Source: Fervidobacterium nodosum Rt17-B1
GTDB taxonomy: Bacteria; Thermotogota; Thermotogae; Thermotogales; Fervidobacteriaceae
Direction: 5' to 3'
Assembly (NCBI RefSeq): GCF_000017545.1
Contig: NC_009718.1
Location: 558,001 to 622,000, forward strand
Length of the DNA stretch: 64,000 bases
Shown: positions 1 through 64,000 of the stretch, piece by piece
Layout of the letters: each line of letters starts with the position of its first letter
How positions within the stretch are numbered: position 1 is the first letter of the stretch
Translations under genes and position numbers: made by a program
The notes under the pieces: model-generated
The model's database searches: none
Told to the model about the DNA's origin: nothing
The model's input: the letters and a program-made list of their open reading frames with translations, nothing else

Positions 1-2
1 GA

Positions 3-935
3 TGGGATTTCTTTAACATAAGCGAAGTTCAACCAGAATACTCAGTTGGGAATCAAAAAGTAGATTACGCTTTAGGATATAATGGGAAGATTAAAGCTTT
101 TATAGAAGTGAAAAAAGTCAATGAGGATTTGGAAAAACACCAAGAACAACTTCTAAATTATGCATTTAAAGAAGGTGTGAAATTAGCTATATTAACTAAT
201 GGAATTAGTTGGTGGTTTTATTTACCTTTGCGTGAAGGAAGTTGGGAACAAAGAAAATTTTATACCATTGAAATACTCGACCAAAAAAGTGGAGATATTG
301 TGGAAAAATTTGAGGAATTTTTATCCAAGGATAATGTGATTTCTGACAAAGCCGTAGAAAATGCTGAAAAATTATACAATAGTAGGCAAAAAATAACTTT
401 GATAACCGAAACACTCCCCAAAGCATGGGATAAAATAATTTCCGAACCTGATAAAAGACTTGTAGAGATTTTAGCTGAAACAACTGAAAGATTGTGTGGA
501 CACAAACCTGATGACAGAATAGTTGAAGAGTTTTTAGGAAAAATTAGTCAAGAAAAATCAACACCAAAAACAATGCCAACTTACTCTGAAACTCAAAATG
601 TTGAAGATTTTACTGAAAAATCCATTATAGGCTTTACTCTAAGAAAAAAGGAATACCAAGTTAACTCTTGGAGAAACTTATTAATGAGTATTATCGAGAT
701 CGTCTTAACAACAAACAGAAAACAATTTGAAAAAGTACTTAGTTTAAAAGGTAGAAAAAGACCATATTTTTCAAAAATGCCTAGTGAGTTAAGAGAACCT
801 GAAAAAATCAAAGACACGGATATTTATGTTGAAACAAATCTTAGCGCAAATAGTATTGTTTCGCTTTCAAAAAAGGTTATAAAGCTTTTCGGATATGACG
901 AAAATGAGCTTATAATACATACAAAAGAAAGCTGA
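3..935 (+). CDS. Type I restriction HsdR-N-like nuclease protein, 5' end outside window
   Basis: The reading frame is open from the first bases of the window, so the gene begins upstream. The first visible residues carry a PD-(D/E)XK nuclease core: VDYAL, then FIEVKK (bases 99-116), then a Gln/Leu helix (HQEQLLNYAF) and LAILTNG. This is the HsdR N-terminal or COG2810 arrangement. The GTG at 108 lies inside the E-x-K motif and cannot be the true start. The C-terminal part (TLRKKEYQVNSW, KGRKRPYFS, TDIYVETNLSANSIV) looks like the domain often found behind this nuclease domain in stand-alone proteins. No helicase domain is visible. A role in DNA restriction or defence is a family-level inference. 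Target and partners are unknown. Confidence 0.75.
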   Translation, partial: WDFFNISEVQPEYSVGNQKVDYALGYNGKIKAFIEVKKVNEDLEKHQEQLLNYAFKEGVKLAILTNGISWWFYLPLREGSWEQRKFYTIEILDQKSGDIVEKFEEFLSKDNVISDKAVENAEKLYNSRQKITLITETLPKAWDKIISEPDKRLVEILAETTERLCGHKPDDRIVEEFLGKISQEKSTPKTMPTYSETQNVEDFTEKSIIGFTLRKKEYQVNSWRNLLMSIIEIVLTTNRKQFEKVLSLKGRKRPYFSKMPSELREPEKIKDTDIYVETNLSANSIVSLSKKVIKLFGYDENELIIHTKES

Positions 936-1387
936 TGGCTGAGAATAACGTTTATATGAGTACTTAAAAAAATCATTATATGAATATACAAATTTTGCAA
1001 ATTTTTATTGAGCCATTTGAGTTTAAAATTATTTTTATAGCTAGTAATAATATTATTAAACTCATAAATTTTAATTAATAAGATTAATTTATTACAATTA
1101 AAATAGTAAGATATATTAGACTCATTTTGTTTTTTTAATCTTACTGAATAATTCAAAATAATTTGATTGTTTTAATCAAATAAGTTTGGATAATCTTGAT
1201 AACTTAGATTAAACTAATTAAATTTTACGTTTTTCACGCATTCCAATAGCAAATTTTGCTATTTTATTTTTTGGATACAAAATGCAATATAAGGTTTCTT
1301 ATATTGCATTTTTTATATCACCCAGGGTAATAGTTTTAACGTTTCAAAAATCGTTTATTTATGCGGTTTTTCGCAATTTATTTTTCA
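936..1387. other. Intergenic AT-rich region with two hairpins
   Basis: I see no credible gene here. Near its right end are two successive perfect hairpins: a 9-bp stem at 1245-1263 (AATAGCAAA / TTTGCTATT) followed by a T-rich stretch, and a 13-bp stem at 1281-1310. A weaker inverted repeat (TTTGATT / AATCAAA) lies near 1160-1180. The hairpins probably terminate rightward transcription about 350 bases after the restriction gene. Confidence 0.6.
1281..1315 (+). terminator. Rho-independent terminator
   Basis: A perfect 13-bp stem (1281-1293 with 1298-1310) has a 4-base loop GTTT and runs into TTTTTA on the plus strand. The minus strand lacks an equivalent T-run, so it acts mainly on rightward transcripts. 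Confidence 0.7.
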
Positions 1388-1723
1388 TCATCTGAAGAAC
1401 ATACCATGTATGTCTCTGAAAACAAGTAAGGCCGACTCTTTTAAATAAGGTTTGACTTTTTCAATAAACTTTTGTGCGGTGTCGTCGTCTGTGAAAATTT
1501 CGATTATAATCGGAAGTTCAGGTTCGACAATTTCACGTAGTGCTGTGTGGAGTTTCTTATCGAATACGTATCCTTCCATTGCTTTGTATTCAATAAAATC
1601 CGAAATTCCTAGCTCAATAGCAAATTCGGCAATGATTTTGTTGAGTGGTTTGTTGTGCAATTCCTTACAACGCACATTTTCTTTTACAAAGATTCTTATA
1701 TACGTTCCTACAAATTCTTCCAT
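1388..1723 (-). CDS. DUF190 (COG1993) PII-like protein
   Basis: This 111-residue protein matches the DUF190 family in length and in pattern: an N-terminal strand (GTYIRIFVKEN), a middle EGYVFDKKLH segment and a C-terminal PIIIEIFTDDD / FIEKVKPYL region. These are small ferredoxin-fold, PII-like proteins. The family is commonly encoded beside crcB fluoride channels, and crcB does lie upstream on the same strand here, so a role in fluoride tolerance is plausible but inferred. The start is supported by a GGGGGG ribosome site just upstream. An insertion-sequence remnant separates it from crcB, so it probably no longer sits on a simple two-gene transcript. Confidence 0.8.
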   Translation of the reverse strand: MEEFVGTYIRIFVKENVRCKELHNKPLNKIIAEFAIELGISDFIEYKAMEGYVFDKKLHTALREIVEPELPIIIEIFTDDDTAQKFIEKVKPYLKESALLVFRDIHGMFFR

Positions 1724-1739
1724 ACTATCCCCCCAATTT

Positions 1740-2300
1740 AGATAGAAATTACAAAATCCGTCGTTACTGCCTTCTTTTCAGATGTAAAAAGTGTAATTTC
1801 AAAACTTCTATCACTATTTCAGTCTATCAATCCGTTCCTTTCACTCTTCAACCTCTCAAATTCTTCCTTTTCTCTATCTATATCGTCTTTAAAGCTTTTT
1901 TACTTTACTTCAAATAAAACATTTCTCTTCAAGCTATTAAATCCATTTTGAATATAAACATCTCTCATGTCGCTATTTACAAATGGATTATTAAGTTACC
2001 TTCTATTTTTTCTCTCTTTAAGTTTGAGAATGTTTTCAAAGTCCATACAGAAAGTACTATGTTTGGCTTTTGGTGGAGCATGGACTAAAATCGTACGAAT
2101 CAGCATAGAGAATGAGCTTCGATAATGTTGAGCACAGAGTGGTAAGACTAAGATGTTTATAAAGGAAAAGGGGTTTCAAGAAATTTAGTAAAATACGGTA
2201 CTATGTAAATAATTTTTTTGTAGTAAGGAACTTATGTGAGTTATATGAGAATGCAAATAAATTATTATTGCTTTAGCTTCTATAATCATTACTAGTTAAC
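1740..2300 (+). pseudogene. Decayed copy of the IS transposase seen intact at 55917-56855
   Basis: The stretch runs parallel at base level with the 3' two thirds of the intact transposase gene near 56100-56860. Shared blocks include TTACAAAATCCG, the TCTCTCATGTCGCTATTTAC region, TTGAGCACAGAG and ACTAGTTAACA at the end. The 5' third (zinc-ribbon part) is missing. The region encoding the catalytic centre is shortened and many frameshifts and stops are present, so no transposase can be made. It fills almost exactly the space between crcB and DUF190, antiparallel to both. The C-rich run beside the DUF190 start resembles the intact IS left end, so that ribosome site may be IS-derived. Confidence 0.85.
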
Positions 2301-2315
2301 AGCATCTTTAGAATA

Positions 2316-2693
2316 TCAGAATATAACATTGCATATTACCATTCCAAAAAATGCAGCCGATAGTCCTAAAATCAGATTTAGCACGATGTTTAATAAGCTT
2401 GAAATATAATATCCATTTGTTAAAAGCGTTATAGTTTCATAGCTGAGTGTAGAGAACGTTGTGAGTCCTCCCATTATTCCAGTAGTTAAAAATAGTCTTA
2501 AATTTGGGTTAATATTTGCTCTGAATGAGAGTTGCATTATAAACCCAAGAAAAAGGCTTCCAAAAACGTTAACCAACAAAGTGCCTGGAGGTATCAACGT
2601 TTGCGAAAATATTTGATTCATCTTTAAAGATATAATATACCTAAGTACACTCCCAATGAATCCACCCACACCTACTGCAATTATCGGAATCAT
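2316..2693 (-). CDS. crcB: Fluoride efflux channel CrcB/Fluc
   Basis: This 125-residue membrane protein has four hydrophobic segments and the Fluc signatures: GGFIGSVLRY near the N terminus, LLVNVFGSLFLGF with the conserved pore Asn in helix 2, and GGLTTFSTLSYE carrying the paired Phe positions of helix 3. Fluc proteins form dual-topology dimers that export fluoride from the cytoplasm. The start is set by AGGAGGT a few bases upstream. I looked for a fluoride riboswitch in the leader and found no convincing match. The usual partner DUF190 lies downstream, beyond an IS remnant. Confidence 0.92.
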   Translation of the reverse strand: MIPIIAVGVGGFIGSVLRYIISLKMNQIFSQTLIPPGTLLVNVFGSLFLGFIMQLSFRANINPNLRLFLTTGIMGGLTTFSTLSYETITLLTNGYYISSLLNIVLNLILGLSAAFFGMVICNVIF

Positions 2694-3150
2694 ATTAAAT
2701 TAGTACCTCCTATTTTATTTAATAAATTAGTTTTATTTTGTTTATAATATTATTTATGTTTTAGTTAATTGACATATTTTAAAATAATAGATAAGCCATA
2801 ACACAGTCAATATTTATTTTAATATCGAATTATATTATACTGATTGTTTACTAATATAAAAATAAATTATTTTATACTAATTTAATTAATACCATCCAAT
2901 ATTATCGAGTTCCCTCCCATGCTATTTTTTTGGCAATTATCCAACTGTCCTACAGTTCATCTCATGCGAATTGTAAAAGTCACGTAAAGCATAATAAAAT
3001 AACGCATTTAGCAATATAATTAAACTCTCTTTTTCTATTTTACTACAAAAAACAAAAAATGTGGAAAGTTTTCCCAAGATTGTAATCATATTTATTTTAC
3101 TTAAAATATTTTTATGATACAATTTAAATAATAAAACGGAGGTGATGACC
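2694..3150. other. Intergenic region between divergent crcB and esterase
   Basis: This AT-rich spacer must hold the two divergent promoters. Short reading frames in it lack ribosome sites and look accidental. TATAAT-like boxes exist (minus strand around 2831-2836), but none has a well-spaced -35. The right end carries the esterase ribosome site (GGAGGT at 3138-3143). Confidence 0.5.
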
Positions 3151-3900
3151 ATGGAGTTTGTAAATTACCTTGATGTCTTTGAACCACATATATATGAGGA
3201 TGAATTTATAAAGTTGCCATACAGGCTCTTTAAACCCAAGATAAAAGAAGGCGAAGTTTATCCACTCGTTGTCTTCCTGCACGGCGCTAGGGAAAGAGGA
3301 AATGATAACGAAAAGCAAATAACAGCAAACGAAGGGGCAACTACTTGGGCAAAGGAAGAATTTCAAAATAACCACCCTTGCTTTGTATTAGCACCTCAGT
3401 GTCCAGAAAATTCTTATTGGGGAAGTTCTTTTAGAGTTTACCATGATATGAACCAGCTTGGTCCCAATTCTTTAATTGCAACTGTTGGATTGGTTATAGA
3501 TGAGCTAGTGGGAAAATTCCCAATAGATAAGGACCGTATATATGTTACCGGTTTGTCAATGGGAGGGTTTGGCACCATTGCTCTTTTAACGTTGTGTCCG
3601 GACAAATTCGCAGCAGGTGTTGTTGTATGCGGTGGTGGAAATCCCAAAAAATTGGATAAGATAAAGCACATACCATTTTGGTTTTTCCACGCAGAAGACG
3701 ATGATGTTGTTTCTGTAGAATATTCAAGAGCGCTGGTAAAAAAGCTAAACGAATTAGGTGCAGAAGTTAATTACACTGAATATCCAAAAGGCTATATGCA
3801 ATCAATCGGTCTATTTCCACATGCTTCATGGGTACCTGCGTATAGAGACGAAGAGATGAAGGAATGGCTATTTTCTAAAAAAAGAAAAGCTCCCTGCTAA
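3151..3900 (+). CDS. Alpha/beta hydrolase, esterase/phospholipase family
   Basis: The protein has an alpha/beta-hydrolase layout: an oxyanion-hole HGARERG motif near residues 44-50, nucleophile elbow GLSMGG near residue 135, an acidic residue in HAEDDDVV near 185, and a late His in FPHASW near 228. Family members hydrolyse carboxylic esters. It resembles Thermotogales carboxylesterases of the predicted-peptidase/esterase group. No signal peptide is evident, so it is probably cytoplasmic. GTG at 3142 and ATG at 3145 overlap the ribosome site GGAGGT, so ATG 3151, seven bases after it, is the likely start. The gene stands alone and ends in a hairpin shared with the convergent neighbour. Confidence 0.85.
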   Translation: MEFVNYLDVFEPHIYEDEFIKLPYRLFKPKIKEGEVYPLVVFLHGARERGNDNEKQITANEGATTWAKEEFQNNHPCFVLAPQCPENSYWGSSFRVYHDMNQLGPNSLIATVGLVIDELVGKFPIDKDRIYVTGLSMGGFGTIALLTLCPDKFAAGVVVCGGGNPKKLDKIKHIPFWFFHAEDDDVVSVEYSRALVKKLNELGAEVNYTEYPKGYMQSIGLFPHASWVPAYRDEEMKEWLFSKKRKAPC

Positions 3901-3912
3901 TAGGGAGCTTTT
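3885..3912. terminator. Bidirectional terminator
   Basis: An 11-bp perfect stem (3885-3895 with 3902-3912) has the esterase stop codon in its loop. T-runs follow on both strands, so it can end both the esterase transcript and the convergent envelope operon. Confidence 0.85.
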
Positions 3913-3930
3913 CTCTTATTCTTTTTCGAA

Positions 3931-6900
3931 TTATTTGTACTTTGCTAAAATATCTTCTAGGTATTTAATTACATCCTCTTTCTTTTCATACTTTGGTGAA
4001 TTGAATGCTATCTCTCCCCAATCTGAAATTATCTCTTTTTCGCTTGCCTTATTGTATTTTTCGAGCAATCCATTGACTGTATTTAGAAATTCCGATTTCA
4101 CCATGTCATAGTGAGCAACAAAGCGTTTATATCTTTCATACAAAAGTCCTCCAGAGAAATTGACAACGTTATTCATCAAAATCTGAATTTCTTGTCTTGC
4201 TTCTTCTGAGAACGATAATGCACTTATTTGATTTGAAAAGTCGTCCATCTTTGCTTGTGTAATAGTTTTCCAAGCGCTTTTTTTTGCTATTCCAGGCCAA
4301 TATGCTGAAGGATTCTTTGATAATGCCTCAATGAAATCTTTTTCAATGTTGGTAAAATCAATGGATGTAAATTCCTTATAAGCACTATTCAACAGATTGA
4401 CAAAGATCGGTGTTAAGCTATTTGAGAGGTATCCTTTTTCATCATCAGCAAGTATTTTGTCAAGTTCGTTTTTACTATTTTCGATAAAGTCGTTAAACGT
4501 CTTTTCCCAATAGGAGGTATTTGAAAGTTTCTTAGATATATACTCGTAACTTTCTTTATACCAATCTACTAACTGATTGTATGTATAGACACTTTCTTGA
4601 TACTCCCCAACTGTTTGGTATTCATGAGCAAGTTCATGTAGGTAATCGAATACCCCATCTGGAACTCCCCATACACCTTTCAATTCCATATACTTACACG
4701 CTTCTATTTCTCTCATGGCAAGATCTACTAACAATTCTCTTGATTCTACGTTGATAGGATTCAAAGTTTGAGCAGTGAGAACCGCGAAGAATCTGTATAT
4801 ATCCTGACCATACATTGTTGCAAGCTCTATATCAATGTTTTTCCAATCTGGGAATCTGTTCCATCCACCTGGCATGATGTCTACTGTTTTTCTAACCCAG
4901 GTGCCATATTTGTTGAAAAATTCTTTTGAGTAAGAACTTAGTAATTTTTCTAACTCACTATCGTTGATTTTTCCAAGGGCAAAGTTATTTAAACTATACA
5001 AAGAGTTATATCTCATTGCAAGAGATCTAAAAGTATTTCTTTCTGTAAATGTTTGAAGTGATAGTTCATACAAGCTTATGGAATCTATAATAGCTTGAAT
5101 GGTTGCAACATCGACTTGATTTAAGAAATCCGGATTATTTTTGATATAACCTGCCAATTTTGAATAGTAAGCGTACTTAAACTTTTCTGGGATTAATTTT
5201 TGATACTCATCTGCTCTTTGGTTTAAAACGCTTTCTGGGTCTGATTTGAGTAAGTTTTTGAGCTCATCAACTCTTATTGGGTCTGCCGCTAGTGCCGCAA
5301 GATAAAAGTACGATTTTCCATAGGTGTGATTCAATTTTACACTCTTTATTAAATTCTCTTTTGCAATTTTGTACTGCTCATTTATTTGTTGGGGCAACAA
5401 ATTTTTCTGATTAATCAAATTATTTCTTTGTGCATTGATTTGAGCTCTTATATTTTCTATATTTCTTTGCCTTTCACTTTCCGCTTGCAATTCGTTATAC
5501 TGAAGATTTAGCCTTTGGGCTTCTGCCTTTTTCAAATTGTGCCAATTTTGTGGTGACAGTGCTTGAAATTGACCTGTGAAATTATTCAAATCAGATTCTA
5601 TGCTATCAAGTTGCTTAAGGTACTCATCAATTTTGCTTAAATTGTTTCTCAACTCAGAAAGCGTCGCATATGCAACGTTTCCATTTCTGAAATAAACTTC
5701 AGATATGAAATGATTCCATCTAAGATATGTAGACAAACCGGTTACCGATATCAAAATAATAGCTAAAGCGATTGCTTTTGCTCCTTTAATTGTGTATTCT
5801 TTACCGTTAACCTTATTGAAGTACTTTCCAAGTCCGATGCTTATAACGAAATTCGCAAGTAGCGCATTTGGAAGCAAATGCCCTGGGAAGCTGAAAACAC
5901 TTTGAAATGCGAAAATAATTCCACTCAAAACCAACATAAAGAACAGAATCGCATCATCTTTATCTTCAACTTTTCTAATGTTCTTTACAACATACATTAC
6001 AAGTAAGATTAACATTAAAACTATGGCACTAAGACCTAAAATACCTGTCTCAGAAAGCACCTGGAAGTAATCGTTGTGTGCTCTTTTGAAATTATTCCAA
6101 CCGTAATTGTACTCTGGATGAGCCTCTATTAGATCTGAAATACCATACAAACCATATACCTGGTATGTACCGATACCTTGACCAAGGATTTTGTGATTTT
6201 TCCAAATGTAAATCGTTGAGAACCACGAGAGAAATCTTTCATCCCTACTTGAAACAGAAGACATGGCACTGAATCTATCTGTCATCTTGAATGATGCGTA
6301 GTTGTTGAATGGTGTTGGAATGTTGTATACTACAACAATAATAATTGCCATTAATATAAATATTAGAATAGACATTTCTCTAAATCTGAGTAATCTTTTT
6401 AAAGTCTTCGGGTCTTTTTTCTTCAATTCCTCTGCAATTTTGTCTTCTTTCTTTCTTAAATAGAAGAAATAAGCAAAAACAAACAAAATTAACTCAATCA
6501 CCAACGCAAGATACTCAGATCTTGTTTGAGAAAAGACTATAACATCAAAATACAAGATTGCAGAAATTAATGATACTATTTTAAAAAGGTACACAGTCCA
6601 TAACCTTTTGATGTTCAAATATCCAAAATCCAAACTCGCTACGAAATATATCGCTATGGGAAGGAGCATGTTCAAATAGTTTGAAACAAAAATAACATTA
6701 CCTATATTCGCCTTTATACTCGCTCTTTCAAATGGTGCCCCGACATTTCCAAGTAAAATATCATAGCCAATGTAAAAATTGAGAATAGCATTTATAGCGA
6801 TAAATAAACCTGTTAAAACGAATATAAATAAGAATCTCACAATATATTCCTTTTTATTAATGATTGAACTAAAATAAAACGAAAGTAAAACATTTAAGAA

Positions 6901-7203
6901 GAGGTAAAGACCTATGTCTATCGCTTGTCTGAAGAAAAATCTGTTATCTTGGAATGTGTTCATCGTTGATAGTAAGGCGATTATAGAAAAAGCAAGCCAA
7001 GTGAAGTGAACAGGTGTTGCGAAAAATTTAATTTCCTTGTTTTTAAACAGGCGATAGAGCAAATAAAAGCCTAAAATAAAGGTTGCGATAGTTAAAATAG
7101 CGTACTTCGGTGTACTGAATTCGTAAGTGTACTGCCTATGAGCAAAAAGCGCTACCAATGGAATAGTTGTGTACCAGACTATCTCTTCAAGAATGGACAA
7201 CAC
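3931..7203 (-). CDS. O-antigen ligase (Wzy_C)-like membrane protein with long C-terminal domain
   Basis: The first ~490 residues hold about a dozen hydrophobic segments. The Wzy_C signature region (GQGIGTY ... RAHNDYFQVLSETGILG, about residues 345-395) is that of O-antigen ligases and bacterial polymerases joining lipid-linked glycans at the outer face of the membrane. The remaining ~600 residues are soluble. They include a Gln/Glu/Arg-rich coiled coil around 520-610, then a helical, possibly TPR-like region with many Tyr/Trp residues. Ligases are usually about 400-500 residues, so this tail is unusual. The start is GTG behind AAGGAGG. It is the last gene of a three-gene minus-strand set with a MraY/WecA-like transferase and a repeat protein. 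Confidence 0.8.
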   Translation of the reverse strand: MLSILEEIVWYTTIPLVALFAHRQYTYEFSTPKYAILTIATFILGFYLLYRLFKNKEIKFFATPVHFTWLAFSIIALLSTMNTFQDNRFFFRQAIDIGLYLFLNVLLSFYFSSIINKKEYIVRFLFIFVLTGLFIAINAILNFYIGYDILLGNVGAPFERASIKANIGNVIFVSNYLNMLLPIAIYFVASLDFGYLNIKRLWTVYLFKIVSLISAILYFDVIVFSQTRSEYLALVIELILFVFAYFFYLRKKEDKIAEELKKKDPKTLKRLLRFREMSILIFILMAIIIVVVYNIPTPFNNYASFKMTDRFSAMSSVSSRDERFLSWFSTIYIWKNHKILGQGIGTYQVYGLYGISDLIEAHPEYNYGWNNFKRAHNDYFQVLSETGILGLSAIVLMLILLVMYVVKNIRKVEDKDDAILFFMLVLSGIIFAFQSVFSFPGHLLPNALLANFVISIGLGKYFNKVNGKEYTIKGAKAIALAIILISVTGLSTYLRWNHFISEVYFRNGNVAYATLSELRNNLSKIDEYLKQLDSIESDLNNFTGQFQALSPQNWHNLKKAEAQRLNLQYNELQAESERQRNIENIRAQINAQRNNLINQKNLLPQQINEQYKIAKENLIKSVKLNHTYGKSYFYLAALAADPIRVDELKNLLKSDPESVLNQRADEYQKLIPEKFKYAYYSKLAGYIKNNPDFLNQVDVATIQAIIDSISLYELSLQTFTERNTFRSLAMRYNSLYSLNNFALGKINDSELEKLLSSYSKEFFNKYGTWVRKTVDIMPGGWNRFPDWKNIDIELATMYGQDIYRFFAVLTAQTLNPINVESRELLVDLAMREIEACKYMELKGVWGVPDGVFDYLHELAHEYQTVGEYQESVYTYNQLVDWYKESYEYISKKLSNTSYWEKTFNDFIENSKNELDKILADDEKGYLSNSLTPIFVNLLNSAYKEFTSIDFTNIEKDFIEALSKNPSAYWPGIAKKSAWKTITQAKMDDFSNQISALSFSEEARQEIQILMNNVVNFSGGLLYERYKRFVAHYDMVKSEFLNTVNGLLEKYNKASEKEIISDWGEIAFNSPKYEKKEDVIKYLEDILAKYK

Positions 7204-7240
7204 TTAACCCCGCCTCCTTTTTTATGTAAATTTAGCACCT

Positions 7241-8158
7241 TTAGTATTTGAAAACATTTAGAAATTTACCCAATGCAAAGTAAATTACTAAAAGTATAAT
7301 TAAAGCCGAAATACTCGCAATTACGTTTGTTTTGGAAAAATATCCAAGTAAGAATACTAAAAGTTGTATAGATACAACCGTGTACAGCGTTTTCCTTTTA
7401 TCGTTAAATTTTTCGTATATCTTGTTGTATAAATAAATCGGTTTCTTATTTAAAGTGCTTCTTGAAAGGCCAGATAAAAAGTTGAAGTAAAAAAGCGAAA
7501 TAAAGATAAAAGCAGAAATTAAATAAGGTATGTTAGAACTGCCGTGTCTCATAGTAGAGAGCAAACCTATTGAAAGTACTCCTCCAACGAAATAACCTCC
7601 ACTACTTCCCATGGAAATCCTCGCCGGTGGGAAGTTGTATATGAAGTAACCAAAGACAGCGCCTATTAGCGCAGAGAGCAACATACCGTCGTATCTTGAT
7701 GAAACCAAAATCGAAAGTCCAATTGCAGAAATTATCGACACACTCGCACAAACTCCATCCATTTCATCCATCATTTTTACAGAGTTGATTAAAATAACAA
7801 CTAAAAAAATATATAGTGGGAAAAACCAATTGAATCCAACGTATTTATAAGTAAGAATTAAAGCTACGAATAACTCAACTGCTAACTTTAAGGACAATTT
7901 TATTTTCTTAACATCATCTATTAAACCAATAATTGTTAACAGAGTCAAAGAGAATTTAGTTATAATTTCAAAAGGTGTTGATACAATAACAGCAAGATAT
8001 ATAGCAAGCCCACCAAGGTATGGTGTTATTCTTTCATATTCTTTCAATCCATCGTCCGGTTTATCAACAATATTGTATTTATACGCAATCTTACCAAATA
8101 TTGGCACTGTTAAAGCAGAAATAATTAGCGAAACAATCATCAAAATAGGAGAAAACAT
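7241..8158 (-). CDS. MraY/WecA-like polyprenyl-phosphate sugar-phosphate transferase, divergent active site
   Basis: About nine hydrophobic helices and family motifs place this ~305-residue protein in the glycosyltransferase-4 (MraY/WecA/TagO) group. These enzymes move a sugar-1-phosphate from a UDP-sugar to undecaprenyl phosphate. Visible motifs are the ITPYLGG segment, the LIDDVKK Asp pair, MMDEMDGVCA and FPPARISMG. The usual MGDxGS is MGSSGG here, so the conserved third catalytic Asp is replaced by Ser; I checked this in the nucleotide sequence near 7600. Activity may be altered or lost. The likely start is ATG 8158 after AGAGGTG; the upstream in-frame GTG lies within that site. The neighbouring ligase-like gene suggests surface glycan synthesis. 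Confidence 0.8.
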   Translation of the reverse strand: MFSPILMIVSLIISALTVPIFGKIAYKYNIVDKPDDGLKEYERITPYLGGLAIYLAVIVSTPFEIITKFSLTLLTIIGLIDDVKKIKLSLKLAVELFVALILTYKYVGFNWFFPLYIFLVVILINSVKMMDEMDGVCASVSIISAIGLSILVSSRYDGMLLSALIGAVFGYFIYNFPPARISMGSSGGYFVGGVLSIGLLSTMRHGSSNIPYLISAFIFISLFYFNFLSGLSRSTLNKKPIYLYNKIYEKFNDKRKTLYTVVSIQLLVFLLGYFSKTNVIASISALIILLVIYFALGKFLNVFKY

Positions 8159-8171
8159 CAATTGCACCTCT

Positions 8172-10148
8172 CTAGAATTGGTATGGTTTTATTTCTTCTT
8201 GGGATTCTTCTTTATTTTCACTTTCGGTGCTCTGTTTGCTAGGCTGCTCAATAATTTGATTAGTGCTTTGCTTCGTTTCAAAGCTTTTATTACTCGTCAA
8301 GAGTGTTTCTACGCTCATGCCATTTTCAAGTGCTTTTAATACTTCTTCTTTCATATACGTATAATCTGTACCATTATAGCTAAGATTTGTGACCTTAACA
8401 TCGCCATTTGGAAGAACGACAAATCTTATCATAAGGCTTGAATTATTGAAAACAACATTGTCATTATCAGTATCTAACGACCAGCCATTTCTTCCAAGAA
8501 ATTCATAGTAAGTCTTCTTTGAGTATATTGAGTTTTTAACAAGTTCTACAATATTTTTAGTCAATACATCGACTTTAAATATTTTGCCAATGATATAATC
8601 GGTAACTTCATCAATAACATTTCGATCGTTCATGTAAACCTTCTCAAGTAGCACTTCTTTCCCAAAGAGTATTTCGAAGTTAAACTTAAATTGCCATACT
8701 TGACCAGCGTAGTTTCCTGTCCCAGTCAAAACAACTTTATTGTTATTCTTATCGAACATCCAGCTAACATTTCTTAAAAATCTTTCAAATGCCGATTTAT
8801 TGCTGCTGTATTGACTACCTTTGACAATTATAGAATTTTGAACCAATGAAATCAGCTCATTGTACTTACTTTCCTCTAACTGCGTTGAAACCTTTCCTAA
8901 ATCATCTACCAATCTAGAAAGCAATTCATTTGGATCTATATTATTCCCGTCGATTGTTGAACTAACCAAATAAGCTCCTTTTGATGAAATCAAGAAAGAG
9001 AGTGTAACTTTATTCTTACCAACCTTTGTAACTCCGCTTGCCGTCAACTTTGTACCTTTCATTGTACTTTCAATACTCCACGAGATGTTGTCACAACTTC
9101 CAATCAAAAGCTCACCGAATTTTTTGCTATACCCTGGTACTGATGCATTTGATATCTTTTCCTTAAACATCTCCAATTCAGATTGTAAATCGTATCCACC
9201 ATACTTGACAAGGTAGTATTTCAGTATATCTTGCGCTTCTCCACTATCAACTTCGGAACCATTAACGAAAATGTACTTCACGCTGACAGAACCATCTGAT
9301 TCCAATTTAAACCCTATACTTAAAGAAATTTCATTTTTGTCAACGACATCAGTTGCGTTAAACTCTACAACATTTTCATCTTCACTTTTTATCGACCATC
9401 TCGGATTGTTAAGATTTCCGAAAATTTCTTCTATTGTCTTCGTCGAAAAATCTTTTAGTCTTCCTTGTTTTATCATATCTACAAGATTACTTTTTATACT
9501 CTGCTTGTCTATTTTATAAATATTCGCCAAAAAGACACGCATTTCGGCTGGAGAAAAAACCTTCCCATCAACTGTAATATTTTCAACAGTTATTTTTACA
9601 TTATTTCCAACTTTTCTAAACCTGAATTGCATACTGACATATTGCGAATTAGCGTTTTTTCCACTTAAAATCAAAATCTCCTTACCATCCTGATTTAGAT
9701 ATTCATAACCTTCTACTGTAAGATAATCAAAGAGTGCGGAGGCGTTTGATAATTCATAATCTTCTGGTGGAATTTTTTGCAAAAGATTGTATAATGCCTT
9801 TTTGTATATTGCTTCATATTCCTTTTCAAAATCTTCGACCTTAACATTGTTCATATACAACTTCATTGAACCGTCTTTTAAAATCTCAAGGATGTATTTA
9901 TTTCTCATCTCATCACTACCAACTAACTTTGGATTACCAAAGATTGGTATCTCAAAGTTCGAATTAATAAGACCATTCTCAAATGTTTCCTTAGCGGTTA
10001 AAACTCTATACTTGTCAAACGACCTATTAAGTAATTTCTCCTTGTTTTGTAATACAATCAATCCTACCAATAAAAAAATTACAACGAAAATAACTAATAA
10101 ACTTATCAAAGCGGCAACTTTACCTTTTCCAATGTTCTTCCGCTTCAT
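8172..10148 (-). CDS. Membrane-anchored protein with about five tandem alpha/beta repeats
   Basis: I do not recognise a named family. A basic N terminus (MKRKNIGKGK) and one hydrophobic helix (about residues 12-35) anchor it, with the rest probably outside the cytoplasm. The ectodomain reads as five diverged ~100-residue repeats. Each has helices, a Trp- or Tyr-centred strand (RWSI, ISWSIE, VSWMFD, NGWSLD), an acidic/Asn turn, a V-x-F/L strand, a long hydrophobic strand, G-x-V-x-V and an N-G turn before the next helix. A half repeat may precede them. The C-terminal tail is Ser/Gln/Glu-rich. ATG 10148 is preferred because GGAGGG precedes it. Its place in the polymer operon suggests an envelope role, which is inference. 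Confidence 0.7.
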   Translation of the reverse strand: MKRKNIGKGKVAALISLLVIFVVIFLLVGLIVLQNKEKLLNRSFDKYRVLTAKETFENGLINSNFEIPIFGNPKLVGSDEMRNKYILEILKDGSMKLYMNNVKVEDFEKEYEAIYKKALYNLLQKIPPEDYELSNASALFDYLTVEGYEYLNQDGKEILILSGKNANSQYVSMQFRFRKVGNNVKITVENITVDGKVFSPAEMRVFLANIYKIDKQSIKSNLVDMIKQGRLKDFSTKTIEEIFGNLNNPRWSIKSEDENVVEFNATDVVDKNEISLSIGFKLESDGSVSVKYIFVNGSEVDSGEAQDILKYYLVKYGGYDLQSELEMFKEKISNASVPGYSKKFGELLIGSCDNISWSIESTMKGTKLTASGVTKVGKNKVTLSFLISSKGAYLVSSTIDGNNIDPNELLSRLVDDLGKVSTQLEESKYNELISLVQNSIIVKGSQYSSNKSAFERFLRNVSWMFDKNNNKVVLTGTGNYAGQVWQFKFNFEILFGKEVLLEKVYMNDRNVIDEVTDYIIGKIFKVDVLTKNIVELVKNSIYSKKTYYEFLGRNGWSLDTDNDNVVFNNSSLMIRFVVLPNGDVKVTNLSYNGTDYTYMKEEVLKALENGMSVETLLTSNKSFETKQSTNQIIEQPSKQSTESENKEESQEEIKPYQF

Positions 10149-10240
10149 ACTTTTTATCCCTCCAAAATTATTTATTTTTCCCAAAATAAACAACCACCCA
10201 AAAATATTATACTACAAAACATTAAAAACTTCTTCCTATC

Positions 10241-10268
10241 TTGAAAAAATTAAAGATTATGATATAAT
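10241..10268 (+). promoter_or_regulatory. Sigma-70-type promoter of the tRNA gene
   Basis: TTGAAA at 10241-10246 and TATAAT at 10263-10268 are separated by 16 bases. Transcription would start about 25 bases before the tRNA. Confidence 0.75.
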
Positions 10269-10301
10269 GCTTAACGTGAGATATGTAAAAGTTTAATAAC
10301 T

Positions 10302-10377
10302 GGGGCCGTAGCTCAGTTGGGAGAGCGCTACCTTCGCACGGTAGAGGCCGTGGGTTCAAATCCCATCGGCTCCACCA
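10302..10377 (+). tRNA. tRNA-Ala, anticodon CGC
   Basis: All four arms fold. The acceptor stem GGGGCCG pairs with CGGCTCC and includes the G3:U70 wobble that identifies alanine tRNAs. The D arm is GCTC-AGTTGGGA-GAGC. The anticodon stem CTACC/GGTAG encloses TTCGCAC, giving anticodon CGC (reads GCG). The T arm contains GGTTCAAATCC, and CCA is encoded at 10375-10377. It is a single gene with its own promoter and terminator. Confidence 0.97.
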
Positions 10378-10387
10378 GAATAAAAAT

Positions 10388-10424
10388 AAAAAAGCCTTGG
10401 AAATTGAAAAACCAAGGCTTTTTT
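10388..10424 (+). terminator. Terminator of the tRNA transcript
   Basis: A 13-bp stem (10388-10400 with 10412-10424) with an 11-base loop runs into a long T-rich tail. Confidence 0.9.
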
Positions 10425-10940
10425 ATTTTATTTTTTCAGTATTCTAAAATTTTTCAACTAAATTCATTTTTTATGACATAAATTAATGGGATGTTGAAAT
10501 TAAATATCATTTAAGTTCCATCGCAGAAGCGATTAATATAAATAATATTAAACTTCAATAGAGAGGTTTAGATGTTTTAAATAGTTGAGAAATAATTCCT
10601 GAGACTTTTACAAAAGATTATTCAACATGTTAGATTATTGAAAAATGCGTATGCTTAATTATATTAAGATCTCCTCAATAGTACTGTAAATATAAAGTGA
10701 GGTGTACTACTATACAACTGTAAAAAATTTGTGGTGGTTAGCGTTATTAAGTTTGGATTTTTTCATTAGTGGTAAACACTATAGTTCTTTACAGTGTAAT
10801 AATTATTGAAATAAGTGTTACTGGACTTTATTTAGCTAATAAACTAATAAAATCAAGAAAGTAGATTTATACTATTAAAAAGCGTACCTACTTTGAAAAA
10901 TACATAAAATATATAAATTTGCATGGTTTGTTTGTATTAT
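10425..10940. other. Gene-free region, possible decayed membrane-protein fragment
   Basis: No intact gene is visible. On the plus strand from about 10700 to 10864, two adjacent frames read as short hydrophobic helices: KNLWWLALLSLDFFIS, then in another frame a segment ending GLYLANKLIKSRK and a stop at 10862-10864. A single frameshift would join them into a small two-helix membrane protein. This may be a remnant or chance. Confidence 0.25.
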
Positions 10941-13900
10941 TTATTCTTTTAAAAGTTTTACACCGTATATCTCATACGCACTGCAAAGTGGTTCGTAGGG
11001 GCAGACATTGTTATATCCTCTGCATTTTCGATTTTCAAACAATATTTTAGACATATCTCCTTTAATTTTTGATTTGTCAATATTTCCTTTTTCACTTAGA
11101 ATAGAGAAGAACGTCCTACTTTGATTCATTAAGAAAACCGGCGTAAAAATACCTTTCAACGCTATATCGTCCATCGTTGAAACAAGCCATCCTTCAAAAT
11201 CGTTTAATGTAAAAGAAACGTTAGGTTCTAAAATTTCAATAATATAAACTGGCTCTTCTTGATTTTCCTTTTTGATATATCTGTACTCTAGCTTTTCTTG
11301 ACCGATTTTGAGAAACATTAAAAATACATGGGAACCATTTTCTTTTATTTCTTTTTTCCAAAGAAGGTTTTCTTTCTTTTCATCTTTCAAGATTAGATAG
11401 TCATAAAGAATAAGTTGCTCGAATCTTATCGAACTTAGGGAATTTTTGTAATCGATAATCGCATATTTATTTTCCTCATCAAGAATTTTGTCTATTCTAT
11501 CGATTCTTCCAATAACATGATACCTTCCAACTTCACATTCAACACTTAATTCTGTCTTAAGAGTTTCATCTGTGTATAAGTCTTTTGTACCCTCTTTTGA
11601 TTTTTTTGAACTATCCAATCTTAAAGGTAGCGTCTTACTTTTTTGCCCAAGCGTTATTAAATACTTTGAGTCTGCAAACTCTCTCAAGTAAACTGAAAGC
11701 TTATCAAATATCTCATCCGACAATATCTTTTTCGGAATTTTGTACTTAAATATACCTTCTGAAAATGATTCGGCAGATTCTTCTATAAGTTCTTTAAGGA
11801 CCCCATCGTTATAGTTTAACAACGAATATACATTTTTAGGATAGTTTATATCAAATAATTTTGCCAATACTCTATGTGTGATTATACCCTCCATTAAAGC
11901 AAGGTTATTTTCCTTAGTTTTCTCTGGTAAAGTAGCTATATTTGAATAGTAAAACAACATTGGACATGATAAGTAAGTCGCAATTCTGCTGTGGCTGAAT
12001 TCGGTTATGTTACTTTCTCCAACGACAAAGTCCTCTCTTTTCACTTCTATGATTTGACTTGCAGATTGCGCAAGCTTGTATATATCGTAATCTATCTTCT
12101 TGAAAATATCATCGCTCGATATTTTTGCTTCTATGTGGTTATGTGCCAATTCAGATAAGTATTTCGACGGGACTAGTGGATCACCTGTATTTGTGGATTT
12201 TGGAAATATCAAATACGAATTTTGAGAGAATATTATTGAAAGAAAAACTGAACTTCTTTCACTTTCTTCAAGCAAATCATATATCCGTGAACGTTGATTC
12301 GTTGTTCGATACAAAAGTGGATTTATTTTACCTATGGATGGGTAATAATCATCTATGAAATCCACGAAGAATTTGTACTTTTTCTTTACAAATTTCGATG
12401 TCGGAATATCGATTATATCTACAACATTCGCAGATTTAAATGTCTCCCTATATCCATTTGAATTCAATAGTACAACAAAGAGCTTAAACAATTTACTCCA
12501 GCTTGTCACTTTACTGAGTTTGCTCTCCCTCAATTTCTGAACGTATATTTCCAATTTGTTTAAGACGTTTATAAACTTGGATAGAGCGTTAATCTCTTTA
12601 CCCACACTTCTAATGACGCTTTTTTGTGAGGACATTATTTCGTAATTTTCTAAAATATCCCCAAATTTCAAAATCGATGACTTTATAAACTCTTTATACC
12701 ATTCAAAGAAATCTTTGCTTCCCCAATTTTCATGTATGTTATCTAGCAAACCGAAAAGTTCTTCCATTATCTCTTTGAATTTCTTTAACTTCTCAAGCCT
12801 CTCCACAGAAGATAGATAAACATCCTCTTCAATGTCGTACTCTTCTTTCTTCGACTCAAGTTCCGCGATATCTCTTTCCAACTTTTCAAAGAAATTTTTT
12901 CTTCTATCTTCTTTATTTCTCATTTCCGATGGTTTCATTCTTATGGAATAATACTCGTACTCTTTAAATAAATCTTCTATCTCATCCATCGTCAGTTCTC
13001 TTTTTTCAACGAGTGGTGATTCGATTACCGCAAGTAAATCTTCCGGTCTATACCCTTCCTCTATAGTTAACAAAGGTTGCAAAAGTATCTTAATTATATG
13101 ACTTTCCGTAAGTGGATTTTTCCCACTGTATCGGTACGGTATACCTGCTTCATCAAATTCATCCATTAACCTGTAAGCTATATTAGTATTTGGAACAACA
13201 ATGCCTACTTCTTCCGGGTTAACACCTTCTATAATCAGGCTTTTGACTTGCTTTACTATATAATGATATTCGTTGTATTGATTCTCAACATCCACCTCGC
13301 CTATGCTCTTATTTTTAATTAACTCCTCTAAATTCACAACTTTTTTATTACAAAATGAGTCATCAAACTCAAATGAATTTTTTTCTAAAAAATCGTAGAT
13401 CTCATCAATCTGACTAAACGCTGAATCGTTTACTTTTTGCCAAACAAAAAATATCGTATTTTCCGACTTTTTAACCAGCTCAGCCAATGCTTGACTTGTT
13501 AAAAGTGATAGGTTGAAAAATCCGCTGATGACAAGATATTTTCTATTTACTTCTAAATCTCTGGCATTTTCTACGTACCACTTGTATATGTTCATTGGAT
13601 CGTACATATACCTTGATTGTAATTCTTTCGCGACACTTTTCATCTCACTTAAGATGTCTCTAATAATCTGAGCAAAAACCGATGTATCGTTCATCAGTTG
13701 ATTCACAACGTCGTATTGATTTGTTAAATTTTCTGTGCTTCCGTGCAATTCAATTTCCCAGAGTTTTTCGAATATTTCAACTATGTAATGAACTATCGTA
13801 TTTGATTTCGAAAGGGTTCTGAGGAGCAGCAACCTATCGGAATTCTCAGAATTCTGTTTATCCTTTTCCGAATCGTAAAGCTCGTCTATAATCTTCGAAA

Positions 13901-14174
13901 TGTAAACTGTGTAAAAATCTCTATCCAAAACTTCAGCTTGATAATTATTCTTCTTCAGAAACTCCGTAACGTACTGGTTTATAACCAAGAAGGCATCTCT
14001 GTTTATCGTTTTCCCGGATCTTTCAGCAACTATATCAGCGATCTGCCTTACATAGAACCCAGTGGGGCCTATGAAAAGAAAATCCATAGGATTTTCTAAG
14101 TAAATATTCGCTATTTTATCGGCTACCAGTTCAAAATGATTATCATCCAAGGGTACTATGTACGCTTTTCTCAT
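10941..14174 (-). CDS. addB: AddB-like helicase-nuclease subunit
   Basis: At 1077 residues this matches AddB/RexB, the second subunit of the ATP-dependent exonuclease that processes double-strand breaks for recombination. The C terminus has the RecB-type nuclease: EGIITHRVLAKLF, GRIDRID and YAIIDYKNS (the D...D-x-K core). Cysteines suited to an AddB iron-sulphur cluster are present: one in YLSCPMLFYY and three in CRGYNNVCPYEPLC. The N terminus has the inactivated helicase-like start (FIGPTGFYVRQIADI). The ATG directly follows the addA stop codon, so the two are translationally coupled. Confidence 0.87.
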   Translation of the reverse strand: MRKAYIVPLDDNHFELVADKIANIYLENPMDFLFIGPTGFYVRQIADIVAERSGKTINRDAFLVINQYVTEFLKKNNYQAEVLDRDFYTVYISKIIDELYDSEKDKQNSENSDRLLLLRTLSKSNTIVHYIVEIFEKLWEIELHGSTENLTNQYDVVNQLMNDTSVFAQIIRDILSEMKSVAKELQSRYMYDPMNIYKWYVENARDLEVNRKYLVISGFFNLSLLTSQALAELVKKSENTIFFVWQKVNDSAFSQIDEIYDFLEKNSFEFDDSFCNKKVVNLEELIKNKSIGEVDVENQYNEYHYIVKQVKSLIIEGVNPEEVGIVVPNTNIAYRLMDEFDEAGIPYRYSGKNPLTESHIIKILLQPLLTIEEGYRPEDLLAVIESPLVEKRELTMDEIEDLFKEYEYYSIRMKPSEMRNKEDRRKNFFEKLERDIAELESKKEEYDIEEDVYLSSVERLEKLKKFKEIMEELFGLLDNIHENWGSKDFFEWYKEFIKSSILKFGDILENYEIMSSQKSVIRSVGKEINALSKFINVLNKLEIYVQKLRESKLSKVTSWSKLFKLFVVLLNSNGYRETFKSANVVDIIDIPTSKFVKKKYKFFVDFIDDYYPSIGKINPLLYRTTNQRSRIYDLLEESERSSVFLSIIFSQNSYLIFPKSTNTGDPLVPSKYLSELAHNHIEAKISSDDIFKKIDYDIYKLAQSASQIIEVKREDFVVGESNITEFSHSRIATYLSCPMLFYYSNIATLPEKTKENNLALMEGIITHRVLAKLFDINYPKNVYSLLNYNDGVLKELIEESAESFSEGIFKYKIPKKILSDEIFDKLSVYLREFADSKYLITLGQKSKTLPLRLDSSKKSKEGTKDLYTDETLKTELSVECEVGRYHVIGRIDRIDKILDEENKYAIIDYKNSLSSIRFEQLILYDYLILKDEKKENLLWKKEIKENGSHVFLMFLKIGQEKLEYRYIKKENQEEPVYIIEILEPNVSFTLNDFEGWLVSTMDDIALKGIFTPVFLMNQSRTFFSILSEKGNIDKSKIKGDMSKILFENRKCRGYNNVCPYEPLCSAYEIYGVKLLKE

Positions 14175-17100
14175 CTATATCACCTCTAAATTTCTTATCA
14201 GCTTTGCCAGTAATTCAATGAAATCATCGCCAGGTCTTTCAACTCTAATAACGAACCCACTTCTTGCGCCGACTAAATACCCTCCAGCAATTTCTCCGAA
14301 ATCTTTAAGCATGTACATATAAAATTGGAGCTGGAATTTGTACTTCTCAACTTCTTCAGAACCATCCTTTAGATACGATGATTTAAAATCAACAACGTAT
14401 ATCTTTCCATCTTTGAAAAACACCCTATCTGGCACACCAAAGAGTGTATATTTCTTACCATCTATAACCACCGATTTTGCGATTCTCCATTCGGAAATAA
14501 CCTTATCACTGTTTTCAAATAGATATTTGATTACATCCGCTTTCAATATCTTCTCGGGCAACTCTCCTCTTTCGACAAGATTCAACAAATCTGGATATCT
14601 TTGAACACTCATCAACCTTCTATGTATATTCTTCCCTTCGATAACTTCCCTCGAGGTTTCAAGTAACGAAGATAGAAGTAGACTTACCTCACTTTTACTT
14701 CTCTTTTGTTTTTCTTGATTTTTTTCGAAAATTTTTAATATATCTTGTTTTTCTTGACCTTCGAAAAGAGGCATATTTTCTTCAAAATCGACCTCTAGTT
14801 CGTTAACCAACTCTTTATCACTCTTCTCATCTGTAATGTTGTACAAAAGAGTTGGTGATATGTACCTTTTGTACCCAATATTCGAAAAATCTTCTATCTG
14901 TTTTCTTATCTTTTCCTCGTCTAGCAATTTTTTATTCTCTTCCCCTGAAAATTCAGAAATACTCAGCGATTTTACCATTTCATCGATTTGCTTTTTGTCT
15001 ATTGTAATAGTTTTAAACTCATTATGTGCAAGGTATTGTCCAGCAGTTTTTCCTCTTTTCCCCCTAGAGCTATTAGTATTGTACGTTACCACAAATAACA
15101 TCTCTTTTGCCCTGGTTATAGCCACGTATATCTTTCGCAGTATCTCAGTCTCATCGTATATTAACTCTGCTTCCAATTCTCCCTTTAATTTCTTATACTC
15201 ATCCTTGTTTATATTAAACTTATCCTTATAATTCTCTATGAACCTTTTGATATGAATATACCTTCCTCCATTGTCATCCGATGGGAAGAATACCTCATCA
15301 GATTCCATCTCATTAAAATTATTGTTAACAAGGAAAACTATGTTGTACTCAAGTCCTTTTGAAGCATGCACTGTCATCATCTTAACGACGTTGTCTTCTT
15401 CGGAAACTTCGGAAGCCTCGGTCTCTTGTAATTCCTCCACTTTTGAAAGCAATCTTATTAGCTCGGAGAATGTCGACGCCTGTTGGTTAAATTCCGTAGC
15501 TTGGTCAAGCAATTTCTTAACGTTTTTCAATCTTTGGACACTGTTTGGAAATTTCGAAAGTTTAGCTAAGTAATAACTCTCGTTGATGAATCCTTTCAAA
15601 ACCTCGGCTGGTCTTAAAAAGTATTTCAATTCATCGTACTTTTGCACAAGTTCGATCATTTCGGAAACGTAGTCTGGCAAATCTTCTTTGCCAAGTTTTT
15701 TAGCTGATTGGAAGAATGATATTCTCTCACCGTTTTCCCTTAATTTTCTTGCGTTTAAAACTATTTTGTGCAATATTTTGAATTTGTCGAAAGATGGTGA
15801 GAAATCTGTTGATTCGACAAAAGGCGTAAGGAAAAATTCAACGAAGTTATAGTCATTGTTAGGATTTTGAATCACGGAAAGCGCGGAAATAACTGCTCTT
15901 ATTTCAGGGCGTTTGTAAAATCCTCGCCCTTTTACAACATAAAGTGGGATATTGAATTTACCAAAAGTTTCTCTGTATATCGATTCAATACCCGCTAATT
16001 TGTAACTTAAGATAGCTATGTCTTTGTACTCCACTTTTCTTGTTACGTAATCATTCTTCTCTTTATCGAAAATAGTAATCTCCTTGCCAACTAAATTTTT
16101 AATAGCCATTGCAACCAAATTTGCCTCGTCTTCGGGAGAAACTTTTTCATCGAGTGATACTATACTTAAGTAGGAAACCCTACTTATGCTCTCGTTGAGA
16201 AAATCAATCTGTGGAATAACTTCACTTTCTAACTTTTTAATATGTGCATTTGAAATGTCTTCATCTAAGAACCAAAGTTTATCGTACAAGTCCCGATAGC
16301 GCAACCTAAAAGCTTCGTGCAGATAAAGTTTTGCTTCATCATCGGATATTTCAGATATCGGCTTATTAGAATTAAAACCATTTAAATTAGAAAGCATATC
16401 GTAGATTTCATTTCTAAATATAGAATCCCTCGAAACTTTGTTAAAATAATCAACGAGAAATTCATGCGATCTGTAATTAGTTTGGAGCGAAAGTATCCTG
16501 TATTTATCAGGTGAAATCTTTGCCCTTTTCTCAAATTCATCCATCGTCTTTACAAAAACAGAAACATCAGCGCCCCTGAATCTGTATATCGACTGTTTCC
16601 TATCTCCGACATAGAATATGTAATTTTTGTCCGTGTGGATAAAATCAAATATCATGCGCTGGAGTTCATTTGTGTCTTGGAACTCATCAACTATGATATA
16701 TTTGAACCTCTCTTGATAATATTTTCTAACTTCTTCATTATTATTCAAAACTTCGATAGTCTTTTCCAGTACGCCTTTGAAATCGTATTCAAAGTTATCA
16801 ATTGTCTCTGCTTCGTAAAGCTCTGAGGCAATTAAACTAATGAGCCTCAAAACTCTAAAAGAATTACCTGCTTTTTTCATCACATCCAGTAGTAATTTAC
16901 TAACGTTGGACTGTCTAAGCTCAAGCCTCCAGTTTGTAACTATATCCTCAACAAAACCTTTCACTCTCCAAACATCTCCAACTAATTCAAAAAGGTCGAT
17001 AATGGAATCCTTTATTTCTTTCAATTCTTTTATATATCCTTCTATTCTTTTCCTTCTTTCGCTTGAAAGCATTGGGGAGAGCGGAATTTCCAAATCTTCG

Positions 17101-17567
17101 TACACCTTAAAAGCGATTTCCATAGCCTGCCGTGAGGCGCTATCGATGATTTTCAATTGTTTTAAATCGTTGATAATTGTAAAATTCGGGTCGACACCAG
17201 CGTAGATATTTTGCTCAATCAACACTCTTCTGCAAAAACTGTCGATTGTTGAGATAACCGCTCTGGACATATTGGAATAAACACGTTTCCAATAAGCCAA
17301 GTTACTGACTGATGAAGATGTAATCTTTTCTCTGACTTTATTCATTATCCTTTCTTTCATTTCGTTTGCGGCTTTGTTAGTAAACGTCACTGCCAAAATA
17401 CCATCGACTATATCTGGATTATTCTCCTTTTCGTAGTATTCCAAAATCCCCATGTAATAGTTCGTCAAAGTGTAAGTTTTACCTGTCCCAGCAGATGCTG
17501 AGATGAAATAATTGCAATTTGGATTTTCTCTAACTATATCTGCAACGGACTTTCCAAGATTTTGCAT
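14175..17567 (-). CDS. addA: AddA-like UvrD/RecB-family helicase-nuclease
   Basis: This is a superfamily-1 helicase with Walker A ASAGTGKT near residue 30, AVTFTNKAANEMKERI (motif Ia), IIVDEFQDTNE (motif II), VGDRKQSIYRFRGAD (motif III), LQTNYRS (motif IV), MTVHASKGLEY (motif V) and AITRAKEMLF (motif VI). The C terminus carries a RecB-like nuclease (GVPDRVFF ... VVDFKSSY, with a following QLQFYMYML). AddA with AddB unwinds and trims broken DNA ends. ATG 17567 is preferred over an in-frame GTG nine bases upstream that overlaps the GAGGTG ribosome site. It heads the two-gene addAB unit. Confidence 0.93.
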   Translation of the reverse strand: MQNLGKSVADIVRENPNCNYFISASAGTGKTYTLTNYYMGILEYYEKENNPDIVDGILAVTFTNKAANEMKERIMNKVREKITSSSVSNLAYWKRVYSNMSRAVISTIDSFCRRVLIEQNIYAGVDPNFTIINDLKQLKIIDSASRQAMEIAFKVYEDLEIPLSPMLSSERRKRIEGYIKELKEIKDSIIDLFELVGDVWRVKGFVEDIVTNWRLELRQSNVSKLLLDVMKKAGNSFRVLRLISLIASELYEAETIDNFEYDFKGVLEKTIEVLNNNEEVRKYYQERFKYIIVDEFQDTNELQRMIFDFIHTDKNYIFYVGDRKQSIYRFRGADVSVFVKTMDEFEKRAKISPDKYRILSLQTNYRSHEFLVDYFNKVSRDSIFRNEIYDMLSNLNGFNSNKPISEISDDEAKLYLHEAFRLRYRDLYDKLWFLDEDISNAHIKKLESEVIPQIDFLNESISRVSYLSIVSLDEKVSPEDEANLVAMAIKNLVGKEITIFDKEKNDYVTRKVEYKDIAILSYKLAGIESIYRETFGKFNIPLYVVKGRGFYKRPEIRAVISALSVIQNPNNDYNFVEFFLTPFVESTDFSPSFDKFKILHKIVLNARKLRENGERISFFQSAKKLGKEDLPDYVSEMIELVQKYDELKYFLRPAEVLKGFINESYYLAKLSKFPNSVQRLKNVKKLLDQATEFNQQASTFSELIRLLSKVEELQETEASEVSEEDNVVKMMTVHASKGLEYNIVFLVNNNFNEMESDEVFFPSDDNGGRYIHIKRFIENYKDKFNINKDEYKKLKGELEAELIYDETEILRKIYVAITRAKEMLFVVTYNTNSSRGKRGKTAGQYLAHNEFKTITIDKKQIDEMVKSLSISEFSGEENKKLLDEEKIRKQIEDFSNIGYKRYISPTLLYNITDEKSDKELVNELEVDFEENMPLFEGQEKQDILKIFEKNQEKQKRSKSEVSLLLSSLLETSREVIEGKNIHRRLMSVQRYPDLLNLVERGELPEKILKADVIKYLFENSDKVISEWRIAKSVVIDGKKYTLFGVPDRVFFKDGKIYVVDFKSSYLKDGSEEVEKYKFQLQFYMYMLKDFGEIAGGYLVGARSGFVIRVERPGDDFIELLAKLIRNLEVI

Positions 17568-17609
17568 AAAAGCCACCTCATCAATCCTATTTTATAACTT
17601 TTATAACCT

Positions 17610-18092
17610 TTATAGCGCGGATATAACGACTAATAATGGAAAATTCTCCACTTCTATCTCATATACGGCTTCTGGTCCTAAATCTTCAAATGCGACGACC
17701 TTCCAACTCTTTATCTTCTTACCAAGATACGCCGCGCAACCACTTGGGGTGACAAAGTAAATCATCTTGTACTTCTTTATGGTTTCAACTCCTTCAGGTG
17801 TACGCTCACCTTTCCCTATCGTCCCAATAACACCATGTCTGCCTAAAAATTCCAAAAATCTATCCATCCTCTTAGACGTCGTAGGACCTATTATTATATT
17901 CCCCTTCGAAAATGTAGGACCAGCGTAAAATACGAGAGCGTTTTTGAGCTCAACAGGCAGTGTTTTACCATTATCTTCCATTTCAACTAACCTTTTCTGC
18001 GCAGCATCGCGCATAACTATTAACTTACCAGTGTATTCAAACATTTCACCAACATTTAGTTTTTTGAGAGTCTCGGTAAGAATCTCATTCAT
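17610..18092 (-). CDS. Class I fumarate hydratase, C-terminal (beta) subunit
   Basis: The ~160-residue protein matches the beta subunit of two-subunit iron-sulphur fumarases and L-tartrate dehydratases. It has the GKLIVMRDAAQKR, GPTTSKRMD, IGKGER and YFVTPSGCAAYLGKKI segments and the acidic end EDLGPEAVYEIEVENFP. With the alpha subunit it would interconvert fumarate and malate in the cytoplasm. ATG 18092 is chosen because it overlaps the alpha stop in an ATGAATGA arrangement, typical of translational coupling. A longer in-frame extension upstream lies inside the alpha gene and is unlikely. Substrate choice (fumarate or tartrate) cannot be settled from motifs. Confidence 0.88.
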   Translation of the reverse strand: MNEILTETLKKLNVGEMFEYTGKLIVMRDAAQKRLVEMEDNGKTLPVELKNALVFYAGPTFSKGNIIIGPTTSKRMDRFLEFLGRHGVIGTIGKGERTPEGVETIKKYKMIYFVTPSGCAAYLGKKIKSWKVVAFEDLGPEAVYEIEVENFPLLVVISAL

Positions 18093-18918
18093 TTTCAAAC
18101 ACCACTCTTCCACTTCTAAGTAAATAGCAATCAACTGAAATCGCAACGGGTAATGTTGCTATGTGTGTTGGGAAGCCGTACATTTTAACATTGTATATAC
18201 CCTTACCATACCCAAGCCCCTGCACGCCAAATTTGATCTCATTCAATCTTTCCATAAGCTTCTCTTCAGCTTTTTGATACCTGATTACATTTTTTAGATA
18301 CACTGACGCATCGTAATCAAATAAAGCAAGCTTTGATAACATAACTGCCTTATCAGAAGTCCCACCAACACCTACTCCTACCTTTATCGGGGGACATGCG
18401 TTTGGACCATTTTGCTTAATATGCTCAAAAATCTTCTGGGATATTGCTTCATAACTCTCCGAAGGGTTGAACATATAAAGAGCGGATAAATTCTCACTTC
18501 CTCCACCCTTAGCAATCGTCCAAATTTCAAGTTTGTTTTCTTCTATCTCAAATAAATGAACAACGCATGGTGTATTTGTTCTAGTATTGACTCTGGAAAA
18601 AAGTGGGTCACTGACGACACTCTTTCGAAAACCAAATCTTTCGTACACATCTTTAACCGCTTCATCGAGAATATATTCGATAGGTTTATCTAATAAAACA
18701 TTGAAACCTTTAAATACAAAAAACTCCACCATGCCCGTATCCTGACACAGTGGAAGATATTCCTTCGAAGCTATCTCAAAATTCTCAATTATCTCCTTTT
18801 TAAATGGGCCTTCGTAATCTTTGAAAAACTCCTTTATCTCAGGTTTGATTTTTGTATTTATCTCGATGAGAACTTCCGAAATTTTTTCAAAAACAACATC
18901 GCTCTTGATTTTTACCAT
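18085..18918 (-). CDS. Class I fumarate hydratase, N-terminal (alpha) subunit
   Basis: This 277-residue protein has the alpha-subunit signatures: LPLCQDTGM with a cluster Cys near residue 57, NTRTNTPCVVH, AKGGGSENLS, GPNACPPIKVGVGVGGT and the late GLGYGKGIYNVKMYGFPTHIATLPV. Conserved cysteines bind an oxygen-sensitive 4Fe-4S cluster that acts as Lewis acid in hydration of fumarate. A strong site (GTGGGGGGAT) precedes the ATG. It is followed by the beta subunit with an 8-base overlap. An oxygen-sensitive fumarase fits an anaerobe. Confidence 0.9.
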   Translation of the reverse strand: MVKIKSDVVFEKISEVLIEINTKIKPEIKEFFKDYEGPFKKEIIENFEIASKEYLPLCQDTGMVEFFVFKGFNVLLDKPIEYILDEAVKDVYERFGFRKSVVSDPLFSRVNTRTNTPCVVHLFEIEENKLEIWTIAKGGGSENLSALYMFNPSESYEAISQKIFEHIKQNGPNACPPIKVGVGVGGTSDKAVMLSKLALFDYDASVYLKNVIRYQKAEEKLMERLNEIKFGVQGLGYGKGIYNVKMYGFPTHIATLPVAISVDCYLLRSGRVVFENE

Positions 18919-18952
18919 TTTATCCCCCCACTTATCTTATCATAAATACCTA

Positions 18953-20329
18953 TCAATGCTCCTCGCCAATCCCTGGAACAGCTGAAGCAGCAGGCGCACT
19001 TGATATCTCAGGTGAGATAGTCACATTCTTAATCCATTTTTTAGACTTTATTCTAATGTATGCAATTACCGATTTGACAACTTCATCACTTAGAGTTAAC
19101 GCATACACAACTGGAAGTGGCTGTTTCCAAATGAACGCTCCGATAAAGGCAAGAGGCACACCCAAACACCAGAGTGTGAATGTTTCAAGTAAGAACGCAA
19201 ATTTGGCATCACCACCAGCGCGTAGCACTCCAACAATCGCTGCTCCATTGAATGCTTTCACCGGCGCACCGATAAGCATTACCCACATAGCGTAAGTCAA
19301 TATCTTCTTAGTATTTTCTTCTATTTTGAAAGTTGGATAGAGAATGTAGTAAACAACCATCACTATAACCGCTGAAAGTAAACCAATTACAAAACTCCAC
19401 ATTAAAATCTTTTTAGCAAACTGCTGTGCCTTTTCGTATTCCATCTGTCCTATGTACTTACCAATAATTACAGAAGCCGCTATAACGATACCGAATGTGA
19501 ACGTCCAAACGTAATTTTCAAATGAAGAAAGTATATTTCTTGCCGCATAAGCTTGAGTACCCATCCTACCGAATATTATACCGTAAACGGTCATCCCAAG
19601 AGACCACGCTATCTCGTTCAACGTTGTCGGCGTTGCGAATTCTAAAAATTTACTTAGCATATTCCGAGATATTCCACTAAGAGAAAACGTGTACGGAAGT
19701 TTCAAAGTAGATGCCCTAAGAATTTGATAAAGTGGTATAACAAATCTTGAGACTATAAGAGAGATTGCGATACCAACAAGTCCAAGTTTTGGCAAACCGA
19801 AAAGTCCTTTAACAAAACCATACGCTAAAAATATCTGAATAATGGTACCGTAAACATACGACATCATTGGGATTGTAGCTCTTTCTATCGACCTGAGGAG
19901 TGTCCTGAAAGATATTTCCAGAGCAAGTCCGAAATAAGAAATAGAAATTAATCTTAGATAAAGTATTCCTCTATCAATCACCCGCGTATCATTGGAAAAC
20001 ATTTTTATAAACACCTTTGGGAAGAAGAAAGTCAATACGAAAAAAGCGAGTGAAATCAGTAATGAAAAGTATATCATCAAACTCATTATCTTTTTGATGT
20101 TTTCCGTATCTTTCTTTCCCCAATACTGCGCAAGAAAAATCGCTCCGCCGGTATTTAGACCAAATAAGAACAATATAACCAAGAAGCTGCCTTGGTTAGC
20201 TACGCCATTTATCGCAACCTCAACTTCACCAAGTTGAGAGAGCAAAATGGTCAAAATAAAAGTTCCCGTATTAGCGATAATATTTTCCAACGACACCGGA
20301 ATTGCTATTTTCAATATATTTTTGAGCAA
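18953..20329 (-). CDS. MATE-family multidrug/sodium antiporter
   Basis: The protein has twelve predicted membrane helices in two similar halves and the MATE features: an N-terminal IPVSLENIIANTG, LFLFGLNTGGAIFLAQYWG near the second helix and RAGGDAKFAF in the second half. MATE proteins export cationic or lipophilic compounds with Na+ or H+. The best start is TTG 20329, nine bases after CGGAGG; an in-frame TTG at 20338 touches that site. The Ala/Ser/Pro tail ends in GIGEEH. It follows no clear operon partner and is divergent from the SDR gene. Confidence 0.88.
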   Translation of the reverse strand: MLKNILKIAIPVSLENIIANTGTFILTILLSQLGEVEVAINGVANQGSFLVILFLFGLNTGGAIFLAQYWGKKDTENIKKIMSLMIYFSLLISLAFFVLTFFFPKVFIKMFSNDTRVIDRGILYLRLISISYFGLALEISFRTLLRSIERATIPMMSYVYGTIIQIFLAYGFVKGLFGLPKLGLVGIAISLIVSRFVIPLYQILRASTLKLPYTFSLSGISRNMLSKFLEFATPTTLNEIAWSLGMTVYGIIFGRMGTQAYAARNILSSFENYVWTFTFGIVIAASVIIGKYIGQMEYEKAQQFAKKILMWSFVIGLLSAVIVMVVYYILYPTFKIEENTKKILTYAMWVMLIGAPVKAFNGAAIVGVLRAGGDAKFAFLLETFTLWCLGVPLAFIGAFIWKQPLPVVYALTLSDEVVKSVIAYIRIKSKKWIKNVTISPEISSAPAASAVPGIGEEH

Positions 20330-20390
20330 GTTTATCAACCTCCGATATTTTGAAATATAAAAAATAAAGTTTGGAAAACGAAATATTACA

Positions 20391-20419
20391 TTTAAATTCT
20401 ATCATAACAGGTGTATAAT
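20391..20419 (+). promoter_or_regulatory. Possible promoter of the SDR gene
   Basis: TATAAT at 20414-20419 is preceded with 17-base spacing by a weak -35 box, TTTAAA. The -10 match is perfect and the -35 is poor. Confidence 0.4.
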
Positions 20420-20480
20420 TAAAAGTGGAAAACAAAGTAGAAAAAATTCAGGACGCGAAAATGTGAAAGGGTGGTCTAAC

Positions 20481-21248
20481 ATGTTAAATTATAATTTAAA
20501 AAGGCATCATTGGGCACTTATAACTGGTGCTTCTTCTGGTATTGGAAAGGAATTCGCTTTTCAAATCGCGGAGAAAGGTTTAAACGTTATAATCTTAGGA
20601 AGGAACGCTGAGCAACTGAGTAAAGTAGCTGATGAAATTCACAACGCAACAAATTCCAGTGTTGTTATTATCCAAGCAGACCTCGTTAAAGAGTTGGATA
20701 GTGTGCTTGAAAACCTTTCAAGATTCGATGTCGACCTTCTTGTGAACAACGCTGGTATAGGTCTGTACGGTGATTTCATACAACATAGCTGGGAAGAATA
20801 CGAAAATATGATGAAATTGAACATGGAAGTACTAACAAAACTTTCTCATCATTACGCAAAAAAATTCGTGAAAAAAGGTTTTGGAGGAATAATTAACGTA
20901 GCTTCCGTTGCTGGTTTCATGCCTATTCCACATTTTGCGGTTTACGGTGCAACGAAAGCTTACGTTTACAGCTTCTCAATGAGCCTTTGGGCGGAACTAA
21001 AAGATAAAGGTATACACGTACTTTGCGTCGCGCCTGGAAAGACGGAAACAAAATTTTTCGAAAGGGCAAAAATGGATCCCGGTAAACAATTAATGAAACC
21101 GAGCGAAGTTGTTAGAGGAGCTCTAAATGCTTACGAAAAAGGTTCTCCATTGTATATACCCGGTGTATCAAATAAACTAATTTACCACTTTGTTAGACGA
21201 TTCTTTAGTGATAAATTCGTTGCAAAGATGCTTGTTAAATACTTTTAA
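20481..21248 (+). CDS. Short-chain dehydrogenase/reductase
   Basis: A classical SDR of about 255 residues. It shows the cofactor motif TGASSGIG near the N terminus, LVNNAGIG, a catalytic Ser in INVASVAGF and YGATKAYVYSFS supplying the Y-x3-K pair. The C-terminal VAPGKTETKFF segment is also typical. It resembles the DltE/YqjQ-like reductases acting on hydroxyl or ketone groups. Substrate is unknown. ATG 20481 is preferred because AAAGGGTGG precedes it; the in-frame GTG at 20463 has none. It is the first of four plus-strand genes, the others being a nuclease, a methyltransferase and a restriction enzyme. Confidence 0.88.
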   Translation: MLNYNLKRHHWALITGASSGIGKEFAFQIAEKGLNVIILGRNAEQLSKVADEIHNATNSSVVIIQADLVKELDSVLENLSRFDVDLLVNNAGIGLYGDFIQHSWEEYENMMKLNMEVLTKLSHHYAKKFVKKGFGGIINVASVAGFMPIPHFAVYGATKAYVYSFSMSLWAELKDKGIHVLCVAPGKTETKFFERAKMDPGKQLMKPSEVVRGALNAYEKGSPLYIPGVSNKLIYHFVRRFFSDKFVAKMLVKYF

Positions 21249-21290
21249 TTATAGCTAAAATATAAACTTTCAAGGTAGGTTATATTTTCC

Positions 21291-22481
21291 ATGGTTATAT
21301 CAAACAAAGACATAAAGACAATTTATTTTTGCCCAAAAAAAGCGAAGTTAGATATACAAAATGAAAATAGGCAATTATCCGATTTTCTCTTCACCACGGA
21401 GGTGTTCGGTTGTTACCTTGGAGTACAAGTTGACGAGGTATTATCGGATAATCCACTAATAGTAAAGATACTCAAATCGGGCAAGAAGATATCTGAATAC
21501 CACATGCTTGAAGGTGCTTTCATCGCGTATGTTGCTGAAAGTAATGATATAGATTTGCGCGAGATTATATTTGAGAGTACCTATTACAGCGTATCAATTA
21601 CACGAACAAATTGGAGACATTACATAACTAAACTACTTTCTTTACTTTCGTATTTTTGCGAAGAGTCAGAATTCAAAATCTCAAAAACACACCTTTGCAG
21701 GCTTTGTAAATATTCAGGACAGTGTTTCCATGAAACAGTGAACCTTGAGAGTCTTACTTTTATCCAAGGTATAAAAGGTAAAACTCTTGAAAAACTCAAC
21801 TCCATGGGAATAACATCACTTCGTGACATAATTTCTATGTACGAAAAGCTAAAGAAAGAATTTGGAGAAGAAAAAGCACAAAGACTCTATTATCACGCAA
21901 ATAGCATCATCGAAAATAAACCTGTATTATTCAAAAAAGTTGATAAATTGTCTGATGGTATATATTTAGACATAGAAAGTTACACTCCATTTGATTTCGA
22001 CTATCTATTTGGTGTTCTTGAAAATGGTAGGTACATTCCATTTTTGGCAACGGATCCATCCAAAGAAAGGTATACGTTTGAAAATATTGTAAAATATTTA
22101 GAAAAAAGACAACAACCCATATATCACTTCCACAACTATGAAATAATGCGATTTAAAAAACTTTCGAAAAAATACGGCGTAAATTTATCTAAAGAACTTC
22201 TCTCAAGATTCGTTGACGTGTACAAAATATACGCTGGTCACGTAGCGCTTCCCATACCATCTTACTCACTTAAAAGCATAGCCAGATTCTTCGGTTTCAA
22301 TTGGCGAACAGATATAAACGGTTTATCTGTGATTAATTACTATAGAGAATACCTTGCCACAAATAACAAAAGTATTCTCAAAGAAATTTTAAAATACAAC
22401 GAAGACGATGTAAGAGCTACAGAATTCATTGTGAAAAAACTTAACGAGTTGAGTGAAATAAATGAAAATGGGGGTAATTAA
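21291..22481 (+). CDS. TM0106-like protein: Cas4/RecB-type N-terminal domain plus RNase H-like exonuclease
   Basis: The N-terminal ~150 residues look Cas4/RecB-like, with an iron-sulphur-type Cys set: YFCPKKA near residue 14 and CRLCKYSGQC near 141-150. The expected E-x-K of the nuclease core appears as IVKILKSG, so that site may be dead. A helix-hairpin-helix-like segment follows (GIKGKTLEKLNSMGI). The C-terminal ~190 residues form a DEDD-type exonuclease fold with YLDIES, a histidine-rich YHFHNYEIM, RFVDVYKIYAG and YNEDDVRAT. The stop overlaps the start region of the methyltransferase, so the two are probably co-translated. A DNA-processing or defence role beside the restriction pair is inference. 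Confidence 0.75.
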   Translation: MVISNKDIKTIYFCPKKAKLDIQNENRQLSDFLFTTEVFGCYLGVQVDEVLSDNPLIVKILKSGKKISEYHMLEGAFIAYVAESNDIDLREIIFESTYYSVSITRTNWRHYITKLLSLLSYFCEESEFKISKTHLCRLCKYSGQCFHETVNLESLTFIQGIKGKTLEKLNSMGITSLRDIISMYEKLKKEFGEEKAQRLYYHANSIIENKPVLFKKVDKLSDGIYLDIESYTPFDFDYLFGVLENGRYIPFLATDPSKERYTFENIVKYLEKRQQPIYHFHNYEIMRFKKLSKKYGVNLSKELLSRFVDVYKIYAGHVALPIPSYSLKSIARFFGFNWRTDINGLSVINYYREYLATNNKSILKEILKYNEDDVRATEFIVKKLNELSEINENGGN

Positions 22482-22482
22482 T

Positions 22483-23316
22483 GTGAACGATTTATTGTTA
22501 AGACAAAACGAAAAAAAGATTTTTTTCGAAACTGAAGATGGCAAGATAAAAATAATTCATGATGATTTTATAACAACGAATTTAATAGAAGAAAACTCCA
22601 TCGATTTAATAATCACATCTCCACCTTACAATGTTAATATACATTACAATTCCTTCAGTGACGATATACCTTACGAAAAGTACACTGAATTTACAGAAAA
22701 GTGGTTAAAAAAGGCGTATTCACTGGTAAAACCCGACGGAAGAATGTGCCTTAATATTCCATTAGACAAAAGTAAAGGAAGAGAAGAGGCCGGTTTTCAA
22801 AGCGTTTACGCCGACATTGTAAATATCGCAAAAAAAGTAGGTTGGAAATACTTTTCAACGATAATATGGAACGAGGGGAACATATCACGAAGAACCGCTT
22901 GGGGTTCCTGGTTAAGCGCAAGAGCACCTTACGTTATAGCTCCTGTTGAAACGATAGTGATTTTGTACAAAGAAAAGTGGCGAAAAATAAAAGAAGGAGA
23001 GTCTGATATAACCAGAGAAGAATTCATGGAATGGACCAACGGTTTATGGACTTTCTCAGGTGAAAGCAAGAAAAAAGTGGGGCATCCAGCACCATTCCCT
23101 ATTGAACTTCCGAAAAGATGTATAAAGCTTTTCAGTTACACTAATGACACTATCTTGGATCCATTCTTGGGAAGTGGTAGTACTCTCATAGCTTGCGCAT
23201 TACTTAATAGAAAGGGTATAGGTGTAGAAATTGATGAAAATTACTGTAAACTTGCCACTAACAGATTAAAAAAAGAGGCGCATATAGACCAAAGAAAATT
23301 ATTTGAAGGTGATTAG
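22483..23316 (+). CDS. DNA methyltransferase, N4-cytosine/N6-adenine beta-type
   Basis: Motif IV (TSPPYN, near residue 48) comes before the SAM-binding motif I (DPFLGSGST, near 230), the permuted order of beta-class amino-methyltransferases. A TSPPY form occurs in both N4-cytosine and some N6-adenine enzymes. The following VEIDENYCKLA segment is motif II-like. It should protect host DNA against the adjacent restriction enzyme. GTG 22483 is favoured because TGGGGGT lies seven bases upstream and the preceding gene stops at 22479-22481. In-frame ATGs at 22462 and 22468 are alternatives. Confidence 0.87.
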   Translation: MNDLLLRQNEKKIFFETEDGKIKIIHDDFITTNLIEENSIDLIITSPPYNVNIHYNSFSDDIPYEKYTEFTEKWLKKAYSLVKPDGRMCLNIPLDKSKGREEAGFQSVYADIVNIAKKVGWKYFSTIIWNEGNISRRTAWGSWLSARAPYVIAPVETIVILYKEKWRKIKEGESDITREEFMEWTNGLWTFSGESKKKVGHPAPFPIELPKRCIKLFSYTNDTILDPFLGSGSTLIACALLNRKGIGVEIDENYCKLATNRLKKEAHIDQRKLFEGD

Positions 23317-23317
23317 T

Positions 23318-24064
23318 ATGATTAAAAATCGAGGATTCAAATGTAGAAAAAATATTTGGGAATTTATTAAACAAAAATACAACGATATAGTTGAAAGTCG
23401 ATATGGCGGAAGTTTCTTGGATGCTCTCAAAAATTTTGAAGAAATATCAGAAAATCATATAAGAAATGGTATTAAAAAATTTTACGAAGATGAAAGAAGC
23501 AGAAACCAAGCCTGGAGAAGTTGCAAGGGAGCACTATATGAATATGCTGTATTTAAATACATTGAAAATATAATTGAAAAGAACGAAAATTTAAAGGGTA
23601 AAATCGAAGTTAAAATGGGTGACGAAGTTATAGAAAACTATAAAAAACAAATAGCGATAGAAAATTGGTCTGATATTATTCCAGACGTTGATATTTTGTT
23701 AGTTGATAAGAAGGAAAATTCGGTAATAGCAATTCTCTCTTGTAAAACTAGTCTGAGAGAAAGACTAACCGAAACAGCATTTTGGAAAAGAGAACTTGAA
23801 GCGAAAGGTAAAGTTGGAAAAATTAAACTGTTTTTTATAACGACAGATAAAGATGAAGAGCTAAAAATAGAAACCAATCGCTATATAATTTTGCACATTA
23901 TCGATTATACTTTTGTAACAAGTACTGAAAAATTTGAGCAATTAATAAAATTTTACAAAGAAAAATATGGAAAGAGAGAAGATTTTGATCAGCTTATACA
24001 AAAGATTAAACCAATCGGTGAAATGGAAAAACTATTACAATCTTTTTTGCTTCAAATAACCTAA
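23318..24064 (+). CDS. Type II restriction endonuclease with CCGG-family motifs (BsaWI-like)
   Basis: The nuclease core is PD (in IIPDVDILLV, about residue 123) followed by SCKTSLRERLTETAFW, where S-C-K is the catalytic K motif and a downstream Glu completes it. The R-E-R segment right after the catalytic Lys matches the R-(D/E)-R recognition signature known from restriction enzymes that read a CCGG core, including BsaWI. I therefore predict a target with central CCGG; exact flanking bases cannot be read. Length (about 249 residues) fits. ATG 23318 lies two bases after the methyltransferase stop and behind GAAGGTGA, so the pair is coupled. Confidence 0.75.
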   Translation: MIKNRGFKCRKNIWEFIKQKYNDIVESRYGGSFLDALKNFEEISENHIRNGIKKFYEDERSRNQAWRSCKGALYEYAVFKYIENIIEKNENLKGKIEVKMGDEVIENYKKQIAIENWSDIIPDVDILLVDKKENSVIAILSCKTSLRERLTETAFWKRELEAKGKVGKIKLFFITTDKDEELKIETNRYIILHIIDYTFVTSTEKFEQLIKFYKEKYGKREDFDQLIQKIKPIGEMEKLLQSFLLQIT

Positions 24065-24072
24065 AATTTAAA

Positions 24073-24099
24073 AGTGGGTATCAAATCTTGATACCCACT
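24073..24099. terminator. Terminator between convergent operons
   Basis: A 12-bp perfect stem (24073-24084 with 24088-24099) has a 3-base loop. AT-rich tails flank both sides, so it can end the restriction operon and the leftward transporter operon. Confidence 0.75.
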
Positions 24100-24132
24100 A
24101 AGTTTATTATAATATGTAATTAAAAAATAATA

Positions 24133-25821
24133 TCATAAATACTTCAATACTTCATCAATTGCCTCAACAACAGGGCTGTGTCCAACATCTTTTAAGACTA
24201 CAAGTGTTCCTTTCGGGAAAGCTTTGGCGGTGAATTCCATCTGCTCGCGTGTTAGTAAAACGTCTTTGTCACCGTATATAACTACAACTGGAATATTTAC
24301 ATTTTTCACTACGTCGGTAAAGTTATAGGAAGATAAGGCCCTTGCGTTGCCTTCGAAAGCTTCTTTTGCCATTCTCAACGCGTCTGCTGTTATTTTATCA
24401 AAGAATCTCTCATCATCGTAATTTGGCGCATTGAACATCAAAGCCTTCTTTATCATACCAGGATTGTAGCTGTACAATCTAACTACCTTGTACCCTTCTT
24501 CCGGCATGTACATACCATTCACTGGCGCTGGGTCAACAAGAATAAGTTTTTTAATCTTATCCGAATTCTTTATGGAATAAGCCATCGCGACAGCTCCACC
24601 AAGCGAATGACCAAGTAAAATAAAATCTTTCAAACCCAATTTATCGACAAATGCCTCTAACGCCTTTGCGTAATTTTCTATAGTTATATCACCCTTAAGT
24701 TTATCGGAAAAACCAAAATTCGGTAAATCAAGCGCATAGGCGGTGTATTCTTTTGGAAGTTTACTCAAAAAAGGCTCAAAAAACCTTGCAGAAGCGAAAT
24801 TACCGTGTACAAGAACTACTGGGATTTGACCATTGCCTCTCTTTACGTAATGAATCTTTCCTTGCGATGTTTCAACAAATTTTCCATACGGTCTCTTAGA
24901 ACGCATGAAGAACGGTAAAACTCTATTCAAATAAGCTGTTCTGAACCTTTTCAGATAATAACTCACGCCAAATGGCATAAACAAAACCACAAAGATTAGA
25001 ATTATACCGAATATTATCGACATAGACAAATGCGTACGACTGAATAGGAACGGCAAAGCAACGTATATTATCGAACCATAATATGGTCCATCCAAAGAAG
25101 CCATACCTCCGATAACAGATATCGCAAGTAAATCAAGAGAACGGGCGATACCAAAATCACTTGGTGCAATATACCCGATAACATGCGCATAAAGAGCACC
25201 TGCTATACCAGCGAACATCGAACCAATCGCAAACGCCAACACCTTGTACCTTGCAACATTTATACCAACAACAGATGCCGCAATCTCATTCTCCCTTATA
25301 GCCATCCAGCCTCGACCTGTTTTGGAATTGATTAGCCTATCGGAAATTACGTAAGTTATAAATACAAAAGCAAGAACGATTAGATATTTTTCGACATCAG
25401 AATTCCAAATATGTGGGAACGGAATCCCCCTTATTCCTGCATGCCCACCTGTCACATGTTCAAGTGTGCTGAAAAGTTGCTCAACAGCAACGACAAACCC
25501 CATAGTAGCTATGGCAAGGTAAAAACCAGAAAGCCTAAGTGCTGGAAATCCGATCAAAAGTCCCAAGAAAAACGCAACTAAACCACCTAAGATAACACCA
25601 AATATAATTGGAACATTGTAATGCATAACCAAAAGTGTAGAAGTATAAGCGCCGATGCTCATAAACGCCGCGTGACCTATCGATATCTGCCCTGAGTACC
25701 CCATTATTATATTCAACCCTAAGGAGGCAATTGAGAAAATCCCAACGAGACTTAAAATAGTTATTATGAACGAACTCTTTAAAAGTATGAATGGTATGAA
25801 CGCTAGTATTATCCAAATCAT
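24133..25821 (-). CDS. LivM-type ABC permease fused to alpha/beta hydrolase
   Basis: Residues ~1-300 are a branched-chain-amino-acid-type permease (LivM): GYSGQISIGHAAFMSIGAY, GFPALRLSGFYLA, GRGWMAIRENEIAA (contact with the ATPases) and a final helix near 285. A basic stretch (YYLKRFRTAY, MRSKRP) follows, then residues ~320-562 form a complete alpha/beta hydrolase: VLVHGNFAS oxyanion region, GHSLGGA nucleophile, YGDKDVL acid and DVGHSPV His. The frame is continuous. By the positive-inside rule the hydrolase should be cytoplasmic. LivM proteins normally end after the permease. ATG 25821 is chosen, eight bases after AAGGAGG; GTG 25824 is also possible. It overlaps the LivH stop. Confidence 0.92.
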   Translation of the reverse strand: MIWIILAFIPFILLKSSFIITILSLVGIFSIASLGLNIIMGYSGQISIGHAAFMSIGAYTSTLLVMHYNVPIIFGVILGGLVAFFLGLLIGFPALRLSGFYLAIATMGFVVAVEQLFSTLEHVTGGHAGIRGIPFPHIWNSDVEKYLIVLAFVFITYVISDRLINSKTGRGWMAIRENEIAASVVGINVARYKVLAFAIGSMFAGIAGALYAHVIGYIAPSDFGIARSLDLLAISVIGGMASLDGPYYGSIIYVALPFLFSRTHLSMSIIFGIILIFVVLFMPFGVSYYLKRFRTAYLNRVLPFFMRSKRPYGKFVETSQGKIHYVKRGNGQIPVVLVHGNFASARFFEPFLSKLPKEYTAYALDLPNFGFSDKLKGDITIENYAKALEAFVDKLGLKDFILLGHSLGGAVAMAYSIKNSDKIKKLILVDPAPVNGMYMPEEGYKVVRLYSYNPGMIKKALMFNAPNYDDERFFDKITADALRMAKEAFEGNARALSSYNFTDVVKNVNIPVVVIYGDKDVLLTREQMEFTAKAFPKGTLVVLKDVGHSPVVEAIDEVLKYL

Positions 25822-26699
25822 CACGCTCGCCTCCTTATGTTTTTACCAAACAAACCCTTCGGGAAAAACACAAGAACGATTATTATTATCGCAAGTGATA
25901 TCGTTGCTTTGAAACCTTCAGAGATATAGTTTCCAACAAGCTTTTCAATAACACCAAGTATCAACCCTCCAAATACTGCTCCTGTGAACGTCTCAAATCC
26001 ACCTAACACAGCAGCTGTGAATCCTTGAATTTGGTAGAAAGTCAACATCGTAGGTGAAACAAAGACCTTCGGAGCAGCTATAATCCCAACTAGCGCTGCC
26101 ATAGAAACACCGAATGCCCAAGAGAAAGCCAAAATCTTACCAACGTTTATTCCCATATATCCAGCAATTTCCTCGTTTTCGGAAACAGCCCTTACCGCAA
26201 TGCCAAATTTTGTGAATTTCATAAACAGAGCGATTAATACTGAGATAACAACAAGTGTGGTAAAAACTAAAACATCCTGTCTTCTAAGTACGATAATCCC
26301 GAAATCTCCTTTGAAGATATACGGCGTACCAGTGACAAGTTCGGGAAGAGATTTGTACTCAGTTCCCCAAATCTGCACCGCTAAACCTTCCAAAATCATC
26401 AAAAGACCAAACGTAACGATAAGCATTGAACCGTGCGATAAATGTCGTATAGGTCTCAAACCAAATCGCTCGACAAAAATACCCATAAGTGCCGCAAATA
26501 TTATTCCCATAATGATTGAAACGTACATATTCAAACCCAAAGCACTTGTCAACCACCAGATGATATATGTTGCGAACATACCCATATTGCCGTACGCAAA
26601 GTTCATAACTCCACTGACTTTGTACATCATAACAAGTCCAATAGCCACAAGTGAATACATAGCACCTGTTGAAAGACCTAAAATCATTTGATTTATCAT
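25821..26699 (-). CDS. LivH-type ABC transporter permease
   Basis: This 292-residue inner-membrane permease has about eight helices and family segments: LSTGAMYSLVAIGLVMMYKVSGVMNFAYGNMGMF at the N terminus (read in part), FGIAVRAVSENEEIAGYMGIN (ATPase contact loop), and GGFETFTGAVFGGLILGVIE near the end. With the LivM fusion it forms the membrane channel of a HAAT-family importer. It overlaps LivF upstream and the LivM fusion downstream by four bases each, so expression is tightly coupled. Confidence 0.9.
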   Translation of the reverse strand: MINQMILGLSTGAMYSLVAIGLVMMYKVSGVMNFAYGNMGMFATYIIWWLTSALGLNMYVSIIMGIIFAALMGIFVERFGLRPIRHLSHGSMLIVTFGLLMILEGLAVQIWGTEYKSLPELVTGTPYIFKGDFGIIVLRRQDVLVFTTLVVISVLIALFMKFTKFGIAVRAVSENEEIAGYMGINVGKILAFSWAFGVSMAALVGIIAAPKVFVSPTMLTFYQIQGFTAAVLGGFETFTGAVFGGLILGVIEKLVGNYISEGFKATISLAIIIIVLVFFPKGLFGKNIRRRA

Positions 26700-27418
26700 T
26701 TTTTAACACCCCCGAGGTACTTTTCTCTTACAAGGTCACTACCAAGTAATTGTTTTGCATCGCCTTCAAGAGCCACTCTTCCATTTTCAAGCACGTAACC
26801 GTAATGAGATATACTAAGCGCGACGGATGTATTCTGTTCAACTAAAACAACCGTTATACCTCGTGAGTTAATTAATTTTACAACATCAACTATCTTGTCG
26901 ATAATTATCGGTGCAAGACCAAGCGAAGGCTCATCTAAAAGAAGATAGCGAGGATTAGCCATCAAAGCTCTTGCGATTGCAAGCATCTGCTGTTCACCAC
27001 CGGAGAGTGTACCAGCAATTTGGTTTAATCTATCTTTCAAAAATGGAAACACATCGAAAACAAAATCTAAATCCGGCTTCTTATTCAAATAAGCTCCTGC
27101 CAAGAGATTTTCCTTTACAGTTAAAGAATAAAAAATACCCCTACCTTCTGGGCATAACACGATACCTTTCCTAACTCTCTCATGGACAGGCAGATGATTA
27201 ATAGATTCATCTCCGAGCAGCACCGTACCAGATGACTTAACGCCACCAACAATTGCCTTAAGCGTTGAAGTCTTACCAGCACCGTTTGCCCCTACTATCG
27301 CCGTTATCTTCCCAGCTTCAATTGTCAAATTAACGCCTTTTACCGCATGGACTGGGCCGTAAAAAACATTCAATCCTTTGACTTGTATATCCAATGCGTT
27401 ATCTAATGTTTTACTCAT
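26696..27418 (-). CDS. LivF-type ABC transporter ATP-binding protein
   Basis: The 240-residue ATPase has Walker A (GANGAGKTS near residue 42), signature LSGGEQQML, Walker B (YLLLDEPSLGLAP) and switch His region (VLVEQNTSVAL). The CPEGRGIF Q-loop-adjacent motif is characteristic of LivF. It powers the LivH/LivM importer on the cytoplasmic face together with LivG. It overlaps LivG by eight bases and LivH by four. Confidence 0.92.
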   Translation of the reverse strand: MSKTLDNALDIQVKGLNVFYGPVHAVKGVNLTIEAGKITAIVGANGAGKTSTLKAIVGGVKSSGTVLLGDESINHLPVHERVRKGIVLCPEGRGIFYSLTVKENLLAGAYLNKKPDLDFVFDVFPFLKDRLNQIAGTLSGGEQQMLAIARALMANPRYLLLDEPSLGLAPIIIDKIVDVVKLINSRGITVVLVEQNTSVALSISHYGYVLENGRVALEGDAKQLLGSDLVREKYLGGVKK

Positions 27419-28184
27419 TTTCTTTCACCTCTTTCGCACTACTACCGAGGTATGCCTTTACAACTTCCTCGTTGTTAACAATCTCCGCTGGGGTCCCTTC
27501 AGCTATCTTCTTTCCAAAATTTAAAACGGTAATCCTATCTGATATATCCATAACCATCCGCATATCGTGTTCAACCAAAAGAACGGTTACATCTTCACTC
27601 TTCACTCGAAGTATCTTTTCTTTAAAAATATCTGATTCCTTCTCCGTGAGCCCAGCAGCTGGCTCATCGAGAAGGAGTATTTTTGGCTCACTCATAAGGG
27701 CTCTTCCCACATCGATTAACTTTTGATAACCATAAGGAAGAGTACCCGCATACAATCCAAGAATTCCTTTTATACCTAAAATATCTGCAACTTCAATCGC
27801 TTTAAGCAGGGCTTTTCTCTCAGTTTTTAAATAATTATTCGTTGAGAATATCTCATCAAAATGATTGTATTGTGCATGCGAATGATAACCGAGAATCAAA
27901 TTTTGCAAAACAGTTAAGTATTTAAAGATGATAACATTTTGGAAACTCCTTCCAAGTCCATAATTCACCCTCTTGTAAACAGGTACCTTAGTTATATCTT
28001 TCCCATCAACGATAACCCTTCCCTCATGTTTAACAAGTCCGGAAATAACATTAAAGACGGTCGTCTTTCCAGCACCGTTGGGACCTATAAGTGAGTGTAT
28101 AGTTTTTTCTTGAACATGCATATTAAGATTATCAACGGCAACTAGCCCCGAAAATCGAACAGTTATATTCTCAAGTTTCAGCAT
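27411..28184 (-). CDS. LivG-type ABC transporter ATP-binding protein
   Basis: The 257-residue ATPase shows Walker A (GPNGAGKTT near residue 34), GLGRSFQNV (Q-loop region), a signature replaced by the weaker LPYGYQKLIDVGRAL, Walker B (ILLLDEPAAGL) and LLVEHDMRMV. The family usually reads LSYGQQR at the signature, so this form is near normal for LivG. It pairs with LivF. A possible attenuator hairpin lies between the binding-protein gene upstream and this gene. Confidence 0.9.
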   Translation of the reverse strand: MLKLENITVRFSGLVAVDNLNMHVQEKTIHSLIGPNGAGKTTVFNVISGLVKHEGRVIVDGKDITKVPVYKRVNYGLGRSFQNVIIFKYLTVLQNLILGYHSHAQYNHFDEIFSTNNYLKTERKALLKAIEVADILGIKGILGLYAGTLPYGYQKLIDVGRALMSEPKILLLDEPAAGLTEKESDIFKEKILRVKSEDVTVLLVEHDMRMVMDISDRITVLNFGKKIAEGTPAEIVNNEEVVKAYLGSSAKEVKENE

Positions 28185-28242
28185 CTCATCACACTCCTCA
28201 CATTAATAAATTGACACATTGACGAGTTAGAAAAATTAAAGA

Positions 28243-28270
28243 GCGGTTGACGACTTACACCGCCAACCGC
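28243..28270 (-). terminator. Hairpin between binding-protein and ATPase genes (partial terminator)
   Basis: GCGGTTG (28243-28249) pairs with CAACCGC (28264-28270). Read leftward, the stem is followed by a moderately T-rich stretch. It may stabilise the upstream binding-protein mRNA or lower read-through into the permease genes. Confidence 0.45.
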
Positions 28271-28287
28271 CAATTCATCTTTAACTT

Positions 28288-29448
28288 TTATGGCCTTATT
28301 AAATCTGTTAGTGGAACAAACTGTTTGTTTTTAACAACCATGAGGTACATCGATGACTTACCGCGTCTTAGATTTGGTCCCCATGTTATATCCTTTGCAA
28401 GAATTCCATTCCAATTCTTGAAACTCTCAAGTGCTTTTACAAGTCCTTCTCTTGTAAGATTCTTACCAGCTCTGACAAGTCCTTCTGTAAATACCTCAGC
28501 TGCTATAAAACCAGCAACAGCGTATGAAGATGGAATTTGCTTTGGATAAGTAATTTGGAATATGGAAATAGCCCTCTGATAATCCCTAACGAAATCAGGT
28601 CTATCTGGTGTTGCGAGTGGGACCCATCCTGTGAAGATAACACCTTCAGCGTAATTTCCAGCAAGGCTAATGAATGATGGATCAGCATTAGGATAAATCG
28701 TTATAATCTTACTGTTAAGACCGTAATCTCTTATTGTCTTAATCCATCTGATTGTATCAGTTATAAGTCCGTAGATAATTACAACATCTGGATTCTTCTC
28801 GACTAATTTTACAACTAAACCACTGTAATCTGTATCCGCCGGGTTGTAGGAAATTTCCACAACTGGTGACATTTTGTAATCACTGAGTTTACCTTTAAAT
28901 GCAGTGTATCCTTCTAAACCAATATCGTTGTTCATGTAAACAATAGCTGGTGATTTGAACTTAGCAATTTCTCCGACGTACTTTGCGATGAGTGTACCTT
29001 CAAGTGTGTAGTCTGGTTGCACACCGAATATATATCTTTTTGGAGGAACAACAAGCTTTGATGTACCCGCACCTTGGTAAACGAACGGTACTTTGTTTTG
29101 TTCAAGATAATCCATAACGGCAAGACAACCATAGGTACCGAGCCCACCAACTATGGCAAAAACCTTATCTTGCTCAACAAGTCTTTTTACTTCAACAACT
29201 GTCTTCGCGGGATTAAGCTGATCATCAGCGACTATGAGTTCAATCTTTCTTCCGTAAACTCCGCCACGGTTGTTAACCCAATTGAAGTAAGCTTTCATAC
29301 CTTTTGTCATTTCTTGACCGATAACTGCATAAGGACCTGATAATGCTTGAAATGTTCCAATAACCACCTTATCGTTGTAAACTCCAACCTCTGCAAATAT
29401 ACTCACAAACAAACCTAAGAACAACAAAACACTCAGTAACTTTCTCAT
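28288..29448 (-). CDS. LivK/LivJ-type ABC substrate-binding protein
   Basis: A signal peptide (MRKLLSVLLFLGLFVSIFA) precedes a type-I periplasmic binding fold of the leucine-binding class: VVIGTFQALSGPYAVIGQEMTKGM, the LIVADDQLNPAKT strand, VGGLGTYGCLAVMDYL and YAVAGFIAAEVFTEGL. It captures the ligand outside the membrane and hands it to the LivH/LivM channel. The family binds amino acids, amides, aromatic acids and small acyl compounds, so the ligand is open. It precedes the ATPase and permease genes and follows the CoA-transferase by 49 bases, in the same direction. Confidence 0.9.
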   Translation of the reverse strand: MRKLLSVLLFLGLFVSIFAEVGVYNDKVVIGTFQALSGPYAVIGQEMTKGMKAYFNWVNNRGGVYGRKIELIVADDQLNPAKTVVEVKRLVEQDKVFAIVGGLGTYGCLAVMDYLEQNKVPFVYQGAGTSKLVVPPKRYIFGVQPDYTLEGTLIAKYVGEIAKFKSPAIVYMNNDIGLEGYTAFKGKLSDYKMSPVVEISYNPADTDYSGLVVKLVEKNPDVVIIYGLITDTIRWIKTIRDYGLNSKIITIYPNADPSFISLAGNYAEGVIFTGWVPLATPDRPDFVRDYQRAISIFQITYPKQIPSSYAVAGFIAAEVFTEGLVRAGKNLTREGLVKALESFKNWNGILAKDITWGPNLRRGKSSMYLMVVKNKQFVPLTDLIRP

Positions 29449-29497
29449 AACGACACCTCCTTTAAAATGGTGAAAAATTCAAACAATAACAGTAATA

Positions 29498-30796
29498 CTA
29501 GATTAACCCAATTTCCTTTGCCTGCTTTGTTAACTCTTCACGAAAATCAGGGTGAGCTATTGATATCAAAGCCTGAACACGCTTTCGTGTTGGAAGACCT
29601 CTCAATCTAACAGCACCCCACTCTGTAACGATGTAATCCAATTCCTGTCTTGGAACGGTAATCGGCGAACCAGCTGGTAACATTGGAACTATCGTTGAGA
29701 CCGTTCCATCTTTTGCAGTTGAGCGCATAGCGATTATCCCTTTACCACCTTTACTCTTCACAGCACCTCTGTGTGTGTCAAGCTGCCCACCTGTACCACT
29801 GTAATGTCTTGTGCCAATCGCTTCCGAGCACACGTTACCAGTCAAATCAACCATCAAAGCTGTATTAATACTTACCATCTTCTCATTTTGAGCTATAACG
29901 TACGGATCGTTGACATACCTTCCCCTCAAAAACAAAACCGCGGGATTTTCATCAAGAAATTCATACATCTTCTTCGAACCGTACGCGAACGTACAGACAA
30001 ACTTTCCATTCCATAAGGTTTTTCTTTTGTTAGTTATTGCACCAACCTCAAAGAGCTCAATCATACTCTCTGTAAACATCTCCGTGTGTACCCCGAGGTC
30101 TTTTTTGTCCTTTAAAAACTTCGCAACAGCATTTGGGATACCACCAATACCCAATTGAATAGTTGATCCATCATCTATAAGTTCGACGATATTCTCCGCA
30201 ATCTTCCTCTCAACGTCCATAGGTTCAAGCAATTCCGCCTGAGGTAATTCGTAATCTACCTCTATTATGTAATCCACATCCGATATATGAACTTGTGTAT
30301 CCCCATGTGTTCGAGGAGCGTTCGGATTTACCTCCAAAACAACCATATCCGCGTGTTCAAGCACATCTTTTTCGTAAACCACACTCGCAGAGAGCGTTAA
30401 AAAACCTTTCGAATCCATAGGTGATGCCACACCGACAAAAACATTTATTTTCGTTGTTTCGATGAGATTTGTCGCCGATTGGTGGAGATTGTTTGGAACG
30501 TAATACGTATTCTTTGAAAGATTCCTGTTGTACGGACCAAAAAACCAAGAGTAATTGTAAAACTTATCGAAATACTCTGGCTTACTGCAGTAATCGTAAG
30601 GTTCGGTATTCAAACACGTAAAAACCTCTAAACCTTTAGCTTTTGTGCGGTGCAAATTCCTTTGAAAAACCTTCGGTTCCATAGGAGTCATACCCACGAC
30701 TATAGTCCAATCATCCTCAAGCTTTGAGAGTACGTAATCTACATCGACAACTTTTTCTTTGTACATCTTATCAAAATCCATAGGAAGTCCCATCAT
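29498..30796 (-). CDS. Acetyl-CoA hydrolase/CoA-transferase (4-hydroxybutyrate CoA-transferase-like)
   Basis: The 432-residue protein belongs to the acetyl-CoA hydrolase/transferase family. It shows the CoA-binding GIGGIPNAVAKFL segment, the catalytic-Glu region TEMFTESMIELFE, the NAPRTHGDTQVHISDVDY segment and the C-terminal EWGAVRLRGLPTRKRVQALI. Such enzymes move CoA from acetyl-CoA (or similar) to a carboxylic acid such as 4-hydroxybutyrate or butyrate. Its ATG overlaps the stop of the TetR-like gene. Beside an importer with a fused hydrolase, it probably activates the released acid. Exact substrate is not readable. Confidence 0.87.
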   Translation of the reverse strand: MMGLPMDFDKMYKEKVVDVDYVLSKLEDDWTIVVGMTPMEPKVFQRNLHRTKAKGLEVFTCLNTEPYDYCSKPEYFDKFYNYSWFFGPYNRNLSKNTYYVPNNLHQSATNLIETTKINVFVGVASPMDSKGFLTLSASVVYEKDVLEHADMVVLEVNPNAPRTHGDTQVHISDVDYIIEVDYELPQAELLEPMDVERKIAENIVELIDDGSTIQLGIGGIPNAVAKFLKDKKDLGVHTEMFTESMIELFEVGAITNKRKTLWNGKFVCTFAYGSKKMYEFLDENPAVLFLRGRYVNDPYVIAQNEKMVSINTALMVDLTGNVCSEAIGTRHYSGTGGQLDTHRGAVKSKGGKGIIAMRSTAKDGTVSTIVPMLPAGSPITVPRQELDYIVTEWGAVRLRGLPTRKRVQALISIAHPDFREELTKQAKEIGLI

Positions 30797-31989
30797 TTCA
30801 CCCCTAATCCTCTACATATGTACTCGTAGAGATCCTTCAAGAAAAACTCTAAAACCTCTCTCTTTTCCCCCTTCATCTGACCAGCCAACAAATACCTTTC
30901 TCCTATGTAATGACCAAAACTCATAAGCATAATGGCAAGGTAATTGATTTCTTCTTCATGGGCGTATTTGCCTTTTAAAACTAAATTTCCACTTTCGACA
31001 GATTTTCTCAAAGCATTTACGTAAGGTCTATAAATAGACAAATAATACTCTTTCGCTATATCCCTATCTATAGTCTGACTCTCCCTCACTATCCTGTACA
31101 TGTTTGAATGCATTTTAAAAAATTGAACAAATGCGTACAATCCGGCTATTTCTTGGACCAACCTATTACACTTTTGACATCTTTCAACCGCAAGTTTGAC
31201 GTTGTACCTTAGACCTTTATTTATCCAACGCACAAGTTCATGCAACAACTCCAGTTTATTCTTAAAATACAAATAAAACGTGCCGACCGCTATTCCTGAA
31301 GCTTTAGCTATATCGTAAACCTGCGTTTTTTCATACCCATAAGTGCCAAATAGAGTTTCCGCGTTGGCAAGTATATGTTCTCTTTTCTCATCGATTTCAA
31401 TAACGTGCTTTTTCGGTTGAAATGCGAATACTTCCGGAATCAAAACATCGGGGCACTCTAGGACAATACCGCTCACCAACAAATCAACGAAATGCTCACC
31501 AACTATCTCAGTCTCAATTAAATCTGAGAATCCAACCACAAACTTTAGAGGAGACCAAAAGTAAAAATACCCCACATCCGTTAAATCAAATTTTTCAGAT
31601 ATGTTTCTAAAGATACCATCGTACTCATTCCTAATCCATTCAAAAAGATATTCATTTAAATGGACAATCTTGAAAAGCTTCTGATTCTTTTTAGCGTATT
31701 CTAAATAATTGAGAGCAGATTCTTTTAAATTGGAGGCTTTCAAATTATCATTTAAATCTTCAAAAAACTCCTCCAATATCTCCCTAAAAAGCTCGTCTTT
31801 GTTTATGTAATACTGATAAAATGCGCCCGTGCTCATTTTCGCATGTTTTGTAATTTGCGAAATAGAAACATCTGAGAAATTCGATTTACTAAATAAATCG
31901 ATAGCGGCGGTTTTTATTTTGTTTTTTGATTCAATTCCATCAACTCTTCGTGGAATACGTTTTTGATTACCTCTCTTACCTGAATTCAT
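30793..31989 (-). CDS. Tandem double TetR-family regulator
   Basis: Two complete TetR units lie in one 398-residue chain. The first helix-turn-helix is at ~22-70 (ISQITKHAKMSTGAFYQYY with KDELF after it). The second is at ~205-255 (VYDIAKASGIAVGTFYLYF with KLELL). Each is followed by ~130-150 residues of helical ligand-type domain. TetR proteins are normally ~200-residue dimers, so this is a covalent pseudodimer or a regulator of two sites. The basic N-terminal arm (KRGNQKRIPRRV) may add DNA contact. It is co-transcribed with the CoA-transferase and is the likely local regulator, perhaps sensing an acyl-CoA. Confidence 0.9.
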   Translation of the reverse strand: MNSGKRGNQKRIPRRVDGIESKNKIKTAAIDLFSKSNFSDVSISQITKHAKMSTGAFYQYYINKDELFREILEEFFEDLNDNLKASNLKESALNYLEYAKKNQKLFKIVHLNEYLFEWIRNEYDGIFRNISEKFDLTDVGYFYFWSPLKFVVGFSDLIETEIVGEHFVDLLVSGIVLECPDVLIPEVFAFQPKKHVIEIDEKREHILANAETLFGTYGYEKTQVYDIAKASGIAVGTFYLYFKNKLELLHELVRWINKGLRYNVKLAVERCQKCNRLVQEIAGLYAFVQFFKMHSNMYRIVRESQTIDRDIAKEYYLSIYRPYVNALRKSVESGNLVLKGKYAHEEEINYLAIMLMSFGHYIGERYLLAGQMKGEKREVLEFFLKDLYEYICRGLGVK

Positions 31990-32029
31990 GCCACCACACC
32001 TTTTTTAAATTTAAAAATCACATCCTAAA

Positions 32030-33013
32030 TTACATTCTAAACGCAGCAGCAACCTGCTGGAATCCAACACCAGATGTTAAGAAGATAACAAACTTACCTT
32101 TCAAATCTTTCAATTTACCTTCATCGAAAGCATCATCGTAAGCCATATATACGCATGCAGAACCTGTATAGCCATACTTATGCATAATCATGTGGGCTTT
32201 TTCCTTTGGTAATTCTAGTATTTCCATAACTTTTTCTATTGTCTTCTTCCTAACTTGCGTAAAGAAAATCATTCCAATTTCATCTTTTAAAATTCCGTAT
32301 TTTTCCAATAGTTTATTTATAAGCATTGGCCATCCTTCTTCGTTAACTGTTGCTGGGTATGCCGCTCTCAAATCTAACTTATGTAATCCCCTTTCAAAAC
32401 CTTGCAAGTTCATTGTTCCAGCGCCCATGTATATACCCCAATTCTGCCACCAACTTCCATCTGCTCGTGCCACACTGCCGATGAAACCGGGCTCATCCGA
32501 TGCCGTCAAAAGCAGAGCCCCAGCACCATCACTGAAAAGAGCTTCCCAAGAATACTTCCAACTGAGAAACTTCGTCATTGCGTAAGTACCAATCACAAGG
32601 ACGTTTTTGTAATCTCCCATAGCTATATATCGAGCTGCTATATCGAGCATAAGAGCGCCATTGGCACACGAAGCGTTGACATTAAACGCAAGAGGTTCCG
32701 CCTTGTGCGCACCGATAAGATATTGTACCCTTGGTGCGTCTGGTGGAGATACAGATTCTGGAGTATCCGTACCAACGATAATCAAGTCAATCTCTTCTGG
32801 GCTCATACCAACCCTTTGCAAAGCCTTTTTCGCAGCCTCGGCTGCCATATACGTTGGTGTCTCCCAATCCTCGGAAACGTGCCTATGATTAATACCAATA
32901 ACATCAGAAAAATAAGGATCAATCGTAAACATCGTAAGCTTCTCAAATTCAGAGTTGCTCATAATCTTCTGTGGAACATACATACCCGATGAAATAATCT
33001 TTGCATACCTCAT
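32030..33013 (-). CDS. 3-oxoacyl-ACP synthase III (KAS III)-like enzyme with altered active site
   Basis: The 327-residue thiolase-fold protein aligns with FabH: ISSGMYVPQKIMSN, RHVSEDWETPTYMAAEAAKKAL, the catalytic Cys in NVNASCANGALML (near residue 114) and GDGAGALLL-like FSDGAGALLLTAS. The FabH His motif (HQAN) is FTQVR here and the GNTSAAS segment with the second catalytic Asn is YGYTGSACV. So the Cys remains but the His and Asn used for decarboxylative condensation are changed. It may be an acyltransferase or a CoA-ester condensing enzyme rather than a fatty-acid initiator. It heads the TetR/CoA-transferase transcript, with GGGAGG before the ATG. Confidence 0.82.
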   Translation of the reverse strand: MRYAKIISSGMYVPQKIMSNSEFEKLTMFTIDPYFSDVIGINHRHVSEDWETPTYMAAEAAKKALQRVGMSPEEIDLIIVGTDTPESVSPPDAPRVQYLIGAHKAEPLAFNVNASCANGALMLDIAARYIAMGDYKNVLVIGTYAMTKFLSWKYSWEALFSDGAGALLLTASDEPGFIGSVARADGSWWQNWGIYMGAGTMNLQGFERGLHKLDLRAAYPATVNEEGWPMLINKLLEKYGILKDEIGMIFFTQVRKKTIEKVMEILELPKEKAHMIMHKYGYTGSACVYMAYDDAFDEGKLKDLKGKFVIFLTSGVGFQQVAAAFRM

Positions 33014-33099
33014 AGCAAAAAATTCCTCCCTTCAAATTTCATTCGAAACTCTTTGAAATAATAGAACAAAAATAATAAATATGAATCACCTTTCAGATT

Positions 33100-33112
33100 A
33101 TAACATAGTTAT
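33100..33112 (-). promoter_or_regulatory. Possible promoter/operator of the KAS III-like gene
   Basis: Read leftward, a TATAAT-like box overlaps a small inverted repeat, ATAAC-N3-GTTAT (33100-33112), about 90 bases before the start codon. No good -35 is visible. The rest of 33014-33242 shows nothing else. Confidence 0.35.
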
Positions 33113-33242
33113 CTAAATAAAAAATCCGTTTAAAATAGCCAAATTCATAATTTATGTAGATTTATAGCAACATAAAGAAAAAATGCTTCATTTTTCGGAA
33201 AATTTTATGCACAATTACATTAAACCTAAAAAATGAAAAATG

Positions 33243-33290
33243 AAAAAGCCCCACTTTTCTTTCTGATTTTTCATTTCAGTGGGGCTTTTT
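33243..33290. terminator. Terminator after the DUF4438 gene
   Basis: A 13-bp stem (33243-33255 with 33278-33290) has a 22-base loop and T-rich runs on both sides. Its main role should be ending the leftward nitroreductase-DUF4438 transcript. Confidence 0.75.
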
Positions 33291-33317
33291 TATTTTTTTC
33301 AGACTTAGATAATTAAA

Positions 33318-34166
33318 CTATATCCCGAGGTACTTTTTTATATTACTTTCCTTGTCTATAACCGGCACAATCTCTCCGTTTTGTGCTGTCATGATGATAA
33401 CCATGCCAGGGCCATGACCCGTTTTGAAACAATCGGAATGCACAACAACACCTATCGAAATCGAACCACTTTTGTATCCACCCGCACCGTATCCATTATA
33501 ATGGTCAGTGATTGCAACCAAATCACCTATTCTAACTTCATCTAAACCCACTCTTTTTACCTCTGCTTCATCTAAGGTGTTCATATCGTAATCTGTCGCA
33601 GCCGGATTACCAGCACCTATTCCAGAACCAGTTAAATAAGCAGGGACGATTGCTGTCACAGGTACGTGGATTTTTCCATCTTTTTCTTGAATTGGTATCT
33701 TCTCAAAAAGTTCAGGGTCTATATTGAACATTTTGACGTTTGGATAATCAACGAGTTCCAATCCCTGTCCCCACGCTTTTATCTGAATTTTATCACCAAT
33801 AGTCAATTTTTCCTTATCTGGTACCCAAACGAGCACATGATCAATTCCACCATGCTTACCGATGACGTAACCTTTCATTCCTTTTCCATCACCAGAAACC
33901 ACCACAGCTTCGTTACCTATACAAGCTAAGGCCATACACGTTGGATTCAAATCTTTGTTGGAATTTTTGGTACTCACATCAGGTTCAACGTGGTCACCGT
34001 GCATCTTAAACGCATTATCACCTAAACCAAAATTGTACGTAATACCACCAACTCCCGGAAAATAATACGAATTCCCATTACCATCCACAACTGGCATTCT
34101 CACAACTGGGTGCGCAACTTCCACTAATATGGAGAGCTTCACTACTTTTTCTTTGTTCGTGCGCAT
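33318..34166 (-). CDS. DUF4438 family protein
   Basis: The ~282-residue protein matches the DUF4438 family known from Thermotogae. Segments include HPVVRMPVVDGNG, GITYNFGLGDNAF, HGDHVEPDVS, MKGYVIGKHGGIDHVLVW and the Gly-rich GSGIGAGNPAATDYDM and TGHGPGMVIIMT. I know of no established biochemical role. The many conserved His/Asp/Gly residues suggest an enzyme. ATG 34166 is chosen because AGAGGAGG precedes it; a longer frame begins upstream without a site. It follows the nitroreductase gene by 40 bases. Confidence 0.82.
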   Translation of the reverse strand: MRTNKEKVVKLSILVEVAHPVVRMPVVDGNGNSYYFPGVGGITYNFGLGDNAFKMHGDHVEPDVSTKNSNKDLNPTCMALACIGNEAVVVSGDGKGMKGYVIGKHGGIDHVLVWVPDKEKLTIGDKIQIKAWGQGLELVDYPNVKMFNIDPELFEKIPIQEKDGKIHVPVTAIVPAYLTGSGIGAGNPAATDYDMNTLDEAEVKRVGLDEVRIGDLVAITDHYNGYGAGGYKSGSISIGVVVHSDCFKTGHGPGMVIIMTAQNGEIVPVIDKESNIKKYLGI

Positions 34167-34206
34167 TTTAAAACCTCCTCTGAATTTAAAAGAATTTAGA
34201 AACAAC

Positions 34207-34725
34207 TTACCATTTTTCTCGATGAATTTTCTTCATCTCTACTTCATCTAAAGAATGAAGCTGTTTTTCTTCGTTTGGATACCCAATACCAATCACACAC
34301 AATACTCTGTAGCCTTCTGGTATATTCAATATTTCCTTGACTTCACCTTCCACAGATAGGTTATTGTGGTATCTATCGTGTGCGTGACCCCAGCAGCTAC
34401 CCAAGCCAAAGTTTACAGCTAAAAGCTGGATGTACGTTGCAACAATTGAAGCATCTGACATCCAAGTACTACTATCTTCCATTGCGGTAACAACTATACA
34501 AGCTGGTGCCGTATTCAAAAATGAAAATGCACCTTCGCGTGCTTTCATAATCTTTTTGATAGTGTCTTTATCTCGTACAATTACCAACTCAACGGGTTTT
34601 GAATTTCTCCCACTCGGTGCCAAAAGTGCGTATCTTGCGATATTTTCAAGCACTTCATCAGAAACAGGCATATCTTTAAATAACCTTATACTTCTACGTT
34701 TTTGAATTATTTCGAGTATATCCAT
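34207..34725 (-). CDS. Nitroreductase-family flavoprotein
   Basis: The 172-residue protein has the FMN-binding pattern: KRRSIRLFKD near the N terminus, LLAPSGRNSKPVELVIV, and a C-terminal GYRVLCVIGIGYPNEEKQ. The family reduces nitro groups, flavins, enoates or iodinated aromatics as dimers with NAD(P)H. The mid-region GLGSCWGHAHDRYHN is His-rich. It is first in a two-gene transcript with DUF4438. Substrate is unknown. The nearby acyl-CoA-type genes hint at a redox step in the same pathway, but that is inference. Confidence 0.87.
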   Translation of the reverse strand: MDILEIIQKRRSIRLFKDMPVSDEVLENIARYALLAPSGRNSKPVELVIVRDKDTIKKIMKAREGAFSFLNTAPACIVVTAMEDSSTWMSDASIVATYIQLLAVNFGLGSCWGHAHDRYHNNLSVEGEVKEILNIPEGYRVLCVIGIGYPNEEKQLHSLDEVEMKKIHREKW

Positions 34726-34997
34726 GCCAACTCCCCCTTACTTATAATATTGCTTATTATTCTGATAACTAAAAAGTACGAAGAGCTAACTATTTAAATT
34801 ATAGCATAAAAAAACATAAATCCAAAATTCTAATTTTGATATTGAACGAAAAAATAAAATAAATTGTCAAATTAAATGATATAATTAAAAATTAATCAAA
34901 TAATTACCTAAATAGACAATTACTATCTAATTTTCCAAAAATTGGTGGAATATAAACCACCGTAAAAACTGTGAACATTTAGAAGGAGGAAAAGTAT

Positions 34998-35678
34998 ATG
35001 GCAGAATCCAAGAAAGTACTTTATGTTATTTCGGCTGTACTTTTGTTGTCATTTTCCTTGGGATTTGCATTCGAGTTCGGTGGTGGCGGTCCAATGGTAC
35101 TTTATTTCCCAGGTGGATCGTTACTTAGTCTAAAATACATCAACGTACCTATCCTGGATTTTAGTGACTTCCAGTCCGGCGTATTTGCGATAGGTGGATA
35201 CGGTTATGGCGGGCTTCCTGGAAAAATGAGCAGTGGTGGATATGGCTTTGCTGGTGAAAGTGAGATAACAAAAGATGGCGCAAAGTATAAGCTTGAGATT
35301 TCTGGTGGATACGGTGGAGGGTACAGCAATATTTCATTTGGTCCTATTGGTTTGATAGCGGGATTGGGATTTGGAAGTTTTGACATAGCACTTAGTAGAA
35401 AAGTAAACGAGGATAACACTAGCTTAACAGATCTAAAAAATGGAACTCTCGAAGGATACATCGGTGCTAATATAAGTTACTTATCAATTAGCGGAAGCTT
35501 GGCATTAGCGCTTAAAATTAGCAATTTTGCAGAATTACAAGCAGGCGCGATGGTATTCGCAGGGTATTCTATCGACGGATGGCAAGTAAATGGAAAACAA
35601 CTAACAGGAATAATTCAAAATGATTATAAATTCTTGCTCAATTACGCGCTATATGGAGGTATAGGCTTTGGATTTTGA
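34998..35678 (+). CDS. Exported Gly-rich beta-barrel-like envelope protein
   Basis: A signal peptide (VLYVISAVLLLSFSLGFAF) precedes ~200 residues made of alternating polar/hydrophobic strands rich in Gly and aromatic residues (GGYGYGG, GGYGFAGE, GGYGGGYSN), ending in GGIGFGF with a C-terminal Phe, as in outer-membrane barrels. A small beta barrel or toga-associated protein is likely. No named family is recognised. AAGGAGG lies eight bases before the ATG. The 270-base upstream spacer has a TATAAT at about 34880 without a good -35. A strong terminator follows. Confidence 0.6.
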   Translation: MAESKKVLYVISAVLLLSFSLGFAFEFGGGGPMVLYFPGGSLLSLKYINVPILDFSDFQSGVFAIGGYGYGGLPGKMSSGGYGFAGESEITKDGAKYKLEISGGYGGGYSNISFGPIGLIAGLGFGSFDIALSRKVNEDNTSLTDLKNGTLEGYIGANISYLSISGSLALALKISNFAELQAGAMVFAGYSIDGWQVNGKQLTGIIQNDYKFLLNYALYGGIGFGF

Positions 35679-35710
35679 TATATTTTTTGAGACAATTTAA
35701 GACAAAAATA

Positions 35711-35745
35711 AAAAACTGCCACTTGAAGTCCAAGTGGCAGTTTTT
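35711..35745. terminator. Bidirectional terminator
   Basis: A 15-bp perfect stem (35711-35725 with 35731-35745) has a 5-base loop AAGTC. It lies between the Gly-rich protein gene and the convergent metalloprotease gene. Confidence 0.9.
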
Positions 35746-35774
35746 AATTTTGACTCTTTTACTATCAATTACAA

Positions 35775-38432
35775 TCAATACGGCATACCTGACAAAATAT
35801 TAAGCATATGTGGTGAATTACCCAAACCTATATAAACTATCCCTTGGAAATCAGGCGCTGGCAAACCATACAAATCCATCAATTGAACAAACACACCAGC
35901 ATTTGGATATAATTTCATACCCGCAAGGTAAGTTTCGACAAAGAACTGCGTGTAAATACCATGGATACCTGCTGGATTTGCAAACCCTATTGTTAGACCT
36001 GAGTTTCTAAAGAGTACATTGCCTCCAAACAATTCCGCTGAATCTTTGAAAAGTGTAAATGCCAAGGACGTATCATAATAAATATTCTCTGGCTGAGATA
36101 AATTCCATTGCAAGAGTCCCAAAAAGCTTGTATCTGTGTTAAGGGCAAATACGACTGAATGTTCAAAGTAAACACTGTCTATGTCAAAAAGTTTTGTATA
36201 ATCATCGTTGCTTAAAATAACCCAATTCCTAAATTGCACAGGTCTTGAGAAAATATAGGTTGGCATATATAATCCAAAACTCAGTGTATTCAATTTTATC
36301 GACGGCGCAGAGATGCCACTAATTAAACTAAATACACTATCTAAATTGTAATCTTTGCTTGACCTAGAATTTATACCCAGTAAAGCGTAAACACTCGTTT
36401 TTGGTGATAAGTCAAATGAACCAAGCAATAGTTCAGCTGAGATACCGTAATCGTTAGATGGATAAATGTAACTTGCCGATATACCATAATAATCCCCCAT
36501 CTTAAGAAAACCAACAAACTGTCTGTAACCTAAAATTTGGAAATCAAGGCTTTCAGGGTCATTCTGGGCGATGTCCAATATAGGTGTTAGAACAAAAGCA
36601 GTATCGTTTTCTATATTAGTAAATGTGAAAATCATATACAGCGTGTAAATAAGACTGCTATCTTCAAGTTGCGTATAAGAATACATTGGAGCCCAGGTGA
36701 CCGGTTTGAGAAATTGATTGATCCTAAATGCTATTTCATCACCATCAACATACTTATGCTGAGTTATATTAATTTTCGATGGTGGATTTTCGTTTGGTAG
36801 TTCTGATAGCTCTTGCAATTGTATCTCTTTTTTGTATACTCCGTTACCTCCGGTATTACCGTACGGGGTGTAGCTCACATAGTAAAGCTCGTTGTTGTGA
36901 ATTGTGAAGTCAGAAAGAAGAGTTTTCTCTGCAAGTTTGTAAAATTTACCATTTTCAATATCATAGTAATACGGAATTATGTAATTTCCCTCAATCCTTG
37001 AGAAAAGCACCTTATTATCCTGAAGCTTTACGTAAGGACCTTTCATGTTTCTATCCTTAATCTTAGCTACTTCTTTGTATTTCCTATCGAGAATTATAAT
37101 ATTATTATCCAAAGTCAACAACGCAATGTACTTTTCTGAAACATCCATATTCTTTATGTAACCATAGTAAGTGTATTCAAACAAATCATTGCTCAAAGAT
37201 TTAACCTTCGATTTTAAAGATACTGGGTCGTACAAACTTACGTAAACTTCACCTTTGTTAACTCCGAAAGACGTTATATATCCTGAAGCGATAACTTTAT
37301 TTTGATTTACAAGCCAGAGTTTTTTCTCAACTTTATCTAAAAATTGCGAAGGTTGAAGTGCGTAGATGTTATTTCCATCGATTTTAACCTCATCTGCGTT
37401 CAACGAGATATCCCTTGTCTGTTTAAACTTTGTGTCATCTATGAAAACTAAACCACTCTCAATAGTTCCAACGTAAGAAGAAACAGGACCAGAGGTCTGT
37501 CTTAAAAGTGCGAGTTCTTTCCATGCTGAATCAACTCTTAGTATCAACGAGTTTCTGAGATTGTAAACCAACTTTCCTTGGATGTAATCTAATTTTGTAA
37601 GTGACATAATCCAATCTGTGTAAAGCTCGTCAAACTTCTTACCAAATACCGACTCGTATGGATCTTGAGCCGTCTGAGTTGCTCCGAAGGTTAAGAATGG
37701 TATATTAGTTTGGGATGTTACATTCAAAAATTTCTTTACACTATCAATTCCGTAAGTATCGGCAAGGTATTTATAAAACCCTGCTGTGAAATTGTAATAC
37801 AACAATCCTCCACGGTAATCGTCTAAAGGCATTGTTTCTTTATACGAAAACGATGGGAAATTCGGTAAAGAGTAATAATACAATCCCGATGAAAAGAACG
37901 GATTATTTAACCTTCCGGATGAAAGCGAGAAAGAACTCTCGGCGAAAACAGTCGTACCTTCAACAAAAGGACTTGACAACTGTGGAAGATAAGGGATACC
38001 CGTTATCAGACTTATAAACTTGCCAAGCTCATCTTGATACGAAAGGTGACACATATGCGTAAATTCATGGATAATCAAATACGTATACCAATCTTCCAAC
38101 GGCAGATAAAATCCCATATACCCTTCCGTTGGCCATGTGTAAAGAACTATTGTTTTATGGAGCAAAACCTGTGTATACCCATTGCTCACAGTCCCCTTAT
38201 CTTGCAAGATAATAGTGATTCTTCCAGGGTCGTACCCAACAAGATTAATAACATCCTGACGGACACTTTCAAATATATTCCCCACCCTTATAGCCGTATC
38301 GATGTACCTCAAATCTGGATAAACCACATCCGCATGCTCAAAATGTAACACACCAGCGAACGATACTAACGAAATTAACAAAAAAAGAGAAATCACGGCA
38401 AACAAAAACAATCTCCTAAACTTACCAGCCAT
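35775..38432 (-). CDS. Secreted HExxH (gluzincin-like) metalloprotease with large C-terminal region
   Basis: A signal peptide (FRRLFLFAVISLFLLISLVSFA) is followed by a zinc-protease domain: IIHEFTHMCH (about residues 133-142) and a downstream SPFVEGTTVFAESS that can supply the third ligand Glu and second-sphere residues. Then comes a repeated strand region (about 320-560) resembling a beta propeller, with phrases such as DNNIIILDRKYKEVAKI. The last ~300 residues look like amphipathic strands of an outer-membrane barrel. ATG 38432 is preferred (GGTGGGGTG upstream). Function as a surface-anchored protease is inference. Length (~885 residues) exceeds simple gluzincins. Confidence 0.7.
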   Translation of the reverse strand: MAGKFRRLFLFAVISLFLLISLVSFAGVLHFEHADVVYPDLRYIDTAIRVGNIFESVRQDVINLVGYDPGRITIILQDKGTVSNGYTQVLLHKTIVLYTWPTEGYMGFYLPLEDWYTYLIIHEFTHMCHLSYQDELGKFISLITGIPYLPQLSSPFVEGTTVFAESSFSLSSGRLNNPFFSSGLYYYSLPNFPSFSYKETMPLDDYRGGLLYYNFTAGFYKYLADTYGIDSVKKFLNVTSQTNIPFLTFGATQTAQDPYESVFGKKFDELYTDWIMSLTKLDYIQGKLVYNLRNSLILRVDSAWKELALLRQTSGPVSSYVGTIESGLVFIDDTKFKQTRDISLNADEVKIDGNNIYALQPSQFLDKVEKKLWLVNQNKVIASGYITSFGVNKGEVYVSLYDPVSLKSKVKSLSNDLFEYTYYGYIKNMDVSEKYIALLTLDNNIIILDRKYKEVAKIKDRNMKGPYVKLQDNKVLFSRIEGNYIIPYYYDIENGKFYKLAEKTLLSDFTIHNNELYYVSYTPYGNTGGNGVYKKEIQLQELSELPNENPPSKINITQHKYVDGDEIAFRINQFLKPVTWAPMYSYTQLEDSSLIYTLYMIFTFTNIENDTAFVLTPILDIAQNDPESLDFQILGYRQFVGFLKMGDYYGISASYIYPSNDYGISAELLLGSFDLSPKTSVYALLGINSRSSKDYNLDSVFSLISGISAPSIKLNTLSFGLYMPTYIFSRPVQFRNWVILSNDDYTKLFDIDSVYFEHSVVFALNTDTSFLGLLQWNLSQPENIYYDTSLAFTLFKDSAELFGGNVLFRNSGLTIGFANPAGIHGIYTQFFVETYLAGMKLYPNAGVFVQLMDLYGLPAPDFQGIVYIGLGNSPHMLNILSGMPY

Positions 38433-38523
38433 CTTTTCACCCCACCTGTTCATAAAACTTTTATACAACTTTTATAGCGTTTACAAGCCAATGGTTTAAA
38501 CTATTATAGCTCATTTGTCTATT

Positions 38524-39378
38524 TTAAACAATCGGTACAGTTTTCCTATCTTCCAATGAATTCAAATACCCAACAACTATATCGTTCAATTTCGGAAATC
38601 TTCCAACATCTTTATTTCCTCTATCCTCTTCATTAACCCTTATAAGCACCTCATCGCCAACTATCCCTATTATACTTCCGGGAGCGATTTCTTCACCTTT
38701 TCCCACTATTCTGTGTTTCTCTTTCGCCTCGTCGATAGAATCAGAATAAATCACCACACCAGACTTTATAATCGCAAAATCCGTTGCGTACTCTTCCAAT
38801 TCAAAAATCTCATGCGACGAGATCAACGCAGTCCTTCCCTCGTAAGTTATACTCTTTATAAGCCTCATTATCTCAAACCTCACAGTCGGGTCAAGGTGTT
38901 GGGTAGGCTCGTCCAATATCAACAATTCAGCGCCGGATGAAATCGCAAGTATAACGAAAAATAACGTTTTCATACCTATTGAATAATCCTCAACCCTCTG
39001 TTTCAAGTTAAAGTTATACCTTGCAATCAGAGTATCGTACGTTCTCTTATCCCAATTCGGATAAACAGCCGACCAAAGCGCTTCGTAATCGTTAGCTGTA
39101 AAATATCTGAAAACCTTCCTGTCTTCTGATACAACCGCTATCTTCTTTTTCACGGAAGGAAGGTAATCTGAGCCAAATAGCTTAACCTTTCCACCATCTT
39201 TTGGAATGGCGTCGAGTACACACCGTATAGTCGTTGTCTTTCCCGAACCGTTCGGACCTATCAGCGCAAATATGCTCCCCTTCTTAACTGAAAACGACAC
39301 ATCGCTTAAAACCTGCTTATCAGAAAACCTCTTACTTAAATTTTCAACCTGCAAAATATATTCTTCATTAAACTCCAT
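38524..39378 (-). CDS. ABC transporter ATP-binding protein (YtrB-like)
   Basis: Walker A is IGPNGSGKTT near residue 38. The signature YSIGMKTL is the relaxed form seen in YtrB-type ABC-2 exporters. Walker B is LLILDEPTQHLD. A C-terminal ~60-residue extension (IGIVGDEVLIRVNEE) follows the ATPase domain. It directly follows the small membrane protein (start and stop share base 39378), which should be its permease. Encoded after a YtrA-type GntR regulator, this fits the antibiotic- or cell-wall-stress-induced ABC units of Firmicutes. Confidence 0.87.
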   Translation of the reverse strand: MEFNEEYILQVENLSKRFSDKQVLSDVSFSVKKGSIFALIGPNGSGKTTTIRCVLDAIPKDGGKVKLFGSDYLPSVKKKIAVVSEDRKVFRYFTANDYEALWSAVYPNWDKRTYDTLIARYNFNLKQRVEDYSIGMKTLFFVILAISSGAELLILDEPTQHLDPTVRFEIMRLIKSITYEGRTALISSHEIFELEEYATDFAIIKSGVVIYSDSIDEAKEKHRIVGKGEEIAPGSIIGIVGDEVLIRVNEEDRGNKDVGRFPKLNDIVVGYLNSLEDRKTVPIV

Positions 39379-39953
39379 TATCGTTCGCCTCCCTTCTTCT
39401 CAAACATCACCTGACCGAAGTACAAAACAACAGCTGCAAAAATCAAAGCTGCTAATTTATTTCCCTGAGCCGATGGACTGATAAACGAATAGTATTTAAA
39501 AGCGGAAAACGAACTCAGCATCTTATCAATTACAAATACGATAAACCCTGCAGCAACACCGTCCATCCCAAGCATCGAAAGGATTATTATCAGCCCGTAA
39601 TAACCTGCGATAAAAATCATAACGAAAAGTAAATCGGCAAACCCAGACGATAATTTATCGTAAAATGGGAGACTAACCATAGAACTCAAAAAAACAAGGA
39701 ACATCAAAAACAAAAACTCAAACCAATATATCATCTTCCTTGTAAAAGGCAAAAAAGTCAGCAAATCTATACGCTTGTGTCGAATATCGCTAATAAGTGA
39801 AAAGAGAATAATCAAAAAGCCAAAAAACATCTTCGTATCAACACTTGGGAACAACATCAAAATAAAGAAAAAAACTATCGTGCGTGATTTTTCCGTAAAT
39901 TGCTTTCTAAAATAAGCGAATAAGTAATTAATGTAATCAACGTATTCACCCAT
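39378..39953 (-). CDS. Small ABC-2-type permease
   Basis: This 191-residue hydrophobic protein has about six helices and no clear soluble domain. Its position between the GntR regulator (8-base overlap) and the ATPase makes it the likely membrane partner. A cytoplasmic loop with basic residues (RHKRIDLLTFLPFTRK) resembles the coupling loop of ABC-2 permeases (a LPFTR-type segment). Homology cannot be read further. Confidence 0.65.
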   Translation of the reverse strand: MGEYVDYINYLFAYFRKQFTEKSRTIVFFFILMLFPSVDTKMFFGFLIILFSLISDIRHKRIDLLTFLPFTRKMIYWFEFLFLMFLVFLSSMVSLPFYDKLSSGFADLLFVMIFIAGYYGLIIILSMLGMDGVAAGFIVFVIDKMLSSFSAFKYYSFISPSAQGNKLAALIFAAVVLYFGQVMFEKKGGER

Positions 39954-40323
39954 TATTCCACACCTCCTCGATTAAAGCCAAAGTTGTGTACAAATCTACA
40001 TTCTTACTCTTCAATCTTTGCACCAAATTTTCTACCGTGTTGACAACATCCCTATCGATATCTATATCCCCTGAAATAAAATAGCCAACTCCCTGCTCCG
40101 CTTCGACCAAACCCTCAATCTTCAAACGCTCAAGCGCTTTCAATATCGTATTTATATTCACATCGAAAATCCTCTCAAGCTCCCTGACAGGTGGAAGCTG
40201 AGTCCCTTTCTTCAACTGCCCTATTATTACCTTCGCCTTTATTTGGTTTATAATCTGCAAATAAGCTGGCACACCACTGTGCTTATCAACCTTTTTGAAA
40301 TCTACAAATTGGTTTCCGCTCAT
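39946..40323 (-). CDS. GntR-family regulator, YtrA subfamily
   Basis: At 125 residues this is a short GntR regulator: a winged helix (VPAYLQIINQIKAKVIIGQLKKGTQL, PPVRELERIFDVNINTILKAL, EGLVEAEQGVGYFI) followed by only ~40 residues, the YtrA-type dimerisation tail. YtrA regulators repress their own ABC operon from an inverted repeat at the promoter, and a perfect 32-bp palindrome lies just upstream of this operon. It overlaps the genes on both sides, so the four genes form one coupled operon. Confidence 0.92.
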   Translation of the reverse strand: MSGNQFVDFKKVDKHSGVPAYLQIINQIKAKVIIGQLKKGTQLPPVRELERIFDVNINTILKALERLKIEGLVEAEQGVGYFISGDIDIDRDVVNTVENLVQRLKSKNVDLYTTLALIEEVWNNG

Positions 40324-41270
40324 TGTCTCACGACCTTAACTCCACTACTTTGGATGTTTATATCAACATCCGATAAATTTTTCAACGTAACAGTACCACC
40401 GACCGCATTTAGTTCCATATCCATTTTTTCTTTTCCAAGGTATTCAACCTTGCCATTCACACCCGTTCCAGAAACCGTGAACTTTTTACAGTTACTCAGC
40501 TTCATATCCAAATTTATCCCAACACCTTCAAGTTCAATGTAACGGACATCGAAAATTCCACTAAAATCAATACCAACGCTGTTGCAATTTATCTTTTCAG
40601 CTTTAAACGTACCTTTCAACTCAACACCTGTACCATCAAATTCCATACCATTTGCCGATATCTCACCTTCCACCTTTACAGACACACTATCAACCTTCAA
40701 ATCATCTAGCTCAACCTTACCTGAAAGCTCCACTCCAACGGCTGAAGCTTCAAAAACTTTCAAATTGTCTTTTCCAATTTTAATCAAATACCTTGAATTC
40801 TTCTTCCCACCGAATATCTTCACAGAATTTTCACTAACGTCAACTTTTAGCACGCTTGGATACTCTATCTGATTGCCTTCGACAAACTCAACTTCAGCCT
40901 TACCTTGAATATCAATGACAACATTTTGTTTTGCTTCTAAAGATTTATCTGGATGGTAAATCATACCCTCTGAACTCGAGCCAAAAATATTTTGGATATA
41001 CTCCGTAAGCGTTGAAGTAAAGCTACTCTCCGTTTTAACAAGATAGCTGAACATGTAAAAATTCGCCATCGGTATCAGAAAGAAAATAATAGCCAAAACA
41101 ATAAAACCAGCAATTTTCTTCGTATAGTACTTAAACACATACCCAACTAACACAACTTCGAAAAACACAATAACAACCTTCAACGGTCCATACTCCACAA
41201 AAAAACCGACCAAACCTAGCAAAACAATAAACAACGTAATCAACAAAACGTACTTAACATCCTCTCTCAC
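40320..41270 (-). CDS. Membrane protein with DUF4097-like beta-solenoid domain
   Basis: Three hydrophobic segments (about residues 8-28, 32-50 and 58-80) precede a ~220-residue domain of short repeated strands with G-V or S-V turns (KVDSVSVKVEGEI, GTGVELKGTF, NSVGIDFSGIF, EGVGINLDM, SGTGVNGKV). This is the right-handed beta-solenoid pattern of DUF4097/DUF2807 putative adhesins. It probably faces the outside. GTG 41270 follows GGGAGGTGAGA and is preferred over an in-frame TTG-type extension. First gene of the GntR/ABC operon. A cell-envelope sensing or protective role is inferred. Confidence 0.72.
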   Translation of the reverse strand: MREDVKYVLLITLFIVLLGLVGFFVEYGPLKVVIVFFEVVLVGYVFKYYTKKIAGFIVLAIIFFLIPMANFYMFSYLVKTESSFTSTLTEYIQNIFGSSSEGMIYHPDKSLEAKQNVVIDIQGKAEVEFVEGNQIEYPSVLKVDVSENSVKIFGGKKNSRYLIKIGKDNLKVFEASAVGVELSGKVELDDLKVDSVSVKVEGEISANGMEFDGTGVELKGTFKAEKINCNSVGIDFSGIFDVRYIELEGVGINLDMKLSNCKKFTVSGTGVNGKVEYLGKEKMDMELNAVGGTVTLKNLSDVDINIQSSGVKVVRQ

Positions 41271-41319
41271 ACTCTCACCTCCCAAATTACTTTCCAATTT
41301 TTCAATTTTATTTTTTGTT

Positions 41320-41351
41320 TTATAGTGTTATATAATTATATAACACTATAA
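41320..41351 (-). promoter_or_regulatory. Perfect palindromic operator upstream of the GntR/ABC operon
   Basis: The 32-bp sequence is fully self-complementary. Its right half reads TTATATAACACTATA and its left half is the exact reverse complement. It lies about 50 bases before the first start codon and contains a TATAAT box read leftward. Its place fits the operator of the YtrA-type regulator encoded in the operon. Confidence 0.75.
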
Positions 41352-41424
41352 TTATAGTACTCAATACAGAAAACTAAAGTATCTTTTGTGTAAATTTTGA
41401 GTAACGTTTTGTAATAAAAGCTAA

Positions 41425-41459
41425 AAAATATGGCTTCGGTTCTCTCGAAGCCATATTTT
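41425..41459 (-). terminator. Terminator of the CrtI-like/Rieske gene set
   Basis: A 14-bp perfect stem (41425-41438 with 41446-41459) encloses GTTCTCT. Leftward transcripts from the long operon reach it first and it ends in a T-rich run. Confidence 0.8.
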
Positions 41460-41491
41460 CGTATTTTCTATTTTTAGAATTTCAAGAATTT

Positions 41492-43087
41492 TCAAACCTT
41501 CCCGGCGGCTAGTTTACCAGTCAAGACAGCCATCGGAACGCCGGCTGGACTGTACGCCCACTGACCTGCTTTGTATATATCCGGAAACGCAGTCAAATAC
41601 GCATGCGACAAACTATTCTTTATAGGCTGTTTTTCTCCAAGTTTGCCAAACGCCCAACCAACAATCGCACCATTTGTTGTACCTACATACCTTGCTATCG
41701 TTAAGGGGGTCGAAGAGAATTTAAAAATCACTTTATCCTTCAGCTCTGGATAGACTGTATTTGATAATGTTTCAATTACATTCTCTTCAATCATGTTTTT
41801 TAACTCAGCGTACCAACCTGCATCATGGACCAGCTTCGCAAGTTCGTAATCGAAAAAGAAATTGACTATCAAACCAGTCTTACCTTCCGGAGCTAAATTT
41901 TTGTTTCTTAAAGCAGGTATAGATATCTCGTACGAAGTGTATTTACAAAGCTTACCAATCCATTCGCTAATTGCGTTTCTATCGAAATTGTTAAAATCAT
42001 TTCTAATAGCGCTTTTCAAATTCTCAAGCTCGGAATGTTCAATTTCGCCTATCCCTTCTTTGCTTGGTGTGTAAAAGAAATGCTCGTTTGATATCTTTTC
42101 AAAATACTCAACCGGTTCATCAACAGCAATAAACACCTTCACAACTGATTCAGTGGTCTTCCCAGATAGCACTTTATTCTTTTCTTTCTCAACTTTTTCA
42201 CTTTTTCTATCACAACAAGCTATACTATACAACCGCTTCAAATCAGCTGCCCAGATTAATTTATCGTATCTCCAACTCCTTCCATCACCGTCTAGAACCA
42301 AATGCTTGTCAACATCTACCTTTTTAATCCCCGTATTTAATACAATCTCACCACCAAGTTCCCTTACCTTCTCTTCCATCTTCCATGCCAATTCACCGAT
42401 ACCGTTCTCAGGGTAGATGTAATCCGTGTATGCGTAAAAATAACTCAATGCGAAAAACGCGGGTGTATTTTTGAAAAAATGCTGAGTAAGTATATCTTTA
42501 AGAGATTCGTTTCGCACAATCTTTCCTACATAATCCTCAACAGGCTCTTTGAGCTTGTTCATAACCGACACGGTCTTTAGAACTTTCAAAAGCCAGGGCA
42601 GATAAGTCTTAAAAGTCTTAAATTCTTTCTTCTCTACAAAGAGTGGATTATCGACGCTATACAAAATCTTCATACTGTTCATAACGCTCAAAATAACCAA
42701 CGCCAATCTCTCTATATCTTCCACACTATCCGGATAAATCTCTTTTAGCATATCTACGTAATCCCTAAAACTTTCCTCGCCCTTCACGTGCACAATTTTG
42801 TCGCCTATACCAACGGAAACTTTGTTTTTAACAAACTTTAAATCAATTCCCACTTCATTGAGCATAGGCAAAATTATCCCAGCATTCAAAAACGCTGGGA
42901 CACCACCATCGAAGATAAAATCCGCTCTATTAAACGAATTCACCAACCCACCGCAGTAATTGTTCTTCTCTATAAGTGTGACATCGTGTCCTTCCAAAAG
43001 CAAATACAAACTAGCCGTTAAACCGGCTACTCCCACACCTACAACTACAACTTTTTTAACTTTTTTCTTCAAAACCCTCACCTTCAT
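41492..43087 (-). CDS. Phytoene desaturase (CrtI)-like FAD oxidoreductase, copy 2
   Basis: The N terminus has an FAD-binding VVVVGVGVAGLTAS motif and IEKNNYCGGLVNSF, typical of the CrtI/CrtN/amine-oxidase group (COG1233). ENGIGELAWKMEEKVRELGGEI is the usual mid segment. The C-terminal GQWAYSPAGVPMAVLTGKLAA is the CrtI-type closing signature. Length 531. CrtI-family enzymes desaturate, isomerise or oxidise polyprenyl chains, with FAD. It is a close paralogue of the next gene upstream. An in-frame TTG 15 bases inside has a better ribosome site (GAAGGTGAGG) and may be the real start. Substrate is unknown. Confidence 0.85.
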   Translation of the reverse strand: MKVRVLKKKVKKVVVVGVGVAGLTASLYLLLEGHDVTLIEKNNYCGGLVNSFNRADFIFDGGVPAFLNAGIILPMLNEVGIDLKFVKNKVSVGIGDKIVHVKGEESFRDYVDMLKEIYPDSVEDIERLALVILSVMNSMKILYSVDNPLFVEKKEFKTFKTYLPWLLKVLKTVSVMNKLKEPVEDYVGKIVRNESLKDILTQHFFKNTPAFFALSYFYAYTDYIYPENGIGELAWKMEEKVRELGGEIVLNTGIKKVDVDKHLVLDGDGRSWRYDKLIWAADLKRLYSIACCDRKSEKVEKEKNKVLSGKTTESVVKVFIAVDEPVEYFEKISNEHFFYTPSKEGIGEIEHSELENLKSAIRNDFNNFDRNAISEWIGKLCKYTSYEISIPALRNKNLAPEGKTGLIVNFFFDYELAKLVHDAGWYAELKNMIEENVIETLSNTVYPELKDKVIFKFSSTPLTIARYVGTTNGAIVGWAFGKLGEKQPIKNSLSHAYLTAFPDIYKAGQWAYSPAGVPMAVLTGKLAAGKV

Positions 43088-43103
43088 TCATCATTTAACA
43101 CAC

Positions 43104-44699
43104 TCATTCGCACTCATTCGCGGCCATTCTTCCTGTCATTATCGAAGTTGGACCACCTGCAGGGCTGAAAGTCCATTGTCCTGCTTTGAAAACATTCGGT
43201 ATCGATGTTCTAACAGCTGCTTTCATATTCATCATACTCGCATTCACAGGTATGCCTTCCTCAAAACTCCAACCTACGATAGCTCCATCCGAACTTTTCA
43301 CTATCTTGTGTATAGTAATCGGCGTAGCCGAGAACTTCGCGATAATTTTATCTTTCAACTTCAACCCATCGAATACACCTTCAGAAATAGCGTCTATAAC
43401 AAACTCGCTGAATTTTTCTTTGAATTCGTCGTACCATCCATCTTTGTATATTAAATCCGTTAACTTGTAATCAAAGAGCAAACTTACAATCATACCTGTT
43501 TTACCATCAGGCGCCGCTTGTTTCTCTCTTAGGGCTGGGATGGAAATCTCAAACGTGTTGTATTTTACAAACTTCTCCAACCAAGAGTAAACATCTTCTT
43601 TCTTTATGTTCTTCCAATTTTGTATAAGCCTTTTCAATTCCAAGCGGTGCAATTCGCCCAATCCTTCCTTTTTCGGCGTATAGAACATATGCCCTGTCAC
43701 TATCTCACCGAAAAACTCAGCGGGTATATCGAGTTCCAAAAAAAGTGTGAAAACGGATTCAGCGCCTTTTGCGTTGAGAATTTTCTCCTTCTCGGTGTTA
43801 AATTTACCTTTGAATTTTTCTGGAATATTCTTCAAGTTTAAATAAAATTGCTTCAAATCAGCTGTCCATATGAGCTTTTCGTAGTTATATTCTTTCCCAT
43901 TACTGTCAATTAACTTATTTTCCGATACATCCACACTCACAATCTCCGTATTCAACAAAATTTCTCCGCCCAATTCTTTTATCTTCTCCGCGATCTTTCT
44001 TGTAAAATTCCCAACCCCACCTTTTGGATATATATAATCGTTGTACAACGCAAAATAGCTCAACGCAAAAAACGTTGGCGTCCCCTTAAAGAAATGCTGA
44101 ATTATTATATCCCTCAGTGAACGATTCGAAGTTAATTTATCCATATAACTTTCAATTGGCTCTTGCAATTTACCTATCCTGTAAATCGTCCTAAGGAATT
44201 TGAAAAACCACGGCACAACGTATAAAAGATTTAAAATGTTTTTCTTACCTTTTTCAAAGAGTGGATTATCGACACCGTATAAAACCTTCATATCCTCAAT
44301 AACACTCTTAATTGCGAAAATTATCCTATCCACATCTTCTATACTCTCAGGATACAATTCCTTCAAAATTTTCGCGTACTCATATATACTCTCCACACCG
44401 TTTATTTTCAACACCTTATCCTCAACTATTATCGACACAGGATTTGGCAGAAATTCTATGTCTATCTTAAATTCCTCTGCAAGTGGCTTGACAAGTCCCG
44501 AGTTTACAAGTGCTCTTGCCCCACCTTCGAATCTGAAACCATCTCTTTCAAACGTGTTCATCAACCCACCACAATAATCATTTTTCTCTATGAGCAAAAC
44601 ATCTTTACCCTTACTTGAGAGTGTCAGTGCAGCGGTTAATCCCGCTATACCCCCGCCTACAACAATAACTTCCTTACGCACATCCATCACTCCCATCAA
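43104..44699 (-). CDS. Phytoene desaturase (CrtI)-like FAD oxidoreductase, copy 1
   Basis: It has the same length (531) and plan as its neighbour: VIVVGGGIAGLTAALTLSSKG, IEKNDYCGGLMNTFERDGF, GGVGNFTRKIAEKIKELGGEI and the closing GQWTFSPAGGPTSIMTGRMAA. The two are tandem duplicates that have diverged, as CrtN and CrtP have in staphyloxanthin synthesis. The start overlaps the preceding SDR gene; a GTG 15 bases inside has better-spaced GGGAG. Paired use suggests two successive oxidations of one substrate, which is inference. Confidence 0.85.
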   Translation of the reverse strand: MMGVMDVRKEVIVVGGGIAGLTAALTLSSKGKDVLLIEKNDYCGGLMNTFERDGFRFEGGARALVNSGLVKPLAEEFKIDIEFLPNPVSIIVEDKVLKINGVESIYEYAKILKELYPESIEDVDRIIFAIKSVIEDMKVLYGVDNPLFEKGKKNILNLLYVVPWFFKFLRTIYRIGKLQEPIESYMDKLTSNRSLRDIIIQHFFKGTPTFFALSYFALYNDYIYPKGGVGNFTRKIAEKIKELGGEILLNTEIVSVDVSENKLIDSNGKEYNYEKLIWTADLKQFYLNLKNIPEKFKGKFNTEKEKILNAKGAESVFTLFLELDIPAEFFGEIVTGHMFYTPKKEGLGELHRLELKRLIQNWKNIKKEDVYSWLEKFVKYNTFEISIPALREKQAAPDGKTGMIVSLLFDYKLTDLIYKDGWYDEFKEKFSEFVIDAISEGVFDGLKLKDKIIAKFSATPITIHKIVKSSDGAIVGWSFEEGIPVNASMMNMKAAVRTSIPNVFKAGQWTFSPAGGPTSIMTGRMAANECE

Positions 44700-45699
44700 A
44701 ATCTACAGATTTTTTAATACCTAATCCAAAAGAATCAATCATCTTAATAGTTAAATCCCAAAGTTTTTTGGCTTCTTCCATATCTTTCGCCGGCGGGGCT
44801 AGTTCCTCTATCTTTGTGAGATGGAAAAATTTATCTGTGATATTCTCGACTTCTTTTGAGACGCCTAAATAATACAGCGCTTGTGCTGAAATCTCTGGTG
44901 TTTGCGAAATACTATCTATAAACGTCTTTTTGAACCACCTATAAAGTGCACTGTTATCCCTGCCGGTATTCGTCCTCACCATACCAGGGTGCATCGCATT
45001 TATCGTAACATTGTAAGGTTTCAGTAAGTCTGCGAAGATGTGCATCGTTAAAATCTGAGCAAGCTTTGCACTACCGTAGGCTTTTAAACCGGTGTATCTT
45101 GCCTTTTCAAATTGCAAATCATCCAAATTCAATCCCCACACAGCAAACCTGTACCCTTCAGAACTAACAAGGATAATCCTCCCCTTTTTATCCTCTTTGT
45201 ACTTTTCCAAGAGGTGGTAATTAATAATAAAAGGTGCAAGATAATGGACAACGAAATTCGTTTCAAGCCCATCGACGGTTAATGTGCGCTTGCCTAAATA
45301 CACTCCGGCGTTGTGTATCAAAACATCGATGGGTTCTTTAAGACATGATAAAAACTCAGCAGCTTTGTATATATCTTTCAAACTACTCAAATCAGCTAAA
45401 AAATACTCAATTTTTACGCCAAATTCCCGTTCTATATCTCTAACCAAAGCCTCAGACTTTTCCTTACTCCTATTTATTGTTATCACTCGCGCACCCATAG
45501 AAGCGTACTTCTTCGCTGTATAATAACCAATACCGGAAGTTGCGCCCGTTATCACAACAACCTTCCCATCGCACCTTTCCGTGCATTGCTTTGGCTTTTC
45601 CTTCATATTCTTCAGCATCTCAAAAACATTCGACCATTTGTACTCTCGCCAGTACTTCCACACTTTGCTTTTTTTACTTTTTTTAATTTTTTCCATCAA
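44674..45699 (-). CDS. Short-chain dehydrogenase/reductase (retinol dehydrogenase-like)
   Basis: The SDR core starts after a ~40-residue basic N terminus: VVITGATSGIGYYTAKKYASMG, LIHNAGVYLGKR, VSSEGYR in place of the usual Ser block, and YGSAKLAQI for the Y-x3-K pair, then MHPGMVRTNTG. This is the retinol-dehydrogenase/protochlorophyllide-reductase branch, which acts on hydrophobic isoprenoid or lipid alcohols and ketones. It overlaps the NTF2-like gene before it and the CrtI-like gene after it, so all are co-transcribed. Confidence 0.87.
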   Translation of the reverse strand: MMEKIKKSKKSKVWKYWREYKWSNVFEMLKNMKEKPKQCTERCDGKVVVITGATSGIGYYTAKKYASMGARVITINRSKEKSEALVRDIEREFGVKIEYFLADLSSLKDIYKAAEFLSCLKEPIDVLIHNAGVYLGKRTLTVDGLETNFVVHYLAPFIINYHLLEKYKEDKKGRIILVSSEGYRFAVWGLNLDDLQFEKARYTGLKAYGSAKLAQILTMHIFADLLKPYNVTINAMHPGMVRTNTGRDNSALYRWFKKTFIDSISQTPEISAQALYYLGVSKEVENITDKFFHLTKIEELAPPAKDMEEAKKLWDLTIKMIDSFGLGIKKSVDFDGSDGCA

Positions 45700-46166
45700 C
45701 CAAACACTCTCCTCATGAACTTCCGGTACAGTTTATTAAATCCAGGGATATTGTCAAATATATCCCCCCACAAATCGTAATAATCTCTCTGCGATGCAAT
45801 CTTACCTTCATCGTTAAGAATCAACCTACTTGCACCGTAAACCACAGACTTTCTAGTTTTTTTAAACAATATAGTCATTTCCCACTCAACGAATATCAAA
45901 TTCCCTTCTTTCACAGCGTTTACAATCTTCATCCTCAGCTCTTGCGATCTTTTCGTTAACCTTTCAACCATCGCCTTAAATTCGTCTATACCGTGTATCT
46001 CCTGGATAGAATCCCTGAACACAATATCATCCGCATAGTACGGAAGCAGATGCGACCAATCTAACTTCCCCTGCTCGTTGTAAGTCTTCTCCCAGAGTTC
46101 AATCAACTGTTCCAAACTTTCTATATTATATTTACTGTATTTTTTCTCTTCACTATTCTCTATCAT
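45696..46166 (-). CDS. NTF2/SnoaL-like fold protein
   Basis: The 156-residue protein has the SnoaL-type pattern: a long helix (LIELWEKTYNEQGKLDWSHLL), YYADDIVFRDSIQEIHGIDEFKAMVERL and strands EGNLIFVEWEMTILF and SRLILNDEGKIASQRDYYD. The family includes isomerases, cyclases and small ligand-binding proteins; SnoaL-like proteins commonly accompany SDR genes. Catalytic identity is not readable. It is fused to the operon by a four-base overlap with the SDR gene and follows the Rieske gene by 15 bases. Confidence 0.8.
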   Translation of the reverse strand: MIENSEEKKYSKYNIESLEQLIELWEKTYNEQGKLDWSHLLPYYADDIVFRDSIQEIHGIDEFKAMVERLTKRSQELRMKIVNAVKEGNLIFVEWEMTILFKKTRKSVVYGASRLILNDEGKIASQRDYYDLWGDIFDNIPGFNKLYRKFMRRVFG

Positions 46167-46181
46167 TATTTCTCACCTATC

Positions 46182-47156
46182 TCAACTATTTTTCAAAGCT
46201 TCCCTCTTTTTTCTGTACTCAAGTATAGGCGCATCGCCGGGTATAAGGTTTTCTCCCATGCGAAGCTCGCTCTTCTTTGGAATCTGAGTTTCCACAACAC
46301 GCTTATCTTGGTGTAAAATCTTTCTATTAAACGGCATACCCATCAACGTTATCAACTTATCCAAAAACCTAATCTTCGTAAAACCGATGTAAAACCTCAG
46401 ATAAATCATGGTATGTTCATCATCGATAGGAACAAAAGCAGCCGTTACCCTAATTTTCTCATCTATGTGATTTTGCCACATATTTGGAAACTTAAACTCC
46501 AAGTACACTTGACTTTTTTCATTTAAACCTATCTCCTCGGGTTTTCTCGCAGGTCTTCCATCGTCAACTCGGTTAAAGACATAGAAATAAAACATCGTAT
46601 CTCCAAACCACTTAACAATTGGACCATCCACAACTGTCCTATTGCCCCTACCAATAGTGTTGTAATGCACAAACGGTACATGCACAACATCAAGCTGATT
46701 CTCTATAGCCCGCGAATAGTGTACATTCCAAACTTCTTTAAATTCACTGTAACTCAAATCATCCGTTATATCCTCAAAATACGTCGGTGGATTTGTTGGC
46801 TCACCGTCACCATACCAAATCCAGATAAAATCCGCTAATTCGTAAGTATGATAAGCTTTGACCTTAAAATTCTCATTTACCGGTGTATTTCTTCCGTTTG
46901 CAGGAATCACGCACACCCGTCCAGTTGAATCGTACTCAAAACCATGGAATGGACACATAACACGCTCGCCATTTGAAAGAATCTTTCCATGTGAAATAGA
47001 AGCTCCTCTGTGACAACATACATCGGAAATACAATGAACCTTCCCTGCCTCATCTCTCCAAAGTGCAAGTTTCTCACCAAACCTAGTAACACCTATAAGC
47101 TCTCCCTTTTTAACCTCTTTAGAAGAAAGCACAATATACCATTGATTCTTTATCAT
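46182..47156 (-). CDS. Rieske-type ring-hydroxylating oxygenase
   Basis: The N-terminal Rieske domain has the two Cys-His pairs CCHRG (about residues 47-51) and CPFHGF (about 68-73), binding a 2Fe-2S cluster. The C-terminal domain keeps the mononuclear-iron set in ENQLDVVHVPFVH (about 151-163), where two His and a later carboxylate bind iron. At 324 residues it is close to the short Rieske monooxygenases of the VanA/CAO/desaturase type. Such enzymes need O2 and electrons from a partner reductase, and no reductase is encoded nearby. It is in a lipid/carotenoid-like operon in a presumably anaerobic host. Confidence 0.87.
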   Translation of the reverse strand: MIKNQWYIVLSSKEVKKGELIGVTRFGEKLALWRDEAGKVHCISDVCCHRGASISHGKILSNGERVMCPFHGFEYDSTGRVCVIPANGRNTPVNENFKVKAYHTYELADFIWIWYGDGEPTNPPTYFEDITDDLSYSEFKEVWNVHYSRAIENQLDVVHVPFVHYNTIGRGNRTVVDGPIVKWFGDTMFYFYVFNRVDDGRPARKPEEIGLNEKSQVYLEFKFPNMWQNHIDEKIRVTAAFVPIDDEHTMIYLRFYIGFTKIRFLDKLITLMGMPFNRKILHQDKRVVETQIPKKSELRMGENLIPGDAPILEYRKKREALKNS

Positions 47157-47171
47157 ATAACTCTCCCCCTT

Positions 47172-47819
47172 TTACTTTCTAATTTTTAAAAAATAATTTC
47201 TCAATTCCACGCGATGTTTGTAGAAAACTACAATAGCATTTCCAACGTACAGTACAACCAACTCAGGCATACCATTGAAAGCTTTCCAAATTGTGTAAAA
47301 AAGCAAAGCGACGAACCCTAACAACACTCTGAAAGCATCCTTTTCTGGATTTGTCTTTTTCTTCCCTTTAATTCTGTTGAATATGGAAAAGATTGTAAAA
47401 ACACATCCTAATAACATAGGTCCTTCCCACTTAGTCAAAACAGACCAAGCGCCAAACATCGTTGCAACAGCCTTCCCACCTTTGAATTTTAAAAAAGGAG
47501 AAAACGCATGCCCTAAAATTCCCGCAAGCGCCGCAACAGCTAAAACGTATCTATTTATGTTAATTAAACTAAAAGAATCCTTCCAAGCAAAAAAAGTAAG
47601 TGGTAAAACGCCTTTAAAGTAATCCAATGCTAAAGCCAAAAATCCATATTTCCAACCTGCGGCTCTCCAAAGATTCGTCGAACCGGGATTGCCATCTCTT
47701 ACTTTCCTCAAATCAATACCTTTCAACTTCGCTATAATATACGAATACATAACAGATCCTGATAAAAATTGAAGAAATATCAAGGCAACATAAAATATAT
47801 AGATTTGCAAATTCCTCAT
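47172..47819 (-). CDS. PlsY-like glycerol-3-phosphate acyltransferase family protein
   Basis: The 215-residue membrane protein has the PlsY signatures: SGSVMYSYIIAKLKGIDLRKVRDGNPGSTNLWRAAG (in part), LGHAFSPFLKFKGGKAVATMFG and a late, degenerate third motif. PlsY acylates glycerol-3-phosphate with acyl-phosphate. In this setting it may instead acylate the product of the operon. AGGAGG is seven bases before the ATG. It is the first gene of the six-gene unit on the left of the IS110 element, and its upstream region is interrupted by that element. Confidence 0.82.
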   Translation of the reverse strand: MRNLQIYIFYVALIFLQFLSGSVMYSYIIAKLKGIDLRKVRDGNPGSTNLWRAAGWKYGFLALALDYFKGVLPLTFFAWKDSFSLININRYVLAVAALAGILGHAFSPFLKFKGGKAVATMFGAWSVLTKWEGPMLLGCVFTIFSIFNRIKGKKKTNPEKDAFRVLLGFVALLFYTIWKAFNGMPELVVLYVGNAIVVFYKHRVELRNYFLKIRK

Positions 47820-48004
47820 ACATTATCCTCCTACTCTTCAAAGAAATATTTTTGATTAGCCTCCTGAAATACGTTTTTTCTTATTTTTTCAAAAAATTCT
47901 TACTTCCCTTTCTTTTCCAAAAGAGTTTATCTAAAATCTTAATAATTTTAATTTTTTATCTTTAATGAATTAATTCATTATTTTTATGTCGCTTTATTCC
48001 TTCT

Positions 48005-48174
48005 TAGATTATTTTTTTTAACTACTTCCCCACCATTTTCCCTCAAACTAACCCTCTTATGCCCACCTGGTTTGTTCCACACTCTCACATTCCTTCGTCC
48101 TATTTGAGGTATGGTGAGTTTGCTTATTCTCGTATCCTGGTTACTTTCCTAATGGAGGTGACCGGCTTTCTCAC
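48005..48174 (-). ncRNA. Candidate bridge/seeker RNA region of the IS110-family element
   Basis: After the frameshifted stop at 48175 the minus strand runs ~170 bases without a gene. It is rich in G (blocks like CCAGGTGGG and GGTGGGG) unlike the AT-rich flanks. GGTGAG at 48170-48175 can pair with CTCACC at 48113-48118, enclosing a ~50-base domain with further short stems. IS110-group elements encode target-guiding RNA in such non-coding ends (the IS1111 subgroup downstream of the recombinase). The assignment rests on position and composition only. Confidence 0.3.
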
Positions 48175-48278
48175 CTATACATATACTCTCTCCGGTTCAT
48201 ATCTTGTCTTGCTTTTCACTAACTTGAATATTATCCTTATCATTTTCAATCCTATTGCTATCAATGCTTGTGTCTCTT

Positions 48279-49433
48279 TTAATGGATTTTTTCTCTTTTC
48301 CTCAGTTTTAAATATTTTTCCATTATTTCACGGTTATGTCTTATCACCGTTTTTGCCATCAAGTATATTATTTTCCTCAGTAACGGCCGCCCTCTTTTTG
48401 TTATCCGCGTTTTTCCTTTGTGTTCTCCAGAACTTTCTTCGTACAGGTTCAATCCAGCTAATTTCCTTATTTGTTTCCAGCTTTTAAACCTGCTTAACCC
48501 TCCTGTCTCTCCTAATATCGTGGCTGTCATTACCGTTCCTATCCCTGGCACACTTTCTATATATTCCCCTTCTTCTGTTTCTTCTATCATTTTTTTCATC
48601 TCTTCTTCTAGCTCTTGAATTTGTCTTGTTAATAGCTCTATTTCTTCCAATAGCATCCTTAATTTCATTTTCGCACTTTTTTGCCCTGCTCTTACTCCTA
48701 CCGATTCTCTCGCTGCTTCGTATATCTTCCGCGCCCTACTTTTCCAGTCTTTCCCCTTTGTCGATTCTTTCAATACACTTTCTATTTCTTCTACTCCAAC
48801 TCTTAATATCTCTTCCGGAAATGGATAGGTCTTTAATAATTTCATCGAACCTTCCGAAAATATGTTTTTGTATATCTTCTCATACTCAGGAAAGTATTCG
48901 TCTATTATAGCTATTACAATATTTTTTGAATTTTTTCTCTTACTTACTAATTGTTCCCTTGTCGTGGTTAATACTTTTAACTCACTATACACATCATTTG
49001 ATAAATGCATATCGAAATATCTTCCATCTTTGATTAATTTGGCTATTAATCCTGCATCTTTCTTGTCATTTTTACTAGGTGAGTTATCATCAAATTCTTT
49101 GCTTTTCTTCACATGATATGGATTTACTCCAACAAGATAATTTACTTGCTCGTTAGATTTCATTTGCCAAGCTAAAACCTTCCAATAATGCCCTGATGGT
49201 TCCATGCCTAAGATTACGTTGTTTAACCCTTCCTTTTGCTTAATAATTCTTATTTTTTCCTCTAACATTTTAATACCATCTATGGTATTATTAATCTTGA
49301 AAGGGCTAATCAAATCAATTCCACGATAATCAGTCATCCTAACCCAATGATTTCTTTTAGCAACATCAATACCGACAATTAGAGTGTCTTGAGAAATTCT
49401 TGAAACTTTTGGATTAACATACTTTTGTTCCAT
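48279..49433 (-). CDS. IS110-family recombinase (DEDD), probable -1 frameshift extension to 48175
   Basis: The RuvC-like N terminus carries the DEDD set: VGIDVAK (D23), MEPSGHYW (E78), NDKKDA (D123, D126). The C terminus has SVPGIGTVMTATILGETGGL and the Ser-bearing ESSGEHKGKTRITKRGRPLLR of the Tnp_20 domain. The zero frame stops after 384 residues (KLRKREKIH). A slippery T-TTA-AAA lies 24 bases earlier (plus coordinates 48306-48312). A -1 slip there gives KTEEKRKNPLKETQALIAIGLK and 43 further residues with the normal family ending, stop at 48175-48177. Either programmed frameshifting or a base indel explains this. The start follows AGGAGG. Confidence 0.9.
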   Translation of the reverse strand: MEQKYVNPKVSRISQDTLIVGIDVAKRNHWVRMTDYRGIDLISPFKINNTIDGIKMLEEKIRIIKQKEGLNNVILGMEPSGHYWKVLAWQMKSNEQVNYLVGVNPYHVKKSKEFDDNSPSKNDKKDAGLIAKLIKDGRYFDMHLSNDVYSELKVLTTTREQLVSKRKNSKNIVIAIIDEYFPEYEKIYKNIFSEGSMKLLKTYPFPEEILRVGVEEIESVLKESTKGKDWKSRARKIYEAARESVGVRAGQKSAKMKLRMLLEEIELLTRQIQELEEEMKKMIEETEEGEYIESVPGIGTVMTATILGETGGLSRFKSWKQIRKLAGLNLYEESSGEHKGKTRITKRGRPLLRKIIYLMAKTVIRHNREIMEKYLKLRKREKIH

Positions 49434-49434
49434 G

Positions 49435-49491
49435 GTATCGCCTCCTGATTTTAGTGTGATGGGGTAATTATATATTATCAGGAGGCGATAC
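49435..49491 (-). promoter_or_regulatory. Hairpin hiding the recombinase ribosome site
   Basis: GTATCGCCTCCTGAT (49435-49449) is the exact reverse complement of 49477-49491, with a 27-base loop. Read leftward, the 3' arm contains the AGGAGG that serves the recombinase ATG. Transcripts entering from outside would fold this site away, while ones starting in the loop would not. A T-run follows on the plus strand, so it may also end rightward transcripts. Confidence 0.75.
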
Positions 49492-49556
49492 TTTTTTCAA
49501 AATCTATTTTTCCTTACAGGAATGCTTGTGTACTTTAAATACATTTAAATACATTT

Positions 49557-50684
49557 TTATTTAAACTTTATTTCCCTTCCACGCCATGTAACTTTCTTAA
49601 GGATTGTGGTTTTGTACAAAGAATAAAGAAAAACAACAGCAAAGAAAATAAAATGTAGCGGATAAATGATCGCATCGTACCATTTGTAATCACCTATCGG
49701 TTTGGAAAGAAGATAGACTATAATTGTAAACCCTGCGTACCTTAAAACCACATACCCCAACGGCATATTAAAAGAAGCAAAAGACGAATAAAAACCAGAC
49801 AACCAAATAAGAGCTATGAGAAAATTTAACAATCCATTGCTAATAGCCCCTGAAGACATATTTTTCGAAAACCCATCGAAAAGTTGTCTAAAACCATTTG
49901 GATACATCCTAAATTTGACAACACTTTTACCAAGCAAATTCGTCACCCTAATACCACTCTCAACATACAACTTCCCAAGCTTTATATCCTCCAGCACTGA
50001 ATCCTTTATCGTTACATGTCCGCCAGTCTTTTCGTAATCTTTCCTCGAAGTTAGTATAACAGGTCCGAATGCCCCAACAGGCTTTTCAGAGGGAAAACCC
50101 AACATATTACCAGCGTACGTAACGACAAGGTTAAAAACCAAATTCAAATGCTCATAAAACTTCTCAAACCTTTGGTACGGCCAAACGGATATTAAACCGC
50201 CGTATCTTCTGTAATTACTAACCAAAGCTTCCAAAGTCTTCTCACCGGGCTCGACATCCGCATCCATAAAAATCAAAATATTACCTGACGAATGCTTGTA
50301 ACCATTCCAAATTGCCCAAGATTTTCCAACCCACCCCTCAGGCGGTTCTTCTTTTAAACTAATCAACTTAATACTTTCATTATCATTCTGGAATGCCTTT
50401 ACAATCTTCGCGGTTCTATCGATAGAATTATCATCCACAACTATGACCTCATAAGGTTTAACCGTTTGCAAATTTAAAAGGCTTAAAATCTTACCGATAT
50501 TACTCTCCTCATTCCTTGCTGGTATGATAACGGAAATACTAAATCCATTTTCTTGAGAATTTTCAACACTCTTAATTTCCTCAGCATCCAAGTACCTTCT
50601 CTTTGAAAAGAAAAAATAGATAAAAGATATAAACACAGAAAAACCAATCACTAAAAGATGAAGTGGAATATCTAAAAACCTCAA
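49557..50684 (-). CDS. Membrane glycosyltransferase family 2, CrtQ-like
   Basis: An N-terminal helix is followed by a GT-A domain: SVIIPARNEESNIGKIL, VIVVDDNSIDRTAKI, FMDADVEPG (D-x-D) and EDIKLGKL. Three or four helices close the protein. The plan matches 4,4'-diaponeurosporenoate glycosyltransferase (CrtQ) and related polyprenyl/carotenoid glycosyltransferases. A TTG at 50684 has AAGGGG eight bases upstream and is preferred. An in-frame ATG at 50732 has no visible site. It lies upstream of the plsY-like gene on the same strand, separated by the IS110 element, and is divergent from an MFS gene. Confidence 0.85.
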   Translation of the reverse strand: MRFLDIPLHLLVIGFSVFISFIYFFFSKRRYLDAEEIKSVENSQENGFSISVIIPARNEESNIGKILSLLNLQTVKPYEVIVVDDNSIDRTAKIVKAFQNDNESIKLISLKEEPPEGWVGKSWAIWNGYKHSSGNILIFMDADVEPGEKTLEALVSNYRRYGGLISVWPYQRFEKFYEHLNLVFNLVVTYAGNMLGFPSEKPVGAFGPVILTSRKDYEKTGGHVTIKDSVLEDIKLGKLYVESGIRVTNLLGKSVVKFRMYPNGFRQLFDGFSKNMSSGAISNGLLNFLIALIWLSGFYSSFASFNMPLGYVVLRYAGFTIIVYLLSKPIGDYKWYDAIIYPLHFIFFAVVFLYSLYKTTILKKVTWRGREIKFK

Positions 50685-50752
50685 TCCATTTTCCCCTTTC
50701 TTTTTTACATCTTTGATATTTATTATTATCATACATCATTCAAAATTATACA

Positions 50753-50798
50753 TTGACTATTTCAAAAAAATTAGTATAATTAGTCTATACTTAGTCTA
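50753..50798 (+). promoter_or_regulatory. MFS promoter with direct-repeat operator
   Basis: TTGACT (50753-50758) and TATAAT (50775-50780) are 16 bases apart. TTAGTCTA occurs at 50780-50787 and again at 50791-50798, exactly 11 bases later, with a partial copy TTAGTATA at 50771. The copies cover the -10 and likely start point, as expected for a repressor site. They also lie upstream of the divergent glycosyltransferase. Confidence 0.6.
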
Positions 50799-50845
50799 AT
50801 ATAATCAAAAATAAAAATATAAAAAATATACAGAGGTGAATACAA

Positions 50846-52069
50846 ATGGAAGAGAAGTTATCAAGTATTAACGGTATTGACAAAACTAAAAAGGTTTTAA
50901 CAACATTATTCTTTATAGTCTTTGCTGACATGCTTGGTTTTGGCTTAATTATACCATTACTTCCGTACTATGCGAAAGAATTTGGAGCAAAAGACATTGT
51001 GATAGGATTCCTCTCCATGATATACCCATTGGGTCAAATCTTCGCATCGCCACTCATAGGGAGGATGTCTGACAAATTCGGAAGGAAAATCGCGCTCCTT
51101 TTGAGTGTTGGTGGCACATTCCTATCCCTCTTGTTACTTGGCTTTGCGAAATCACTAACGTTGATATTCATTTCAAGACTTTTAGATGGATTAACAGGTG
51201 GGAATATAACCGTAGCGCAATCTTACATAAGCGATTTCACAGACAAAAAATCACGTGCCAAAAGCTTAGGACTTATAGGCGCAGCATTTGGTTTAGGATT
51301 TATTTTAGGACCTGCAATAGGAGGATTTTTAAGCAGGTGGGGTTTCCACGTCCCAGCATTCTTCGCCGCAGGTCTTTCGTTCGTAAACCTTCTAAATATT
51401 ATATTCCTCTTACCTGACTCCAAACCAGTGGAAGACGCAAAGAGAGTTCCATTCACATTCGAAGAGATGAAAAAAACAATCAGCAGACCTGTTGTGTTTT
51501 ACCTTCTTTTAACGAAATTCTTTTATTCATTTGGATTCACAACATTTGAATCCACGTTCGCATTATTTGCACTCAGAAGACTCAACTTGCCTCTTTCTCA
51601 AACAAGCTTCGTCTTGGCGTATGTTGGAATTCTCATAGCATTCACACAAGGATTCCTTGTTGGAAAAATTACCAAAAAGTATAAAGAAGATGATATAATA
51701 AAATCACTGATATTTGTGGTAGTACCATTTTTGATACTTTACTCATTCTCAGCAAACCTAATCACACTCATTTTACTCTTAACACCTCTATCTGTTATAT
51801 CTGGACTAATAGGAGTTTCCGTAAACTCCATCGCAACGAAAACAGTTGAAAGAGACAGATTAGGTGGTACACTTGGGATATTCAATTCCGTTGATAGTTT
51901 AACAAGGATAATAAGCCCTCTTTTTGGTGCTTTAATAATCCAATACATAGGTCCAAAATACCTTGGACTATTCATCGGCACTTCACTTCTAATAAGCTCA
52001 TTTATCTTCTTCTTCCTATTCGCACCAAATTACGAAACATATCAAAAAAGCGAAAATTACGCAGTTTAA
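50846..52069 (+). CDS. Major facilitator superfamily exporter (tetracycline-resistance-like)
   Basis: Twelve helices and drug/H+ antiporter motifs are visible: FGLIIPLLPYYAKEFG (helix 1 region), GRMSDKFGRKIALL (motif A, about residues 72-85), LDGLTGGNITVAQSYISD (motif B) and GLGFILGPAIGGFLS (motif C). It is closest to TetA/YqgE-like 12-helix exporters. Function is probably export of small hydrophobic compounds. ATG follows CAGAGGTGA. It is followed 35 bases later by a DUF3783 gene on the same strand, probably one transcript. Confidence 0.88.
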   Translation: MEEKLSSINGIDKTKKVLTTLFFIVFADMLGFGLIIPLLPYYAKEFGAKDIVIGFLSMIYPLGQIFASPLIGRMSDKFGRKIALLLSVGGTFLSLLLLGFAKSLTLIFISRLLDGLTGGNITVAQSYISDFTDKKSRAKSLGLIGAAFGLGFILGPAIGGFLSRWGFHVPAFFAAGLSFVNLLNIIFLLPDSKPVEDAKRVPFTFEEMKKTISRPVVFYLLLTKFFYSFGFTTFESTFALFALRRLNLPLSQTSFVLAYVGILIAFTQGFLVGKITKKYKEDDIIKSLIFVVVPFLILYSFSANLITLILLLTPLSVISGLIGVSVNSIATKTVERDRLGGTLGIFNSVDSLTRIISPLFGALIIQYIGPKYLGLFIGTSLLISSFIFFFLFAPNYETYQKSENYAV

Positions 52070-52104
52070 TTAATTTAGTATTTAGCATAAGGGGGAGAAA
52101 ACCA

Positions 52105-52335
52105 ATGGAAGAAACAAGCCAAAACAGAAAAGTTGTCTTACTTCACAACTTTGAAAAATCAGAAATACTAAAACTCATGAAAGCGGTCAAAGAGACATTC
52201 CCAGGTGAAGAGATAATCTTCGCAAGCACAACACCAACAAGCTTAGAATGGAAAGTCAAAGACCTAATCGACGAACTCAACAAAGAACATGAGGAATTTA
52301 AAAAAATGAAACAAAATCAGCAGAACCAAAAATAA
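52105..52335 (+). CDS. DUF3783 small protein
   Basis: The 76-residue protein matches DUF3783 in length and core: VVLLHNFEKSEILKLMKAVK, then FASTTPTSLEWKVKDLIDELNKEHEEF. It has one alpha/beta unit and a charged C-terminal helix. No function is established. GGGGGAGA precedes the ATG. It ends near a hairpin shared with the convergent protease gene. Confidence 0.75.
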   Translation: MEETSQNRKVVLLHNFEKSEILKLMKAVKETFPGEEIIFASTTPTSLEWKVKDLIDELNKEHEEFKKMKQNQQNQK

Positions 52336-52347
52336 AAAAATAAAAAA

Positions 52348-52377
52348 TAGAAGGCAGGCTCAAAAGCCTGCCTTCTA
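52348..52377. terminator. Terminator between DUF3783 and subtilase genes
   Basis: A 13-bp stem (52348-52360 with 52365-52377) has a 4-base loop CAAA. Read leftward it is followed by a long T-run, so it ends the subtilase transcript well; the plus-strand tail is weaker. Confidence 0.85.
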
Positions 52378-52415
52378 TATTACATATTTTCGTATTTTTT
52401 AGTTTATTTAGTTTA

Positions 52416-53738
52416 TTAGTATGTCAGCGCCTTGTATGCATCGACAAGTCCGTATCCAACGTATTTGTTCCAACCAGAGGTGTTGTATGTATATCCAGGA
52501 ATCTTGTACGCTGTCTTTATAAGTCTTGACCTAATTGCTTCTGGTGTTGTGTAACCTTTTGCGTAAAGCATCGCTGCTAATGCTGAAACATGTGGTGTTG
52601 CCATCGATGTACCTTGCAAGAACATGTATGTATTGCCATATGTTGGTGTCCATGTTGTGCTAAGAACACCGTCTGCGTATCCATCGCCGTTTTGGTCAAC
52701 GCTCGTATCTCCACCAGGTGCTACAACATCAAGATAGTGTGTTACATATGTTCCCTTGTATGGGTCATAGTACCTTGTATAGTTGTAATTTGAGTAAGGT
52801 GCTCTCTTGTTATCATATCTTGTTGCGCCAACTGCAATTGTTTCAACGTATGCTGCTGGATATGAAAGTGATGAACGATTTTCATTACCAGCCGCACAAA
52901 CTAGCGTTACATTCTTGCTGTATGCGTATTTAACCGCATCCATAAGTACTTGTGCTCCACTTCCACCAAGACTCATACTCACTATCTTTGCTCCGTTATC
53001 AACAGCCCACCTTATACCTGCGGCAACATTATCAAGTGTTCCAGAACCATCCGCACCAAGTACCCTTATCGGCATTATCTTTATTCCATATCCACCCCAG
53101 TTAACACCAGCAACACCAAGGCTGTTGTTTGTAACCGCTGCTATTGTACCTATACAGTGCGTACCGTGGCTAACATCTTGAGCAGGATCCGTTGGATTGT
53201 TATCTCCATCAACAAAGTCCTTACCTGTTACAAATATCCCCTGCAAATCTGGATGTGTAAAGCTTACACCAGTATCAATAACAGCAACAACCACATTCGC
53301 CGACTTCATTACATCCCAAGCCTGTGGCATCTTTATATTATTGTAATGCCACTGATATTTGTAATACGTATCATTTGGAGTAGCAAGCGCTCTGTAAATA
53401 TAGTTCTTGTCAACTGACTTCACACCTGCAACTGTGGAGAGCAACTCTGGATTTTCTGTTCTTACCGTTACTATAGCAACGTCTTCAAATTCGTATGTTC
53501 TAACTACCTCAACATCTTTCAAACCGCTAAGAGCCCTGATAGCTGTTTCAGAGTTTTCAATCTGTACAACATACTCACCTGGTACAAAATCTTCTTCCGT
53601 TCCAGAAACACCGAGCTTGTCCGAAACACCGAACTTGTCCCTTGGCTCAAAGTTCCTTGGTTCAAAACTGTTTGTACAGCTGTACACAAAAAGAACTACC
53701 AGCAATACTGACAGTGCAACAACTAAATACTTCTTCAC
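52416..53738 (-). CDS. Subtilisin-like (S8) protease lipoprotein
   Basis: A lipoprotein signal ends in VYSC (Cys near residue 21). A linker with short repeats (FEPR twice, then FGVS/LGVS) follows. An I9-type propeptide spans about 48-115 (GEYVVQIENSETAIRAL). The catalytic domain has Asp in VVAVIDTGVSFTHPD, His in SHGTHCIGTIAA and Ser in GTSMATPHVSALAAML, plus the oxyanion-hole Asn in CAAGNENRSS. It is of the fervidolysin/islandisin type but shorter (440 residues) and without a long C-terminal domain. It should be tethered outside the cell and degrade proteins for nutrition. Start is GTG behind GGGGGT. Confidence 0.95.
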   Translation of the reverse strand: MKKYLVVALSVLLVVLFVYSCTNSFEPRNFEPRDKFGVSDKLGVSGTEEDFVPGEYVVQIENSETAIRALSGLKDVEVVRTYEFEDVAIVTVRTENPELLSTVAGVKSVDKNYIYRALATPNDTYYKYQWHYNNIKMPQAWDVMKSANVVVAVIDTGVSFTHPDLQGIFVTGKDFVDGDNNPTDPAQDVSHGTHCIGTIAAVTNNSLGVAGVNWGGYGIKIMPIRVLGADGSGTLDNVAAGIRWAVDNGAKIVSMSLGGSGAQVLMDAVKYAYSKNVTLVCAAGNENRSSLSYPAAYVETIAVGATRYDNKRAPYSNYNYTRYYDPYKGTYVTHYLDVVAPGGDTSVDQNGDGYADGVLSTTWTPTYGNTYMFLQGTSMATPHVSALAAMLYAKGYTTPEAIRSRLIKTAYKIPGYTYNTSGWNKYVGYGLVDAYKALTY

Positions 53739-53876
53739 CCTAAATACCCCCTTTGGAAAAGATGGATGATGTGAATATTTTATTGTAAATTAAAGTTAAA
53801 AATCAACATACAAATGTTAATTTATCAATAATTTTCAATTTATTTTTTTATTAAAAATCTCAAAAATTGTATACAT

Positions 53877-53905
53877 TTGAAAATAAAGTGTTTTTGTGGT
53901 AAAAT
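53877..53905 (+). promoter_or_regulatory. Promoter of the AbiEii-like remnant
   Basis: TTGAAA (53877-53882) and TAAAAT (53900-53905) are 17 bases apart, and AGAAGGTGAG with ATG at 53925 follows. The start signals survive although the gene is broken. Confidence 0.6.
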
Positions 53906-53924
53906 ACTAGAAGAAGGTGAGAAT

Positions 53925-54255
53925 ATGAACTTTTCCTGGGACTACTGCGAAGGAACTGAAACGATAATTAGAAAAGTGACGAAGACATTGCCTGCATGAA
54001 AATGGCTGCCATAATTCAAAGAGGATTAAAAAAAAAGACTTCTTTGACTTGTGGTTTTTGATTAACATATACAAGTGGAGCATCAATGATTTAATTTCTA
54101 TGTTCGAACAAAAATTCAAAGAATACAACCCATCAATATTTTTAAAAGCCCTTGTTTACTTTGAAGATGCTGAAAAAAACACGGATTTCAAAGAAGTAGG
54201 ACAAAAATGGCCACAGATAAAAAAATTTTTTGAATCATTTATCAAATCTTTTTAA
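53925..54255 (+). pseudogene. Broken AbiEii-like nucleotidyltransferase remnant
   Basis: A ribosome site and ATG at 53925 open a frame that stops after 24 residues. Other frames then carry DEDIACMKMAAIIQRGLKKK (from 53978), and after a run of nine A (54028-54036) KDFFDLWFLINIYKWSINDL to a stop at 54255. The D-I-A-x-M-K-x-x-A-I and K-D-F-x-D-L pattern is the C-terminal part of AbiEii/DUF1814 nucleotidyltransferases, the toxin side of abortive-infection pairs. The N-terminal catalytic part is absent. The 3' end overlaps the convergent kinase gene by 14 bases. Confidence 0.6.
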
Positions 54256-55792
54256 TTTTTCTTGATATCGAATCGAGCTCTCTGTACAAATCCCCCAGTG
54301 CATCCCATATTCTAAGATAAACCTTTCTATAATACTCCATATACACCTCATGCTCATCTATATCAGGATGGAATTCTTTCTGGATATGCACCATATTTTT
54401 AACTGATTCCTCGACAGAATTGTACATCCCAAGCCCTATAAAAGCCGCAATCGCTGCGCCTAAAGCGGAAGTTTCATTAGTCTGCACTTTGTACGTAGGC
54501 ACTCCGAACATATTAGCCGTTATTTGCGATATCTCATCGCTCGTCGCTCCACCACCTGAAAGCCCTATCTTCTTAACCTTCACCTTTGTCTTCTTCTCTA
54601 TACTCTTAACCCCTTCTATCAAAGCGTAATTTATACCTTCGATTATCGCTCTGTATATATGTATCCTCGTGTGCTTATCGGAAAAACCAATTATCGCTCC
54701 CCTCGAGAAAGGCTTATCAAGTCCTGCTGTCCAAGTCGGTTGTAACATAAGCCCTTCACTACCAGCTGGAATGTTTTTAAGCCTTTGATTGAGCAACTTC
54801 TCGGCGGTTGTACCCAACATCTCAGCTTCCCTAACTTCATGGTGCGCGAATTCTTTTTTGAACCATGAAATTAACCAATATCCTCTGAAAACTTCTATTT
54901 CAGGATTGTACTTCCCTGGTACAACCGATGGATAAGAAGGCATAAACGGCAACGGCTCTATATATTTATCCGTCGTTGTTTGGATCGTAGCCGTCGTACC
55001 TAAACTGATGCTCGCAACCTCTGGTGAAAAACAACCAACGGCTAAAGTTTCACACTGCTTATCCGCCCCAGCCGCTATCACAGGCAACCCTTTCTTCAAA
55101 CCAGTCTCCTTAGATGCCTGCTCATTCACATACCCAAGCAATTTAGTTGGCTCAACCAAATTCGGGAGCATATTCTTTTCAATTCCAAACAAACGCCATC
55201 TGTAGTGTTTGGGATTAGAAATCCAATCTTTTCTTTTGTAATCGAAAGGTATATACCCCACCTGCGACGCTTTGGAATCCACAAACTTACCTGTGAGTTT
55301 GTAAGTCAAATACCCAGAAAGCAAAAGGTACTTATGCACCCTTTTCCAAATTTCCGGTTCATATATCCTCATATAATTTGCCTTACTTCTTCTCCAAGCC
55401 ATATGTGCAGTTGGTTTCTTGCCAATCAAAGAGAACGCCAAATTCTCCCAAAACGTTAATTTCGGCTTTCCCTTTGCCTCGCGCTCATCGAGCCATATGA
55501 AAGCATTCCTCAAAGGCTCCCCTCTTTCATCCACGACAACAACTGTGGCTCGTTGCGTTGTAAGTGTTACACCTTGAATCGAATCAAAAATAACCGGATA
55601 ATCCTTTGCCAACTTATTAGTGGCACTACACAGCGCATTCCAAAAAACATTTGGATTTTGCTCCGCCCATCCCACATCGAGTGAATAATACGGTTCAAAT
55701 TCAACTTTCTCCTTTGCCAACATCTCCCCTTCGTGCGAAAACACAATGGCCCTCAAACTCTGAGTACCACAATCAATTGCCAAAACATTCAA
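54242..55792 (-). CDS. FGGY-family carbohydrate kinase
   Basis: The 516-residue protein has the FGGY plan: an N-terminal VLAIDCGTQSLRAIVF ATP/sugar domain, GVTLTTQRATVVVVDE, AFIWLDEREAKG, and a C-terminal GLSGGGATSDEISQITANMFGVP with TSALGAAIAAFIGLG. FGGY kinases phosphorylate pentoses, hexoses, polyols or similar. The group cannot be narrowed to xylulose, ribulose or glycerol by eye. Start is TTG behind AAGGGGTGA. It stands alone, between a broken toxin-like gene and an insertion sequence. Confidence 0.87.
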   Translation of the reverse strand: MNVLAIDCGTQSLRAIVFSHEGEMLAKEKVEFEPYYSLDVGWAEQNPNVFWNALCSATNKLAKDYPVIFDSIQGVTLTTQRATVVVVDERGEPLRNAFIWLDEREAKGKPKLTFWENLAFSLIGKKPTAHMAWRRSKANYMRIYEPEIWKRVHKYLLLSGYLTYKLTGKFVDSKASQVGYIPFDYKRKDWISNPKHYRWRLFGIEKNMLPNLVEPTKLLGYVNEQASKETGLKKGLPVIAAGADKQCETLAVGCFSPEVASISLGTTATIQTTTDKYIEPLPFMPSYPSVVPGKYNPEIEVFRGYWLISWFKKEFAHHEVREAEMLGTTAEKLLNQRLKNIPAGSEGLMLQPTWTAGLDKPFSRGAIIGFSDKHTRIHIYRAIIEGINYALIEGVKSIEKKTKVKVKKIGLSGGGATSDEISQITANMFGVPTYKVQTNETSALGAAIAAFIGLGMYNSVEESVKNMVHIQKEFHPDIDEHEVYMEYYRKVYLRIWDALGDLYRELDSISRKIKKI

Positions 55793-55874
55793 CTCAACTC
55801 ACCCCTTATCACTCATGATTTTGTTAACCAAAGGTATTGATAAATTTCAAAAATCATATTATCTTCTTAAATAG

Positions 55875-56870
55875 GGGACACCCCCCAATATACTCTCAAT
55901 AAGGAGGTATCCCGACATGACTAATATCCAACTCAAATGCCCTCATTGCGGCTCTTCTAACTTCATCAAAAATGGTCATGATAAATTCAAAAACCAAATC
56001 TTCTTTTGCAAAGACTGCAAGCGTTACTTTAAACTTTCTTTCACCAAAAAACACAAACTTTTCTCTTTCCCTTACCCTCGTTGTGTTCATTGTAACCATG
56101 TCATGGAAATTTACAAAATCCGCCGTTATTTCGTTCGTTTCAGATGCAGAAAGTGCAACTTCAAAACTTCTGTTCCACTTTCTCTTCCTCAGCCTGTGCC
56201 TTTCAACTTTCATCCTTTCAAATTCTTCCGTTTCCCTATCTATATCATTCTCAAAGCTTTCATCTTGTACTTCAAATACAACCTTTCTCTTCGTGCTATT
56301 AAAGCTTGCTTGAATATCAATGTCTCTCATGTCGCTATTTACAAATGGATTATCAAGTTATCTTCTGTTATTTCGCTTTTTGAGTTTGAGAATGTATTTA
56401 AAGTTCACGGTGATGAAACAGTTATTGTATTTCGAGACAAAAAGTACTATGTGTGGCTATTAGTTGAGCATGGTACGAATTTAATAGTAGCTTGGCATGT
56501 ATCAAGATATCGTGATATGTCACAAGTTAAGATATTGTTAGATAAATACTTTAGTCAAAGAAAACAAAACACACAAATAGAGTTAATAACCGATGGACTA
56601 AAAGCGTACGAGATAGCAGTGAAACTAAATTTTGATAATGTTGAGCACAGAGAAGTAAGACTAGGTAAAAACAACGAATGTGAATCGAAATTTTCGTTAT
56701 TTAAGATGTTTGTTAGAGCGAAAAGGAGCTTCAAGAAATTTAGCAACATACGGTACTATGTAAATGGTTTTTGTGTAGTAAGGAACCTATGCAAGTTATA
56801 TGAGAACGAAAATGAGATGATTACAGCTTTAGCTTCCATCATCACTACTAGTTAACAACTTCTCACTCAT
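55875..56870 (+). mobile_element. Insertion sequence with IS6-like DDE transposase
   Basis: The element includes the transposase gene and a short left end containing GGGGACACCCCCC. The right end is near ACTAGTTAACA, judged from where similarity to the decayed copy at 1740-2300 stops. I could not see matching terminal inverted repeats, so limits are approximate. Confidence 0.65.
55917..56855 (+). CDS. IS6-like DDE transposase with N-terminal zinc ribbons
   Basis: The first ~80 residues contain three paired-Cys motifs (CPHCGS, CKDCKR, CVHCNH) and a fourth CRKC, suggesting two zinc ribbons. A helix-turn-helix-like part (LSLRAIKACLNINVSHVAIYKWI) follows. The DDE catalytic residues lie in VHGDETVIV, ELITDGLKAY and NECESKFSLFKMF, in IS6-type arrangement. 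The gene is intact at 312 residues. AAGGAGGTAT precedes the ATG. A decayed relative of the same element sits at 1740-2300, so the element has been active in this genome. Confidence 0.87.
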   Translation: MTNIQLKCPHCGSSNFIKNGHDKFKNQIFFCKDCKRYFKLSFTKKHKLFSFPYPRCVHCNHVMEIYKIRRYFVRFRCRKCNFKTSVPLSLPQPVPFNFHPFKFFRFPIYIILKAFILYFKYNLSLRAIKACLNINVSHVAIYKWIIKLSSVISLFEFENVFKVHGDETVIVFRDKKYYVWLLVEHGTNLIVAWHVSRYRDMSQVKILLDKYFSQRKQNTQIELITDGLKAYEIAVKLNFDNVEHREVRLGKNNECESKFSLFKMFVRAKRSFKKFSNIRYYVNGFCVVRNLCKLYENENEMITALASIITTS

Positions 56871-56911
56871 AAATACATACTTTATTAAAATTTTATCACA
56901 TTATATTATCC

Positions 56912-56940
56912 TTCAAAAACCTTCCATAAAATGATATAAT
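56912..56940 (+). promoter_or_regulatory. Promoter of the S41-like gene, with a U-poor leader
   Basis: TTCAAA (56912-56917) and TATAAT (56935-56940) are 17 bases apart. The leader from about 56946 to the ribosome site is almost only A and C with some G, so it should be unstructured. Confidence 0.65.
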
Positions 56941-57015
56941 CAATCTGAAACAGATAACAACCAAAAAAACAAAAGCAAAAAGCAAAAAACAAAAACAAAG
57001 AAGGGGGAAGCAACA

Positions 57016-58419
57016 TTGCGCATAGGGGCTAAACTCATCTTCATTTTCATCATCTCTGGTCTTGTAACGACATTCGTTCTCTCATGGATTATCGAGCTGT
57101 ACAAGTACCAAAAACGCCTTGTACCCGTTGAAAACGTCATCGAAAACACAGCGTATTTGGAAAGAATACTAACTGAAATATACCCAGAAAAACTTCCTAA
57201 AGAAAAAATGCAACAAATCCAAACACTTATCAACAACCTAAAGCACGAAAAAACCAAAAAAGTACTTCCAATAAAGGCTTTTTCACTAATTCAGCCAATC
57301 CTCTCAGCTGTTAACGACCAAAACCTAAGGTTCTTGGTGCCATCAGAACCTGTCTACAGCGTTCTTCCATTCAGAGTACAAATCATCGATAAAAACGCAA
57401 TAGTCACATCAACAGCGACAGACAAAATCCCTGCAGGCGCCAAAATACTATCGGTAAACAAAATTCCAATAGAAAATCTAATAGACCAACTCCTTCCTTA
57501 CACCTCAGGAGAAAATTACGAACTTAGAGAACAACAACTTTCTCAACTAATCTGGCTCTCACCAGAACTGCTTTGGAAAAAACAAAGATTCGTATGGATA
57601 TTCTACAACCAAGAAGAATATGAAGTGCAATACACATTTGAAAACCAACAACAAACCGAAAAAGTAAAAACGGTAACACTCTTCAGCTATCCAACCTTAA
57701 GCGCAAAGTACCAATCAATCGGTTCAGAGCCACCGTACACCTTTGAACACATAGACGATGTGGGGATTATAAAGATTCGCACATTCTCACTCTCAGGTAC
57801 ATCTTACAACAGATTTCGCGAATTCCTTGACAACACAATAATATACAACAAAGACTTGAAAAAAATCATCATCGACATCCGAAACTCCCAAGCCCAGGAC
57901 TTCAACATCTTCAAGGAGATCTACGAACATCTCATACAAAGCAACATAAAGTTTACACGCAATATATCATTAATTAACACAGCGTACATCTTAAAGACAC
58001 TTGAAAAATACGGCATAGAATTCACACAATCCACAGGAGAAATCCTAAACCAAACATTCTCACATGAATTCAAACCAAGAGAGCCAAACATAAAAGCAGA
58101 AGTTTGGCTTCTATTTGACAAATATACAAACAACGCAGCGCTTGATTTCGCTTACACATTCAAAAAACTCAACCCAGGCAGAACAATAGGCGAACCAACA
58201 TTAACAAAAATCAACCACACAACGGACATAACGTACCAATATTTAGATAGCATAAGGCTGGCCTTAACTTTTCCAACATCAAAAATAAACGAACCAGACG
58301 GCGACAAACCACTAGAGCCAGACCACACCATCCAAATCACAACACAAGCCAGGATAAATTACCTAAATGGAGAAAAAGATGAAGTAATGCAAAAAGCATT
58401 GGAAATAGTTCGAAAATAA
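57016..58419 (+). CDS. S41-peptidase-like membrane-anchored protein lacking the catalytic Ser
   Basis: One N-terminal helix (KLIFIFIISGLVTTFVLSWII) anchors it. A PDZ-like part follows (KIPAGAKILSVNKIPIENLI), then the S41 tail-protease fold: DDVGIIKIRTFS, KKIIIDIRNSQ, VWLLFDKYTNNAALDFAYTF and GRTIGEPT. In active S41 enzymes the strand after the Leu-rich segment reads with S-S-A-E or S-A-S-E; here it is TNNAALDF, so the nucleophile is replaced by Asn and the downstream Lys motif is not evident. It may bind rather than cleave peptides. Start is TTG, five bases after AAGGGGGAAG. RNase H follows on the same strand. Confidence 0.72.
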   Translation: MRIGAKLIFIFIISGLVTTFVLSWIIELYKYQKRLVPVENVIENTAYLERILTEIYPEKLPKEKMQQIQTLINNLKHEKTKKVLPIKAFSLIQPILSAVNDQNLRFLVPSEPVYSVLPFRVQIIDKNAIVTSTATDKIPAGAKILSVNKIPIENLIDQLLPYTSGENYELREQQLSQLIWLSPELLWKKQRFVWIFYNQEEYEVQYTFENQQQTEKVKTVTLFSYPTLSAKYQSIGSEPPYTFEHIDDVGIIKIRTFSLSGTSYNRFREFLDNTIIYNKDLKKIIIDIRNSQAQDFNIFKEIYEHLIQSNIKFTRNISLINTAYILKTLEKYGIEFTQSTGEILNQTFSHEFKPREPNIKAEVWLLFDKYTNNAALDFAYTFKKLNPGRTIGEPTLTKINHTTDITYQYLDSIRLALTFPTSKINEPDGDKPLEPDHTIQITTQARINYLNGEKDEVMQKALEIVRK

Positions 58420-58441
58420 CAGAAAAGAAAGGGGATTGGGT

Positions 58442-58900
58442 ATGAAAATCTACGTCGATGGTTCTTACAACGAATCATTAAATTTAGCAGGTTATGCATT
58501 TGCTGTTGTTGAAAATGAAGAAATAAAATTTGCACAAAAAGAAGCAATGATATTAAGAAATGGCAATTCCGTAACAGCCGAGCTAATTGGAGTAATAAAA
58601 GCACTAGAATACTGCCAAAATCAGGGTATACAAGAAGTCACAATTATACACGATTACAATGAAATACCAATGTTCGCATTTTCGTATAGAAAGACTAAAA
58701 ACCCGAGTATAAACTCATACGTGAGAAAATTAAGAGAAATGCGTGAAACAATAAAAGTAAGCTTTCTAAAAGTCAAAGCCCATACAGATGACAGATTCAA
58801 CAATTACGTTGATGAACTATCTAGAAAAAGTATAGAAGAATTTTTAGAAAGATTGCTAAAAAATAAAAACAATAGTAAACACTCTTTAGAAAATCGATAA
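58442..58900 (+). CDS. rnhA: Ribonuclease H (RNase H1-type)
   Basis: The ~152-residue protein has the four acidic residues of RNase H1: IYVDGSYNES (Asp near residue 6), VTAELIGVIKAL (Glu), IIHDYNEI (Asp) and FNNYVDELSRKS (Asp), with KVKAHTDD before the last. It cleaves RNA in RNA-DNA hybrids. ATG 58442 is preferred over an in-frame TTG six bases upstream, because AAAGGGGAT precedes it. It follows the S41-like gene by 22 bases and is probably co-transcribed with it. Confidence 0.85.
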   Translation: MKIYVDGSYNESLNLAGYAFAVVENEEIKFAQKEAMILRNGNSVTAELIGVIKALEYCQNQGIQEVTIIHDYNEIPMFAFSYRKTKNPSINSYVRKLREMRETIKVSFLKVKAHTDDRFNNYVDELSRKSIEEFLERLLKNKNNSKHSLENR

Positions 58901-58967
58901 AAAAACAAAGACACTCCACTCAAAAATTAACTCTGTATTGCCACAATGTATAAATTTGAATAATAAT

Positions 58968-59001
58968 TTGACTTGAAAAATTTTTTGATTATAATTATAA
59001 T
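58968..59001 (+). promoter_or_regulatory. Overlapping promoters of manC
   Basis: TTGACT (58968-58973) pairs with TATAAT at 58990-58995 and TTGAAA (58974-58979) with TATAAT at 58996-59001, each with 16-base spacing. Two start points six bases apart are possible. Confidence 0.7.
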
Positions 59002-59043
59002 AAATTACGCAATCGAAATATCAAAAAATCTGGAGGAAAACAT

Positions 59044-60015
59044 ATGAAAGCAATAATCCTAGCAGGTGGAAGTGGCGAGAGATTCTGGCCACTATCGACT
59101 AAAGAAACTCCAAAACAATTTTTGAAACTTTTCTCTGACAAAACTCTTCTCAGAGAAACTTTCGAAAGACTTTCATTCAAATTAAAACCAGAAGACATTT
59201 TCATAGTCACAAATAAAATTTATACCGAACTCACTCACCAAGAAATTCCTGAAATTCCAAAAAAAAACATTCTCTCTGAGCCACTCAAGAAAAACACAGC
59301 ACCAGCATGTACATATGGGACATTGAAAATGGACCCAGAAGAAATAATTTTAGTTGTTCCATCAGACCATTACATCCCAGAAATTGAAAAATTCTGGCAA
59401 ATTGTTGAAACTGCCGAGCAATTTTTGAAGAGAAATGATGGTATAATAACCTTTGGAATAAAACCAACTCGAATTGAGACAGGCTATGGTTACATAGAAT
59501 CAGGTGAACAAATTGAACAAAACATATCCATAGCCAAAAAATTCCACGAAAAACCAAATTACGAAACAGCGCAGTTTTACATAAACCAAGGCAATTACTT
59601 TTGGAATAGTGGAATGTTCATGTGGAAAGCAGAGTATTTCATCGAACAAATGAAAAAACACGCATTAGAAGTTATAGAACCATTCTTAAAAGAGAAAGAT
59701 ATAGAAAAAATTTACGAACAAGTACCATCGATAAGCATAGATTACGCACTCATGGAAAAAGCAGACAGAATATACACAATCAAATCCGAATTCATATGGT
59801 CAGATGTTGGGAATTTTAAATCACTGAAAGAATTAGGAGTAAGCAATTCAAAGAATTCAGCGACCATAGACTCACAAAACGCATTTGTACTTACAACCAA
59901 ACCAACGATAGTGATAGGGATAGATGATATAATAGTTGTTGAGAGTGAGAATGGGATATTAGTTTGCAAAGCTGAAGAAGTTGAGAAGATTAGGGAAGCG
60001 CTTAAGAAGATTTGA
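59044..60015 (+). CDS. manC: Mannose-1-phosphate guanylyltransferase
   Basis: The nucleotidyltransferase signature is at the start (MKAIILAGGSGERFWPLS, TPKQFLKLF). VVPSDHYI gives the metal Asp, FGIKPTRIETGYGYIE the sugar site, and FHEKPNYETA and NSGMFMWKAEYF the mannose-binding strands; SDVGNFKSLKEL follows. It makes GDP-mannose from mannose-1-phosphate and GTP, in the cytoplasm. The 323 residues carry no fused isomerase domain. GGAGG precedes the ATG. It opens the exopolysaccharide locus that runs to the window end. Confidence 0.92.
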   Translation: MKAIILAGGSGERFWPLSTKETPKQFLKLFSDKTLLRETFERLSFKLKPEDIFIVTNKIYTELTHQEIPEIPKKNILSEPLKKNTAPACTYGTLKMDPEEIILVVPSDHYIPEIEKFWQIVETAEQFLKRNDGIITFGIKPTRIETGYGYIESGEQIEQNISIAKKFHEKPNYETAQFYINQGNYFWNSGMFMWKAEYFIEQMKKHALEVIEPFLKEKDIEKIYEQVPSISIDYALMEKADRIYTIKSEFIWSDVGNFKSLKELGVSNSKNSATIDSQNAFVLTTKPTIVIGIDDIIVVESENGILVCKAEEVEKIREALKKI

Positions 60016-60108
60016 ATTTCTTTTAAGATAATTTACAAGTTTTCATTTTAAATTACTTTGAAATAGAAACTGTTATTGTTAATTTTAAATCCAGGAGTGA
60101 TATAAAAT

Positions 60109-61203
60109 ATGTTTACATATTTTTTTATCTTCTCGGTTTTGCTTTTTCTAACATTACTCCACTATGAGTTTGATTTTGATAAAAATTCGGAAAAGCTAAT
60201 AAAAACTGTTATTTTTGTTTTTCTATTACTTTTTATTGGACTAAGACATGAAGTTGGAGGTGATTGGGATACTTATTTATGGTGGTACAAAGATATAGCA
60301 GTAAATGGAATAGATTTTTCATTTAATTCAATTTGGCTATCAGATTTTGGATACAATTTTATAAATTGGTTCTCAAGCAAATTAGGTTTCGGGATTTATG
60401 GGGTAAATACATTCTGTGGCTTTATTTTTCTTTTAGGGCTTTTTAAATTTTTGGAATATTTGGAAAACGATAGAAGCTTCTATCTTGGATTGTTAATTTC
60501 TTATCCATATCTTATAATGGTTGTGGCAAATGGTTACACTCGACAATCAGTAGCATTGGGTTTTATTTTGCTTAGCTTAGTAAACTTGAATAATAATGGA
60601 AAATTGTGGAAGTCATTATTACTCCAAATTTTTGCTATGTTTTTTCATAAGACTTCAGTAATTGGTTTGTTTCTTTTCTTCTTTTATATAAAAAAATCTA
60701 AATATTTACTTTACCTTATTTTGCTTGCAATTTCTATCTTTGTGAGCCTTTTGCCACTCTTTTCCAGACTTTATACTTTCTACATTGAAAATCCCATGTT
60801 TTCAGAGGGAGGAATTTTAAGAGGAATTATGAATCTTATTCCAGCAACAATTTACATTATTTTTTACAAGAAATTTGAGGAACAACATTTTGAGGAACGA
60901 TATAAAGACAGTAAGTTATGGTTATGGATTTCCATTTTTGTCTTTATTTTATCTTCTATATCATTATTAAAATTTACTTTTGCAGATAGATTAGCTTTAT
61001 ACTTTTCTATTATTCAAGTTGTCTCATTTACCCGTCTTGAGAAATTATTAAGAGAAATAGAATTTAAAGGTTTATTATTTATAATTTTAATATTTGTTTA
61101 TTTACTTTCCTTGATAATCTGGCTAATGTTCGCAGTTCATGCCAAAGAATGGATACCGTATAAAAACATAATTTTGATTAAACTAGGATTCTTAGAATCA
61201 TAA
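60109..61203 (+). CDS. EpsG/Wzy-like polysaccharide polymerase
   Basis: The 364-residue protein has about ten helices and the EpsG-family markers: GLRHEVGGDWDTYLWWY between the second and third helices, and a later TRQSVALGFILLS. The family polymerises lipid-linked repeat units of exopolysaccharides at the outer membrane face. GGAGTGA precedes the ATG. It lies between manC and the glycosyltransferases. Confidence 0.83.
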   Translation: MFTYFFIFSVLLFLTLLHYEFDFDKNSEKLIKTVIFVFLLLFIGLRHEVGGDWDTYLWWYKDIAVNGIDFSFNSIWLSDFGYNFINWFSSKLGFGIYGVNTFCGFIFLLGLFKFLEYLENDRSFYLGLLISYPYLIMVVANGYTRQSVALGFILLSLVNLNNNGKLWKSLLLQIFAMFFHKTSVIGLFLFFFYIKKSKYLLYLILLAISIFVSLLPLFSRLYTFYIENPMFSEGGILRGIMNLIPATIYIIFYKKFEEQHFEERYKDSKLWLWISIFVFILSSISLLKFTFADRLALYFSIIQVVSFTRLEKLLREIEFKGLLFIILIFVYLLSLIIWLMFAVHAKEWIPYKNIILIKLGFLES

Positions 61204-61334
61204 ATATTAATTTATTTTATAAGTTAACATATGATTTTAACTTACCATATATAATCAACCCATTCGAAATTTCTCTGAAAATCGAAATGAAGTAAATATA
61301 GAGTTATAAAAATCATTTTTAATTTAAGCTTAAT

Positions 61335-61446
61335 CAACAATATGATTAGATGATATAATAGTTGTTCAAAGTAAAAATGGAGTATTAATTTACATGAAAA
61401 AATATTGAAAATATTGAAAAGATTAGGGAAGTAGCTAAAAAAATGA
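61335..61446 (+). pseudogene. Decayed 3' fragment of a second manC
   Basis: Bases from about 61335 parallel the last ~95 bases of manC: GATGATATAATAGTTGTT is identical, followed by AGTAAAAATGG for AGTGAGAATGG and AGATTAGGGAAG near the end. The copy has stops and indels (residues DDIIVVQSKNGVLIY, then broken). The right end merges with the start region of the next glycosyltransferase. It is the trace of a duplicated or replaced manC inside this locus. Confidence 0.75.
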
Positions 61447-61460
61447 GAGGAGTGAATTGA

Positions 61461-62609
61461 TTGAAAAAAAGAGTCTTACACATTATCACTCGTTCAGATT
61501 GGACTGGAGTTCAAAAAATTTTGTACAACATAGTTTACGGACTAAAAAATAATTATTCCGACCAATTCGAAGTCGAAGTTGCCGCTGGAAAAGAAAATGG
61601 AATGTTATTTGAGGAATTGGAAAAGATAGGTGTAAAATATTATGTACTGGAAAACCTTGTTCGAGAAATAAGTCCTATAAAAGATTTGAAAGCTTATTTT
61701 GAAATAAAAAAGCTCATCAAAAAAGGGAATTATGACATAGTTCATATCCATTCATCAAAGGCAGGTATATTAGGAAGAATAGCGGCAAAAAAATGTGGTG
61801 TAAAAAAAGTCATTTACACCTATCATGGTTTTTGGGGAATAGAACAATATAACGGACTTAAGAAAAAACTTTTAATTCTAGCAGAGCGTATTGCTGCAAA
61901 ATATTCAGACAATCTTGTATTTCTTGGTAATAAAGAAAAACAAAAAGCAGAGAAGTATAAAATTGGTAAACCACACCAGTATGTCATAATACCGAACGCA
62001 ATATTACCAATCGAAAACGTTCAAAAAGGAAAACTCAGAAAAGAACTAAATATACCAGATAATATTAAAATCATAGGTAACGTGGCAAGATTAGATAAGC
62101 CAAAAAATCCAATGAGATTTCTTGAAATTGCAGAAAAAGTATTAAAAGAAAGAGAGGATGTTGTTTTTGTATGGGTAGGAGGAAATATTGTCGAAGAAGA
62201 TGATTATGCTAATCTAATTAAGAAATATATAGATGAAAACCCTATATTAAAGGACAAGGTTAAAATTCTAGGCTTTAGAGAAGATGCGATAGAATTAATG
62301 GCAGACTTTGATGTGTTTTTGCTAACTTCGAATGAAGAAGGTTTTGGTCTCGTAATTTTAGAAGCGATGTCACTTGGAAAGATTGTAGTTTCAACAAAAT
62401 GCGGAGGACCTGAAGATATCATACAAGATAAAATAAACGGGTTCCTTGTAGACTTCGACAATGATAAAATTGCGCAAACGATATTTTTTATATTAGACAA
62501 TTTAGAACAAATATGCAAAAACATATTTTCGAAAGCTGTTGAAAGAGCAAAAGAATTTGAATATGAAAAGTTTCTAGTGAAACATAAAGAACTGTATTTG
62601 ACAAGCTAG
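61461..62609 (+). CDS. Glycosyltransferase family 4 (GT-B)
   Basis: The 382-residue protein has a GT-B fold typical of GT4: VLHIITRSDWTGVQKIL, DIVHIHSSKAGILGRIAA, YTYHGFWG in the N-terminal part; NVARLDKPKNP, ILGFREDAIELM and the retaining-enzyme E-x7-E in SNEEGFGLVILEAMS in the C-terminal part. It transfers a sugar from an NDP-sugar, perhaps GDP-mannose from ManC, onto a lipid-linked acceptor. Start is TTG behind GAGAGGAGTG. Confidence 0.9.
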   Translation: MKKRVLHIITRSDWTGVQKILYNIVYGLKNNYSDQFEVEVAAGKENGMLFEELEKIGVKYYVLENLVREISPIKDLKAYFEIKKLIKKGNYDIVHIHSSKAGILGRIAAKKCGVKKVIYTYHGFWGIEQYNGLKKKLLILAERIAAKYSDNLVFLGNKEKQKAEKYKIGKPHQYVIIPNAILPIENVQKGKLRKELNIPDNIKIIGNVARLDKPKNPMRFLEIAEKVLKEREDVVFVWVGGNIVEEDDYANLIKKYIDENPILKDKVKILGFREDAIELMADFDVFLLTSNEEGFGLVILEAMSLGKIVVSTKCGGPEDIIQDKINGFLVDFDNDKIAQTIFFILDNLEQICKNIFSKAVERAKEFEYEKFLVKHKELYLTS

Positions 62610-62710
62610 ATTAGTAATGTGTCGAAAAGTTTTATTGCTTATTTCTTATACATATTATTTGTCCAACTTTTTGGTTGATAATACGGCTTTTTTATTGGAG
62701 GGTACAAGAA

Positions 62711-63817
62711 ATGAGAAGAGTTATAATAATCTCAGATTTTACTTATCCTAATTATGTCGGGGGATCTGCAAAGCTAGTATACGATACTTTAGTTGGTTTT
62801 AGTAAGAATAACATTGATTATTTGTTAATAACAAGAACATCTTCTAATGAGTATTCAGTAAAAGAACATAACGATTTTTATCTCTCAGAAAAAAAACGTA
62901 ATAAAATATTTGAGATAAATAATCTTTTAGATATAATTAGAAGTTATAAATTCATCAAAAATGATGATATACTTTACATTCATCATCCCGTACTTGGAGT
63001 ATTTTATTCTTTCCTTAAAAATAAAAAAATTTATTTTTTCCACGGCCCTTTTCCTGAAGAATATAGACTAAAACCAAATTCAAACTCTTTAGGACTATTT
63101 TTAAGATATTTAATTCAAAAAATTGTTTTGAAAAAAAACAACAAGATTTTTGTTTTAAGCAATTATATGAAAGAATGGGTAAATAAGTATGGTGGAAAAA
63201 ATATAGAAATAGTTCCTCCCATTTTTGATTATGAGAAGTTTGCAAGTTTTTCTGCTGTTGATAAATTTGAGTTAAGAAGACAACTTAATTTACCAGTTGA
63301 CAAAAAGATTCTTATCACAACTAGGCGATTAACTGATAGAACAGGCGTTTTAGAATTATTGGAAGCTTTCGAATATATAAATCTCCATTATAAAAATGAT
63401 TATTTTCTTATTATTATCGGAAAAGGCGAACTCGAAGCTAAAGTTAAGCAAAAATGTTCTAATATTAAGAACGCGAGGTTTTTAGGTTATGTTCAAGAAG
63501 ATCTTTTACCAAAATATTTAAGAGCAAGCGATGTGTATATTTTACCGTCAAAATCCCTTGAAGGATTTGGTATTGTGATTTTGGAAGCTATGGCACTAAA
63601 CATTCCAGTAATTGCCAGCAATAAATCTGGTGGAGCGACTGAATTTCTTTCAACAATTGATGCAAAACTAATTTTTGATTTTGATAATATGGCACGTTCT
63701 TTGAATGAATCAATAAAGTACCTAGAGTCTGTAAATATAGATTTCTCTTCTATTGCTAGATCGTATGATAGAAATGTTGTAGCTAAAATTATTTATGAAA
63801 AGATGAATGAATGTTAA
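62711..63817 (+). CDS. Glycosyltransferase family 4 (GT-B)
   Basis: The ~368-residue protein has VIIISDFTYPNYVGGSAKLVYDTL, FFHGPFPEEYR, VLSNYMKEW, TTRRLTDRTGVLELLEAF and SKSLEGFGIVILEAMA with the GT4 E-x7-E. ATG 62711 is preferred behind GGAGGGT; an in-frame extension upstream has no site. It follows the previous glycosyltransferase by about 100 bases in the same direction. Linkage specificity cannot be inferred. Confidence 0.88.
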   Translation: MRRVIIISDFTYPNYVGGSAKLVYDTLVGFSKNNIDYLLITRTSSNEYSVKEHNDFYLSEKKRNKIFEINNLLDIIRSYKFIKNDDILYIHHPVLGVFYSFLKNKKIYFFHGPFPEEYRLKPNSNSLGLFLRYLIQKIVLKKNNKIFVLSNYMKEWVNKYGGKNIEIVPPIFDYEKFASFSAVDKFELRRQLNLPVDKKILITTRRLTDRTGVLELLEAFEYINLHYKNDYFLIIIGKGELEAKVKQKCSNIKNARFLGYVQEDLLPKYLRASDVYILPSKSLEGFGIVILEAMALNIPVIASNKSGGATEFLSTIDAKLIFDFDNMARSLNESIKYLESVNIDFSSIARSYDRNVVAKIIYEKMNEC

Positions 63818-63873
63818 AATAAACCGAGCAATAAGAAGAGAAATTCTTATCTATTCGAAAAGGAGGAAAAGTT

Positions 63874-64000
63874 GTGAAAATATTAATGGTCGCCCCTTTA
63901 AGTTTGACTTATCCACCTAAGGATGGATACTCAATGGTTGTTATTTATTTGGCATATTTTCTGAAGAATTTTTATAACGTAGAATCAGATATTATGGTTC
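63874..64000 (+). CDS. Glycosyltransferase (N terminus only), 3' end outside window
   Basis: GTG at 63874 follows AGGAGGAAAA. The 42 visible residues (KILMVAPLSLTYPPKDGYSM, then VVIYLAYFLKNFYNVESD) match the start of GT4-type enzymes: a strand, a Gly-containing loop and the first helix. It continues the exopolysaccharide locus past the window end. Confidence 0.65.
   Translation, partial: MKILMVAPLSLTYPPKDGYSMVVIYLAYFLKNFYNVESDIMV

Follow-up and report, generated by a model that had tools for sequence, protein, structure and literature searches.

Can one polypeptide carry two TetR repressors, and if so, what does it bind and to what does it respond? The question is raised by a gene in the window, a 64,000-nucleotide stretch of the Fervidobacterium nodosum Rt17-B1 genome, where the sequence-only reading had placed two TetR units in a single protein at positions 30793-31989. 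These coordinates were right. The gene lies on the minus strand, which had not been given, and is open for 398 codons from ATG to stop; the missed stop near residue 195 that had been considered as a counter-explanation is absent. Pfam TetR_N matched the protein in two stretches (E 1.4e-26 for the whole protein, best stretch residues 206-252), and the score of 92.4 bits against a cut-off of 24 places it in the TetR family by its helix-turn-helix (HTH). The two HTH motifs previously described as intact were located in the translation, TGAFYQYY at residues 54-61 and VGTFYLYF at residues 235-242. The N half comprises residues 1-195 (31405-31989, minus strand), a putative DNA reader with a reduced ligand domain, and its modeled HTH helices span residues 43-49 and 54-58 (31816-31863, minus strand). 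The C half comprises residues 198-398 (30796-31398, minus strand), resembles FadR of Sulfolobus acidocaldarius (FadR_Sa) and is likely the acyl-CoA sensor; its modeled HTH helices are residues 224-230 and 235-241 (31267-31320, minus strand). The nucleotide positions of both HTHs were computed from residue numbers. Two TFR units in one polypeptide constitute the double-TFR, or Mce3R-type, architecture.

A reading artefact or an assembly join was ruled out, because the same fusion recurs in 33 relatives, aligned over both halves. When 61 genomes, the window's own and those of 60 relatives, were searched with the protein, both halves were matched in 34, and further pieces were found at contig ends in G046 and G057. 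In each of the 33 relatives the frame is unbroken, with a length of 362 to 451 aa, and the two separate genes that would have spoken against a fusion occur at this locus in none of the genomes searched. Records of the double TetR come from Thermotogota, Caldisericota and Bipolaricaulota; one record, L072, bears the title 'uncultured proteobacterium', and the phylum to which it belongs is doubtful. The fused protein is common to a whole class of heat-loving bacteria and to some other phyla. Identity between the two halves of one protein ranged from 17 to 34% in the 13 proteins compared. In a tree of halves (72 rows) the N halves, several of them on long branches, fell on one side of a branch with an SH-aLRT support of 99; the C halves fell on one side too with a support of 21 and the single TetRs with 80, the singles having been chosen by likeness to the C half, the root being arbitrary and Mce3R being left out. 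One ancient fusion is the simplest reading of these sequences, and the tree fits it, short of proof.

The structure of the polypeptide as one chain, a check that the sequence-only reading had proposed, was predicted with AlphaFold2 from 12 sequences, each model being one protein chain without DNA or ligand. The model of the window protein had a mean pLDDT of 87.3 and a pTM of 0.84, and that of a Bipolaricaulota relative (L074) had a pLDDT of 88.9 and a pTM of 0.87. The best PDB match by VIA-align was Mce3R (9b7y_A) over both halves in each case, with a Z of 23.5, an rmsd of 5.0 and 343 aligned residues for the window protein, and a Z of 24.9, an rmsd of 5.7 and 358 aligned residues for the Bipolaricaulota relative. 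Single TetRs matched about one half's length, the best being FadR_Sa (Z 19.2 and 17.0). By Foldseek, the TM-scores to Mce3R by query length were 0.57 and 0.56, respectively, and for the Bipolaricaulota relative FadR_Sa stood above Mce3R by E-value. Mce3R was the double TetR returned by the structure searches. The pTM values and the superposition suggest that the two halves pack as in Mce3R, and the rmsd of 5 to 6 Å allows a different angle between them. Relative to a nine-helix TFR unit, the predicted C half is complete (last helices 345-368 and 377-396) and in the predicted N half the last helices are cut short (138-154 and 165-173); in the N half of L074 they are full. An own ligand-type domain had been ascribed to each half; this was borne out fully for the C half but not for the N half, where the last helices are short and the ligand residues, as described below, are missing.

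The double TetR is the second gene of an operon that runs leftwards on the minus strand from a promoter near 33100. A KAS III-like enzyme is encoded first (32030-33013), and the double TetR is followed by a CoA-transferase (29498-30796), a LivK-type substrate-binding protein (28288-29448), a LivG-type ATPase (27411-28184), a LivF-type ATPase (26696-27418), a LivH-type permease (25821-26699) and a LivM-type permease fused to an alpha/beta hydrolase (24133-25824). The stop of the double TetR overlaps the start of the CoA-transferase gene (30793-30796), whose product is nearest to butyryl-CoA:acetate CoA-transferase, below the cut-off of that model. The alpha/beta hydrolase of the LivM fusion shows PHA-depolymerase or lactonase likeness; its best hydrolase model was the NCBIfam intracellular short-chain polyhydroxyalkanoate depolymerase, at 143 bits versus a cut-off of 300. 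The fusion may process imported substrate at the membrane. With E 1e-60 as the threshold, the permease-hydrolase was found in 34 of the 36 genomes with a double TetR versus 1 of the 25 without, the lone match (G014) covering the hydrolase part only, with a stop; some matches are cut at contig ends, and the permease and hydrolase of G058 are separate frames. The CoA-transferase, the KAS III-like enzyme and the Liv-type importer with its permease-hydrolase form a conserved locus around the fused protein, to which other families add a thiolase and an SDR of the 3-oxoacyl reductase type. The Liv operon of G001, G003 and G005 is without the CoA-transferase.

Several further features of these loci were recorded. 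DUF4438 and nitroreductase genes (33318-34725, minus strand) adjoin the operon in many close genomes; they appear to form a unit of their own, set off by a terminator-like inverted repeat (33236-33297, minus strand) in the gap between the DUF4438 and KAS III genes; the terminator scan did not list this repeat. In the Marinitoga lauensis record (L073, 277-10924) many short frames stand in place of the homologous operon, probably owing to sequencing errors in that assembly. By eye, a 384-aa frame elsewhere in the window (48279-49433, minus strand) resembles an IS110-type transposase. Three places in two genomes (L210 5173-6204, L240 3116-4147 and L248 3073-4104) hold a 343-aa frame whose first residues are the same; in G004 it lies between the thiolase and the SDR, and by eye it is a transposase-like relative of window positions 55917-56855.

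Then, what does the double TetR bind? Alignment of the gap before the KAS III gene from 10 genomes of two genera revealed one nearly invariant block, TATAATCTGAAAGGTGATTCA. The predicted operator within it has the 18-bp consensus AATCTGAWAnnTGATTCA and reads AATCTGAAAGGTGATTCA in the window (33082-33099, minus strand), on the promoter of the KAS III-TetR operon. It overlaps a TATAAT at 33097-33102 (minus strand), likely the -10 box, which a simple promoter scan did not list. A site so close to the -10 box, overlapping it or immediately behind it, would fit a repressor that acts by blocking. Most close genomes have a further direct copy 23 bp downstream; the window has a single one. A search for asymmetric operator halves upstream of both 33013 and 34725 had been proposed. 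The first region holds the predicted site at 33082-33099, whereas upstream of 34725 an operator match is absent within 3 mismatches, and the inverted repeat separates that unit from the KAS III operon.

The 14-bp core of the operator, TGAAAGGTGATTCA, is exact twice in the window's genome, once at the KAS III promoter and once at genome positions 342668-342681, before a remote thiolase-SDR pair, the enzyme kinds that other families keep inside the operon. All 15 exact cores in G000-G009 are located at the KAS III-TetR or the thiolase promoter. Genome matches with 1 or 2 mismatches outside these two promoters were treated as chance, and most of those inspected are inside frames (for example L244, L245, L246, L247 and L249). 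Exact or near copies stand at the thiolase promoters of G004, G007, G008 and G013, and before the thiolase 10 of the 11 close genomes with a double TetR carry a site that departs from the 18-bp consensus at no more than 2 positions; the eleventh, G006, has a degenerate site with 3. For the control, 11 genomes were searched and a thiolase was found in seven, the carrier G006 and six non-carriers, five of which were scored (L258, from G019, was left out). The thiolase promoters of these five relatives without a double TetR differed from the consensus at 5 or 6 positions, no better than shuffled sequence. In G001, a second KAS III-CoA-transferase pair (L206, 1-2850) carries two sites, each with 1 mismatch to the core; it is likely a third unit of the regulon, and apparently the place to which the CoA-transferase of the G001 Liv operon went.

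The operator extends to other families. In ten f2 genomes, the gap between the TetR and KAS III genes contains a block like TGAATCAnnTATCAGATT, which is the same operator on the other strand. This flipped orientation between families speaks against an RNA element. A matrix was built from 21 close-genome sites, and in 16 of 21 loci of other families the best intergenic score exceeded all 60 shuffles; the operator was not recovered by the matrix in L044, L045, L046, L052 and L061, and L043 and L058 have no gap to score. At seven loci from public genomes, the matrix passed in four, L070 and L074 (Bipolaricaulota), L072 and L069, and failed in L068, L071 and L077. The site in L069 lies before a hydrolase gene, and that in L070 after the double TetR and before a frame read by eye as LivH-like. 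When the 61 genomes were scanned for the 18-bp pattern with at most 1 mismatch, 65 matches were obtained versus 9 for the reversed control, 59 of the 65 falling within the 36 genomes that carry the regulator. As to symmetry, the best dyad centre of the best sites from 39 of 42 promoters had a mean match of 0.57, owed to TGA...TCA, and the AAT of the left flank and the core are conserved and unmirrored. The sites of this analysis were chosen by consensus likeness, so that their information content is inflated, and the TetR/KAS III site of G032, exact in the pattern scan, lies outside the stretch cut for it. The predicted operator is only partly dyad and counts as nonpalindromic. A covalent pseudodimer on an asymmetric operator, as the sequence-only reading had it, is well supported computationally by the conservation of this only partly dyad site at the promoters of the regulon and by the superposition on Mce3R.

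To ligand sensing, the comparison with FadR_Sa is informative. In the part of the FadR_Sa report available, CoA is contacted via Arg73, Lys77, Arg86 and Arg132 (PMC6449355), which align to R261, K265, R276 and P322 of the double TetR. Among 42 double TetRs, the C halves have R in the Arg73 column in 41 and in the Arg86 column in all 42; K stands in the Lys77 column in 17 of 42 and R in the Arg132 column in 1 of 42. The acyl-chain positions Phe97 and Phe126 are occupied by F and Y in 42/42 C halves. In the N halves, R was found in 1/42 at the Arg73 column and 2/42 at the Arg86 column. Since the CoA-contact arginines are present in the C half alone, one sensing half, the C half, is likely, and the two effectors envisaged earlier are unlikely.

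The results computed here are the fusion and how far it has spread, the operator, the regulon and the residue pattern; from them we infer an intramolecular dimer, repression, an acyl-CoA effector and a substrate class. The explanation that we favor, and consider probable, is an acyl-CoA-responsive asymmetric double TetR repressor with self-paired halves, an 18-bp operator, a sensor in the C half and a regulon of two operons. The chain would fold on itself so that the N and C halves replace the two subunits of an ordinary TetR dimer, and the two unlike HTHs would read the unlike halves of the operator. The bound repressor would block RNA polymerase. An acyl-CoA from the encoded pathway would bind the C half as in FadR_Sa and release the repressor, with the N half serving mostly in DNA reading and in completing the dimer. 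One operon of the regulon would be that of the KAS III-like enzyme, the TetR itself, the CoA-transferase, the Liv importer and the hydrolase, and the other the separate thiolase-SDR operon; together they could serve the uptake and degradation of a short-chain acyl or hydroxyacyl compound.

Other arrangements of the halves were weighed against this one. Two chains could pair N half with N half and C half with C half, so that two symmetric TetR units are linked, every unit having a palindrome and perhaps a ligand to itself. In favor of this arrangement, the sequences of both HTHs are intact, its counterpart was considered by the Mce3R authors too, and Mce3R itself also homodimerises through another surface, according to the part of that report available (PMC11667970). 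The conserved operator, however, is one asymmetric element and not two palindromes, the ligand residues are absent from the N half, and the one-chain models superpose on Mce3R, whose pairing is reported there as M1 with M2 (PMC11667970); we consider this arrangement unlikely. About equally improbable is a C-C dimer that works alone on the TGA...TCA dyad while the N half decays as a remnant. The short dyad is retained and would be usable by a C-half homodimer, and the C half is the better conserved one, next to an N-half ligand domain that is reduced. Against it stand S42, I46, F57, Y58 and K64 of the N-half HTH, which are invariant in 26 proteins, and an AAT flank and a core of the operator that are conserved yet unmirrored.

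The promoter element could also belong to another regulator, or to an RNA leader, with the double TetR controlling something else. It does sit at the transcript start, but it tracks the neighbours of the regulator to remote loci, it is missing from the thiolase promoters of relatives without the regulator, and both orientations relative to the KAS III gene occur, which an RNA element would not survive. We regard this as very improbable, more so than either alternative above.

Returning to the asymmetric double repressor, its history may be a single ancient fusion that gave a sensing C half and a non-sensing, DNA-reading N half, with the HTHs and the asymmetric operator kept together across three phyla (Thermotogota, Caldisericota and Bipolaricaulota). 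The C-half HTH, the steadier of the two, would read TGATTCA, likewise the steadier half-site, and the drifting HTH of the N half the half-site that drifts; the orientation of the site would have flipped and the target genes moved while the pairing of HTH and operator was retained. We offer this history tentatively, at somewhat less than even chances. If the favored explanation is true, a second double-TetR lineage exists in thermophiles, unrelated to Mce3R beyond the HTH, for which an operator has been predicted, together with a small regulon and a plausible class of ligand. Such a lineage would be a clean system for studying the evolution of a dimer once the halves of a repressor are free to differ, and a possible source of heat-stable single-chain repressors with asymmetric operators.

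How does the protein compare with known regulators? No paper on this double TetR was found in the open-licence literature searched, and double TetRs are described as infrequent in the part of the Mce3R report available (PMC11667970). The same source describes M1 of Mce3R from M. tuberculosis as folding on M2 to form one asymmetric unit on a nonpalindromic site. Bacillus FadR and other single acyl-CoA TetRs (PDB 3whb, 5gpa) have the fold of one half in common with the double TetR; they are single units, and their ligand entry differs from that of FadR_Sa, as far as the available part of its report describes (PMC6449355). FadR_Sa (PDB 6el2, 6en8) is closer: it aligns with most of the length of the C half (E 1.9e-17) and with the first part of the N half (E 8.3e-8). 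The equivalents of its Arg73 and Arg86 are shared with the C halves, Lys77 is retained in part and Arg132 is not. A regulon of acyl-CoA metabolism is shared as well, whereas FadR_Sa is a single TetR that binds a semi-palindromic 16-bp motif as a homodimer (both points from the available part of PMC6449355).

Mce3R (PDB 9b7y), like the double TetR, joins two TetR units, each about 200 aa long, in a single chain, and the nonpalindromic operator, two operator copies, a lipid-type regulon and autoregulation that are predicted here have counterparts in Mce3R, in so far as the available part of the report describes them (PMC11667970). The Mce3R-type architecture includes an extra homodimer via helix 15. 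The operators differ: here the site is 18 bp long and, in most close genomes, repeated at a spacing of 23 bp, whereas Mce3R has 25-bp sites 53 bp apart. The C half here, unlike that of Mce3R, is of the FadR_Sa type, and the hosts are Thermotogota, Caldisericota and Bipolaricaulota. Sequence likeness to Mce3R is confined to the HTHs (17.6 and 13.7 bits by phmmer), whereas the alignment to FadR_Sa covers most of the C half. An Mce3R ortholog was therefore rejected, and the double TetR is regarded as a separate lineage with the same architecture. Mce3R had already shown the architecture and the way it works; what is new is the lineage with its distribution, an operator and a regulon as predictions, and the division into a sensing and a non-sensing half.
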